A DNA stretch of 64,000 bases from Pelobates cultripes (lineage: Eukaryota; Chordata; Amphibia; Anura; Pelobatidae). Position numbers and translations under genes: made by a program. Within the stretch, counting starts at the first letter, position 1. Each line of letters begins with the position of its first letter. This document shows positions 1-64,000 of this stretch, piece after piece. The stretch is from NCBI GenBank assembly GCA_933207985.1, contig OW240924.1, positions 71,616,517 through 71,680,516 on the forward strand, read 5' to 3'. The notes below the pieces were generated by a model that saw only the letters and a program-made list of their open reading frames with translations, did not search any database and was not told the DNA's origin.

Positions 1-3000
1 AGAAATTAAAGTAGTCATTGTATTGCTAAGGCACTTCCATTTGACCTACGGTGGTAGAAAATAACACATTCTTAAGAAGACAGTGACGCATCTGCAGAGT
101 TAAGCTCCCTCTAACATAAACAGTTCATTTAATGTAAAACATACTAATTTACATTTAATAATTGTTTAAAGGGGCACATCAGGCACCATAACCACAATGT
201 TCATAGGAAATAAGCCCAGTGTTCTCAGCTTATCATTGGCATCCACATTGGCCAGCTCATATTTAACATCACATGTGCATTAGCTGATTTGCTGCAAAGA
301 AGTTGGTGCTGAAGGCACCAGGGGAGCCCATGTTTCTGTCACACCACTCAAGAATGGTTTGATACAAACTAGCTAGATTGTGCACATAGACTCTTTGCAC
401 CAAAAGCTACACATGGAGATTACAATTTGACCGAATATGGCCCAATCGGGGTGATCGTTTAATATGTAGCTGAATTACAACTTTTAGCACTCCAGATGAT
501 TTGGAATACATTTCCCATAATGGTATTGCAGCCACAATGCTGACAAAGCATCAGGGGAATTGTAGTCCTCAAAATCTGGAGTGCCGAAGGTTGACAACCC
601 CTGGTCAAGCTCTTTATTTGTATTCTGAATAACACCTGGGGGACCAAAAAGGAGATAATTAATGGGGAAAGAAAATGATTGAAAGCTAGGGGACAGTCAG
701 TAAATGTTGATTACTGTTTGTCACTTGATTTGTGAACCAAGTGGCGGTTCACTGATTTGGCCATTTTTACATAATATGTTTCATTGTTCTCCCTCATCTT
801 TCTTTGGCCTAGTCAACCACCATATGACCGCAATTTCACCATCCCAAACTTCTTTTTATTTTTCGGCAGAAGTGATTTAGCCGAAACACATTTTTTTATG
901 CTGTGTGCACGGCTACTCTAAACAATACAATGAGCTGTAATGTTATGGTGCTTAGATGTCTCTCTTTTTTAACACACTGAAGTGATGTAAGTTGAGGATT
1001 TTCTGATTCCTCAGATCTATAGAATCAGAATAAAATTAAAGGGACACCGGACTGGCCATCATGCAAACCGGGCAAATGCCTGGTGGGCCGTGATGGCCAT
1101 GGACCTAGGCCGGCAGGGGAGGTCACAGGAGCGCTGGCCCTGCTGTGTGCCTTCATGTGCCAGTGGTGAGATCAAATATCTCCCTCACCGGCTCACAGGC
1201 ACTGTACTGGGCAGTCGGGAGGGAGGAGAGAGAGGACCTATCTTGCAACTCCACCGGTCCTTCCTCTCGCGAGATCAGACCGCTGCTGCGGTTACCATGG
1301 CAACATTCGGGGTCTCGTAAGAGTAAGTTCAACATACAGGGCCTTTTTCTCATGCTAGAGCTCTTCAGCCCTGGAAGAGCATTGAACCAACATGCTCACT
1401 TTGAGATGGGACATGTTTATAATTGGTGATGACAAAACGCCCTCTTTCTGGGCTGCTGTTTTTTTCCCAGTCCAAGCTGGTCACCAGAACAACTACAGCT
1501 TAATGTAGTTGTCTTGGTGTCTATAGCCCATTGCTGCATGCTTTTTTAATGTAAAACACCACCTTTTTAGAGAAAAGGGAGTGTTTACATTACTGCCTAG
1601 GGACACCTCTAGTGGCAGTCACTCAGACGGCCCCTAGACTTCCTCCCTCGGTCATACAGCGTCTCTACGCTCTGCATGGAGATGCTTATCATTCCCAGTA
1701 GAGATACATTGATTTAATGCATCTCTATGAGGAAATGCTGATTGGCACAGCGTGGCGTTTTGATGAGATTGATGATCTCAGACAAGGGGACGGAGCATGG
1801 GCAGAGCCAGCTGCAACAGACCTGTGCGGCGCTGGAGTAAAAAGGAGGAAAATCACCTTTTTAATATGGGGTAATAAGTGCCAACACCTTAATGGCTACT
1901 TGAACCTCTAGTGTCAGGGATATATGTTTTGACACACTCATGTGCCTTTAAGTGTTAATGTGCTGGTAAATTTAGTTCAGTTTTAACACTATATATGTAT
2001 CTTTTAGTTCAACTGTGTTCTAGCTCTTTGAACATGCAGCAACCTGAAGAAAAACAAAACAAAAAATTATCTATCAATTTGAAGGTGCCTGTGATGGGTG
2101 TTCAGGCTCACAATGGCTGTCATAAGTGTATAACATATATGACCAGGTGGTGTTCCAAGCAGTTATTAAAGTGGATCTATCACCTTAGGGAGTCTTTGTA
2201 TATTTTGCAGCCCTGGTGTGTGTATGGTGGCTGCGGGGTGCAAGGTAAGGTGTTCCCCTTAAGAGTGGGCAGGCTGTAATGAAAGAAGGGAAGAGGAAGG
2301 GAGAAAAAAAAGCACAGATGGAGGTGCACCATCCCACCCCTCCCTCCTTGGCCTCCGAGAAGCCCAGCCCAAGGCATTCTACCTCCTTCCCACCAACCAG
2401 CCCAATGTCCCCTGATCTTGTATCTCCCTAGGTTCTCTCCAATGAATCCTAATGGTGTTAAGTGCGTCTCATGTAAGTCCTTCTACCTTTTTATGTACAT
2501 CATGCTATCCCCTTTCCTTCCCCTCCACCCTCTCTAATCTCTCTCCGATATGTGGGTCTGCTTCTACAAGCGTATCTCCGTGCCTTCTTCCCTGTTCCAG
2601 GGATCCAGAAGAAAGCCATTGGGTCCTGCTGCTGAAAGGATGGGTTTTCGATCACTCCTTTATTTATTTTTTTTGTAGAGCTTATGTGCACTTGCTTAGG
2701 AGCCTCATACTTTATATTGTATTTATATAAACGTATTTATTTATATCATGCCTAATGATTGTATTTACCTTTTTTTCCCTAAAGCAGATTTATGTATATC
2801 TGTCTTAATTTTCTAAAGTGGTGGTTCTGTACTTTTTTTGGAGCATTACAAGTAAGTAGGCAGTCAATACATTTTATCCACCAAAACCTAACCAGTCCAC
2901 ATTTATGACTACCAATATCCAGCAGCGTGCAGGATTTCTCTCACACCAGTTATTTGTGAAGGATATTGAAATAAAACTATACCTGATGATCTGCAATGGT

Positions 3001-3505
3001 GGTCAATTTATACAAATCTAAAGAAGGAAAGGGACAAGAAAAAAAAGAAATATATAGACCTCATTCGAGGTTGAAACGTTGCTTGGTTTCTCCAATAGAT
3101 CCAATTTATATACAACTTTTTGTGCCTGGACCATCTTGTTCTTTTTTATAACGTAGACATTTGCTGCATATCTTTGTAGCACAATTGATAGAGCATTGCA
3201 TAGATTCAATTTTCCTAAATACAAACATGTTTGGCACACCTTCTACAAGAACAGCCTGACTTCCTACGAAAGGAAGACAACTAAATGTGGCTCATCAGGT
3301 CTAATCTAGGATATTTTCAACATTTCAGACACTTCCAAAGTTAGTGTGATTCACAAAACAACATAAAACGTTCTCTGTTATTCTACAGTCTGTCCAAGAT
3401 TTAACTAGTATGGTTTTCACATCTAGTACTTGTTTATGTTTGTGGTTTGATCATGCCTGTCACTTTGAGTTTGTAGTAGAGCTCTTCTTGTTCTTTGTTT
3501 TTCAG
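1..3505. other. Intron or upstream sequence, no exon found
   Basis: I found no RyR exon here, so the exon before E1 lies further upstream. Two stretches (about 1040-1330 and 1430-1920) are more GC-rich than their surroundings and have the look of old DNA-transposon or SINE copies, but I could not set their ends. A block near 2160-2400 has similar character. The rest is AT-rich single-copy-looking sequence. Confidence 0.5.
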
Positions 3506-3584
3506 TCTCACATTGCCTGAAAAGCTTGAATATATTGTCAATAAAAATGCTGAACATTCCCACGATAAATGGGCTTGTGATAAG
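3506..3584 (+). CDS. RYR3: RYR3 exon E1 (start of RyR repeat 3/4 region)
   Basis: 79 nt, entering with one base that completes a codon and ending in phase 0. It encodes 26 residues, with LPEKLEYIV and [10 protein letters not shown], the conserved opening of the third RyR repeat (the LPEKL...HDKWA signature). The acceptor is TTTTTCAG|T and the donor AAG|GTAAGA. The preceding exon is not in the window. Confidence 0.92.
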
Positions 3585-6500
3585 GTAAGAAACGTGAAGT
3601 GGCTTGATGACTAACCTTTGGTAACGATGTTAGAAAGACCACACATCCTGTATAGCTACTCAACTTGCGGAACACACTATAATCCATTCATTACTGTTTC
3701 GCAAATCCCACCAAAGCATCCATTCTAAACATATTGATTGATAGACTTCTACAAAATGCACATACAGTGATGTCAAGCTCACTACTATATTGATTCTGTT
3801 GCACAAAACCTCTTTCTAACATTAAAAGGATACTATAGGCACCAAACAACTTTAGTGCATCTTAGTGATATATCCCATGTAGAATGCCATTTATAAACTA
3901 AAACCAAAAAAATTAGACCCAGAGAGATGTAAAAACAAAACTAACTATATCTGAATGTATCTGGTGGGAAAAAAATGAATTGTAGAAAATCTAATAAGTA
4001 TAAGTGAATAACATCGTATTAAATTCCCATCCATCATTTTATTTCCAAGTAACTCAGATTGTAGACGTATAATAATGTATCTGGTGGGAATGTATACAGA
4101 TTGTAGACAGTATCTATAATGTATCTGTAGGAATATATGCAGATTGTAGACATATGATAATGTATCTCTGGGATGTATGCAGATTGTGTACAGTATCAAT
4201 AATGTATCTGGTGGGAATGTATACAGATTGTAGACCGTAACTATAATGCATCTGGTGGGAATGTATGCAGATTGTAGACTGTATCTATAATGTATCTGGT
4301 GGGAATGTATACAGATTGTAGACAGTATCTATAATGTATCTTGTAGGAATATATGCAGATTGTAGACAGTATCTATAATGTATCTGGTGGGAATGTATGC
4401 AGATTGTAGACAGTATCAATAATGTATCTGGTGGGAATGTATACAGATTGTAGACCGTAACTATAATGCATCTGGTGGGAATGTATGCAGATTGTAGACT
4501 GTATCTATAATGTATCTGGTGGGAATGTATACAGATTGTAGACAGTATCTATAATGTATCTTGTAGGAATATATGCAGATTGTAGACAGTATCTATAATG
4601 TATCTGGTGGGAATGTATACAGATTGTAGACAGTATCTATAATGTATCTGGTGGGAATCTATACAGATTGTAGACCGTAACTATAATGTATCTGGTGGGA
4701 ATGTATACAGATTGTAGACCGTATCTATAATGTATCTGGTGGGAATGTATACAGATTGTAGACCGTAACTATAATGTATCTGGTGAGAATGTATGCAGAT
4801 TGTAGACTGTATCTATAATGTATCTGGTGGGAATGTATGCAGATTGTAGACAGTATCTATAATGTATCTGGTGGGAATGTATACAGATTGTAGACCGTAA
4901 CTATAATGTATCTGGTGAGAATGTATGCAGATTGTAGACAGTATCTATAATGTATCTGGTGGGAATGTATACAGATTGTAGACCGTAACTATAATGTATC
5001 TGGTGAGAATGTATGCAGATTGTAGACAGTATCTATAATGTATCTGGTGGGAATGTATACAGATTGTAGACTGTATCTATAATGTATCTGGTGGGAATGT
5101 ATACAGATTGTAGACAGTATCTATAATGTATCTGGTGGGAATGTATACAGATTGTAGACAGTATCTGTAATGTATCTGGTGGGAATGTATACAGATTGTA
5201 GACAGTATCTGTAATGTATCTGGTGGGAATGTATACAGATTGTAGACTGTAACTGTAATGTATCTGGTGAGAATGTATGCAGATTGTAGACAGTATCTAT
5301 AATGTATCTGGTGAGAATGTATACAGATTGTAGACTGTAACTATAATGTATCTGGTGGGAATGTATGCCGATTGTATAATGTATCTGGTGGGAATGTATA
5401 CAGATTGTAGACAGTATCTATAATGTATCTGGTGGGAATGTATACAGATTGTAGACAGTATCTATAATGTATCTGGTGGGAATGTATACAGATTGTAGAC
5501 TGTAACTATCATGTATCTGGGAGAATGTATGCCGATTGTAGATAGTGATCATGTATCTGGTGAGACATATATTAACTGTAAACATGTCTTTCATATTTTA
5601 AAAAAGCGCATATTCAATTATCCAGTAGTTTTTCTGGATTTCTTTATTTTATGCATTTTATGTTCACAACAACTGGTCCCTTCTTATCTGATGATGATAT
5701 AGTAATGTAGCACCATAATGGAACATTTCTTTTAAGACTGGTTTCCTAGATATATGGACTGTTATTCTGTACTGCTTATTTTTATTATTATGGAAACAAA
5801 TTGTCATTTGATGGCTATTCTTGCATTCTATCCCCAGGCAGTTGTATACACATTATGATCAATGCTTTTAAATGGTTTATAAAAAAATACCCCTGTCCAC
5901 CGTGTCTTTGCCAATGAAGCATTTTTTTCTTACAGCTACACAGTGGATGGAAATATGGATTATCTCTTGATGAAAATACTAAAACTCACCCACTTTTGCG
6001 ACCTTATAAGACACTGTCTGAAAAGGTTAGTGTGGTAGTCTTCGTTAAACAAACATTATTTGAATTGATTAATTCACTGGCAAAAAGTCATATGTAATAT
6101 TTTTTGTTCTCCAGTGGAACCCTGTAATTCCGTTACCAAATCTACATATACCAGCATCTGTAGGCTGCACTTTGCACTTTAGTTCTTTAGTGGTCATAGT
6201 ACCCACAAAATATGAATAAATTAAACCTCTATGTAAAATGTTCTGACGACTAGTAGTAGCAATTACGTATTTAACGTTTACACGTACCGTGCATACCACG
6301 TGAATGGATTTACAAGGAAAAGTTATTTGTTTTTTTAAGATCTTGTATATTACTGATCCCTTTTAACATCTGAAATCTAAAATGAATTTCAAAGCGATGC
6401 ATTACCCATGTTTAATGCTGTGGCACCTAAATATTTAGTCACTTGTATGAAGCAGCTGCAATTTATCATCATGTATGAGAGTCTTTTTTAAAAAAACTTT

Positions 6501-9500
6501 TCTTGGAAATTCTAGCATTGGGGCAATGTAGGCAGTATATTGATGGCTTGTGAAGTCTTTACAGAAGTATGTATAGGTCTGATAATAATGGAATGTGACA
6601 GGTCTTTATGTACAGAGATAGGTAGTTCATTCTTAGTCCAACTCAGCATGTTAACGAAAGCACTTCACTTGTATATCTTTCACATATAAAGTGTGCGGGT
6701 TTCCAGGAAAACCTTTCACCCTGGCCCATTCAGATCAATAACCCACGTTCTTGCTGTTGCTCTGTGAGATACTTTGAGTAACTTCCTATTATACCACATC
6801 TGAAAGAACTGAAAACCCCCTCTGTTTGCCATAAGAAATCTGATATCTGAGTTTATTTCTCTAGATTATTATTGCTTAGTGGCTTTTCAAATGCCTACCT
6901 CTGAAGTTGATGCAAAATTATGCATAATAGGGTAAAGCTAATTGGGTAATCTTGGGAGGAAAGTGATACAATGTAACAGTCCATTTAACCAGTTAGAATC
7001 TTGAAAGCTGGTATCTAAGAACAAGATTGACGTCTGTATTGTCTAAATTTATAATGATGCTAGGCATATTCAGACTTGCAAATGGAAGAGTCTTTCACAT
7101 CTGCGTTTGGAAACCCTCATGGGACATTTGTATAGCATCTATCCACCTCTACTTGGAGACTCCTGATATAAAATGAGATATATGATTTAATGTAGTCTGT
7201 GATGTACAGAAATCTACTAACGTACATTAAGTGATGGTAGAATTAAAGCAGTTCAATGAACAATCCTTCTTTGCGTGTGCAGTAGACGCGTGTCCACTAA
7301 TCAAGGGAATCTGTTGTGTAAAGCACAATATGAAGCGCTTTCTCGTCAGTTTTGTTATTTAGCAATATTCATGTACTTTCAATGCTGTCAAACTGTGAGA
7401 AATACTACCGATGGATAATGCGCTGGAATGTATTTTCTTGTCTAGTCATATACGCTTGTTAATTAATTTTTTTAATGTGGTGTTGGATGGTGGAGCCAGT
7501 GCAACAAAAAATAATACAGATAAGAAAGAACACTGACTGGAACCTGTGATCATAGAGCATGCTATGTTTAAGCAAATATGTCTTTCTAAAGGGGATCAAA
7601 CTATTTCTTGACAATGTATTATGCTTTTTGTGTGTTCATGGAGGATATGGCCATTGCAGAGGTTTTACTCTGCATTAGACGTATGTCAGCTATGTTATTT
7701 GGTGTCTAGTTTTCCCATATTTCGTTTTTCCAAAAGCGCTACCAGCAACTCCTGCCATTACTGTATCGGAATGTTAACGTTTATTGTGACTTCTTGATTA
7801 GTAATTTACTGCTGGATGTGGTCAATTACTCTTTGCTTCTTTGTTTGTTTAATTGCTGCTTGCCACAACACATCAGCAAAGGAAATGTCAAAATAAGTCA
7901 GATCAGTAATTAGATGAAAAAAAGAAAAAAGCATATTCTGTCCAAATAGACCTTCATTGCATCGGTCAAATAGTCACAAAAGAAGCACTTGTGTGGAGAT
8001 TGCGTTACATAATTATGCCGTACTCTTGATTCTGGACTTAATAAAAAATTATTAAAAAAGAAGCACTTTAATCAACAAGTGGAAGATGGAAAAGACAAGA
8101 TATTCAGATTTGAAGACATAGGTGGGAGCTCCCTATTCGTTAAGGATGTCGTTTGTTAAGAGGGAAAATTTATTAACCAAACATATACAGACCAAGAGAT
8201 TATCAATTATCTTAAAAATCCCTATAGCCCTCCTGCAAGAAAATAGAGAATTGTAGAATTCTCCAATTCAGTTAATTTTCCAGATGGATTATTCTTTCCT
8301 TATTTTGGCAGTTAATTTTCAGTTTGTCTCCATTCACTGCTGATGTTTATTTAACAGCAAATTTAGGTGAACATTTAAAAACGATTTGCCAAATTCAGGC
8401 TATAGTAACCAAACCAGGTAGTTACAGTGAAATACAAGATATTTTTGTGCAAATCTGTTTTCAGTTCAATACATTTCACTGTTTGTTAGACTTCTGCATT
8501 CTGTTTCAGACAAATGCACATTTGTCCAAATTTTGGGGCAATTCATACTCTCTTACTATTTGTGAATGGCCGAATTGTAATTCTAACAAAATAAATGAAG
8601 AGGGAATTACTTGTTAGATTAAATTTTGGCCATTGCATTAATTTATTTGGTTTGTTAAATTCCCCTCTCCCAATTAAATGGGAGATATATGGATTAATAA
8701 AGTATTTTTTGAACTAAGCGACAAAAAATTATGGGGTTCAATATGACCCTCATATAAGTGTAAGGAAGGTTTAAAACCTCCCTCATGCCCCCACCTGCCA
8801 TGTACAGATGAGGCATGTCCGCTGCCATAAAAGTTTAGTGACTGGGCAGCTATTGCTTCTCAGTTGTTAATACAATAAAAGGAAGACCTGGTACAGTTAC
8901 CCCATGTCCCCATGGAGGAAATTAATAGCCTAATAAAGCAGTGTGAAAATTGTGTCTTCTCCATGTTCCCACCCATGGCCAGCAGGTGGGTGCTATTAAA
9001 TAAAATGAACAGGGGAACCTATTGTGCTCCCAGACCATACCCATTGGTTAATATATAAGGAAGGTTGGACATACTATTGTCCACTCCCTAGGGGACCCTA
9101 AGCCCCTAGTCACCACCTGCAAATAAAAATACCCTTCCTATCCCACTCACACTAAAACTGGGGGGTGGTGGGGAATAAAATTGTTTCCTGTTAGAAGTAA
9201 AATAAAAGTATTCGGACCATCAAATGCCTTCTATCTTCTTAAAACTTATTTATCAGACCAAAAAAATAACAAAGAAAATCCAATTAAGTCCAGTCACAAT
9301 TGAAAAGTAAAAGAAAAACAAAACCCAGAAAAAAAGCTAGCCCACATAGGCCTCTGCGTAGATTTAATTTTGAGGATGGGAAAATGTCTTATAAGGGCTC
9401 TCCAACGCTATGCAATCCCAGTCAGAATATTCTGGTTGGTACATGTTCTAAATCATTTTAAATTTAAAAACTAACCGAATATTCCATCTGTTTGTGCACA

Positions 9501-12500
9501 AGTCTACTGTTTAGTTAACCAACTCTATGTGCACAAAGAGAGAAATCACTGACATTACATTAAACTGATTTTAGGAAATGTTAAACATACAATCAAGAGT
9601 CTATTACTTGTATTAAGCTAAAATTTCTATGGTTTGTCGGTATGACGTATCATTGGCTAGTCACCAGTTGAATGCACCTATGTTTGAATAACAGAAGGGA
9701 ATCATTAGCACTAAGTAGGTGGGGAGGGGGAAAGCTCAAGGTATTGTAATTTGTTCATGAAATTAAATGCCATCTCACATGGGTTAATCAAGTGCATGAG
9801 CTTTCAATAGACACTCTCCTCTTGCGAACACTCTTGAAAGCTCATCCACTATAATTGACATTAGCTAAGGGGAAAAAAGTGCAGTTAATTAGCACAATCC
9901 TCACATCTTAACTTTTTGTTCCATGAGAAGGAAACTGGAGAAATACTGTAGGTAATTCAGAGATTAATCGAGAGATGGCACAAGAAGATGCCAGCTGTCG
10001 AGAAGAGAAAATGAAGGAGTGCGTGAGTAATGGAGGCCATATAAACAGACAGTTTCAACAATTGGCGTGGGAGCAATTGAGTTAGGAATAATTCCATTAG
10101 CGAGATGCAAGCATGTACACAGCATGCCGACAAACACTTTTTATAAGGAGTCATGTTATAGCTCAATTCAATGGTATACATTTGATATTCATAACCTTCA
10201 AACTAGAACAAATTTTTGTAAGGTACAGTATGTTCTTACCAGACAGAAAATAGGGGTTTTATCGCAGTTGTTTCTAGTAGATTTCTTAATTGCAGTGTTA
10301 TTTTGTCCTCCCTGCCCTGTTATGTTGTTAGGTGGTTTGAGTCTTGATTTTTTTCCGATTCTTAACAGGACACTGTAGGCAGTGTAACAGTTTTAGCTCC
10401 TTAACCCCTTAAGGACACATGACATGTGTGACATGTCATGATTACCTTTTATTCCAGAAGTTTGGTCCTTAAGGGGTTAAAGTTGGCTACACTGTCTGGA
10501 GTCCACTTGTGTAATCTTTCCATTCAGTGTTAAACCATTTTTTATGTTTTAATACTATGCAAGAGTTCTCAGCAGTGTCAAGTGACTACTTTCAACCTAT
10601 GACAATTCCCATTCAGGAATGAATCAGTATGGCTAGAAGAAACTATGTAATCTCTGCCTCTAGTGGGGCTATGGGAAACAAGAGATCCTCATTCAGTTTT
10701 AAACTGCTCAAAAAATGGTTTAACACTGAATAGAGTGACAGTGCCAAGGGGCTCCATTCCATGAGATCAAATGATTATAGTGTCTACAGTGTCTTTATAA
10801 GACTTTGCTGCTCCCTAAAAACTACAAGTACTAAAAAAAATAAAAAATCTGTATTTCAAATTAAATATTATCCTGCAATATTAACGTTGATCTAATGCTC
10901 ACTCAAGCAATTAAGACAGATTCCCAATGAACTGTGACATTTCATAGCAGTGACCTTCTAAAAAACACACTTGTAGTTAGTGAATATTAGAAGAACAGTA
11001 CTGTGTACTGAACAGACGTGTCTGGCTGCTCTTAAGACCCATTGATAATTCATCTGTCATTCAATAGGAGAAAGAAATTTATCGCTGGCCTATCAGAGAG
11101 TCGGTCAAAACTATGTTGGTAATGGGCTGGAGCGTGGAACGGACCAAGGAAGGAGAAGCTTTGGCTCTGCACAGGGAGAATGAGAAGATGCGTAGTATAT
11201 CCCAAACAAGCCAGGTAAATATTCTTTTAAGTGTGTTATCCCTGAAACTTGCATCTCGTCTTTCCATACACGAGAGTGTTGCATCTTAATCGAGGTAACC
11301 AACAGATGGGTACAAAAAAAAATACCTCTGTATAGCCAGGTAGCGAACCAAGGATGTGTAGCTATACTGACCAAAAAAAAATTATATATATATAAAACAG
11401 CCACCCCCATCCTGAATTCATATGTAATTAATTGATTCATAACAACCATCGTAGTTGACTAAATGAATGCCGATCACTGTTTTTAAGGGTCAGGACGGAA
11501 TTTTTCCTTGTGAACCAAGATTTTTTGCCTTTTCTGGGTCATGCAAAAGAAAGTTAAACTAATATCCATGATTAGCCAAGTGTCCAATGATATGTAGCTG
11601 TAGTGAAAAATATCCCTGATTGGCCAGGATATTGATCATTTATGTGCATCAATACTTAACAATATCCTTGAATAGCCAAGTAATGGTGTGCACCAATAAA
11701 GAATAATATGCCTGATTAGTCAGGTTACTGATTAATCATGTGTACAGATAAATACCCCGATTTGCACACCTTTCTGGTCAGGTTAATTCACACGGAATGA
11801 GCAGTGTACTACTGACTAGCTTTGAAGCCAAGCAAAATAAATGACCTTAGAATAAGAATAGTTCAGATTTGCCTAGTAACGGCTTCATCACCAATTATGT
11901 CATGACCATCAGATTTTTTTTATTATTTTATTTTTGTGTGTGTGTTTTGGAAAATAATTGAAAAATATAGTTTTCATGTCCGTAGTATTAATAGCACACA
12001 ATTTATTGACATAGCTATCAGACATTTAAAAATAGTTTAAATAAGGTAGATATTAATAAAGTTAAAGACAACAATACAATATTTATTATTTTCTCATTAT
12101 CTTGCGTATTTGGTCATTACTTCTCCCCCTTTATATATTTTTTCAGGGAAATGGTTACAGCCCTACCCCAAGTGATTTGAGCAATGTTGTACTCTCCAGA
12201 GAGCTGCAGGTTTGTATTTCCCGACTAATTAAAAATATTCATATTGTATTCTCAGCACCATAGCTACTATAAACCAATGTGATGATAATAGTGCCTGTAG
12301 GCATCCAAACACAGATGAAATTGATATTGCTAATGTGAAAGTTAAACTACCAATGAGTTTTGGTCTCTACTGCATCCCTCAGAGATCCCCTGTTTTGTTG
12401 ATCCCACTCAAATGTTTTGACTAGGGGAAGCACTTATAGCTTCATTTAGGACATGTAATGGTTATGGTGCTAGACTGCCCCTTTAAATTTATTGCATATA

Positions 12501-15500
12501 TTCAGTCGGGTACGCACAATACATGGGGCCCCCCCACCACCACCAACCGGCGGTTATACAGCGTGGGCCAGGGCCGCAACACATGGCGGCAGACACCCTG
12601 GTGCAGGGGTCCACAGGGCGGAGGGTCCCCTGGAGTGACGGGCCCGGTCGCAGCTGCAACCCCTGTATGTATGCCACTGTACACACACATACATACAAAC
12701 ACATACAAACAGACACACATATATACAGACACACATACACACACAGACACATAAATACAAACACACATATATATAAACACACACAGACACACCGACAGAC
12801 ATACACACACACATATAGAGTAACATTCATACACACATACATACAAACAAACACACACATATACAAAATATTTTAGTCACCCTCCTATTTCCTACCTTTT
12901 AGATGCAGGAGGGTAACTTCCCTGGGGTCCAGTGGCGGCTCAGCCTGATGGGAGCCAGAGTTTCCACTCGGACTCCCTCCTCTCTTCCTCCCACGCGGCT
13001 CCCGTTGTAAGCTGGGAGGAGTGATGGGGCAGTCACTTCCTCCCAACTGTGATGTCATCAAAGGGGACCCGGTCGTGCTCTTAAAGTGCTGCAGCACTGA
13101 CTGGGCCCCCTGGGAATCCATAGTCATCGGGTTGCCCTAACAGCATGGGCCAACCGATGGGCCCCTTAACGTACGGCCCCGGCGGTTAGATGGCACGGGC
13201 TGGGGCCGCAACACATAGCAGTGGGCACCTGGTCGCAGGAGTCCGCAGGGCGGCCAGTGTGACAAATGCCCTATGGTCTGGTCATTTGCCACGAGCTCCT
13301 GGAGGAGCCTGCTAGCCAGCCTCTTGCCCCAGGATTATGGGTCATACAAAATACCCAAATTTGCAAACTACTCTGTTTGTGTGATTTGGGACTATGTTGT
13401 TCTGGAACCGAACAACTGCATGAACCAGAGACCACCCAGGAGCTTGTTAAGCCCAATTGACACTGTGTTTAAGGGTAGAACTATGGATTCCTTTCAGTAG
13501 TTTGTTCGGTTTTAAACTACCGAACTCGACAGACCGTTAGCACTGATTTCATGGAACTGTTTTGGGCATAGGACCATGTGCATGGTCTGTCACAATTATG
13601 ACTTCCATAGAAATCCTGAACCGATCTGGGTGATTTTTGGAAATGTTGGTTACCCAGATCGGAGCTATCAGTAGATGTGACCTTTGTGGGGTTTTCATAT
13701 GTTTTGGGGGATTTTGTTATATTGCCTGTTTCTATACTGAGAGATAATTCAATTTTATGTTTGTGTGCTCAGGTAATTATCTCTCAGGCACAGGGGAGGA
13801 GTATGTTAGATGTTTGCTTGTAACTAGTCTCCTCTCAGGTCTAGGGGGAGGGATTATCCTGTTTTGTGTGGGAGTGTTATGGGTGTGTTTGACTGTGTCT
13901 AAACTGTATAAAAGCAGGCCATCTGACCAGATTAAAACATTCCATCTTGTAATCCCAGAACTATGTGTCATCTGGTTACTGGGAGAGGAGAGGGCTAATC
14001 ACTACTCCAGCTTGTTCTAGTGTGGAGGATTCAAAAGGGAAAGTCATTGTAAGGACTACAATTTCCAGGATTAAGAGTCATCAAGTGCCTGGGGGTGGAT
14101 AAAGCGAGTTCCCCATTCGGTTCCAGGGCCCCAGTCCAACCACGGCGACTGTGAGCAGAAGTGCTGTGGTTTGTCCCCTGTTCCAGCTAGGAAGAGGTCC
14201 TTGGCAGAGGTACCCAGCTAGGGGTACAGGGAGCTTTATTACAGCCGGGTCCCCTGGAGTGACAGACCCGGTCGCAGCTGCGATCGCGGTATGTAGTCCA
14301 CTGCGTATATTATGTTTCAGTGCCAGAGTTTTTTGGTGTGTGTATATGACATTTCAAGGCTCAAGGTATTTGTCAGCTCTCCTTGTTTGTGTATAATGAT
14401 CTCAATGTAAGGCACAATGGATATCAGTGACATGGATTTTATGTACCAAACGGGAGAGACCAAAATCTAATTTAGTCCTAAAAAGGCAACAAATTTTCCA
14501 CGTTTGAATATGTTAGAGATGGAAATACAATCCTTCATGCTGGCATGTTTCACACTCTGAAAAGTTGTTGTTTTTTTAGTTCTGGCACCAAAAATAACAT
14601 TAAAAATGACTGTGTCTAATTTCATAAAGAGAATTATTTAAATTCCAATATAAATGGATTTCCATAAATTTTACACCTGGCATTTCCAGACAGTAAGGCT
14701 AAGTAAAAAATTATCTTATTACAGAGTTGGTTTTAATGTAAGATTAGGACACACAAAATCTTTAATTATGACCAAATATCTTTACTTCCTGTGTTCATGA
14801 AGGGAATGGTTGAAGTGATGGCCGAAAACTACCATAACATTTGGGCAAAAAAGAAAAAGATGGAACTGGAGAGCAAAGGTGAGAGAAAGACCTTCCAATA
14901 ATTCCCCTTGTGGCGTGGCTGTATCAATAATCCTACAAAAAAATGGCGTCCAGTGTGGAGAAAATGTCCATCTTGTCCTTAGTGACAGAGCACCTGTGTA
15001 AACCTGTTAATAACACAGAAAAAGCCATCAAGACGTATAACTGTGCTCCAAAGACTTGGCTTTAATTAGGCAACAAGCATGTCTATACTTTAAATAAGTT
15101 TGCTCACCCTGCAAACTTAAATGTTATAGATAAGCCCTCTCTGTGTCAAATGTGCAGTAGATGAACTATTGGTGTCTCTTGTTGCAGGTGGGGGAAGCCA
15201 TCCATTGCTGGTTCCATATGACACCTTAACAGCAAAAGAGAAAGCTCGAGATCGAGAGAAGGCTCAGGAGCTTTTCAAGTTCCTGCAAGTGAACGGATAT
15301 GCCATATCCAGGTAGAAAACAATGTTTTCTTATTCTGCAATGTATCAAAGTATCTGTTGTTGTTCTGCTTGAGTTCAAATTAATTTGCGTTATTTTCAAA
15401 ACTCCATCTGGTAATATGTCTGATTTGTGTGATTAACACTAGGGGATTGAAGGATATGGAGCTGGACGCTTCCTCCATGGAGAAGAGATTTGCTTTTAAA

Positions 15501-18500
15501 TTCTTGAAAAAAGTTCTCCAATATGTGGACTCTGCACAGGAGTTTATTGCACATTTGGGTAAGAATCCCATGTATGACAGACTTCATTATCTACTTGTAC
15601 AGGACTTAAAATTGTGGTTCAAGCATTCATTTTAGATATTCCATGCTAGAATGTGTTCCTTTATAACCATGTTTTATTTTGTCAGTTAGTATATCATAGG
15701 ACTTTTAATTGTTTTCCAGAGTGGTGTTCATATTCTCATACTAGCCAACAATAGATATACTACTTTTGTTATTTTTCACTTTATAACATACCACAGATTT
15801 GAAAATACTGAGTAGCATTGGTAAGTTCAGTACAGCTAGATACAAGTTGCTCTTTTACTAGTTACCAGTGAAATGGTTAATGAAAACATTGATTTATCAG
15901 ATGTCTATACAGTTACATTTGTGAGCGTCATCTAAATGCTTTAATTTTCATGATGGGGGAACAAGGAATATATGTATTGTTCGTTATTTAATCAATCTGT
16001 TCTTAAAATAAATCAGATGCAGTAAAATTATTGCATGTGCCATATATGTATCTCAACAGAGGCTGTTGTTGGCAGTGGCAAAAGTGAGAAATCCCCACAC
16101 GAACAAGAAATCAAATTTTTTGCAAAGGTGAGCATAAAAATGAATCACTACAGCCACTCTTGATATAGCTTGTTCAGATCCCTCTAATTACCATTTATCA
16201 TCTGCCTCCCCCTTTTAATATTAGATTTATTGTATCGTGAGAGCTGCTTATATCTAGGATAGTTTGTTTCATTGTCTGCATGGTACTTTTAAATACTGAC
16301 GGCCTAAAAACAGTTAAGAAAAAAAAATACAAAATCTATTCTATCAGTGATAGATCATGCCCGCTCTGCTGTTAAAGATGAGGAACAAGCTATTATCAAC
16401 GTTGTACAATGCTCAGTGAATAAATAAACTCTGCCGTTCTTAACGTGCTCAGCTGTGAGGCCTTGATATGAAATTACCATCTGCTCTACTTAGATTCTGT
16501 TAGAATCCATCTGTCAGATTATTCATCACATTATGTTACAGATGATCCAGGTAAACCAGAGATCTCTTCTTTTTTTTTTCAAGGTTCTCCTCCCGCTAGT
16601 TGACCAGTACTTTAAGAACCATTGCCTCTACTTTCTCTCCTCCCCAATTAAAACTCTCAGCAGCAGCGGGTATGCTTCAAACAAAGAAAAAGAGATGGTG
16701 GCAAGGTATGTATAGAAACATCAGAGACACAGAGAAATTCTTAACGCGGCCATCCTTTATGTTTGTGAATTAAACTACCTACAGCAATCAATTAGCTATC
16801 ATGGATCTGTGGTTTATAAATATGGGTTAGCCATCACTGTCCCAGGCGATGACAAAACACAGAAGCAAAAAATATCTTGAATGGGCCTGGAGCCACTGCA
16901 GGGTGTAGAAAGGTAGTGTAATATTTAAGTATCAAATTACTAGCCATATTTTAGAACATGTATACACTACATGTATAGTTTATAAATCATTTTTGTTAAC
17001 TGAGGAAGTTAGAATTTAAAAAAATAAATAGCATGAAATCGAAACAAATAAAAAACTTCCGTATGGCTAATCTTCGAGACTCTATTTGTCAGTAAAATCA
17101 CAGGAGGCTGCGGAATATAATTTTAATATGTAAAAATTATTTGTTAGTGAATGTAAGAATAATCAAAGAATGTAAGAATAATCCAATCTATAAACAGTAA
17201 AAATAGGGGTATGCTTTGTGTGACATTATGTTAGTAAGTAAGTCTCTCCCCTAATTGTTAATATATTTTAATAAAATGGCTATAATGAATATGGTGAAGG
17301 ACGGTTATAAAGACCAATATATCTTCAACTACAAAGAGAGAACAGATGGAATCTAAGATAACATTTAAAAAACATTGTAAATAAAACCAAGAGTATAAAC
17401 CAGCAAGATGATGTACCATATATCACACAAAGAGTTACCGTGAAAGTTGGAGATTACGAAACATCAATACGCCTGTAAACTGGCTTCTCTGCTTTAAAAT
17501 GATAAACTTAATGCTGAATGTTCACAGGATGTTTTCTGGCAATGTATCCATTCTTGACAGAATAGAGTAATTACAAAAGATTATGAAGTTCAATTCATGT
17601 AAAAAAAAAATTAAAAAAACAACTTAGCCTTGAATATACACACACTATACAGAAAAGGTCTATGCACCTTTCTTATCCGAAGTTCTTTTGTTTGTTATAA
17701 AAATATTTGAATAATATTAAGTACAAAGTTCCAAAACTAGTTACAAGGAGAGTAGAAGCCTGATGCAAATCATCTGATGTAAAAGCTTATTTATGTCCTT
17801 AACATATCATTATAATAAGCCTGTAATAAGATATGTGTGTAAGTTTATGGGACCTACTCTTGCTGGCAGATGTTTTACAGACAACCCGACGTACTGTATT
17901 TATTTTATGTATATAAACTTCCAAATATTCTAATGTTTCCTTTTCAGCATGAAGTTGGGAAGTATTGCACGGCAAAATTGTTAGTAATGAAATATCTGTG
18001 TCCTCTTATTTATTCTGATGTGATATACTAGCAAGTTGGATTCTTTATGCTTAGGGTTTTGTATGTAATGGGAATTAATCAGGGCTTTAAAAATGTTCCT
18101 GAGCTAGTGATTGGGTTTATTAATATGATGAGTGTATATTATGTATGTATGTCACATTCAAAATCCAGCGCACTCATTCACTAAACATCAATTTCAAGTC
18201 TCACAGAATGTAATAGTTTTAGATATATTTGATTTTCTCACCATTGTAGGTAGTATTTTGTATATTCCTCATTCTCCGAACCTCTACCAGAGGTGTCGGA
18301 GTCTGATCTTTCTGCTCAGTGTCTTATCTCGGAAAATCTCCTGCTTCATCCTACATTTTTAAGTCAGCTGTTATGACCATATCTCATGTTTAGCTTGGTT
18401 AATTCTTCTTGGACATAAATCACGACAATTGATACAAGGTAGCTGTTTCCTTATAGTACAGATTCCAAAACATTTGTAACTTAAGCCATTATTATTGTTT

Positions 18501-21500
18501 TCTCAACTTTTTAAAATCCAAAGTCTACTGCAGAATATTTAGTTTAACCAAGTAAAAATTGTACTAATATAGTTTTTGTGGAGACTGATTAATTCCAAGG
18601 TGAAGTCATTTGACATGAATGTACAGTAATTAAAAAATGAAGAGCAAATAAGTATTTTTTTTTGTGTTTGTTATTTTTAAATGTGAAAACATTCGAGAAT
18701 AACATACATCTAAAATAAAATCTCACAAAAAAATCTGTGAGAGAATTTGGCAGAACGAGTTGGGGATTGTGCAGTGTACACGAGGCATGGGAGACTTTCA
18801 TAAATGGAATTAAGTAATTATTAAGAATGAAAACATATGATAGTCATTGTACGGACCTTGTGGGGAAGACCATTGTGAAAAAGGATTGATTGATAGATTG
18901 ATAGATAATTTTTACGAGATTTGTCATTTTCCTCACGTGACTGGAGTCATAGCCGGAACTCATGTGCCATATATTAGTATGTAAGATCATTTGTCATTTG
19001 TACTTTGAAGGATTATTGAATTTTAATTTGAAAGGAATTCTCAAACAATTTATGAACCAAAGTAAGGGTTGGCCCACTTAGCTGTGAGTATTGCTTCTTT
19101 TTTTTTCCCCCAACACAATTCTCTCTTTTCCTCAACTGAAACTTGTTTTCATTCATTTCTCTTCATCTTTCTTCTTCTCTGCTTCAGTCTGTTCTGCAAA
19201 CTGGCAGCTCTTGTCAGACATAGGATTTCACTCTTTGGTAAGTCATTGTGATTAAAGTGAAAGTGTTAACACCAGGGCTCTGAACATTTAACAAACAACA
19301 ACAGTATTTATGTTTGAGGCATGTCTACCTGCCTGTTTTTTAATCATGGATTTTTTTTTTAGATGAATGGCTTGAGAAAATATATTTTTTTTGTTTTTTC
19401 ATTATTTATTTTATGACAACCTGATGACTGTTACAAGTCTAAAGACTGTGTGAGGTTTACTTTTATGTTTTAGTTAATAACACACGACATTCCATGTTTT
19501 TATCAATCCCAACAACTAACGGTTTGAGTGTCAGGGAGAAGGTGAGCAGGCCACTGTGTGTTCTGTGATGCAAAGACTTTAAGACAACTGACTGACATAG
19601 AAATGGCTGCTGTTTTGTCATTTTCACAAATGTGTGTTTAAAATTGTCCAGTTACTATACTGCATGGCTGTGTTCTAGGAAAGTGCAGAAACTGTCACTA
19701 TATTATTTGCAAAAGCACTTTACTAGTGGAGAGCTAATCTCAAATATGTAAAAGAAAATAAAAATGGATCAGTGCTTAGTAACAGTATTATTACTGGTAA
19801 ATTCGAATATATTATTTGTTTACATTTTTTTTATGAAATAATGGCTAGTTAAATGAATAGTATGACAGAAAATAATTAAGTACTGAACATAAATGTTGCA
19901 TTGCATATGAATCTGTTTGTGTTGGGTTTGTATCATAAAATTGCTCATGTTGCTTTGCTAACTAATCACAGGATCTATATTGCCTCCTTTTGGCTAAAAA
20001 ACAAAAACAAAAAAAGCACACAAAAAAAAAAACTTGATACATTTTTCAAATTGTACTTCTGCTAAATTACTGTTAAGCAAAGAGCTGTGAGAAAGGGTTA
20101 AACATGTGTATTCTTGATGTGGTACGCAATGCACACTCTATCACCATGTGGATATTAATACATTAACAGTTTGATCTAACACGTATTGCAAAGTACAAAG
20201 TCACTATTTTTTTATATTTTAACAGTCATTAGAATTGTATGTCGACATTACATGTACCGGATATGGTATGAGCATGATACAATGTAAAATATAAATTATT
20301 CAGGAGGGGCACTGTTTGTTTATTTGGACGGCTGTATTAACACCTTACATTGCACATACTGAGTAAAGCAGTCTTATTGCTTTGGATACAATGTAAAATA
20401 TAAACAGTGCCTAAATTCAATACATTATATAAGAATATCTAAACATGTACTGTGCATGCCCCCTGCTGTAGTGTGTGCGGGCACATATACTAACCCAGTG
20501 GTTCTTAACCTTTTCCTTTGATAGTAACACAAATTATAATGTCTCATTTCTACATCACTAATATTATATATCCTAAAATGAGTTCTGCAAAATACATTCA
20601 TTGAGATTTGTGGGTTCCCGCTGCACAGTTGCAGACAATGCTAATATGGTATACATTTTTGACATGTGCAGTTAGTTGGAACATAACAGAAGTTGCATGT
20701 GTTTTGGACCCACTGAAGCAGCCCTGTGACAGATTTGAATGCCATTCTAAAGGTTAAGAACCACTGTATTAACCTCTTGAAGACAGATTATTGCTAAAAC
20801 TGTAATGATAGAAGGGAATTTCCTAAAGCCTTGCCAAAAAGGGATCAAAGGGCATTGTTTATTACCCGCACACGTGGTTCCAGTGCAGGTCATATAGATG
20901 TATTGTGCATACCTTTGTCATAGTTGGCATCCTGTGTAATCTCTTTTAGAAAGATTTGTTTGTGGCGCAGTTTACAAAACATTCTAAATTAATCTTTACC
21001 ACTGTTTATCAGCAATTTTCCCCTAAAAGCTTTTTTTTTGTCCAGTCCACTATAATTCCTATTACCTTGTATGTCATCAATCAACCTGCTGTGTGTCAGC
21101 AACTCATTTACTGCTAAACTAGACGTTATATGCTAGAGTCCCTAAGTAACAAGATCATATAATAGCACATAATCCGTATCGTGTTTAACATAATTTTGTG
21201 TGCATTCAGTAATGTCAACACTTATGTATCTTTTACAGGAAGTGATTCTTCCACCATGGTGAGCTGTCTACACATTCTCGCCCAAACACTTGACACACGG
21301 TAAATTTTATTTTCTAAGTAGTTTTTACCTAGTAAGAGATTTACATTCTGTTTAGCTTTGTGTGCTGCTTTTAAAAACAAAAGTAATAATTTAATTTTAT
21401 TTATGCCAACGGGAGTCAAAATGCACATAAATCTCAATATATTTTCAGATTTTTTTTTATTGTCTGAATATTGACAAAGGGTATCACAAATTAGTATGCA

Positions 21501-23998
21501 TCTGCTAAATACAAATGGAGAAAATGTTTATTTAATGTGTCTTGTTTCAATCTAAATATTTACCTAGTGTGGCTACAATATTTTGAGAAATGGTCACACT
21601 CCATTTGTCCACATAACACTTTGTGACATGCCATGGCAGAAATGGACGCATTATTTTGATTTTAGACATCACTGTCCAACATTTCAAATAGTAAGGGTTG
21701 TAGTTCCTCCAGATGCAACAGTTAAGCCTTGCTAAATAAATTATCTGATATAATAAAGCCTTTGGACAAAAATTCTTGAAGGACACATCTGGTCCGCTCC
21801 GTATGTGTTGATCAGCCCTGCTCTAGGATACATAGTTACATAGTTGGGCTGAAAAGAGAGATAGTCCATCAAGTTCAGCCTCATAATTATTATGAGAACA
21901 CACGTATGTAAAAATATACATGTAACATATTTTTGTAAAATATGCATAAACTAATAATAATACAAATTAATAATTTTATCAGTTGTGCATGCTGATGTAT
22001 TAAAATCACCCTGAAAGCTAGTTTTAGAACTTATTTTGTGTTGCCATTTGATAAATCAACAACACCATAATTAAATTGTAAAATGATGTCACAGCGTAAT
22101 TTTTTATATGATGTTCCTTCACTATGTGAGAAGAAAGAGATGAAGGGCTCGGGTGCAAAATCTTGGTTATTTTTCTTTGAGACCTAGTAGATGAAAGTGA
22201 GAATTTGCGCTCTCTGACTTTGCACCTATTAGCAAGTAAATCACACCATTTTAATTTTACAGCAAAGTTATCATGTTTTTTTTAATATCTTAGTACAGTG
22301 ATGAAGTCTGGATCAGAATTGGTGAAGGCTGGTGTTCGTGCTTTCTTTGAAAATGCTGCTGAAGATCTTGAGAAAACTTTGGAGAACCTTAAGCTGGGGA
22401 AATTTACTCACTCAAGAACCCAAATGAAAGGCGTTTCACAGAATATTAATTACACCACAGTGGCCCTCTTGCCAATCTTGACTTCCATCTTTGAGCATGT
22501 GGCTCGCCATCAGTTTGGAGTGGATTTGCTTTGTACGTTGATTTTTAATTATTTCCTATCCATTGCTAAATGTGTTTTACAATATTACAGTAGAATATGG
22601 GGTATTACCATTACTACCTACTAAACTGTCACATAAACCTTGCAACATGATGCTAATGCTATGGTTTACATGGAGCAAAACTGGATATTTTCCAACTTTC
22701 ATCTTTTTCAGTAATTAATACAATGACTTTTCAACATTTCTGAGAGAAACAAAATGTTTAAAGTTGGGAGTGTATAAGTCTATTGGATAGGGGGAGCCAA
22801 AGTATGACTGTTAGTGGCTGAAAATATGCACATTTGAAAATATTTAGTCAGTCTTTTATGCTCTGTTATAAGATCTGCAAAATAAGGAGAACTCTCATGT
22901 ACAATCATTAAGGGTTTGGTGAACCGAGTGATCCATGCATACTGCTTTCTTTGTAAGCTTTTACCATAAGAGGCCAATCTTACACTGTTAGCATGCAGGA
23001 TGTGCATACATCGGAACAGTGATGTACTGAGTCAAATAATCTAACATTCCATGAGATTCGCGCTAAAACGTCTGTAAAAATATAGAGAGAGATACAAATA
23101 ATAGTGCAGACTATCTGAATTAACACCACAAATACAGCTGGGGATATGAGGGAGAGAACTTTGGAGAGGGAAGGAGCTTTGAATAACCAGAGCCAGGGGT
23201 GATAGGGCTCTGGTACATGTGAGTTCTCTCACTCATATCCCCAGCTGTATTTTTGGTGCTAATTCAGATAGTCTGCACTATTATTTGTGTCTCTCTATAT
23301 ATTTTTACAGACGTCTTAGTGCGCTTTTTTGGTAACTATCTATTTTGTATATATCTTGGTGTATCACTGTTTTTAGTGCCGCTTATTTGTCTGTACCACA
23401 CTCTATAGCGCTTACACACCTGTTGTTCTTTTAATGCTGATATAGGTGTACACATTTTAACCAAATATGACAAAATTGAAATAATGTCTGCCTTAAATAA
23501 AGACAAGTTCTATATACAAAGTATAGCACAACGTCACCGAAAAAATTTAAATAAACAAGCTTGGGTTTAGTAGACTTGTGCATTTGGTTAGTCACAAATT
23601 GCAATTCGTCTGACTATGGGCAATTGGTAAGTCATCCGAATTCCATAACTCTGAAGCGCCATATGACCAAGTTCTGAATAAACTGAACCAGACAATGGAT
23701 AAGCTGGTTCGGTTTATTTGTGATTCAGAGTTGTGCCTGTGGCAGCAAAGAAAGACATGATTAATGGTTAGGGGACTCCCACTAAATAAATAAATTAGGG
23801 TTCCGCTGGACTGGATTCTTAAATTCTGAATGCTCACAAGTAAGAAAACACTAAATTGAGCGAATGTTGACTGAATGTGAATCAAGTAAGAATGGTAAAC
23901 TACCATTTTAATCAGTCAAAATTCAGTTGGGATTTGGTTGACCAAATTTCGATTGGAATTATCTTCAGGAAATAATAGTTGTTAGATAGATATATATA

Positions 23999-24089
<91 letters not shown>

Positions 24090-27000
24090 TGATTCCAATG
24101 CTTGGACTCCTGTTGTGAGGGGAAAAAAACATATCTTTTATTCAGGCATCTGCCATGGTGAATCACACGTTTTAGTTCTCAAGTGGAACTTTCGCCAGTT
24201 TTTGACCATTTTCTTATGCCTAAATCATTGTTCTGAAAATTAGCATTGACAAAATTCTGGCGAGCTGAACAGGATGCATGGACAATATTAGATCGACTGA
24301 ACAAAATGCCCCCCACCCTGACTGGACGAACCAATTTTTTTGTTTTTGTGCCATGCACAATTCTTGTCATTAGTGAATTTGTGTTTAAACTGTAGGTTAA
24401 TAAACACACCTTTTTAAAGGATTCTATATAATGCATTATGCATTATATGAATTTATTTTATATATTTAAAAAGGCTTTCCGAAGTCCAAAATATTTAATA
24501 CTGATGTTAATCCTCCATTTTGCTGCAGAGAAGCATTGGATGGCAATCAGAACAGAGTGAAATGAGCAGGGGACAGAAAGGTATGGGGGTGAGGATCGGG
24601 CTGTGTAACAGGCAGCCTACAGTAGCAGGTGCACTCACAGTGCAGTTGCTACAATTGAAAAGTTGTGTATTCATCATTTTAATCAGCAAAAAAATATTTT
24701 GGAGTCTGTGTTATTGGACACAAGGTACAATAAAACAGCTAATATGATTTATTTTGGGCTTCCCTCCTATGTTGTTACCTGTGCACTGCTACCTGAATGC
24801 AGTTCCACAAACCTATACAGTGTTATTACCAGCAACCTGATCTCATTGATGGGGGAAGAAAATCACTGATAATTACTTAAGCCTCTGACAGATCAATGGC
24901 ATATCCCATTAACAAGCTTTTTACCTAAACCTAATCCTATATAGCTGAAAAACTAATGGATGTCTTCAGTTGTTCTAGAGTGGTAAAAATACTTGATTGC
25001 TGTATTAACTACCTAACCCTACCTGCATAATTGAATGTAGCATAACAAGTTAAAGTTTTCAATGCAGAAAAGCATCTCTAACCTGTGACACAATCACTTA
25101 AATAAACAGATTTTTTTTAAATTGAATGAATTGAATTCCCAGGACCAGCATAAGAAAACCAGGATAACCACACATGACCCCATCTTATTATCCTTGCTGC
25201 TTGTTGGACAACTAAACTAAGGGAGATCACAAGGACCACATTTGACCCACTCATTAACATATTGTGTGTTGAGGTGGAAGAATAAAAAACAAATATTGGT
25301 CTCCATGATTTTATGGTAAACCACAGTGGTTTTAGTGAATGCTCTGTTTTCCACACAAGTGTTTAGACTTAAATATATACTAAGCAGAGGCAGCGCTTAA
25401 CTCTTGCCCTATCATTAAATGTTGTGGTGTTTTGGAATGGGGTTAATAATATAATGGATAGTTCAGGGGTTGCCTTTAGTACATTGACATTGCCACTTCT
25501 TTCTCATTATCTACATGTTCTCCAAACCAATGTCTTGAAGGAAATCCCACCTTCCAGCTCCATTTATATCACAAGGAAGTATCCAATTATTTGACCAGTA
25601 TTATAATAAAATAACCTGCCAGCCATTATCCCAATAAAAATTAAATGTTTATAGTGACATAACTCTTTTGTCAGCCCTGGTCCCCTAACCTCTGCTCTAC
25701 TTACTACTCTGTAATTAGCTTAATTTAGATACATCCATTTACTGTGCATGAGACTGCTAATTGGATAATGAAGACATTAAGCTGTTACTTTAAGATGTAT
25801 TACTCCTTTTTTTGTTGCTGGGTTCATTCAACCTCTTCAAGGCTAATGATGAGCAAGACAGCTAGCATATAGGGGAATCTACTAATGTCCTAGTTATTAA
25901 GGGACTCTTGGGCAGAAAAATTAGGAGCTCAGGACTTTTTGGAAAGGGCAGAATTAAGGAACATCTCTATCACCTTTCTAATAAGGAAACATAATGGAGT
26001 AATGTAAGAATTAAGATTTGAGAACTGGAATAGAGGGGACCATTTTATTATTATAATGTAGGTAATATGTGAATGGGATACTGTGAAGCAAAAGACAATA
26101 TAAATTGGCAGGTGACCATTAAAACCAGGGAATCAAGCCATACCCTGATCTTCTTGGAGTACATATTTTAAAACCAGGGAACAATTGTTTTTTTGGTCAG
26201 TAAGCTTGGATACATCATATCTCATCCAAGATATTATTAGCTCATACCATAGTACATGATAAGCCAAGAGTAGACCAACTCGTCTCATTCTTTTATGGAA
26301 TGATAAGATAGGGCGTCAAAAAAGAAGCAGTATGTAAGAATTAACTTTTATGATGCTGTGAGAATGACCTGGTATTGCTATGTACATATTAAGATCCACC
26401 CATGTTAATATGTCTGCCAGTCCCCTCTTACTTTGTAACCACAGTCTCTCCAATTTGTTTCCCTTGTTCTTATAACCAGCCCTGCCAGTAACTGACTTTA
26501 ATGATGATTTTATCATTGGATGTTGGGACTCAGGTTTTCATTAACATAAATAGGTAATATTAATGCATGGTTGTAGTTGTCCCATTAAAATCACTAGAAC
26601 TATTTCTCTAAACAACGATTGTTATTTGTCTGTTGTGTAATAACAACCTTACTGTGTACTTTAGTCAGATGTGGGAATTGATACTTCATATTCAGTAAAA
26701 GAAAATATGTTTGCAGTTAGGTCTGTGAAATACGCTGCTCATATAGGCTGATTTCTCAAATACTTTTGATATCATGAAAGGCTTTTTACCTTTCTATCAG
26801 ACATACATGCATGGTTGGTCACTACATGTATGACAGTGAATTATTTTTATGGTTGCTGGGGCAGGGCATGACCTAACGTTATATATGTTTAAATTGTTGC
26901 ATTACTCCGGGTCAACAAATGCCAGTTCTTGTAAAGGTTCTACTTGAAATATGTGCCTTTTTTCAGTCTAACTAAAGCTGTAACTTTGCTTGCTGATCTT

Positions 27001-30000
27001 GTAGCATATTACACTCTTTTGTGTGTGCTGTAGTGGCGTATGATATTGTACGTCAGCATTGTAGGTAAATGATATGTTATCATTTAGTCCTGAAATCTTT
27101 TGATCTCTTACCTGTGTGTAGAAAGAAGGAGATTTGTAAAGTTATACTGTTCCACACTGTGACCAAATAGGGCCATTTTCAATTACACGTTGGAGTCAAC
27201 TTTCTACATACTTAATTGGTATCCATTTATAAAACATCCACTAGCATTTATATTTAGACATTTTTGTGGTGTATTCCTAGGTAAGATAAGATGATGATTA
27301 ACTCAGTGAAGGCTTTTGAAAAACACATGTTTCTGCTAAAATTCTCAGAATAACAGCCAGATCTAGAATCTCTTATGTTTTATAAATAAAGAAATAAAAA
27401 TACATGTCAATGTAATGGGATACATGCCTAATATGGTTTGAGGGTGCTCAACAGTTATATAATAATAATAAACAAAACATTAAAGAAAACTAGAACAAAA
27501 TAAGTTTGAATCAGAGCCGGATTATCTGTTACGTGGACCAACACCCTGCCTAGGGCCTTGTGCAACCTTAATCTGGCTCTGGTTGTAACAAGAGATGATA
27601 AATACCCCGAACACAGTCTATAGGAAACTATTTATCATAATAAACTATTATCATACTCCCAACCCCTATTTAGGAGGTATCACCCTTATTTTTTGCTAGT
27701 TCCCTTAGTCCCTCTTTTCTAGAAGTACAGAAGTTTTGCATTGTATGTGTATGGAGTGCAATGTGTCCAGAACTGGGGAATAACTGGGCAGTGATGTTCA
27801 TTCCATAATTATGGAATGACACCTAGATATGTCTTGTACAACATATTTGGACCTGAAAATGAGTGCAGAGGACAATCAAAGTGTGCCCATTAGCTTTGTA
27901 GAGAAGCAGAGTATTGACACAATCGTTAGGGATATACCATGCTAGGAAAGAGTCAATCTCTTAAATTGCTACACCTTTTTATTGACAGTTTCTCATGATA
28001 TTGACCCGGGGACATTCTTAATCACGTACATGATATTCCATGTGACTTAGTGTCTCTTTGCCCTATGGATAACATGAAGAATCAGAACATTCCTTTTTGA
28101 CATTTCCACAACTAAGGTTGCTTTTTCCTCAGTCAAAGAGAAGCAACGCTGCATGACAGATTGTTCGGGAAGGACTATGGTATCTCCAGGACCTGTTACT
28201 CCAAAACTCATTTAGAGACGTGCATGATAATCTCACTCTCACATGTTCAGTAATTCCTCCCATGGGATTCATTCATGCATGTTCATTGCAATGTTGAGCA
28301 GCTTTCCATTCCTTTGATAAAAAATTTACGAATGGAAAACATGGCAATTCTCCTGCTTGAGTGGATGTAGGAATGATGTATGAGGTAAGCTTCTTTAACT
28401 CTAAAAGTAACCACTGTCAAACGGTATAGTGCTATTTCAAATCAGTCTCTTTACAAAGCTTAGACTAACATTCATAATAGATAAAGTGCGCTGTGCCTTT
28501 AAGACCCAAAATAATTTTTAAACAGTGAAGACAATTAGTGCAATATTGTACAGATAAAGTGATAAAGTGCATCAATGTGAAACACACTCACAAATATATA
28601 AATATGAATATACAAAATGTGCAAAAAATCTTTTTGTGCAATAATTTTGTGCAATAGGAAACCAATACTTAACTTTCCCAGTTATGGAATTTGCTTTAAA
28701 GCTTCTGTCAGCAATCCAATATGTGTCTCAAAAAGAGAAGGGAAAATGCACAATCATAGGATAATATGTTAAAATATAAATATTAAGAAAATATGAACCA
28801 AAACACTCACAAGGGTAGAGCAATTAAGTCTGCTCTAAACTTTGATGGCTTCTCATGCAATGATGCAGGCTGGAAACTGTGGGGAAAGTTGAAATCCTTT
28901 ATTGACTCTTTAAATAAAAAAATCGCTATATCTGGCAGGTAAGTCCCTCTTTGTCTTTTTCCTCCTTATGGTTCTATGCAGTCTCTATTTAGGCGCCGTT
29001 TTTGTATATTCATATTTACATATTTGTGAGTGTGTTGCACATTGATGCACTTTATCACTTTATCTGTACAATATTGCACTAATTGTCTTCACTGTTTAAA
29101 AATTATTTTGGGTCTTAAAGGCACAGTGCACTTTATCTTTTTTATTGTCTTAGTATAAGTGATTGAGCTTTTTCACTGTATATAGTGCTGATAGGAGCAC
29201 TTCCTTGTCATTTGATTCACAGATCAAGTGTGAAAAAGTAACCATAGATAGATAAACAGGAGTAGCAGTTAAGTATATAAAATATAATCAGATTATTTTC
29301 TGCTCCTTCCCCCCTCACCCCTATTATCACTTGATTTGTGAATAACAATCTACATTTAGTGACTATCTCCTAGACATCTTTGTTTTTCCTTTCAATCATC
29401 ATGGGTTTTGTTTTGTACCACAGGTGGAATTTAGACTCACAAACCGAAAAGGACATGCTCGGTCATCTGCATGTTTTAGTTAGTTAATTTTTGTCTCTGA
29501 GTTCAGGCATTCGACCAATGACCCGATCGGTCCGAATTCAAATGAGTTGCCATTCGTATTGACTGAAATTAATTTCCAAGTTTAAACACAACTGACCCTG
29601 CACTCACATATTTATTGCCATTTTTTACCCTTGCGATGGGCACCATTCCAAAGATCTTGGAATATCATGCTACAAAAAGTCCATGTGTGGGAAAACTAAA
29701 ATTCTAGGTTAATGCTCTTTCTTTAATTCCATGTATTACTGCTTGCTTTTTTTTACATTAGAATATAAATATATTAATCTATGAAATATTTAAGTACATT
29801 AAGTGACAATTTAATTACTGTTTGTCTGTCTTTACTACTTTCAGTGGATGATGTGCAAGTTTCCTGTTATCGAATCCTGTGCAGTCTCTACTCCCTTGGG
29901 ACAGGAAAGAACATCTATGTTGAAAGGTACTAATTGTAAATTACATGATCCAAATTTAGAAATATTACTTAAATTATTTGAATCCCTGAGTGGACCTAAT

Positions 30001-33000
30001 CACCTCCTCTCCTTTTTTTTCTTTTATGTTTTTAGTTGCATTTCATCAATCTAATTTTTAATAAGGGCCAGTTTAGGCAAAATCATACTTACTTTTTATA
30101 TCTTCATTATCTTGCAAGGATGTAATATTTTGGTCAACATGAGACCCAGCTTGGCCTTAATACCTGTTACAGTTTGTTCTGTGATCAGAGTTTCCCAACC
30201 TAGTACTCAAGTTAGACAGTCTAGGATTTACACATTTCACAATTCTATTATACTGGGAATATTAACAATACCTGGATGGTTAATGCCTTTCACAGACAGG
30301 GCTAGAAAATACTCCCATTTGAGCAAGTAAAACAAATTAGTTTTAGTTCTGTAGAGTTTCTATATTACTTTTTTTCATTAAAATGTTTGATTTGCCTACA
30401 TATGGGGTTCTGGCCAAACTGCACACATGGGATTGTGGCTATTGTTTGTCACTTCCAGCCTTTTCTAGTCCTGCTATATATTGCAACTCATGTTAGACCT
30501 CCCAAAATAATTATCCACACATTCAGGTTCCATCCATTTGCTAAACTCTTACAATGGAGCTCTTCTCGATCTGTAATTGCCACTGTAGAAAGTGTTGCTC
30601 TTTCTTTTTTTTGCACCATAAATCCTTTAAAATATATTAAATTAGGGTTATTTAATGTGCTAGTATATGCTTATGGCATCTTCCTGATATCCTACCTGGA
30701 CTTGCTTCAGTCTCTGAACTATACCCAGCCCACGGAGGTAGATGTTAATTACAACTTGCCCTTATCATGCTAACTGGTTGCACCAATCAATCAACAATGT
30801 TCCAGTGGCCTCAGTATCACAAGGGTTCAACCTGTGGGTAGCAATATATATGAAGGTTAACATTCCATTGGTGTGTAAGAAGAGAATATAGCAGATCATC
30901 TTCTATAACCTAGGGCCAGCCAAATTCATTACCACAAAGGTGCCTGCAGAGGTGGTCTTTATCGTGTATGGGTTCCTGTCCAAAAATGCTGATGACTTAA
31001 AGATAAGAGACAAGAGAAGTTCTTTAAAAAAAAATGTGGTGTGAATTTAACCTCCTCAATTTAAATGGCTGAAATATGCTAGAAAAACTTCAAACAATAA
31101 AAAGACATATTTTATTTTAAGGCATTTGTGTATATTGCTAGAGGAAAGGCTAAAAAAACCTCTGCAAGGCAGGTTTCAAATAATAATAAAACATTTTATT
31201 TTCCTTTGTGTCATCCATTATTATGGTATGAATAGAGGTTGAATTGGTATGAGTTGTATTCTTTAGGATAGGGATAGATGATAAATAGTGTTTTAAACAC
31301 ATTCCAGAGATACAAAAGCTCTACGTGAGACAGTGCGCACAGGAAATATTTTCAATTTACATGTCTTCTCAAGGATTTAATACCCAGACAAATAAATAGC
31401 AGACTATCACAATAGGGGGAGTATTCTTTATTCTTCTTTATTGTTAAATATGTAAATATTAGTGCAATGAACTGTTACGTGTTCCAGCAACACTGACTGC
31501 ATACAGTATATTTCTTCTGACTATGCAGGAAATACTTAAAATGTTCGCCATATCATATCTTACTAGGGTGCAGAATACCTGCTATGTCCAGCAGTGATCC
31601 AATATCTATTCACAACCTTTACAGTGACATCTTTAAAGATGCCTGTCAACATCCCATCTGATTCCAGGATAGACTTTACTCAGAGCATTACTCATTTATG
31701 CTTTAACCATTTTCTCCATTCAACATCCTTGCATAAATGCTATTTCAATGCAGTGACGTTTCTTGTTTCCTACTCTGGCGCAGCCTGTGTCGCTGGCAAA
31801 AAAAAATTCTCTCTGGATAAATTGCTTGTCTTTAGAAATGTCAGTTGTCTGAATATTTTTTATTTTATTCCCTTTTTTATTGAGGCTGACATGTAGCAAC
31901 TAAATTGCCTGTCAAAAAGAACAGACAGCACACTGTGAAATAGCCAATCAATGCAATGTTCCAGCCGTTTAATTCAGGCAACTTGGAAGAAAGCCAGCGG
32001 GAACAGTACATAAATAAATACCTCGAGCTGATTAATTGGGCTCTCTATCTCTGTATCTTTCCAGCCACATGGACAAGATCAAAGATTTTACTTCAGTGTA
32101 GCTTATGATGGAATGAGTTAACCATAAGTACCAGCATCCAGGGTGTAATCAATTAAGGTGTCAACTGTAGACTTGTAGAGACAGTGTATAGAATCATTTT
32201 CCTTATTTGCTGCATTTGTGTGTCTGTGGGAGCTTCTGCAGAATGATGTAGGTGGTATACTATCAATATATTGGTAGCCAGACAGCAAAGCAAGTGAAAT
32301 GTGATGATTTAACTTAATATTGTGTTAGATTCCAGCACACGTTTTAAAGTAACAGACCTTACGTGTGTGAATAATATGTAAACCACTGAATTCCAGTCTA
32401 TGGATATCGGCTGCAGTGAACTTTAATCCTCCTAATGATATGCCATGTTTTGTGGTGGCTAAGACTTATAGGGGTCAAGGCCCAAAGCAACATGTTTACC
32501 CTCTAATACGGTTTGATCATATGTGTTTGCCATTTTATTTCACTGGGACAGTCACTAAATTAGAAATTGTTTGGAATTGACCAGAGAAATGAAAATGTTA
32601 TGACAAAATAGACAGATTTTATTCCAGAAGTTGTGTAATTAAGGGGTTAAATAATAATGAGAAATGTATGTACATAGGGTTTCTTGATAGATAAAACCCA
32701 ATTCTCAACTTAGATTTGTCTTTCTCAGCCTACATTAGCATGTAACTATATCCTACACAACCACAACAACATGTTGCAAAATAGTCATATTTATGGATAC
32801 TTGTATTTGAGTGGTTTCTGACTTCCATTGTATAGGCTGTAAAACAAAACATGTTCAGTATACTATTAAAATCTATTAACCCTGTAATATTTGATTAAAT
32901 CCTTGCTGGTATTAATTCTCTGATGTTTTCCCACAGGCAGCGACCAGCTCTGGGAGAGTGTTTGGCAGCTCTGGCTGGGGCAATTCCAGTAGCTTTTCTT

Positions 33001-36000
33001 GAACCCTCTCTAAACCATAACAACCCACTTTCGGTTTTCAACACCAAGTCTCCCCGAGAGCGAGCTAGTACGTATCCTTCCCTCTATCAGGCACACAGGA
33101 TGTTATAGAAGTACTGAGTGCGTTCCAATGCCTCTTTGTCAGCAGTTTGTGGGAGATTATAGACTCCTTTCATACAAGCCAAAGATATCCACAGCAGCTA
33201 GGAGAGGTTGGACCACTCAGTTCAACCCTTCTGCTCTTCGTAGATGCTTGAAATATTATTAAATGTTTGCACATATTAGAGTTGTTTGAACAGTTTACAC
33301 CAGTGGTTTTCAACCTCTAGAATCTTCTCCCAAAACTGTGTCTCTGTGCTGTTTGAGTGGGTCCCCAGTGGACTGGACAAACGCATCATGTTCATCAAGC
33401 CCCAGGCAACTACCCACTATAAATTTACTGAGGCACCAACACATGCTTTTCCCAGTACAAGGTAGATAAATTTGTCACTGAGAGGAGTGTAACAAATATG
33501 TTTTGTTTTTTTAATTTAATTTTATATGTATTATATTAAAACTTAAAATCATGGCACTGAGCTAGTTTTGCAATGAAGGAATGGGTTGACAAACTATTGG
33601 AGATTCTGTTAACGCATCTTTTGTACTACCTCTGGTGTTGATACCTATTCCTAGGTTGGAGAGAGTACTAGAATTGTCCACTTCTGTCTTTGGCTGTGTG
33701 ACTTGATGTACTGGGTGTGGATATCATTGATATCCTGTAATATATTTCCTGATATATACAAAGAACTGATTTTGTGACTGTTTTTGTATTTTTGGTTTAG
33801 TTTAGTTTTTTGTTTTTTTTTATCAGTTTGTCTCTAAAATATTTTTTGGACATTATCTAGAAGATATTTAAGTATGTTAAAGTTTGTGCTGATTATCTAT
33901 GTGCAGTGGTATTTGTGCGTTGTTTTATATTTTCTATGTAGAAATACCCATTGGTGCACTTTTTTGCACATTTTATTTTTTACGCGTTTTGTTTTTCTAT
34001 TTGCCAACTCAATACCATATTAAGCTTGGCATCCACTGGTCTAGAAATTAGTTCTGATAAACCAAAAAACAAAAACCAAACAATGTTAGGTATAATCCTA
34101 GTGCACCTAGAATTTGTGTAAGTATATGGATCATTAAATAATTTTATATTATGATATTTATGCCTCAAACATTGGCAATAAATAGCCTTTTAGCCAACTT
34201 GCCTACAAAGCTACCTTAGATATTTAAATCTTCTCCTCTGCAACCCAATTTGAAGTTACTGAATTAAACGTGTACTGCTATTCAGTGCACATGTACACAT
34301 GTAGCAATTTTTACCTAATAACCCAGTGTGTCTCTGCCAGTTAAGGGATATATATAGTCCTATGGCATGCCAAGTACCAATCATAAGATGCACTAGTGTT
34401 AATACAGATCATGGTATGCTTATTAATACACAGTGTTCATCAGTAACCCACCAGCATAGCTATTAATAGCAACATTAGTATACAAAGATAATTGATTTCA
34501 GAATGTTTTTCATTATATATATATATATTGGTATTATATATGCTAGTTCTTTCTCATAAGTATTTTTGCTTGATGGGTTTATTCAGTAAATTGTGTGGAT
34601 AATTAAAAGCTGACCACGTTGGAAAAAAGTCTGAATCAGAAAATGTGACTAGAGTACATAAATAAATAAATATATATCAATATATATATTTTATTAATTA
34701 TTATATAATACATTAGAAAACCAAATGGTGGCTTGTATTCTTACTTTACGCAACATTCTATGTAAACAGTGTTTAATGGAGAACTATTACTTATCAGGGT
34801 TTTTCATGTTTTGTTTATTTATTCCCTATATTGTTATACTTATCCTATCTGACAGCTTCAAGAGTTCTAGGTTGCTAATGTTCTTCCTGTGCATAAAAGG
34901 TGTCACTTGTCAGCACACATAGCATGCTGGCAACAAAAGACCTATGGTGGCACTAACTTCTTACTAAGCCCGGCCTTCGGTAGGTCCCTCCCCCTGCAAC
35001 AAGGGGGAGTGACGTCAGCAAAGAATGATCAGTCTGCAGGGAGAACTTGGCCTTGGTATGGGATCGTATGTTTTTTGTTGTTTTATTTTGTTTGTTTTTA
35101 AAGAGGGGAGACCATGCCAGCAAGAGTTACTATAACCAAACACAATATTTCTAGCCAGCCTGGGACATGCATGTCTCAAGCTGCTCGAGAAATGAACACC
35201 AAGACTGCACATAGGTTATGGAATGTAAGTTGACCAGAATCAGTGCAAACTTCTTAGATGAGCCCTACATTAAAATACATCAGTGACAAGGCAACATCTC
35301 AGAGACTGATGTAGATGTCTTATAAAACCTACAAATATATCTTAAAGTTATTGTCATTATTTATAACCTATATATGATATTACTTATGTATGTATGTAGG
35401 GAGAGATGGTTTAGGTACTGTTCCAGGCAAATAAGAATGATTATGCCTGCTTACACTTCTATGCCTTTCAAGTCTGTGCTAATGGAGTGTTAAGTCATCT
35501 AACTTGCAACCCTGGGTCCATGACAATAATGTAATGTGTTTTTCATGGGTAATCATGTTGAATTTCTCTGTTGCAGTTCTTGGAATGCCAGACACGGTAC
35601 AAGAAATGTGTTCAGATATGCCACACTTGGAAGGATTGATGAAAGAGATTAATGACCTGGCAGAGTCTGGAGCTAGGTACAACGACATGCCACATGTAAT
35701 CGAGGTCATTTTGCCCATGCTGTGCAATTATCTGTCCTACTGGTGGGAGAGGGGTACAGAAAATGTGCCGGAAAATGCCAGGCCATGCTGTACACAAGTT
35801 ACATCAGAACACCTAAGTGTCATCCTTGGTAACATTCTTAAGATCATCAACAACAACCTGGGAATAGATGAGGCTTTGTGGATGAAGAGAATTGCAGGTT
35901 AGTACGCATATGCACGTGTTAATTTTATTTAGCCACATGTCTTATAGGTCCGTTATTACCTAGAAAGATACTCTGGAAATGTTTCTTAGATTGCATTGGA

Positions 36001-38297
36001 GGGAGCTGGACACAGAGGCAGTGGACTTTGCTGGCATCCATCATGCAATATATGGCTTTTATTATTTAGTCACAAACCTGATAATGGTGTTACCTTAAAA
36101 AATTGACACATACTGATTCAGTGTAATTAAATTTTATCCTGCTCCAGGTTAACTTTTCCAATTAAGAATGTTAGTTAAATTTGTGCTGGAGGTGCCAAAT
36201 ACACAAAAGCAATTTTTATATTTTCAAAGACACTGCCCCTGAATGTTCCCCTGTAGGCTGCTACTATTGTTTCCTATAATTAGTCTTTATTATTGACGTA
36301 CTGATGGTTTGTTTGCAGTTTATGCTCAACCAATTATCAGCAAGGCTCAGCCCGACCTCCTGAAAAGTCATTTCATTCCGACGCTGGAGAAACTGAAAAA
36401 GAAAGCGATAAAAATTGTGCAGGAGGAGGAACTACTAAAATCAGACAGCAAGTTGGACACTCAGGAGGCTGAACTTCTCATTCTCGATGAGTTTGCTGTG
36501 TTGTGTAGGGATCTCTATGCCTTCTATCCTATGCTGATCCGATATGTGGACAATAACAGGTATCCCATTGTTGAACCCCTATTTCCCAGCCCTTTAAAAG
36601 CACTGTGTCCTATGTTTCAGTTCCAGATGACAATTCTCCCCTTTTTACAACATAGATCCAACTGGCTGAAAAAGCCAAACATTGAGTCTGATGAGCTCTT
36701 CCGAATGGTGGCCGAAGTCTTCATTCTGTGGTGCAAATCTCATGTAAGGAATCGTATTTCACTTTCATTTGCTTGCTCACATATCAATAGCAAGGCAATA
36801 AATATTTCCAGCCAAGAATTAAAGGAGTTTCAATTTAAATAAAGAAAATAGGTCTGGGTATTTAAGGAGCTGATAGTGAGCAGTCTTTACTTCAAAGCAA
36901 CGTTTCGGCACTCTGCTGCATCCTTTATGAAACCAGCAGAGTGCCAAAACGATGCTTTGAATTAATAAAGACTGCTCACTAAAAGCTCTTTGAGTTCCTA
37001 GGCATCTTTTTCTATTTAAATTAAAGCTTTTTTGGGGGGTTTCACCAGCCAAGTCTAGAGTCACTGTACTCCTAAACGTGTGTGTTCACCTCCTGGATTT
37101 AGATACCAAAAATTAAACTGACACCCTTGATAAAGGCAGCAGAAGTGTTGCCGAAACATTGCAGGGATTGGTGACTCATGTGCTGTCCTATTAGGCTTGA
37201 TTACTGGTGGTAATTATATTTGCACATGTGCCTTTTTTGGTTACTTTATGTATTGTTTGTTTGTTATTGTTTCTTTTTTGGTGTATTTAATAAAAGATTT
37301 ATAAGCATATTTTACTTGCTATAAATGAGTGTGCATCCTTATCTTGTTAATTTTAACTGTACATGTCATAATACTGTTGGATTTTACTGCAATAAAATAC
37401 ACTTATTCGTATTCAGTTATGTCTCACAAGTGCAACAGTACCCCCCATATAAAGGTTTTATAGGTTTTTGAAAGTTACAGGGTCAAATATAGGTATTTCC
37501 CCTTTTCTGTTTTTACACAATGAAATATGAAAGCCTTTGAGACGGCATAGCAGCCCAGGAATGAAAATTACCCCCATAATGGCATGCCATTTGCAAAGTA
37601 GCCAGCCCAAGGAATTCAAAATGGGGTATGTCCTTTTTTTTTTAGTTGATACTTAGTCACAGACCCTGGCCAAAGTTAGCGTTCATATTTTTTTTTTGCA
37701 TTTTTCACGCACAAACTGCACTTTCACTGATGATATCATCATGATAATACGTTTTACTGTTTTGAAACATTCATATTTGTGTTCAGCGAAGTTTCCCGAG
37801 TAAAACAGTATCCCCATTTACAGGTTTTATGATGTCTTGGAAAGTTACAGGGTTAAATATAGGGCTTGCAAATTACATTCTCTAGAGTTTCTGTGTGGGT
37901 TGTAAGGCAGGTCCCTCAAATTGTAATTAGTAAAATTACATAATTATGTAAAAAGATTATATAAATATACAGGTAAAATTTTAATATATATAAAATTTAA
38001 TTCTAAGTGTATTTTGATATCAAAATATATATTAACATAGAATGTGACGGCAGATAAGAACCATTTGGCCCATCTAGTCTGCCCAGTTTTTTTCAATACT
38101 TTCATTAGTCCCTGGCCTTATCTTAAGTCTAGGATAGCCTTATGCCTATCCCACACATGCTTAAACTCCTTTACTGTGTTAACCTCTATTACTTCAGCTG
38201 GAAGGCTATTCCATGCATCCCCACTAATTTAAGACTATGTCCTCTTGTTGTGGTAGTTTTTCTTCTTTAATTAATATCAAAATACAGTTAGAACGAA

Positions 38298-38331
<34 letters not shown>

Positions 38332-41300
38332 TACAGTGTGTATGTGTGTGTATATAAAAGTACTTAGAATATATATATATATTTATATATTATCTAGCTT
38401 TTTTGTTTTTGTTAATTAACAAACAAAATTGTATTCTTACATTAACATGCTGCAAATTCATTATTTCTTTATGTTTTTAAATATTCCTTTTACTCTTCTA
38501 TATTACCATTTTCAAAGATAACACAAACATGCAGATGAAATCTAAAAACTGGGTTTGGAATGGCTTTAAATAGACTCTCTTAACACTTGTGTTACTTGTT
38601 CTAGAATTTTAAGAGAGAAGAACAGAATTTTGTGATTCAGAATGAGATCAATAATTTGGCATTTCTAACTGGAAACAACAAGAGCAAGATGTCAAAAGTA
38701 AGTCTATTTTAGGAGCTTTCTAAGCTTGTTTAGTCTGTTCAGAGAAGCAAATCAAATGGGAAAAACAAAACTTTCATATTTAACAAATTCAATTGCCAGA
38801 TCGCAAGAAATTACAGCTGGATTATATTAGCTTTTTCTGTGTGCTCTTTGATTTAATTAACAGTGGACGTTTATTTGAGTTTTCTATAATATTTTAGTGC
38901 ATGCATGGAAAAAAAGGTGTAGATTAAACTATTTTAATACACCAGTATTGCTTATGGCATTTCGTAAAAATGCTGTGCGACAGGTTCATGTACTATTTGT
39001 CAGGTTTAAAAAAGAAAAAGAAAACTTGGACAAATGTCCTCAATCACTGTTTCAACTTATTTTCACCTAATAATGAAAAATGTCAAATTGGGAAAAAATA
39101 CACCTGAAAAAACATGTAGATTTTCTGTATTGAACAAGTTGAAATACACAACTGAAACTACTGTAAATCCAATGGACACTAAAAAGTATAATTCAGGCTC
39201 AGTTTAAATGCCACAGGTGTCCTTGCAAAGCCGAGGTGCACCCAGTGTTGGGTTGAATGTTGAAATCGAGGGTTTTGGTCTGGCCAGGCCAAAATTCCCC
39301 TAATATTGAAACTTAGATGTTACACTGAAGAATACACTTATTACTAGTTACATATACTCTGTCACAAAAGATAAAACAATAATACAAAACGTGACATATA
39401 TTTATATGAAGGCCCACCAAGGCAGAGATGCCTACATGCAAATGTATTGTTTGTACTAGTAATTGATAATGAGTAAGTTCCTGGAAACCTGTTACTTTAT
39501 ATATCAGTTTTTATTAGTAATTATAGGACAACATTCTTTTGTAACAGGACATACAGAAAAGACATTTACGTTTGAAATGTAATTTTAAATGGAATTTCCG
39601 CCATAGTAACCAGGGCAACGCATTTCGCCAAGCACTCATTATAAAAGGCCCGGTGTGACTATAGAGCTGTGAGGGTTTCACCATTGCTGTTTCTGTTCAC
39701 TTAATTTCAAGCCACGTCACAAATGAGTAAGGAATAAATGGTTCATTCTCCATCTGTTTTACTTACTTGTCTCCTGCATTTTTCTTTCACACAGCCCATA
39801 CAAGTGAAGGTACAGCATGCATGACCTGTCTGTAATAGCTAGCCTGGCTCCATCCACTCATATGTTCCATCAGTCCTAGTAGTGGCGTCACTCAGGGTGT
39901 TTGTATTATATATCCAGCAGGTGGACTTTACCATTAAAACTGCAAATTTCATATTTTTTCTCATTTCACACCAGATTAAGGAGTTCCCGTATGACTCTGT
40001 GTCCTTGAGAGGATATTTCAGTTGCCTGTCACACAGTGTAGCAGAGGCCATTATTCTGAGGATTCTCATAACGTAACTTTATCTAACATTTCAATAAACC
40101 GTATAAGAGAGTCCCAGAATCAGTCTTTAGACTAGTATAGGACAGTGCTAGAATTTTATAGCACCAAATGCACCACTGTAGTATTGTGTTGGCAAATATA
40201 CACAGTGAATAAAACATCATGCCAGTAATACAGACCGAAGTTCACATGCTTTTATTTCTATATACAAGTTAACCACTAGCAGCAACAAGATAGGACACCA
40301 GTGATGTGTGGTCCAGTACTGTGATAGAGGTCCTTTGTTAGACATAGCTCTCAGTAAATTAATAACCCTTTACCAGTCTGATCTCTGAAGGAGTTATCTA
40401 TATCAGTGTTATTGAAGATATACTTTAGCTATCTAGTTCCCTGATTTAGCATAGTGCTGAGGAAAGTAACTGAGGAATGTTACTTTATATGTATATTTAC
40501 TTGCACTGAATTATTCACTTATTCATTCATTTAACTTGGCCCAATCATATAGAAAAAGAAAAAACCCCTGTGACGCCACTGATGTTTCTTGTAGTATTTG
40601 TTATCTGAGTAGAGGTACTGTTTGTGTCGCCAAAGTTTAGTGCGTTTCATAGATCAGTGTTGTAGAAAACTGTTAAAGGCACAATTGCAAGCAAAGCTTT
40701 GAAGCCCAGCAAGCTTATGATTCTGCTAGTCATAGATAATGATAGCCATGTATGAAATTCTAGAACAAATATAGCCATATCAGACAAGTCATTATTCATC
40801 AATAAGCAAACCCACCCAAAAGCAGACTGACACTTAGCAATCCTGCCTGAGGGAGCTCTTTTTAAACCAGCTTGATACTAGGAAAACCTGCCTGAAAAAG
40901 ACTTATTTTAGACTGTGACTCTAGAATCCACTTTATGCAAGGCAATGCACCATAAGACTAGGCAGCCATGTTTATTTTAACCTTGAGCTAGATAGCCCTG
41001 TCCAAAGCAGCTTGACATTAGATAGCCATGTCCCAATAAGCTTGGCATTGAATAGCCCTTTCCAACAAGCTTGACATTGAATAGCTCTGTCCAATAAGCT
41101 TGACATTGAATAGCCCTTTCCAACAAGCTTGACATTGAATAGCTCTGTCCAATAAGCTTGACATTGAATAGCCCTTTCCAACAAGCTTGACATTGAATAG
41201 CTCTGTCCAATAGGCTTGACATTGAATAGACCTGTCCAACAAGCTTGATATTGAATAGCCCTGTCCAATAAGCTTGACATTGAATAGCTCTGTCCAACAA

Positions 41301-44300
41301 GCTTGATATTGAATAGCCCTGTCCAATATGCTTGATATTGAATAGCCCTGTCCAATAAGCTTGACATTGAATAGCCCTGTCCAACAAGCTTGATATTGAA
41401 TAGCCCTGTCCAATAAGCTTGATATTGAATAGCCCTGTCCAATAAGCTTGACATTGAATAGCCATGTCCAATAAGCTTGACATTGAATAGCCCTGTCCAA
41501 CAAGCTTGATATTGAATAGCCCTGTCCAATAAGCTTGACATTGAATAGCCCTGTCCAATAAGCTTGATATTGAATAGCCCTGTCCAATAAGCTTGATATT
41601 GAATAGCCCTGTCCAATAAGCTTGATATTGAATAGCCCTGTCCAATAAGCTTGACATTGAATAGCCCTGTCCAATAAGCTTGATATTGAATAGCCCTGTC
41701 CAATAAGCTTGACATTGAATAGCCCTGTCCAAAGCAGCTTAACATTGGATTGCCCTGGCTAAAGCAGCTTGACATTGGATAGACTTGGTTAAAGCAGCTT
41801 GACACTGGATAGTCTTGACTAAAGCAGCTTGACACTGGATAACTTTGGTTAAAGCAGCTTGACATTGCATAGACTTGGTTAAAGCAGCTTGACATTGGAT
41901 AGACTTGGCTAAAGCAGCTTGACACTGGATAGACTTGGTTAAAGCAGCTTGACACTGGATAGACTTGGTTAAAGCAGCTTGACATTAGATAGACTTGGTT
42001 AAAGCAGCTTGACATTAGATATACTTGGTTAAAGCAGCTTGACATTAGATAGACTTGGTTAAAGCAGCTTGACATTGGATAGACTTGGCTAAAGCAGCTT
42101 GACATTGGATAGACTTGGTTAAAGCAGCTTGACATTGGATAGACTTGGTTAAAGCAGCTTGACACTGGATAGTCTTGACTAAAGCCACTTGACATTGGAT
42201 AGACTTGACTAAAGCAGCTTGACACTGGATAATTTTGGTTAAAGCAGCTTGACACTGGATAAACTTGGTTAAAGCAGCTTGACATTGGATAGACTTGGCT
42301 AAAGCAGCTTGACATTGGATAGACTTGGTTAAAGCAGTTTGACATTAGATAGACTTGGTTAAAGCAGCTTGACATTGGATAGACTTGGCTAAAGCAGCTT
42401 GACACTGGATAGTCTTGACTAAAGCCGCTTGACACTGGATAGTCTTGACTAAAGCCGCTTGACACTGGATAACTTTGGCTAAAGCCACTTGACACTGAAT
42501 AGACTTGGCTAAAGCAGCTTGACATTGGAGACTAGGCAGGTCCACCACCATGATCTGGAGACTAGGTAGGTCCACCTCCATGATCTGGAGATTAGGTAGG
42601 TCCACCTCCATGATCTGGAGATTAGGTAGGTCCACCTCCATGATCTGGAGATTAGGCAGGTCCACCTCCATGATCTGGAGATTAGGTAGGTCCACCTCCA
42701 TGATTTGGAGATTGGACCAGTCCACCGCCATAATCTGGAGACTAGGCAGGTCCACCTCCATGATCTGGAGATTGGGCCAGTCCACCTCCATCATCTGGAG
42801 ACTAGGCAACTCCACCTCCATGATCTGGAGACTAGGCAACTCCACCTCCATGATCTGGAGACTAGGCAACTCCACCTCCACGATCTGGAGACTAGGCAAC
42901 TCCACCTCCATGATCTGGAGTCTAGGCAACTCCACCTCCATGATCTGGAGACTAGGCAGGTCCACCTCCATCTGTTGGAAACTAGACAACTTTTTATTAG
43001 TCATTTGCAGACATAGTAATTCTAGGAACTACAGTTTACTCTGACTCAGTTAGCTAGCTTAAAATAGACACTTCCTCTATGGAGTTAAACAAAAGCTTTC
43101 TTCTCTACCCACAAAAAATGCTTGTGTAACTCAGAGCTTTGACTTGCTGTCTTAAAGCACCAGTGTCTTTGCCTTTTGTTTTACTGTATAGTATCTGATA
43201 CATTCAATAGATAATTGCTTGTATTTTTGTGCAATCAGCAATGTGACATATTCAGAGTGCGTATTTTATTCTGCAATGGAAAGGACCATGTTTTGTCTAC
43301 CATTAACTCATCAAAAATCCTTTATTTCACAGCCTGCGCCTGTCCGCTTACTGTGTGGTTTCAAGGGAAAATTAGGACACAGAGAATTGCTTTTACTCAG
43401 GTTCTTGTTTCTGTGCTTTTTGGTATTACAAAGGTACTGGTGCTTTAAGTCTAAGATCAATTATCTGATGTGCCTTGTTTCATGAGTACTTGAAATGTAG
43501 TATTTAATTTTTTTTAATTTTTTTTTTACTTGGTGTCAAATCTGTAATCCCTGTAGTCTTTATTTTGTACTGTCAATTGTGTATTAAGAGTGGTGATTTC
43601 GTGATCGCAGGCTTCTTTTGGCTTTTGTTTATTTTAAATCCCTACTTTGTAAACTGGAACATTTGATAAACATGGGTTACATCATATTACGTTTGTAAAC
43701 AATGTACAGCTTTCAAAAAATTGTTAAAGTTTGATGCAGAACGTATGAGGCATTAATTTTCAAGGCAAAATAGATTTTATAAAAAGCCTTCATGCATCAA
43801 TCACTATGATATAAAGTGTGGATATGGTGGAAGGAGGTACATTGCGTTATTACACAGGTTCCACCAACTAGGCATCCTTTCCTGATTTACGGTAAGTAGC
43901 AAAGTGAAGTAGTCTGTCATGTCATTCAAAATACAAGTTGTCTTCTCTAAATACCATATAGATTGCAATGTCTTGTTAGAAATGCAAACCTTTAGTTTCC
44001 GTCTGACGGTGTGGGGTGGTCATTATTTGTTTTTAGTTTGAGGGGAGGACACACCAGAACCTTATGCCTAGTACAAAGATGGATTTCCTTAAAGGGACAC
44101 TCCAGGCACCCAGACCACTTTTGCCCATTAGAGTGGTCTGGCTGCCAACTCCCACTACCCTTAACCCTGCAACTGTAATTATTGCAGTTTTCATAAACTG
44201 CAATAATTACATTGCAGGGTTAACTCCTCCTCTAGTGGCTGTCTACTAGACCGCCACTAGAGGGCAATTCCGGGATTCTAGCACAGGTTTTCTGTGCTAT

Positions 44301-47300
44301 AGCGTCGCTGGACGTCCTTACGCGATGTGAGGATCTCCAGCGTCACTAAAATCCCCATAGGAAAGCATTGAAAAACATTTTCAATGCCTTCCTAGGGAGA
44401 GGTCTAATGGGTGTGATCAGTCTCCCCTGCCGGCTGACGTGATGAAGGGGAGGAGCGGCAGCGGAGAAAGAAGCAGCGACGAGGGACATCATCACTGCTT
44501 TTGGTAAGTGACTGAAGGGGTTTTCACCCCTTCTGCAACCGGGGATGGGAGGTGGGAGGGAGAGGGGACCTGCAGTACCAGGCAAACGGATTGTTTTCCT
44601 GGCACTGGAGAGTCCCTTTAAGTTTAATTGCAGTATGCTTTGATTATTGTAACTGTAGTTGAGGAAGAATGGTGGTCTTTGTAGTGAGTGTGAATATTGC
44701 TTGTAAATGTAGCATTAGCTTTTTCAAAAGTGACTTGCGTATCATTGTAAAGAATTTTAAAGTGGCATGGTGCTTCTGCAGTTTATTCAATGTAGTTCCT
44801 AACATTCACCCAGGATGTAGTTAACTGTTAGTTTGCCAGAAATGATCTAGATGTGGTGTTCTTGATTGCCTGTAGTAAGAAGAACAAGGTAATCTGTCAT
44901 GCTCATTTAGGAGACATTTCACTAGAGCCGGTAAGAGATTAGTTGTTGTCCTCTTTAGAACTTGTATTGTAAATGATAACCAAAGTGTTTCAGTGAGGTT
45001 TTGTAGATGCTTCACTTTGAGATTTTCATGAGAGCGTGTATATCTGTTTTTATACTTAGGCTGAGAAAAAGAAGATGTTGGAACTGGAGAAGGTTGCTTA
45101 TTTAGGTCAGAAGACTGGTTGTTGGGAAGTGCTAGTAAACAGTTGTAACATCAGTTCCTTATATATGAGCTTATTTAAATCAAGATGTAATTGTACTGTG
45201 AGCAGAACATTTACATATTTGTTTACAGAGCAATAATGAAAATGTACCACATCATTATTTGAATGCATAATATTATTACTCTGCAAATATAGATTTAGCA
45301 GTTTGTAGTAGTTTTCTTTCCTGTTTTCATTTGGGTTTTTTTCCCCGCCCCCAGCGTCCTACATCATCCCGTCTGTACCATTTGCTTTTTTTATTTTTAT
45401 GTAAAGGAACTGAGGATTTTATGAGCTATCTACTCCTCCTTGTGATATTACATCAAACGTATAGAACATCGCCTTCTCTATCCTAAAGAACTTGTTCCGT
45501 GTATATACAAAGTACATAGCAAATCTAATTTTCTTGTTATGTCGGTCAGTTGACCCTAACCGTCTCATGATGATGTGACTCTTCCAGTCTGGTGGACAAG
45601 ACCAAGAACGGAAAAGGACAAAGCGTCGGGGTGACCTTTATTCTATACAAACCTCCTTAATTGTGGCTGCCCTGAAAAAGATGCTGCCTATTGGACTGAA
45701 CATGTGCACCCCAGGGGACCAAGAGTTGATCTCATTGGCAAAGAGCAGATACAGCCTTGTAAGTGTGACACATATGCACCCATACAGCATTACTTGTTTT
45801 AGGTTGCACCTGTTTCTCTCACAGTGAGTTGTCTTTAGCATACTTAAAGGACCACTATAATGTCAGGAAAACATACTAGTTTTCCTGGCAGTATAGTGCC
45901 CTGAGGGTGCCCCCACCCTCAGGGTCCCCCTCCCGCCCGGCTCTGGAAGGGGGAAAGGGGTAAAAACGTACCTTTTTCCAGCGCTGGGCGGGGAGCTCTC
46001 CTCCTCCTATCCTCTCCTCCCCTTTGGCTGAATGCGCATGCGCGGCAAGAGCTGCGCGCGCATTCAGCCGGTCGCATAGGAAAGCATTATCAATGCTTTC
46101 CTATGGACACTTGCGTGCTCTCACTGTGATTTTCACAGTGAGAATCACGCAAGCGCCTGGCTTTGGGGGAAGGCTTAACCCATTCTCTGAAACTGCTATG
46201 TTTATAAAAGAATGGGTTAAGCCTAGCTGGACCTGGCACCTAGACCACTTCATTAAGCTGAAGTGGTCTGTGTGCCTAGAGTGGTCCTTTAAAATCTCCC
46301 GGAAGAAAAAAAAATAGAAATTGTGATCTTCATCATTCCACGTTAATTTATACCATTATTTTTTTTGTCCTGAATTGCTGATCATTCAAATAAATGCTAA
46401 TATCATTTGGGATGAGCATAGATAATAAATATCACATTAGCATGTATGTCTTTGTGTGCAGATTAATCATCTTCACTGGTTAAAATCACTATTCATAAAG
46501 AGATTCATTGCAGACATAGAATCAAAAAGTCACTATGTAGCTTCTGCAATAACCAAACATGAACAGCCAGTACTATTTTTGGGTCTGTAAGAAAATATTT
46601 TCAGATATCAAAGCATATGTAAGCTGTTGCAAATAAATAGCAAAAGAAAAAAGAAAACACTTGTTTTTATAATACACTAATTGTCATCTTACTTACATAT
46701 TACTTTAGGTATTTTTATTATGCTTATTATAAACCCTCTTTACACCTTGTAGCATATTGTTATGTACAGAAGCTTCTTATCTTTAGTAATTGTAGTTAAG
46801 AAGAAATATGTGCCAGCCAATATTCCAGTATGATCATAGTTAAACAGTATATTTAGGATATTTTAGGGTCAGATTTTCAACTCTTCCAGTTACTACAAAA
46901 AATACTCTTAGCATAGTTAACACATTTTATGATGGCTAATACTCTCAATTTTGTTTTTGTTATACACACCTTTCTATTTTTACAGAAAGATACAGATGAT
47001 GAAGTGAAAGAACATTTACGTAGTAACCTCCATCTGCAGGAAAGGGTAAGGTTTGAACATAAACATCCAACACCTAAAAATTCCGATTTTGAACAAGGTT
47101 TCATTAGATGAAATGTGATTGCCTTTACCATTCGCCATATTGGCATTTTACGAGCTAACATGAATTCTTTAAGAGGTTCTAAAGCAGGAGGAGTATCATA
47201 ACGTTCCACCAAGAAAACCAGCATCCCACTGCCTAGCCTGGGATTGTTCTGTTTTTGTTTGGGAACAGAGACTTGATTTCCTATTAGGCAGCGTAGGCAC

Positions 47301-50300
47301 CTGTCTACAGCTGCATGTCTACTGGGGGACACCTAGTTTCAGCACATATAATGTGTCTTTTTAAAATGTAAGTGGACTTGTAGGGAGATAATGACAAGGT
47401 CCCTTGGCCAGTGTCCTCTGTGCCTAGTCAGCATCTTATACTTGATAACAGAGCTACAGGAACAGTTAAGGGTGTAAAACCTAGTGCTGTCCCAGCTCTT
47501 CCAGTGTCTGAGTGTCACGTATCTGTGGCTGGGCAGTAAGTAGAAGATTTATTTCCATCTGCCCCTTAAGCCTCCCAAATAGAAAGTGCTTTGCAGGAGG
47601 GGCAAGGACAGCACTGAGTGATGCACACTGTATAACAGCCACTGCAGTTCTTCTATCAATCATAGAAGGGTACCTTGACTGCTGAAGACGTAGGAGGATG
47701 AGTACTGTGGAAATTTAGCCTTCAAACTTCACATGTAGAAATTTTTAATTGTATTTTTTATTTTTTATTTTCTGGACATTTTTTTGGCCTGTAATGGCAG
47801 GTAACACAATTATTAATCTCACTATCTACTCTAGGGGGCTGTTACAATATCTAGTGACCCAACACGCAGAGTAAATATGTGATAATAGATTAGACAACAT
47901 CTTTAGAATGGCCGGGTTATATGTTGTTAGAACAAGAATGGTCAGGGACAAGCCGAGTCAGAGAAGCCAGAAATCAGGGAAGCGAAAAACCAATAGCCGA
48001 GTCAGGAAAAACTGAACGGAGATTAGTCAGGAGAAAGCCAAGATCAAAATACCAAAATAGACACAGAAAACAGAAACCACAACAGAGCAATGACTAGCAC
48101 CCTAAATGTTCTTTATATAGTCTATGCCTTTAATTGGTAGCCATTTGAATTTGAAAGTTTTGGCAGGTCGTGATGTCATTAGCATCATGACATTGGCACA
48201 CACGCGCCGCGTCATAAAAGGGGGCGGAGCCACAGCACCCAGCATCGGAACTGCTGGTGAGATGAGAGGGACCGTGAGAATTGTCCCTCTCCCTTTCACG
48301 GACCTCCCCAAACTGTGTATCTGCCTGGGCAACATAAGGTAATGTGACAGGGGCACACTAGAATTATGAATTGCGTGCCTACAGGTGTCCAACAAGTAAA
48401 TCCGACCCTGTCACGAAGTGTGTATTATGTCCTAATTCAGCTGTCCAATTCACCAAGTCTCAGTGTTTTATTTACTAAACTGGGAAACATGGGTCATTGA
48501 CAAGGGAATTGCAAATATTAAACCAACCAGTGGGTTTTATTCTTTTTATATATATATATATATATTTAAGAATGGAGTATTCTCAATGTTTACCATCTAT
48601 GGCAGGCTTTATACCCTAAAACCTTTTTGATTTTTCTTGTATCTTCCTCAATGATTGTCTAGTGAATCACGCTTCTACCTTTACTATTAAGCTGCTGGAC
48701 ATTAGTCTGCATTATCACGTCTGGAAACATTTATTATGAGGTTCCACTTGAATGCGCTGAAGAGATGATTAGACACTTAACAATCATTCATTTACATGAT
48801 TTCCTTATTTTCTAGTGACTCTGTGACCCATGCTGCATAGTGTTGAAGTGCTGCTCACTTTACCAGCTCTGATTTTGCCTGTCTTTTTGACACACACCTG
48901 GGTCCAATTAATTTGCTGTTCCCTGCTTATGATGTACAAATTACCCTTGATTTCTTTCATTTAAAACTAATTGATGTTTGAGCAGTGTGTAGCTTAAGAA
49001 TGGTCTTGAAGCATGTTAGAGTCGCCATTCGTCCTCCACACTAGAGGCTCTGACCTTGTTGTTTCTCCCTGATTTTTTAGTCGGAAGACCCTGCGGTGAA
49101 GTGGCAGCTTAATCTTTACAAGGATATTCTGAGAAATGAAGAGCAGGATTCGGAAAAGACCGTAGAGCGTGTTCAGAAAATATCTGCAGCAGTCTTTCAC
49201 CTTGAGCAGGTGGGAATCATTTTAACAGCTGTCTCTTCACTTGAATGAATCATGCAAATTGATTTAAAAGGATCCTTAATGTCCAATATGCAGTCTCCTA
49301 GGGTACGTCCTTCGCACCCTAAATGATGGTGCTCACATTTCCCATGATGCGCAACCAACCTAAAAGCTGTTTCAACTTCATGGGTAAATCAGTTCTTTAA
49401 CATGTAGAGAACCAAAGTTTCCTCTTAGTGCTATGCTACATCGTGGGAATTGTGGTCCAAGGAAACTTGAAAACCACAGATATTTTTTAAAGCTACACTA
49501 ATTCTTGTTCCACCAGAAGAAAACTAGAGATGCAAATTATAATTATCATTTCTTTCACACATCTGGAGCTGTAATGATTCTATTTCCCATAGCAACACCA
49601 AAGAAGGCTTAGTCATTTTTTAGATCAGTTTTTAACTTTCATTGACATTCATTTAAGATTCTCGAAGGAATTGCCTATGATAATAAGTCTTACATCAATG
49701 AATTGTATCCCTGGTTTCTATTCATACCTTCAGGTGGAGCAGCCATTGAGATCTAAAAAAGCTGTTTGGCACAAGCTTTTGTCGAAGCAGAGGAAGCGAG
49801 CTGTGGTGGCTTGTTTCCGCATGGCTCCATTGTACAATCTGCCAAGGTTAGACTCCTGAGATGTGTCTTTGTTATTATTTCATTTTTATGCAGTCTGAAG
49901 TCAGTTTGTTGCTGAGAGTTGCCTTGTGTGAATGATCTGTGCTACAGTATAACCATGCAGCATTCTATTTTGTTACCTACGTAGCTTTTGATTGACATTG
50001 CAGTTTGCATTTTGCCATATAAGAAAGCTATCTTTTCCCTAATAACCAACAGACACACTGTGCTAAAATCCTGATTTGCCCATTGGTAAAACTCCAATCA
50101 GAAAGCTATTTATAAAATGTGATGACATTGCAAAGTTCTGAAAGTGGAGTATTTAATGTAATATACAATAAACAGGGGTATATTAAAAAAACTACAGGAT
50201 TTGAGAAGAATTGACTGGGGAATTGCAAATTTTAAGCCAACGTAACTAGGAAAATTGCTGGACGATATACTTTTCCAGTTGACTGTTTTGTACAAAAATT

Positions 50301-53300
50301 AGCAATTGGTATAAATTCTCCACAATCCCCAATTTAGTGAAAAACAGCCAAGTGTCCTTGCTTAATTAATTGGTTTCTATCCCATAACTGTAGTATTTGC
50401 TGTTCAGCACCACTTCTTCATATCTCCTCCTGTGTCCTTTTAGCAATGAAATAAACTTTCCCTCCACCTACTGTTAGCTAACTGACTAAATAGGCTACCC
50501 TTACCAGCTAGATAGATTTGAGTGTTATGGGCTTTGGTATTTTGACAATAAACATAGTCTTAGTTTGTGTCTTTTTAATTTTAATTTGAAGTTTTATTAG
50601 CAACTTGTATAAATGGAAAAATGTAACTACGTTAGTGTTTTTTGGTTTTGCTATTCGTCTTCTTTTTAGAGGAGTTCACTATAATGAGATAAAATAACAT
50701 TTTGTCTAACAATAGTTGAGCGTGATACATTTTAGTCACACAAATATTCTGCTCAAGTGAAGTCTTCTGCAACTAGGCTTCAAAAAGCAATGTCAAAATG
50801 AAGCTCAGTAACACAGCTTGAGATGTTAGTGTGGGTTATTCACCTATTTGGCACTGGACCTGACCCATTATATAAAGCAATATCCAGATGCCAAGCAGTA
50901 TTGATGAGCTGCATTACTTTCAAAATAACATATATCCTCTAGACCACGTATTATGCAGAAGTGGCTAAGAAACTGCAATTGTTTATGGTGAAAATTGAAA
51001 TGATGAAATTTGAGCTTCTTACTAATTTGGTTATTTTGGCGCAAAATTTACATTCCGTGTTTGAAGAACAGCAGTTTGAGGAATAAACCCCTTTGAGTCT
51101 GTCCATTGAATGGGTAGTTAAGCAATATTATGCACAGTTACACATATGCAGGAAAATATTACAAGTTATCATCCCACCTTTACAAAATGTGCATGATTAA
51201 AGTGATCGGTATGCTTACGCCAACACGAGTAGCAGCAGGCTGAGTTTATATTATGTGGCAATGACAAAGATTTTCTAAACGTATTTTATGCATGAGTGTA
51301 TACGTGTGCCATGCATAAATGTGTGCATGCATCATGTATATACATTCCCAGATCTGTGCACAAATAGCATTGCACGTACATATAGAAGATAAGGTTTCAT
51401 GAAGTATCAATTCATAAACTGTTTGTGTTTTCCAGAGTGATCTAAGCATACTATTTTTTTATATCTCAAGATTGTCTGTGCTATATTACAGAGTTCTGAC
51501 TACCTATGAGGACACATAATATATAAATAGCACTTTGTTATTTTATTTTAATGGACCGTTGATTGGAGTGTGTATTTGGTTGGACTTGTTATAGTATGTT
51601 TGCAGCACCTTAAGTGATACATTTGTCATTGTTTGTAGTGATAACAATTAATGGCCTTAATTTAATAAGCTTTCCGAATGATTCATTATTGTTAGAAACA
51701 TTTTCCAAATGATTTATCTTCAAAAATTCCCATAGACTTTAATGGTGACATCTGTAGATTAATCATTTGGAACGTTTTTCTAAAAGTCTTGAATCATTGG
51801 GAATGGTTATAAAGACAAGCCTATGTCCTTTCACCTTTCTTTAAAGAGCAGGGTACTGTGATATTAAAAACATTAACTAAACAATATGCATTCGCTATGC
51901 ACTTACATAGTTTCATAGGCTGAAAAGAGACACGTGACCATCAAGTTCAGCCTTTCTCATAATCTATTTTTTTGCTGTTGATCGAAAAGAAGGCAAAAAA
52001 CACAGTTTGAAGCACTTTCAAATTTTGCAACAAACTTCCTTCTTGACCCCAGAATGGCAGCCAGATTTGGATAAAGAAGCTATTACCCAACAATTTAAAA
52101 ATTACATCCCTGAATATCATGTTTTTGCAAGTATGCATCCAGTTGCTGTTTAAACTTCTGACAGACTTAGACAAAACCACTTCTTCATGTAGTGAATTTC
52201 ACATCCTTATTGTTCTTACTGTAAAAATAAACAAAAAATAACTTTCCTTTACATTGGAGTAAATCTCCTTTCTTCTAGTCTAAACATATGAGCTTGAGTC
52301 CTGTGCATAGTCCGGCTTGTGTCAGATATTTTATAATCAAGAAACAGCCAGGGCTGTTCACCAAACTGTGAATTCCTGGGAACCGAAAACCAAATCCTGA
52401 CAATTCACACTTTTGTGGATAACCCAATGTATGTTAAAATATAAATCTCTATGGTACTACAGAACGTCTGCAAAAACACATGTAAACTCGTGTGTTACCA
52501 CGCTTTTACCAACAACAGTGAAAGGGTCAATTCTTGAATGTCAAAAGCTCTAGATGTGCATTATGTTCTCTGGCAATTGGTTAATCTGTAGCTGTTTCTG
52601 CTGTTGGTTAAAGTGAATGCTGTACAATATGAATGTGCAATTGCTATTACACATTAAATGCATATGAGAGTGATAACCTTCTGTCTTTTTTTTTTTTTAC
52701 TCTTTCTTTCTTTGCATCAGCCTATTCTTATTCTTTGTATGTGCCAGGATAAGAATACAATGTGTTTTTGAGTCAAGTTCAATGCCAATACTTTCTATCT
52801 TTTTTTTTTTTTAACTTCTATTTGAAAATGATTTATTGTTGTGATGTTTTTTGTTGACTTTTTTTATTTTTGTGCTGCTGGTGCTTGAATAAAAACCTAT
52901 ATGCTTTTCTTCAGACACAAAATTAACAATTTCTTCCTGAGCTCCTACCAACGCATTTGGCTGGAAAAAGTACATGAGAACTCAGACTATGACAGTCTAA
53001 TACTCGTGTTAACGGTAATGTAACTTGTGGCTAAACCTGTCCTTGTGCACACAAGTACTCCACCCCAGCCATGATGTGGTGTATTCATTGGCTTGTACAA
53101 TTTTTCTAAGAGATTCTGATTGGTCAGAAATTAGCATATTTCAAAACCTTGGGTACTTCTACTGGAAATCCTGTTACTATTGTTTGTAGACATCACGTAT
53201 GAACATTGTAGAAGATCAAAAATGAGAGGTCTTAAAATGTAATTGACTCATTTTACGATCCATCAAAAGGTTAGGCCTCCGTGGAAATTCTTCACTAATT

Positions 53301-56300
53301 TGTTTGTATTTGGTACAAGTTCCTAACCAGCAGTTGCGGATCACTTTAAAGTGTTATCAGCATAACACAGTGTATTTGCCTTTGTAGCAGTGCCTGCATT
53401 TCTAAATTCTTGCTCTCTGTTTCATTGAACCACGTAGGTTTATATCCTCATCAGACATGAAAAACGTTCTTGATGTTCCGTGAAATGATTTCACACTTTG
53501 ATGCTGGTGGGAAAATGCTTGCTATAATTGCTATTCTATTTTATTATCAATCTCACCCTAATGAAAAAAAAAATATATTTCTCATTGACTAAATACACTG
53601 ATCATGCGGAGTGTTTGGACTGCCATGATATGGGAAACATTGTGCTTAATTTTGTTCTGACCAATCAAGATATCCAAATTGTACAAGATTCCAAAATCCA
53701 AACTAATCATGAGTCACCTGAACTTTTTTTTTTTTTTAATGTTCTTTTGTACCCCTCTTGATCCCACTTTCACCTCCTGCCAGGCACCGTTCTATTAACC
53801 TCTTCCTCCATGGTTATCTGAAACTCTGGATAGAAACAGAGGAAAATTCCTTTGAGGAGAAACTAATTCAGGATTTGGCTGTAAGTACGGGATTAGCTGG
53901 AGTTTGGCACAGATCGCAAATAAATAATTACTACAGCTTATGTACTGCTTCTAAAGAGACATCTAAAAATGAGCAATGCTTCTTACACAGTTTTTAAACA
54001 TGGCCCAAATTTCCCTTTAATTGCAAATGGTTCAAATGTGTCCTGGCAACAGAATGACCATCGACGGTGATTAATTGAAACAATTAGTTTAGTGCAGAGT
54101 ATTACGCATGGTTAAGAGAGCCAAGTTTTGAAATCATAGTAATTTTATTAGGTTCCTTAGACAGATTTATTAATTAAGCTGATTGTGTTCTAAATGTTAA
54201 AGTAGCTAATTGGTTTATTTAGGATGTAAAGTTAATAAGCCAATTCTGAGAATCCTCAACACATCTTAACTGTTAACATGGCTTAGAAGCTGCAGATCAT
54301 GAATTTAGGAACCCTCTAAAACACGAAATTTGAAGTAATATTCTAAATGCCAATAGAACACTGCTGGTATTTTTTGTAATTGCTTGTACCAGGTGCATGA
54401 TTACAGATATTTATTTTTTCTTCTTTTCCGAGTTGGATTCTTAAAAAGAAATGATGGCCTAAAAGACTAGTGTATTTAAGCAACCTGGCATTTCCTTCTT
54501 AGTGTATTCAAATACATGTTAAAAAACAAACAAAAAAAAACAGTTCCTTACTGAAGAAAAAGTTTCAAAATTATATAACACAAATTCAATTATTTGATTA
54601 CATTTATTTTGGGTAACACAGATTTGGAGGAAGAATAACTTTTGGCATTTATGATAGACAATAAAAGGAACAGATTGTAAGTTCTGAAGGACACTAAACA
54701 CATAATAAATATGATGTTCTTAAGGGCTATTTTCTGTTGTTTGCCTGTTCATGACACAGATTAAGGCCTGGACAGTAATATAATTTGGTAATTATAAAAT
54801 AAACGCAATAATTTTCTACGTCGAAAAAAACCAAAACTGCTTAGGAGAAAATGTGATTCATCCAATACAGAGAGCTAGAAAAATCTAACAAACTAATTGC
54901 AGTCGATTTCTACAGCTTATTAAGGCACTATAAGCTGTACGTTGGACTGTCTGTTCCAGCTGAATTTGACTTCGCTCCATATGATTCATGTTAACCTCCA
55001 TTTGCCTCTATTATGACTATGGACCTGTTCTCGGCTAAACGTTGTTTGGCTGGTGGGACATGCATTTACGTGTGAGTGAAAACGCTAGCAACATTATAGT
55101 TGTTGGCATACTCCATACAAAACAAATCACACCTGCTACTATACTGCATTCAAGCACATTTTAAGTCTTGCCAGTTTTCCCCCTGAACAGCAAATGTTCA
55201 GTTATGGCAAGGCTTAAAATGCCATTTTAAACAGTTTCCACCACTTCATTGACACTGATTCAAGGGGATTTACATACTGGAATGTCCCTTGAACTCATCT
55301 TGCCAGTCTGTATACTGAAAGCCTTGTTTACTTATTTAAGACACATCGTGGCTAGGTTCAGAAATGCAGTTTATTACAAAGAAAATAGTGGTCACAAAAC
55401 TTGCTTTTGAAACATATTAGAATGTTTCTAAGTTCCACTCTAGGAGGTATTGGATACCAGCTAGTGGTAAGCGAGTGTGAAGTGGATAAGTACCTCTGAT
55501 TACACCAATCTCTCTTCTTCTACTCCCTCATTCATAAATGCTATTCATTATTAAAAATCCATGCCATAACCTAAAGGAACCGCACCTAATTTCACGTAAA
55601 CATCGGTTGTTCTGAAGGACCACCAAATCCAAAGTGGTATAGCAGCAAACAAGAAGATCTTCAAGGCACTAGCATTGTTCAAGCCACGGGCTGGTTTATT
55701 GGATCAAAGTGGTAGAGCAACGTTTCGACTTACTGTGTGGTCTTTGTCAAGCTTGACAAAGACCTCACAATAGGTCAAAATGTTGCTCTGTCACTTTGAT
55801 CCAATCAATATTTTTTTTTTTAAAGTCTAAAATTTTCTCTCTAAATATATATTAGGATTTCAATTTTACGTTGCCACTGAAATCCCCCTCTCATGCTGCA
55901 ATTACACACTACAGAGTGATCACAAAGCAGTCTCTACTGTGTGAGTGAGGAGATCCCTCTATGAATCAGTACTGATGTCAGCAGAGGGAGTCCATGTGAG
56001 GTGGGATTAGGAACCGGGGTATGAGTTGGATTAGGGTAGTAGGATTATTCATAGAATATTGAGTAGGATTGTGGGTTGGATTAGGGCAAAAGGTATACAT
56101 GTAGGGTAACATTGTACTTGACAACAGTAGCAGAACACAATTATGGGCTGTTTAAAATATTGTGTCTGTGAATTTCCCAGAAATAAAACAGAAAAAATGA
56201 AACATTTTGACTGAGGATTATTATAATGTGGCTAAATGATAAGTTAAATTGTATATGTTTTGCATTATTCAGCATTGTGTTTTGATTGCTCTTAGTCAAA

Positions 56301-59300
56301 TAGGCTGGGAAATGTACTTTCTACAAATAGGCACTTTTGTGTAGCAGTTTTAAATTCTGTGACTACTATAAAAGTTATAATCTCAGCATGCTAAATTTTG
56401 CTAAATTTTAGCCTTAAAACTCTAATTCCCTCCTTGTTTTATAACTTCTAGAAATTAATTGAAATCATAGACATACTGGGCATTTTAAAAAATAAAGGCA
56501 AATTAGTGCCTCTATTGTTAACTGTTTTGGTTTTAGTTGCACTTTCTGTGTAGAAATTCTTACAGAGAAAAAAAAGTGTTGCTGTCTCGTAAACCTCTAA
56601 GGTTGATCTCTGACTGAGATTTCAAAAGTAATGTTGTCCCCAAATTCTCCAAAAGCCTATGAAGATTTGCTGTGCAAGTCCAAATAGTTACACTTTAGTA
56701 CACAAATTAGCATAGTTTTTGAAACACTAGTTTCGTAGCAGACATTTTTTTTCTTATCTTATTCTTATCTACACATTTCTAGAATTGCAGTCGATTTCTA
56801 AAAATCTCCCTTAAACTTTGGGGATTTTAATAAAACATTTTTTGGCATTTTCATACACCACTTTCCAGCTGGTATTCAAACCAGTAGCATTATGGTGTGC
56901 TGGTAATCATCACCCTATGTTGCATTATCACATCTAATGCATGCAGTGTCTACAAATTATGTTCAAAATTGGCTATATTTGTAGTATTTCAACATGCAAT
57001 TTCAGAGGTTTTTAGTCTCACCTCTCATAAAAATCTATTTACTCCACTGGTATCTGATAAACAGTAGCCATAAATAGAGCTATAACCACTTTCTATATAT
57101 AGGTAGCCGATGTCAGAGATGGCTCTATAGTATCTTGTATCCTCGATAATGGTTTGTGCTTTTTACACTGCCATCAGTAGAAATTAGATAATGGGGTGGA
57201 AAAGCAGGATTGTTTAAGAGATGTGGTCTGGAAAGGTTAGCCAATGTCAGAGACGATCACTGGTTAGTAACTTTGAGCAATCACACAAAAGGGAAGAGGT
57301 TACATCGATGAATGAGGAAAGAGATTTACATGAATGATTGATCATGCCTGTGTCACTAAATATTATTGTCAACAATTTCTCCTGAGATATATCATCAGGA
57401 TATTATAAAAAAATTATAAAATGTTATAAATTGTCATAAATGTGACAGATTTAGGACACTTAAAGTACTACAGCAAGCTGATGCTTTATGTTTGTGGAGT
57501 GTTCCTGTAGATATAATTTCATGATAAACCTAAGTGATGATAAGTATAGTTTCTCAAGGGTCATGTGTCCTGGGAAGTATAGTATTCTCCCAGGCTCTGT
57601 GTCCCAATAGGCATAGTTTTTCAAGGCATCAGGGTCCTAATGGGGACAGTTTCTTGACACATATGTGTCTCAGTGAGCATACTTTTCTTCTAAGACAAAA
57701 GTAGTGATAGGGAAAAGGATACTAATTTTCAGAGATGTACCACATACATTTAATCCTCCAGTTTTAAAATGCATACTCCTTCCCCAGTACTGGGGGTTGT
57801 ACTATGGGTCCCACAGGTCCACAAATGTAAGTAATTAACGTAACTCTACCATTATTAAAAGGTAACTCTAACATAAGTAGATCCCGCACTGTTTTAACCT
57901 AAAGGAAGATTTAGTCAAAAATGTCAAGGTGCAGACTAGATTAACACAGATATTTATATGTATGTATCTGTGCATGTATGCATTTTTTCCCATCAGTCTA
58001 TGTGTGCAATCATCAAAATATGTAAAGAAAGCTGTGAAGGTGTAAGACCATTTTATCCAATTTTTTTAAATATGTATAAAAAAAAAAAGCTAGATGAAAG
58101 CTATAGCATTCTGAGCTCTAAACGTTTTGTTGTTTGCAATGGGGCCATGCACAATTGCTTCGTGGGTAAAAAAGCAAATAACTTGGGTAGAAGCATTAAA
58201 GGCTGTGTAAGTTGCATTTTTCTGCTATATTTAAAATTGCTTAAAATCTGCATAAATACAAAATACGTATCTCCGATGCCATTTCTATTTTGGTTTTGCA
58301 GTTTAATATTATCCCTGACCCATCACCTTTCAATTCTCTGTGAGTTTCTATACTGTACAAGGTTTAAAATGGCCTTTGTCACTGGCAATCTCTTTATCTT
58401 CCAGTTGACTTGGTCTTTGCTTTGTCTTTTAAGCCTAAAAAGGTCAAAACTGCATTCTCAGAGCTGAAGCCAACAGTAATCCTGATACTGTAACCATCCT
58501 GTCCTTTACCCCTAAGCTGAGAGGGCTACCATCCATCCCTCCCCCCCAAACCGTGTCCTTCCTTCCCTTCATCCTTTCCCACTCATTCATTCCCATTGAC
58601 ATAGATCATCCCTCCCAACTTCCCTATTGCATGTTGTTTGCATGTTCACAAAACATATCAATGATTTCTGTTTTTTGATAATAAAAAATAAAACCAGCAA
58701 TCAGCAAGTAAGTGGTAATCCCAGTACGAACTGTTCATAAGATTTTGGTAAAAGCAATATGATGGCAAGAAACTGGTTGAGTTATTTTGGGCATTTTAAC
58801 TTTCCCTTCAGCAACATTATCAGCCACTCCAACGCTATTGTACACTCCTCTAAAATTATAGAACAATAGAATTTTGAACTTTTTCAATTCCAGAAAATTG
58901 CAAAGACATTTTCCACTACAGGGGTTGTCTAAAATGATTACACTACATGAGCAGTCTAGGGCAGCATTAATAAAATAGGAGTGTTTGTGCTTATTTGTGA
59001 TAAATTCCTGCAGCCATATTATTAAAAGGAGCATTTTGATCCTGGTGCCCTGCTTATCGCCTCTAGACATCTCATAGTTTCCGGCATTTACGCCTCACTT
59101 CCATTCTGCTTGCATAGTGCTTCAATGAGCAGATATGCACCATGCATCGTGGTTTTAAAACCTTACATAATTGTGACTTGCAAGCCTTCTCAGCATTTCA
59201 TTATTAATGCTGAGAGCATTTCGAAGCAGCAGAGTAGCTCACACAAGCGATCAATCATGGCCCATGCAAGGGTTAGAGCCAGCTTGACGATACAGAATCA

Positions 59301-60699
59301 GGAGAAAAAAACTGAGATTTTAGAAATATGTATTTTAGGAATTATTATTACCTTTATAACAACTCAAGGACATTTAACAAAATAAGTGGAGCACATACTA
59401 TAATGTAAAGCTTCCTTACAATTTCCATTTGTGTAATGTTAAATGGCACCGTTTTGTTAAGGTTTGGTTTAGAAATTCATGATAGCCTGGAGCAGGCTGG
59501 TAATGTTGCAGAAGATTTTTGAAAAAGTCAAATGGAATTTGTGACCAGCTTCTGAGTTTCATGTTTACCTCTACTTCTTGAACTACACAGTGAAATTGTT
59601 AAATTATCATCCGGACACAGTGTATGTTTCAGAAATTGTTGCTTTAAATGCTTTTTTGGGTGGAGTTAAAAACAAAAAAGTTAACGACTTTTGTAGTTTG
59701 GCTTTGGATTTTATTTGAGTTTGTTTTCACTCAAGTAAAGAAATATAGAATATAAGATATGGGATATAGCATATGTATATCGGAGGCATTGTACATAGCT
59801 GTCCAACATAGTTGTTTCAAAATAAAACCTTTTTTTTTACCCTTTTTAACTGAATACCACTGATGGCAATATTTGGTACTTGAAATGCTAGTGAAATACA
59901 TATTTTTTCCCCATATTGAGGTATAGTAAAGTGTAACACTGTGTTTTTAATGCATTATATAGCTATGTAATATTCATCAATATTACGTTAAAATGAAAGC
60001 AAAAATGTCACATATATTTTAAAGTATCCCTTGGTGGATCTGGTCTGCTGCATTTATCCATGTGTCCCACATCTGGACAAGTGCAGTTTCAATAATTCCA
60101 TAAAGTCATTGTACCTGCTCAGTAAACAGATAGCAGTGAGCCATAGCATAGCTGCTATCAGTTCATACTATAGGGACAAAACCAATAATGGAAACCCTGG
60201 GCTAAGTGTTCCAAGTTCAAGCTGTCTTATAGCGACAGCAATTTGTAAAAATTGCTACCTCAATAACCCAATTTCAGAAGTGAGAGTGGGCTCTGAATGC
60301 TCTAAGCTTCATGCAATTTGCAATAATGTAATTAGGCTGACCTTTCTAAGTTAAGCTTAGATGTCCTTAGTACATGTTATTCAAGTAAAGAACCATTTTC
60401 TGTCTAAAAGGGTTCGAGAGCTTTCTGAGATATAGTATAACAATTAATCCTTAGAACTACAGCTCACCCTGTATCAGACAGACATTGGTACACAACTCAA
60501 ACTATCAATCATCTTCCTTGCTGAATGTGCTATAAATAGTTCTATTTTTGTTTCTTTGAAATGCATTGTAAAATCATGTTAATGTCTCCCAGAAACCCAA
60601 GAAAACCGATGAGGAAGAAGAGGAAGAGACGGAAAAGAAACCAGATCCCCTTCACCAGATAATTTTACACTTCAGCCGTAATGCCCTTACTGAGAGGAG
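3506..60699 (+). CDS. RYR3: Ryanodine receptor 3 (partial gene, 25 internal coding exons)
   Basis: RyR3 is a homotetrameric Ca2+-release channel of the endoplasmic/sarcoplasmic reticulum. This window encodes about 961 residues of its large cytosolic part: RyR repeat 3/4, the helical solenoid, the calmodulin-binding segment and the beginning of the central domain. The transmembrane pore and the N-terminal domains lie outside. The exons join in order with matching phases and no stop: 3506-3584, 5936-6025, 11068-11214, 12147-12209, 14803-14878, 15188-15311, 15443-15558, 16060-16127, 16584-16705, 19188-19237, 21239-21299, 22294-22532, 29845-29926, 32937-33067, 35577-35897, 36319-36559, 36656-36743, 38605-38697, 39795-39809, 45588-45758, 46986-47045, 49081-49209, 49734-49846, 52915-53014 or 53784-53880, 60593-60699. 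The paralogue call rests on RyR3-type strings such as [34 protein letters not shown] and [12 protein letters not shown], where RyR1 differs (for example [19 protein letters not shown]). All introns are GT-AG. The gene looks intact here. Confidence 0.95.
3806..3900. mobile_element. Fragment of an AGGCACC-type repeat family
   Basis: AAAAGGATACTATAGGCACC resembles the left end of the elements at 10368 (GGACACTGTAGGC) and 44089 (AAAGGGACACTCCAGGCACC). Only one end is recognisable, so this looks like a truncated copy. Confidence 0.4.
4066..5570. repeat. 44-bp minisatellite (about 34 copies), with 220-bp higher-order unit
   Basis: The unit is AATGTATCTGGTGGGAATGT followed by ATACAGATTGTAGACAGTAT and CTAT. 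Unit starts fall at 4201, 4245 and 4289, spaced exactly 44 bp. Variants include CCGTAACTAT for CAGTATCTAT and GAATATATGC for GAATGTATAC. The first copies (3941-4200) are more diverged and of irregular length. A block of five variants starting at 4201 is repeated at 4421. The array lies in the intron between E1 and E2. Confidence 0.95.
5936..6025 (+). CDS. RYR3: RYR3 exon E2 (RyR repeat 3)
   Basis: 90 nt, 30 codons, phase 0 at both ends. It contains SGWKYG and the RyR-repeat hallmark [15 protein letters not shown]. The acceptor is TTTTCTTACAG and the donor AAG|GTTAGT. Known RyR structures place this repeat pair as a protruding cytosolic domain that carries regulatory phosphorylation sites. Confidence 0.95.
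10368..10794. mobile_element. MITE-like element interrupted by a second MITE
   Basis: The ends GGACACTGTAGGCAGTGT and ATAGTGTCTACAGTGTC (near 10778-10793) are imperfect inverted repeats. An internal 22-bp inverted pair, CATTCAGTGTTAAACCATTT and AAATGGTTTAACACTGAAT, lies at about 10522-10544 and 10711-10732. No coding capacity. The 80-bp element at 10401-10480 sits inside its left part. A non-autonomous DNA transposon is the likely origin; the family is not assigned. Confidence 0.6.
10401..10480. mobile_element. 80-bp MITE with perfect 16-bp inverted ends
   Basis: It starts TTAACCCCTTAAGGAC and ends GTCCTTAAGGGGTTAA, a perfect 16-bp terminal inverted repeat with TTAA at both tips. The interior is partly palindromic (ACATGACATGTGTGACATGT). 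A TTAA tip suggests a target duplication of the piggyBac/Kolobok kind. A truncated relative lies at 32617-32650. From memory, elements with these ends are very common in frog genomes. Confidence 0.85.
11068..11214 (+). CDS. RYR3: RYR3 exon E3 (RyR repeat 3, phosphorylation loop)
   Basis: 147 nt, 49 codons, phase 0 at both ends. It begins [17 protein letters not shown], continues with [13 protein letters not shown] (typical of RyR3) and ends in MRSISQTSQ. That last stretch aligns with the phosphorylation hot spot of RyR1 and RyR2 (the RRISQ/RKISQ loop). The arginine at -3 of the second serine is kept, so a basophilic kinase site is plausible but not shown. The donor is CAG|GTAAAT. Confidence 0.96.
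11270..11770. repeat. Degenerate minisatellite, period about 48 bp
   Basis: Diverged units begin AATACCTCTGTATAGCCAGG (11321), AATATCCATGATTAGCCAAG (11561), AATATCCCTGATTGGCCAGG (11609), AATATCCTTGAATAGCCAAG (11661) and AATATGCCTGATTAGTCAGG (11705). Each is followed by a version of ATGTGTAGC. Spacing is 44-52 bp, and 240 bp between the first two, which fits five units. It lies in the intron after E3 and looks old. Confidence 0.7.
12147..12209 (+). CDS. RYR3: RYR3 exon E4 (linker between RyR repeats 3 and 4)
   Basis: 63 nt, 21 codons, phase 0 at both ends: [20 protein letters not shown]. This matches the RyR3 linker, which has [11 protein letters not shown] where RyR1 has DLSGVTLSREL. The acceptor is TTTTTTCAG and the donor CAG|GTTTGT. 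Confidence 0.95.
12547..12681. repeat. Interspersed repeat copy, uninterrupted
   Basis: From CCGGCGGTTATACAGCGTGG to GTATGTATGCCACTGTA this matches the two halves at 13179-13257 and 14244-14305, including GGCCGCAACACAT, GTCCCCTGGAGTGAC and CGGTCGCAGCTGC. It shows what the second copy looked like before an LTR element split it. The element class is unknown. Confidence 0.75.
12682..12870. repeat. CA-rich microsatellite
   Basis: About 190 bp of ACAC/ATAC repeats (ACACACATACATACAAACAC and variants), directly after the repeat copy ending at 12681. It keeps several frames open on both strands, which explains the tyrosine- and cysteine-rich reading frames there. Confidence 0.9.
12885..13257. repeat. 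GC-rich repeat block; left half of the interrupted copy
   Basis: 12885-13178 is a GC-rich block with the look of transposable-element sequence. 13179-13257 is a diverged second copy of 12547-12620 (CCGGCGGTTAGATGGCACGG, GGCCGCAACACAT, GTCCGCAGGGCGG). It stops at the insertion point of the LTR at 13258 and resumes at 14244. Confidence 0.65.
13258..14243 (+). mobile_element. Solo LTR (986 bp), nested in an older repeat
   Basis: It begins TGTGACAAATGCC and ends GAGCTTTATTACA, so it has TG...CA ends. Flanking 5-mers are GCCAG (13253-13257) and GCCGG (14244-14248), a target-site duplication with one difference. A TATA box (TATAAAAG, 13907-13914) and an ATTAAA signal (13931) give + orientation. 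The outside sequence on both sides matches the uninterrupted copy at 12547-12681, which acts as an empty site. There is no internal region, so it is a solo LTR, probably of a gypsy-like element. Confidence 0.85.
14244..14305. repeat. Right half of the interrupted repeat copy
   Basis: GGGTCCCCTGGAGTGACAGA, CCCGGTCGCAGCTGCGAT and GGTATGTAGTCCACTG match 12620-12681. Directly adjacent to the solo LTR. Confidence 0.8.
14306..14802. other. Intron tail before E5
   Basis: Single-copy-looking AT-rich sequence. No feature that I can name. Confidence 0.5.
14803..14878 (+). CDS. RYR3: RYR3 exon E5 (RyR repeat 4)
   Basis: 76 nt, from phase 0 to one leftover base. It encodes [19 protein letters not shown] followed by MELESK, the conserved start of RyR repeat 4 ([13 protein letters not shown]). 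The acceptor TTCATGAAG has a short pyrimidine tract, but the protein match is unambiguous. The donor is AAG|GTGAGA. Confidence 0.95.
15188..15311 (+). CDS. RYR3: RYR3 exon E6 (RyR repeat 4)
   Basis: 124 nt. Two bases complete a glycine codon and two bases are left at the end. It contains [36 protein letters not shown] and YAISR. The [11 protein letters not shown] string is the repeat-4 equivalent of [10 protein letters not shown] in E2. The acceptor is CTTGTTGCAG and the donor CAG|GTAGAA. Confidence 0.96.
15443..15558 (+). CDS. RYR3: RYR3 exon E7 (start of helical solenoid)
   Basis: 116 nt, with one base in and one base out. It encodes [20 protein letters not shown], then [29 protein letters not shown] and [12 protein letters not shown] are RyR3-type (RyR1 has WMDISQEFIAHL). 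The acceptor is TTAACACTAG and the donor TGG|GTAAGA. Confidence 0.95.
16060..16127 (+). CDS. RYR3: RYR3 exon E8
   Basis: 68 nt. Two bases complete a glutamate codon, then [20 protein letters not shown] and AK follow, ending in phase 0. The motif [13 protein letters not shown] is strongly conserved across RyRs. The acceptor is ATCTCAACAG and the donor AAG|GTGAGC. Confidence 0.94.
16584..16705 (+). CDS. RYR3: RYR3 exon E9
   Basis: 122 nt, from phase 0 to two leftover bases. It contains [20 protein letters not shown], then [15 protein letters not shown]. The join with E10 gives [10 protein letters not shown], whereas human RyR3 as I recall it has [10 protein letters not shown]. The acceptor has a ten-T pyrimidine tract before CAAG and the donor is AAG|GTATGT. 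Confidence 0.95.
16706..19187. other. Intron E9-E10
   Basis: A 2.5-kb AT-rich intron. I see only short A/T runs and a small GATT/GATA repeat near 18885-18906. No element or exon recognised. Confidence 0.5.
19188..19237 (+). CDS. RYR3: RYR3 exon E10 (50 nt)
   Basis: 50 nt, with one base in and one base out: [17 protein letters not shown] short but unmistakable RyR exon. The acceptor has a long pyrimidine tract (CTTCTTCTCTGCTTCAG) and the donor is TTG|GTAAGT. Confidence 0.95.
19238..20495. other. Intron E10-E11, left part
   Basis: AT-rich, with poly-T and poly-A runs. ATACAATGTAAAATATAAA occurs twice (about 20277 and 20389), a local duplication. Nothing else that I can name. Confidence 0.45.
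20496..20766. mobile_element. hAT-type MITE (271 bp)
   Basis: It starts CAGTGGTTCTTAACC and ends GGTTAAGAACCACTG, a perfect 15-bp inverted repeat. It is flanked by TACTAACC (20488-20495) and TATTAACC (20767-20774), an 8-bp target duplication with one difference. The CAG...CTG tips and 8-bp duplication are typical of hAT elements. Non-coding, so non-autonomous. Confidence 0.88.
20775..21238. other. Intron E10-E11, right part
   Basis: 464 bp of AT-rich sequence before E11, without recognisable features. Confidence 0.5.
21239..21299 (+). CDS. RYR3: RYR3 exon E11 (61 nt)
   Basis: 61 nt. Two bases complete the glycine of SLFG and two bases remain. It encodes [19 protein letters not shown], which matches RyR3 ([18 protein letters not shown]) better than RyR1 (TDAPAVVNCLHILARSLD). 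The acceptor is ATCTTTTACAG and the donor ACG|GTAAAT. Confidence 0.95.
21826..21890. repeat. Short interspersed repeat fragment
   Basis: ACATAGTTACATAGTTGGGC, then CTGAAAAGAGAGATAGTCCA and TCAAGTTCAGCCT. The same core, CTGAAAAGAGA...CCATCAAGTTCAGCCT, occurs at 51919-51954. From memory this phrase is widespread in amphibian genomes. The rest of the intron E11-E12 has nothing nameable. Confidence 0.6.
22294..22532 (+). CDS. RYR3: RYR3 exon E12 (239 nt, solenoid)
   Basis: 239 nt, with one base in and one base out; 79 full codons. It contains [59 protein letters not shown] and [15 protein letters not shown]. These strings separate RyR3 from its paralogues and are the strongest single piece of evidence for the paralogue. 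The donor CTTT|GTACGT is followed by a 7.3-kb intron. Confidence 0.97.
23060..23324. repeat. Inverted repeat, arms of about 100 bp
   Basis: The left arm 23060-23160 contains GTGCAGACTATCTGAATTA and ACAGCTGGGGATATGAG. The right arm 23221-23324 carries the complements CTCATATCCCCAGCTGT and TAATTCAGATAGTCTGCAC (with GCTAATTC). The spacer is about 60 bp. The arms end at GCGCTAAAACG and CGTCTTAGTGCGC. A fold-back MITE is the most likely origin. Confidence 0.85.
23985..24088. repeat. TA then GA microsatellite
   Basis: About 80 bp of TA repeats with a few C/G interruptions, followed by about 22 bp of GA repeats. It opens a meaningless frame of alternating tyrosine and isoleucine on the minus strand. 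Confidence 0.95.
27512..27581. mobile_element. Short (70 bp) inverted-end element
   Basis: CAGAGCCGGATTA at the left and TAATCTGGCTCTG at the right are near-perfect inverted repeats of 13 bp. CAG...CTG tips suggest a hAT-type MITE. The flanking 8-mers (GTTTGAAT and GTTGTAAC) match only partly, so the target duplication is unsure. Confidence 0.55.
28480..29138. repeat. Long inverted repeat, arms of about 138 bp
   Basis: The left arm 28480-28617 contains ATAAAGTGCGCTGTGCCTTT, GACAATTAGTGCAATATTGT and ATGAATATACAAA. The right arm 29000-29138 is its near-exact complement (TTTGTATATTCAT, ACAATATTGCACTAATTGTC, GGCACAGTGCACTTTATC). The spacer of about 380 bp is unrelated to the arms. No ORF. It looks like a fold-back DNA transposon. 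Confidence 0.9.
29845..29926 (+). CDS. RYR3: RYR3 exon E13
   Basis: 82 nt, with two bases in and two out. It encodes [20 protein letters not shown] followed by KNIYVE, and the join with E12 reads DLLLDDVQVSC. The acceptor is CTACTTTCAG and the donor AAG|GTACTA. Confidence 0.95.
29927..32936. other. Intron E13-E14
   Basis: 3 kb. The only nameable item is the TTAA-type MITE remnant at 32617-32650. The 128-codon frame at 30387-30773 has no recognisable similarity and no coding signs. Confidence 0.5.
32617..32650. mobile_element. Truncated MITE copy (TTAA family)
   Basis: TTTTATTCCAGAAGTTGTGT followed by AATTAAGGGGTTAA corresponds to the last 36 bp of the MITE at 10401-10480 (TTTTATTCCAGAAGTTTGG...TTAAGGGGTTAA). 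The left part is missing. Confidence 0.65.
32937..33067 (+). CDS. RYR3: RYR3 exon E14
   Basis: 131 nt, with one base in and one out. It contains [35 protein letters not shown] and [20 protein letters not shown] and TKSPRER are conserved in all RyRs; NPLSVFN is RyR3-like. The acceptor is TTTTCCCACAG and the donor GCTA|GTACGT. Confidence 0.95.
33068..35576. other. Intron E14-E15
   Basis: 2.5 kb. At 33301 CCAGTGGTTTTCAACCT resembles one end of the hAT-type MITE at 20496, without a recognisable partner end. There are short TA runs near 34516 and 34680. The block 34930-35220 is GC-richer and may be an old repeat. Confidence 0.45.
35577..35897 (+). CDS. RYR3: RYR3 exon E15 (321 nt, longest in window)
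   Basis: 321 nt, 106 full codons, with two bases in and one out. It contains [79 protein letters not shown] and [12 protein letters not shown]. The [15 protein letters not shown] and [18 protein letters not shown] blocks are diagnostic. The acceptor is CTCTGTTGCAG and the donor CAG|GTTAGT. Confidence 0.97.
35898..36318. other. Intron E15-E16
   Basis: 421 bp without recognisable features. Confidence 0.5.
36319..36559 (+). CDS. RYR3: RYR3 exon E16
   Basis: 241 nt, with two bases in and two out. It contains [39 protein letters not shown], the charged [15 protein letters not shown], and [19 protein letters not shown]. The donor is CAG|GTATCC. The reading frame runs on past the donor with no domain content, so the exon ends at the conserved DNNR junction. 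Confidence 0.97.
36656..36743 (+). CDS. RYR3: RYR3 exon E17
   Basis: 88 nt, with one base in, ending in phase 0: [15 protein letters not shown], then [14 protein letters not shown]. It lies only 96 bp after E16, the shortest intron here. The AG at 36654-36655 (ACAACATAG) is preferred over an upstream TTTCAG at 36615-36620 because it restores DNNRSNWLK. Confidence 0.96.
36833..37024. repeat. Inverted repeat with AACGTTTCGGCACTCTGCTG arm
   Basis: The left arm contains GTGAGCAGTCTTTACTTCAA, AGCAACGTTTCGG and CACTCTGCTG. The right arm, starting about 36934, contains CAGCAGAGTGCC and AATAAAGACTGCTCAC. The two arms are about 88 bp each around a short loop. A related phrase, TTGCCGAAACATTGCAGG, follows at about 37146. 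Probably a MITE-type element. Confidence 0.8.
37025..38032. other. Intron E17-E18, middle part
   Basis: AT-rich sequence. TTTTATAGGTTTTTGAAAGT and TTTTATGATGTCTTGGAAAG, each followed by TTACAGGG, lie about 360 bp apart (37452 and 37816). They mark two diverged copies of one segment (about 37420-37500 and 37780-37860). Confidence 0.5.
38033..38265. repeat. Interspersed repeat (GGCCCATCTAGTCTGCCC family)
   Basis: ACGGCAGATAAGAACCATTT, GGCCCATCTAGTCTGCCCAG, CTGGAAGGCTATTCCATGCA and GTCCTCTTGTTGTGGTAG are phrases I recognise as a very abundant repeat of amphibian genomes. It also resembles, at lower identity, the repeat at 51903-52300. No coding capacity. Confidence 0.75.
38300..38395. repeat. 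CA/TG/TA microsatellite
   Basis: A CA tract of about 30 bp (38300-38329), then a TG-rich stretch and TA repeats. It directly follows the interspersed repeat above. Confidence 0.95.
38605..38697 (+). CDS. RYR3: RYR3 exon E18 (upstream of ASI site)
   Basis: 93 nt, 31 codons, phase 0 at both ends. It contains [20 protein letters not shown], then [11 protein letters not shown]. It ends exactly at the phase-0 junction where vertebrate RyRs carry the optional ASI exon. The acceptor is ACTTGTTCTAG and the donor AAA|GTAAGT. Confidence 0.96.
38698..39794. other. Intron E18-E19 (before the ASI microexon)
   Basis: 1.1 kb without repeats I can name. The part just before the microexon is pyrimidine-rich (ACTTGTCTCCTGCATTTTTC and TTTCACACAG), suitable for regulated recognition of a 15-nt exon. 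Confidence 0.45.
39795..39809 (+). CDS. RYR3: RYR3 ASI-equivalent microexon E19 (15 nt, PIQVK)
   Basis: A 15-nt exon, CCCATACAAGTGAAG, flanked by TTTCTTTCACACAG and GTACAG, phase 0 at both ends. It encodes PIQVK. In human RyR3 the same place reads, from memory, AMQVK, and in RyR1 the five residues of the alternatively spliced ASI exon. Skipping or including it keeps the frame, so it is probably an optional exon here too. It was identified from position, length, phase and the shared QVK ending. Confidence 0.85.
39810..40979. other. Intron E19-E20, left part
   Basis: 1.2 kb with no nameable feature. Near the minisatellite border (40850-40980) there are scattered imperfect copies of CCTGCCTGA and AGCTTGA, possibly the seed region of the array. 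Confidence 0.4.
40980..41750. repeat. Minisatellite A, 29-bp unit (about 26 copies)
   Basis: The unit is CCAATAAGCTTGACATTGAA followed by TAGCCCTGT. AATAGCCCTG recurs at 41341 and 41370, exactly 29 bp apart. Variants alternate AACAAGCTT/AATAAGCTT and CATT/TATT; in 41050-41210 they form 58-bp pairs. Each unit carries one AAGCTT. Because 29 is not a multiple of 3, all three minus-strand frames take part in one long open stretch. Confidence 0.95.
41751..42528. repeat. Minisatellite B, 30-bp unit (about 26 copies)
   Basis: The unit is AAAGCAGCTTGACATTGGAT followed by AGACTTGGTT. It shares AGCTTGACATTG(A/G)ATAG with array A, so B and A are related. The strict 30-bp period keeps a minus-strand frame open with a 10-residue repeat ([10 protein letters not shown]). 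It joins array C without a gap. Confidence 0.95.
42529..42985. repeat. Minisatellite C, 30-bp unit (about 15 copies)
   Basis: The unit is TCCACCTCCATGATCTGGAG followed by ACTAGGCAGG. The first unit reads TTGACATTGGAGACTAGGCA, grafting directly on the last B unit. Sub-types differ at GGTAGG and GGCAAC. Both strands stay open ([10 protein letters not shown] on plus, [10 protein letters not shown] on minus), purely from the 30-bp period. Confidence 0.95.
42986..44088. other. Intron E19-E20 between minisatellite and MITE
   Basis: 1.1 kb of AT-rich, single-copy-looking sequence with no recognised exon or element. Confidence 0.45.
44089..44621. mobile_element. MITE-like element, TTAAAGGGAC ends (533 bp)
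   Basis: It starts TTAAAGGGACACTCCAGGCA and ends TGGCACTGGAGAGTCCCTTT AA, imperfect inverted repeats with TTAA tips. Inside lies a palindrome around TGCAATAATTACATTGCAGG / CCTGCAACTGTAATTATTGC. No transposase frame. Likely a non-autonomous DNA transposon of an anuran family. Confidence 0.8.
44622..45587. other. Intron E19-E20, right part
   Basis: About 1 kb with no repeat recognised. It contains the possible 33-nt microexon at 45060-45092. Confidence 0.4.
45060..45092 (+). CDS. RYR3: Possible 33-nt alternative microexon (weak)
   Basis: An open 33-nt segment follows a good acceptor (TCTGTTTTTATACTTAG) and would end at AAG|GTTGCT, a weak donor. It would encode [11 protein letters not shown] in phase 0/0, so it could be added between E18/E19 and E20 without shifting the frame. 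I know of no RyR counterpart at this place. It resembles the end of E5 ([11 protein letters not shown]), which may be chance. It may simply be intron. Confidence 0.2.
45588..45758 (+). CDS. RYR3: RYR3 exon E20
   Basis: 171 nt, 57 codons, phase 0 at both ends. It contains [39 protein letters not shown] and [18 protein letters not shown]. The basic stretch KRTKRRG follows the ASI site directly. RGDLYS, VAALKK and [14 protein letters not shown] are RyR3-type. The acceptor is GACTCTTCCAG and the donor CTT|GTAAGT. Confidence 0.97.
45844..46292. mobile_element. MITE-like element, TTAAAGGACCACT ends (449 bp)
   Basis: It starts TTAAAGGACCACTATAATGT and ends GCCTAGAGTGGTCCTTTAA, an inverted repeat of about 13 bp with TTAA tips. 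The internal sequence is GC-rich (CCCTGAGGGTGCCCCCACCC). I recognise the family from frog genomes by sight. The small frame inside (46024-46317) is not a gene. Confidence 0.82.
46293..46985. other. Intron E20-E21, right part
   Basis: AT-rich, about 690 bp, nothing recognised. Confidence 0.5.
46986..47045 (+). CDS. RYR3: RYR3 exon E21 (60 nt)
   Basis: 60 nt, 20 codons, phase 0 at both ends: [20 protein letters not shown]. It matches the RyR DTDEEVREHL..NLHLQ block. The acceptor is CTATTTTTACAG and the donor AGG|GTAAGG. Confidence 0.95.
47046..47839. other. Intron E21-E22, left part
   Basis: The stretch 47150-47700 is GC-richer than typical intron here and looks like old transposable-element sequence, but no ends or protein similarity could be defined. 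Confidence 0.4.
47840..48415 (-). mobile_element. Probable solo LTR, minus orientation (about 575 bp)
   Basis: Read on the minus strand it begins near TGACAGGGTCGGATTTACTT (first TG probably mutated to CG) and ends in GATATTGTAACA. A TATA box (CTATATAAAG) lies near 48113-48122. It is followed by pyrimidine-rich leader sequence with repeated CTGACTCGGC and CCTGAC phrases, as in frog gypsy-like LTRs. No target-site duplication was found, so the exact ends are uncertain. Confidence 0.6.
48416..49080. other. Intron E21-E22, right part
   Basis: About 660 bp of AT-rich sequence with a TA run near 48549-48568. Nothing else recognised. Confidence 0.5.
49081..49209 (+). CDS. RYR3: RYR3 exon E22
   Basis: 129 nt, 43 codons, phase 0 at both ends. 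It contains [19 protein letters not shown], then [33 protein letters not shown] and AAVFHLEQ match RyR3 (RyR1 has LRWQMALYR and SAVLYYLDQ). The acceptor is CTGATTTTTTAG and the donor CAG|GTGGGA. Confidence 0.96.
49210..49733. other. Intron E22-E23
   Basis: 524 bp. Phrases such as GTGGGAATTGTGGTCC may belong to a decayed repeat, but it is not definable. Confidence 0.4.
49734..49846 (+). CDS. RYR3: RYR3 exon E23 (calmodulin-binding segment)
   Basis: 113 nt, phase 0 in, two bases out. It reads [20 protein letters not shown], then [17 protein letters not shown]. This is the amphipathic, basic helix known in RyR1 as the calmodulin-binding segment (about residues 3614-3643), where Ca2+-calmodulin and apocalmodulin act on gating. 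It opens the central domain that couples cytosolic changes to the pore. All key positions (W, the K/R cluster, the F/V hydrophobics) are present. The last codon is split AG|A or AG|G, so E24a and E24b both restore arginine. Confidence 0.97.
49847..51902. other. Intron E23-E24a, left part
   Basis: 2 kb of AT-rich sequence without a feature that I can name. Any regulatory elements for the E24a/E24b choice could lie here or in 53015-53783, but none can be called by eye. Confidence 0.4.
51903..52330. repeat. Interspersed repeat (CCATCAAGTTCAGCCT family)
   Basis: ACATAGTTTCATAGGCTGAA, CCATCAAGTTCAGCCTTTCT, TCACATCCTTATTGTTCTTA and TCTAGTCTAAACATATG. It shares its core with 21826-21890 and a similar layout with the repeat at 38033-38265. 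It lies 0.6 kb before E24a. Confidence 0.7.
52915..53014 (+). CDS. RYR3: RYR3 alternative exon E24a (variant paired with E24b)
   Basis: 100 nt, one base in, ending in phase 0. The acceptor is ATGCTTTTCTTCAG|A and the donor ACG|GTAATG. After the arginine shared with E23 it encodes [18 protein letters not shown], then [15 protein letters not shown]. Aligned with E24b it shares H, N, F, L, Y, W, E, E, N, S, L, I and L (about 13 of 32), the pattern of an old exon duplication. Its open frame, same phases and intact sites argue for use in some transcripts. It cannot be spliced together with E24b: the frame would shift to GCA CCG TTC TAT TAA, a stop. I do not recognise this peptide from RyR1, RyR2 or RyR3, but cannot exclude that it is annotated in other species. 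Confidence 0.75.
53015..53783. other. Intron separating E24a and E24b
   Basis: 769 bp, so ordinary steric hindrance cannot explain exclusion of one exon; the frame can. No repeat recognised. The acceptor side of E24b has poly-A, poly-T and CCCCTCTTGATCCCACTTTC tracts. Confidence 0.45.
53784..53880 (+). CDS. RYR3: RYR3 exon E24b (canonical version)
   Basis: 97 nt, one base in, ending in phase 0. The acceptor is CCTCCTGCCAG|G and the donor GCT|GTAAGT. It encodes [19 protein letters not shown], then [13 protein letters not shown], which is close to human RyR3 ([24 protein letters not shown]). It belongs to the first helices after the calmodulin-binding segment. The competing exon E24a lies 769 bp upstream. 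Confidence 0.96.
53881..60592. other. 6.7-kb intron E24b-E25
   Basis: The only definite element is the near-perfect palindrome at 55695-55808. The 169-codon frame at 57958-58467 shows no similarity that I recognise. The regions 54700-55020 and 58980-59310 look less AT-rich and free of repeats; they might be conserved non-coding DNA, but I cannot test this. Confidence 0.4.
55695..55808. repeat. Near-perfect palindrome (about 110 bp)
   Basis: The left arm GGATCAAAGTGGTAGAGCAA, CGTTTCGACTTACTGTG, GGTCTTTGTCAAGC is mirrored by GCTTGACAAAGACCTCACAA, TAGGTCAAAATGTTGCTCTG, TCACTTTGATCC. The centre is at TCAAGCTTGA (about 55751). It shares the CAACGTTTCG motif with the inverted repeat at 36833. No loop beyond the centre. 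Confidence 0.85.
60593..60699 (+). CDS. RYR3: RYR3 exon E25 (acidic stretch and PDPLHQ block)
   Basis: 107 nt, phase 0 in, two bases out. It contains [20 protein letters not shown], then [16 protein letters not shown] run of seven acidic residues broken by one T is followed by the strictly conserved PDPLHQ..L.FSR.ALTE block of RyRs. The acceptor is ATGTCTCCCAG and the donor GAG|GTACCA. The next exon is beyond the window. Confidence 0.96.
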
Positions 60700-61936
60700 G
60701 TACCACATTAAGAATGGGGGCAAGGCATTCAATATCATATTATACTTTTAAGCAGAAAAATGACACGTGACATATTTAATAGCAGCCATAGAAAATCATG
60801 CAGCTTGATATAAAAAAAAATGTAATGATTGGCTCACCTCTAGCATATGGCAAAAAATGATGTGGACTGTACAATGACCTTACTCTAAATGTGCATTTCA
60901 AATGGGACAGTCATAGCTCTTTATTTGTACTTAAGGTACAATGTCACTCTGGAAATAAAAAGCCAAGGTCTGTGTATTATTTATCAATGTGTCAGAGTAA
61001 AGCTGAAATGACATTCATATAAATTATAGCACTGTTTGAGTTCAGTGCTGGAGATCCCTAGATAATGGAGCCACATGACACAGTGCTAACTTGAGATCTA
61101 TATAAGACATAGCAAAGGTTCTTATTGTTTATTGTGACCGTGAACTCTATATATATATATATATATGTGATGAAAGTCAGCAATGGTGTGCTAATGCAAG
61201 TTAGGTAAACTTTTCATAAATGTCCATCTTTATTATAAAGATTAAATCATGTCATAAATAGGACATAAAAATGAAAGTCCAAACCTGCACTCAAATCAAC
61301 AGCATTTTATTAGGCGTGACCCCAATAATATGGTTATTGACTATGCCATACCTAATTGACTTAATTAGATCAATTAGTCCCTATTCTCCCTTTGAGTGAT
61401 TAGTATTAACTACAGGAATTTGAGTATAAACGTTCATAAAATAAGTTAGTCTGGAGTTGTGAACTACAACTGTAAAGAACATTTTGAAAATATACTTTTA
61501 TTGTGAAGACAAGAGTTTGGGCCAAGTAAAGATAGAATACATTGAGATCTGGTTACTGTGCACAGCTTAAAATAAATTCTGATAATATAAGGAAATTGGG
61601 CCAAAGAAAATACACGTGCAGCTGGAAGGTGACCCAATGCATGAAGTTGAAGCATTCAGATGATGTATCTCTTGAGAGTCGGAGATCAGGTTACTGTGAT
61701 AGAATATAGCCAATACAACACTGGACAAATAGCTTGAGATTAGTGACTATATACAGCCAAATAATAAAATACATAGAATATCCGAAGATACAAGAGGTGA
61801 GTTGTGATGGTATACAGCTATAGAGCAATACCTAGAATTTATGGAGATAGAGATACTGTAATTGACCAAAACAGGGCAATACATCCCTAATATACAGAGT
61901 TAAGGTGATAGTGCTGGTATGGAACCTAAGAGGGAT
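60700..61936. other. Intron after E25, left part, with degenerate repeats
   Basis: A TA run lies at 61147-61166. From about 61500 to 61920 weakly repeated units contain versions of TATACAGC(C/T)A, AATACAT(A/C) and GAGATA at 50-62 bp spacing (61744, 61806, 61856). They look like a very old tandem repeat. Confidence 0.4.
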
Positions 61937-63034
61937 TGTAACGGATCACCTGGCATCCCGACTGGGTACCTCCGTTGAAGGATGCTCCTAGCGCTTCCTG
62001 AGGTCTCCAAGCACTCCAGCCGACACCATAACCACTGTAGACTCTTCCAGAGAGCAAGGCAGGAACAAGCTCTTACAAGAGCTTAGTAGTGATTTAGCAA
62101 GGGAGTATGACAAGCATAGCAATCCCTTATAGCAGATTCCCCCAATAAGAGACAGCACTCCAAATTGAGGGTGAAGTAGAACTCAGGTTTTTAATGGCAC
62201 ACACTCAGCTTTTATGCAATTCTCTCAGACAAGGGAGACGCCCACAGACAATTATGAATTACCCAATCACACACTGGTTACATCCCAAACATCTCCTTCC
62301 CTTAGCCTGAAAGGTAACACAATTAGCCGTACAGTTTAAAACATACTTTTTACCCAACTTTCATAACTAAAACTATACATCCAATATTAATAAAAGTCAC
62401 ATATTATTAATCAGCATATTTTAAATACAAACATACCCAAAAATCATTCAAATCCGTTCAGCCGTTCGGGAGATAGATATAAGTCACCTTTGACAGACCA
62501 CAAGCACATTTTCATGCTTAAAACAGTTCCAGAGAATCAGGCTGTGCGGCCGGTCTATTTCCCATGTTAAAGTCAGTTCAAACAGACGAACGACAACCAT
62601 TTGAATTGTCGAACTGTTGAATGAACGCTCGAATGAACTGTCGAACGGCATTCGAACTGTCGAATGCATTGAAGTCTGGAAAAGGTAAAACTTCAGCTGA
62701 ATTAAAGATTTAAAGCCCCATTTACTGAACCAAGTGGAAGAAAGCCAGGAACACAGTATATTAACAGTCTGGGGACACTGGGGACAAAGTCTTAAAGGGG
62801 CATTGTCCCAAATAAGTCTGGGATCACTGGGGACACCGTCTTAAAGGGGCATTGTTCCCAAAAGTCACAGTATGTCCCCAGATGGTTGTTAAAGGGCCAG
62901 CAGCAGCATAATAAAATACAATATGTCCAAATACTGTATTTAAAGGGCCAAATCTCCCAGGGGCCATAGTCAGCAGGCAGGAGGCGGGCAAACAGGTTAC
63001 TCCAATGCCCAGTGGCGAGGTTGGTTTTGCCACA
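61937..63034 (-). mobile_element. 3' LTR of a minus-strand LTR retrotransposon (1,098 bp)
   Basis: On the minus strand it starts TGTGGCAAAACCAACCTCGC and ends GGTGATCCGTTACA, so it has TG...CA ends. Directly upstream of its start is the polypurine tract GGGAAGGGGAGAAA (63035-63048 on plus), which marks a 3' LTR attached to its internal region. Minus-strand promoter signals are CATAAAAG (62209-62216) and ATTAAA (62190-62195). Two imperfect direct repeats around GGGGCATTG(T)CCC lie at 62795-62855. I recognise this LTR type from frog genomes. The element is opposite to RYR3. Confidence 0.85.
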
Positions 63035-64000
63035 TTTCTCCCCTTCCCAACAAGACTAACAAGGTATCTGACCTCCTGTTGGTCAGTGCCTTGGTTAGTC
63101 CAGCAACCCACCCACAAAACATAATCAACAGAGTGGCCCACCCACAAGAATTGGTTACTGCACCTGGGATAGTGGGTCGCTTGTCCATGTGCCGAAGCTC
63201 CACCTTGGCTCTGGGGGGTACTAGCACTCCAGATCGGTGGTCTGCTGAGTGGGCAGAGACCAGCGGTACTCTGCTTTGTTGCCAGCGCTACCACGGGAGT
63301 AGCCTGGTTGGAGCCCAGTTGAGGGGATGGCGTAGTAGGCTCCTCACTCTGTACCTTGTACTGCTGCTGGAGGGGAAGACAGGCTGTCTCCCCTTTGGAT
63401 GAACATCCCTGCTGTTGGGGGACAGGACCGACCGTCCCTAGCCCCTGTGAGGCATGTGCAAAGACCACGGTCCCATCTGCACTGGTGTGGGGCTTATCAT
63501 CTCCCCTTGGTGGGCTAGGTTGCCGCTGTGGAGGGGGAACGAGGCTCTCCCCTCCCGGTAGAATACTCTGCCACTGGGGAACAGGACCGACTGTCCATAC
63601 TCCCTGTAGCTTGGGCGCAGAGACCACGGTCCCATCTGCGCCAGTGGGGAGCTTAATGTCTCCCCTTGGTGGGCTATGCTGCCGCTGGGGAGAGGGGGTA
63701 ACAAGCTCCTCTCCCTTACACACTTTCAGCCGCGGGGGAGAGGGGGTAACAGACTCCTCTCCCTGACACTCTCTCTGCTGGTGGAGAGGGGGACCGATTG
63801 TCTCCCCTTTCAATATATTGTCCTGCTGCTGGGGAGCGAGACCGACTGTCTCATCTGCCCCATCTGAGAGAATAGGGTCTCCCCTTTGTGAAATAAGCTG
63901 CCGCTGGGGAGGAAGGACGGTACCTTCGGCTCCCTGTAACACACACTGCCGCTGGGGAGGAAGGATGGCACCTTTGTCTCCCTGGGACTCACTGGACTGC
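63035..64000 (-). mobile_element. Internal region of the LTR retrotransposon (3' end), P/Q-rich frame
   Basis: A minus-strand frame starting in the internal region (first Met at 63942, open towards the window edge) runs about 300 codons to the polypurine tract and into the LTR. It encodes imperfect repeats such as PPQRQPSPPRGDDKP, TVGPVPQ and GADGTVV. It contains no reverse transcriptase, integrase or protease motif. Whether it is a real C-terminal product or untranslated repeat DNA is unknown. The rest of the element lies beyond the window. Confidence 0.6.

Follow-up and report, generated by a model that had tools for sequence, protein, structure and literature searches.

Exons E24a and E24b in the RYR3 gene of the frog Pelobates cultripes very probably arose by an old tandem duplication and are used in a mutually exclusive way, a swap that would most likely tune the coupling between the calmodulin site and the gating core of the channel. 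The sequence itself shows the homology of the two exons, their identical phase, the reading frame that is kept with one exon only, the coding constraint, and the presence of both versions in ray-finned fishes and land vertebrates. What looked like the oddity of a single frog would then become a switch that extends from bichir and teleosts to mammals, directly past the calmodulin site of a calcium release channel.

The analyzed stretch of DNA, referred to as the window, comprises 64,000 nucleotides and corresponds to C13:71616517-71680516 of the 3.09-Gb assembly. The gene is RYR3, as had been proposed in an earlier sequence-only reading, since 756 of 781 residues in the mapped exon parts agree with Ascaphus RYR3, and their identity to the RYR3 of Hyla, Spea and Eleutherodactylus is 97.2-97.3%. 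The only match of E24a in the assembly, searched both as DNA and as peptide, is the RYR3 locus of the window. A second locus, on C9, is RyR1-like. In the RyR1 of Pelobates cultripes, E24 is b-type and, at 97 nt, shares the length and phase of RYR3 E24b; the introns next to it measure 221 and about 645 nt, and no a-like exon was found in either of them. E24a appears either to have arisen in RYR3 or to have been kept by RYR3 alone; a search of the assembly for a RyR2 gene found none. The features of the region are collected in Table 1, in which the end of E25 (donor gag/gtacca) is deduced from the residues that come next in the Ascaphus protein.

Table 1. Exons of RYR3 and intronic elements around the E24 pair, in positions of the window.
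Feature	Position	Strand	Description	Basis
E23	49734..49846	+	calmodulin-binding segment, split arginine codon (AG) at end	spliced mapping of Ascaphus RYR3
Pyrimidine-rich tract 5′ of E24a	52684..52735	+	candidate PTB-type site; 6 of the 8 TCTT words of the 300 nt before the exon	
E24a, alternative exon	52915..53014	+	100 nt; (R)+33 residues	frame test, Ascaphus truei, PDB 9c1e_B, splice scores
Inverted repeat, left arm	53092..53129	+	E24a-E24b intron; candidate RNA stem	
Inverted repeat, right arm	53655..53687	+	partner of the left arm; candidate RNA stem	
E24b, canonical exon	53784..53880	+	97 nt; (R)+32 residues	frame test, PDB RyR1/RyR2 chains
E25, common downstream exon	60593..60699	+		start from spliced mapping of Ascaphus RYR3

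The claim that two homologous exons follow E23, with the lengths, coordinates and frames assigned to them, proved right in the spliced mapping, in the frame test, and in the alignment of the two peptides, in which 14 of 33 aligned residues are identical. E24a and E24b have equal phase, and the frame that enters through the E23 donor (AAG/gttaga) is kept by exactly one of them: both E23+E24a+E25 and E23+E24b+E25 are open. The inclusion of both exons gives a peptide ending in LVLTAPFY, with a stop after four E24b codons, and the skipping of both leads to a stop within E25. These two outcomes agree with the earlier prediction, and so does the view that the exons are tandem duplicates whose frame forces an either/or choice. 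In the proposed mechanism, the spliceosome would select one E24 exon by tissue or stage, and transcripts with both exons or with none would meet the early stop and presumably be cleared by nonsense-mediated decay. The intron between the two exons, at 769 nt, is too long for simple crowding to be a likely cause of the exclusivity. The early stops could also be the main purpose of the pair, which would then act as a brake on expression, with co-inclusion or skipping producing degraded transcripts and less RyR3 in some tissues. Stops in both types of transcript fit such a role; however, each exon alone is in frame and encodes a conserved and different peptide, which would be needless for a pure brake, and this explanation is considered quite improbable.

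The homology of E24a and E24b was compared with chance. Candidate exons were defined as open AG...GT stretches of 85-115 nt that have the required phase and lie in the span from the E23 donor to the E24b acceptor (n=10). The alignment score against E24b is 60 for E24a, 56 for its 3′-shortened form ending at 53005, and -5 for the next candidate, while the top score among 30 shuffles in two-base blocks is 19, which rules out E24a as a chance exon. A further E24 copy 3′ of E24b was rejected, as the top candidate scores 8, inside the shuffle range. A second exon pair of this kind in the window was rejected as well: of all exon parts that were mapped, E24 alone has an outstanding intronic relative (E 2e-4). 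One other match below 0.02, at position 5984 (E 0.01), is taken as an internal RyR domain repeat.

The comparison of silent and replacement change between E24a and E24b gave identity at 20 of 33 first, 21 of 33 second, and 8 of 33 third codon positions. Such a pattern is typical of constraint on the protein once silent sites have become saturated, and, judged by its codons, E24a is a constrained coding sequence. The two versions differ in character in the way described earlier, at least on average: E24a types carry a mean of 3.5 acidic residues (39 distinct peptides) versus 5.8 in E24b types (29 distinct), and the mean hydrophobicity of the last eight residues is 0.95 (38 peptides) versus -0.10 (29). 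The splice sites, in turn, were said to be strong in both exons. This is correct for the acceptors, which rank 2nd and 4th of the 11 scored in RYR3, and incorrect for the donors, which are middling, with E24b 7th and E24a 9th of 12; the weights behind these rankings do not come from a trained model.

The middling donor of E24a, together with its faster evolution (mean pairwise identity 0.61 versus 0.85 for E24b, with only four columns that never vary over the 39 distinct E24a peptides), could indicate a dead or dying duplicate exon that is picked by gene predictors and rarely used in cells. Against this, the peptide is open and alignable from bichir and teleosts through marsupials, and it is present in the RyR3 sequence of PDB entry 9c1e. 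Ten columns are invariant in nine chosen E24a peptides. E24a is also identical in two frogs, at 34 of 34 residues with Ascaphus truei RYR3 isoform X3, a match that would not be unusual on its own, given how similar the remaining mapped exons are. A decaying exon is thus very unlikely. In the tree, the E24a peptides are set apart from RYR3 E24b, RyR1 and RyR2 with a local support of 1.0; a dating of the duplication relative to the RyR1/2/3 split was abandoned, since 33 residues are too few and the tree only parts E24a from the rest.

The preferred interpretation of a retained, mutually exclusive pair is supported by the spread of both versions across vertebrates. Among the matches listed, the E24a type is present in 88 of 208 RYR3 proteins and 47 of 104 species, including Ascaphus, bichir, teleosts, lizards, crocodilians, birds, and marsupials with opossums, and the E24b type in 69 of 104 species. 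After E23, each of these 208 proteins is clearly assigned to one of the two types (smallest margin 41), and a single one, an automatic whitefish model, has both exons in tandem. Both types are found in 12 of the species listed, where in teleosts they could stem from two genes. In four of the 12, namely two pigeons, the zebra finch and the alligator, seven isoform pairs are alike letter for letter outside E24, and the members of each pair are listed on equal-sized contigs; the remaining eight have no pair alike outside E24. Most of the isoforms in the databases come from automatic gene prediction.

The possibility that E24a is a recent, frog-specific variant not known from mammalian RyRs has next to no probability left. 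It drew on the sequence-only reading, which knew of no such variant in mammals, and on the placentals among the matches listed, where all 17 rows (14 species) are b-type. The orthologous peptides named above refute it, and so does the placental-like sequence of 9c1e; the variant is also suggested in mammals by the presence of RYR3 on a published exon-swap list for the human gene set (PMC9741552, as far as its main text goes). The protein rows are representatives of 90% clusters, one placental row standing for 1117 sequences, so a-isoforms can be hidden behind them. This clustering and the restriction of the lists to the best 120 rows may explain the scarcity of a-types in placentals, as well as in amphibians, where among the matches listed only Ascaphus of seven species has an a-type row. 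The pair is already known in annotation, and is neither new nor frog-specific.

The swapped 33 or 34 residues lie next to the calmodulin-binding peptide. In the PDB, the E23-E24b-E25 peptide has its counterparts among RyR1 and RyR2 chains, and the RyR1 peptide of 2bcx matches its residues 1-27, so that two residues (LP) separate the end of this match from the split arginine. The swapped segment begins two residues past the calmodulin-binding peptide, at about 3646-3678 of RyR1 by alignment. Judged by RyR1 domain maps, it presumably covers the last part of the shell-core linker and the first part of the core solenoid. With this location, the coupling to the gating core is most likely affected. 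The calmodulin helix is common to both forms and would not itself be the element changed; rather, the swap would alter the coupling through which calmodulin binding and the cytosolic shell act on the Ca2+-gated core, and the exon choice would give RyR3 channels of differing sensitivity. Human RYR3 variants in E24a or E24b would need to be read against both forms.

The near-complete RyR3 in the PDB (9c1e/9c1f) is a placental-like sequence with the E24a version, presumably derived from a cDNA clone. Residues 1-33 of the Pelobates cultripes E24a align to 9c1e_B (E 1e-9), in which the exon ends with the placental-like LIPILM versus LILVLT in the frog. Compared with cattle RYR3, 9c1e_B is identical at 219 of 227 residues outside E24 and at 12 of 34 inside. 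The b-type query matches 42 distinct PDB sequences, nearly all of them RyR1 or RyR2, whereas the E24a peptide matches 9c1e alone. Structural comparisons of the isoforms therefore mix the gene with the exon choice, and the contrasts between RyR3 and RyR1 or RyR2 may partly reflect the latter. Some of the gating described as specific to RyR3 may be a property of the splice form rather than of the gene, although we lean against it. If it is, an old vertebrate switch would tune the calmodulin and Ca2+ control of store release through a swap in the RyR3 shell-core linker. We take 9c1e/9c1f to be the mink RyR3 of Chen et al. 2024 (Nat Commun 15:8630), a paper cited in PMC12627627.

The selection of one exon could be directed by elements in the introns. 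The splicing-factor word scan (8 motifs in 6 stretches, uncorrected) counted 8 TCTT words versus 1.7 expected in the 300 nt upstream of E24a. YGCY is likewise in excess ahead of each of the two exons (8 and 7 versus 2.6 expected), so that the scan indicates nothing specific. Rfam families around the E24 exons gave six matches with E-values no higher than 1, none of which reaches its gathering score. A known example of structural control is FGFR2 IIIb/IIIc, where a conserved intronic stem lies between the exons and its disruption changes the exon choice. The inverted repeat between E24a and E24b could form a stem acting in the same manner. Its arm score of 33 was reached in none of 500 dinucleotide shuffles, and the arms with their flanks co-fold at -50.7 kcal/mol. 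However, the margin over the shuffles is small (highest 31), the fold of the whole intron is ordinary (z -1.1, with 3 of 20 shuffles equally good), and the arms could be the ends of a small mobile element; control by this stem is accordingly regarded as unlikely.

A literature search found no functional study of the E24a/E24b swap, no E24 peptide words in full text, and no paper joining RyR3 splice variants, the calmodulin binding domain and an exon. A study of the human landscape of mutually exclusive splicing contains, in its main text, no word starting with RYR or ryanodine, and the available sections of a glioma exon paper and of a nematode unc-68 paper do not mention the E24 exon. In the available text of Martinez-Gomez et al. 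2022 (PMC9741552), RYR3 is named, alongside fly Ryr and nematode unc-68, among the genes of the human set with substitution of tandem-duplicated exons. The events described there likewise concern adjacent homologous exons of old origin, one of which is used at a time. RYR3 appears once in the main text with the exon unspecified, and we infer that the entry is the E24a/E24b pair.

Two other variants share with the pair the alternative splicing of RYR3: AS-8a, a 29-residue deletion across a predicted membrane helix with a reported effect on channel behavior, and turkey AS-81, a 27-residue deletion (sections of PMC13215552 and PMC3342285). As described there, both are deletions and neither is an exon swap at the calmodulin site. 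Insect RyR also has mutually exclusive exons, a/b (IASI), at residues 1136-1168 in the rice leaffolder (sections of PMC3342285 and PMC6026295), which belong to the same gene family and offer an either/or choice of 33 residues, in insects dependent on stage. The insect exons fall within the second SPRY domain, a long way from the calmodulin site, and we take them as an independent event. In some insects, the calmodulin-site region of RyR also appears to be alternatively spliced, according to the available part of PMC6026295.

The window covers a portion of RYR3 on the plus strand (C13:71616517-71680516 of the 3.09-Gb assembly). When proteins were searched with the open frame that contains the alternative exon E24a, there was a single match, ryanodine receptor 3 isoform X3 of Ascaphus truei, in which the E24a stretch is identical. 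Outside E24a, exon-by-exon mapping matched 756 of 781 residues to Ascaphus truei RYR3, a value biased upward by picking the mapped parts from exact-match runs, and RYR3 of Hyla, Spea and Eleutherodactylus is 97.2-97.3% identical to the window. On these figures the DNA very probably comes from a frog species distinct from A. truei.

Features of the RYR3 portion (window positions)
Feature	Position	Strand	Remark
Tandem array	4055-5546		44-nt unit, ~30 copies, 91% match
E23	end 49846	+	donor AAG/gttaga
E24a	52915-53014	+	alternative exon
Inverted repeat, first arm	53092-53129		38 nt, E24a-E24b intron
Inverted repeat, second arm	53655-53687		33 nt, E24a-E24b intron
E24b	53784-53880	+	second, homologous exon
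E25	start 60593	+

The sequence-only reading proposed that the frame forces an either/or choice, and translation of the joined exons bears this out. The frame stays open from E23 to E25 through either E24a or E24b, whereas inclusion of both leads to a stop four codons into E24b, and E23 joined straight to E25 meets a stop within E25. The strong splice sites claimed for both exons were found for the acceptors, second and fourth of 11 in the gene, but not for the donors (E24a ninth, E24b seventh of 12), the ranks coming from simple site weights, not a trained model.

The two peptides share 14 of 33 aligned residues. Their codons agree at 20/33 first, 21/33 second and 8/33 third positions; since the third positions are near chance and the first two are not, constraint has kept both exons coding since the duplication. 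Among ten frame-compatible exon candidates upstream of E24b, E24a scores 60 for similarity to E24b and its 3'-shortened form 56, the next reaching -5; the best of 30 shuffles gave 19.

The distribution was followed in 208 proteins, each scored and pooled from two lists, the top 120 of the 1945 relatives found for E23-E25 and the top 120 of the 1948 found for a b-type (E24b-bearing) query. Among these matches, the call directly after E23 is clear in 208/208 (smallest score margin 41): 88 are a-type, bearing an E24a-like peptide, and 120 b-type. They represent 104 species, with the a-type in 47, the b-type in 69 and both in 12. The listed a-types come from Ascaphus, bichir, many teleosts, lizards, crocodilians, birds and marsupials. 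Leaning the other way among the matches listed, Ascaphus alone of seven amphibian species has an a-type, and all 17 placental entries (14 species) are b-type; as only the best 120 of each list were taken from a library clustered at 90%, a species lacking an a-type entry is not evidence of absence. Seven listed isoform pairs, from two pigeons, zebra finch and alligator, differ in E24 alone; in the other 8 of the 12 both-type species no listed pair is fully identical outside E24. Some teleost RYR3 carry a second, diverged E24a class (NNYFLNGY...VWLE...FDRLFS), possibly derived from a duplicated teleost RYR3 gene. One of the 208 listed proteins, an automatic whitefish model (Coregonus suidteri RYR3), has both exons in tandem: E24a reads through ...LTVM into E24b, as if its donor began GTNATG, which resembles the gtaatg of E24a in this frog. 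This model is likely an annotation error that reveals adjacent E24a and E24b in a salmonid.

In a search of every PDB chain sequence, the E24a peptide has one distinct match, 9c1e_B, which is labelled ryanodine receptor 3 and is also present in 9c1f. The b-type query matched 42 distinct sequences, residue letters being compared for the best few; three are short calmodulin-site peptides ending before E24. The 9c1e chain is identical to cattle RYR3 at 219/227 positions outside E24 and 12/34 within, and is thus, by its residues, a placental-like RyR3 bearing E24a. We take it to be mink RyR3 cloned from cDNA.

Probes from four RyR stretches (E23, E24, a central stretch and the carboxy terminus) located RYR3 at C13:71.6-71.8 Mb and a RyR1-like gene at C9:11.80-11.83 Mb in the whole assembly; three weaker loci are perhaps IP3 receptors. 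These four probes detected no RyR2 gene in the assembly; the gene may truly be lost, fall in a gap of the assembly or lie beyond the reach of the search. RyR1 of this frog has a b-type E24 of 97 nt in the same phase as in RYR3, and no a-like exon was found in the adjoining introns (221 nt and ~645 nt). A tree of 33-34 residues, too short to date the a/b split, sets the a-types apart from RYR3 E24b, RyR1 and RyR2 (local support 1.0). The simplest reading is that the duplication of E24 within RYR3 predates the common ancestor of ray-finned fish and tetrapods. The a-types are less constrained, as mean pairwise identity is 0.61 vs 0.85 for b-types; four columns are fully invariant across 39 distinct a peptides.

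The main text of PMC9741552, which starts from a curated human set, counts RYR3 with the gene families whose tandem-duplicated exons substitute for one another in vertebrates, arthropods and nematodes, and leaves the RYR3 exon unnamed. The pair is regarded as already known in annotation; no functional study of it was found in open-licence papers. PMC12627627 mentions the 9c1e structure paper. Insect RyRs are described as having their own exclusive exon pair, but in the second SPRY domain, elsewhere than E24 (PMC3342285 and PMC6026295).

E24a and E24b have exclusive frames and are conserved alternative exons. The choice between them would be regulated, transcripts with both or neither would be degraded, and the swap would alter channel control. 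The RyR1 calmodulin peptide of PDB 2bcx stops two residues short of the split arginine that opens E24. E24a had been described as less acidic with a more hydrophobic tail, and the a-type and b-type peptides agree, with mean net charges of +0.7 (39 distinct peptides) vs -1.9 (29); the window copies carry 0 and -2. On domain maps of RyR1, the segment presumably lies where the shell-core linker ends and the core solenoid begins, a position that makes the way calmodulin and shell are coupled to the core the likeliest target.

Upstream of E24a, TCTT words number 8 vs 1.7 expected, before any correction; YGCY words, too, are in excess ahead of each of the two exons. The inverted repeat spans most of the 769-nt intron, and its arm score of 33 exceeds by a small margin the highest of 500 shuffles (31); no further copy occurs within the window. 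Folding of the whole intron hardly goes beyond shuffles (z -1.1). The repeat may form an RNA stem or mark the two termini of a small mobile element, and as regulators of exon choice it and the TCTT cluster are leads only.
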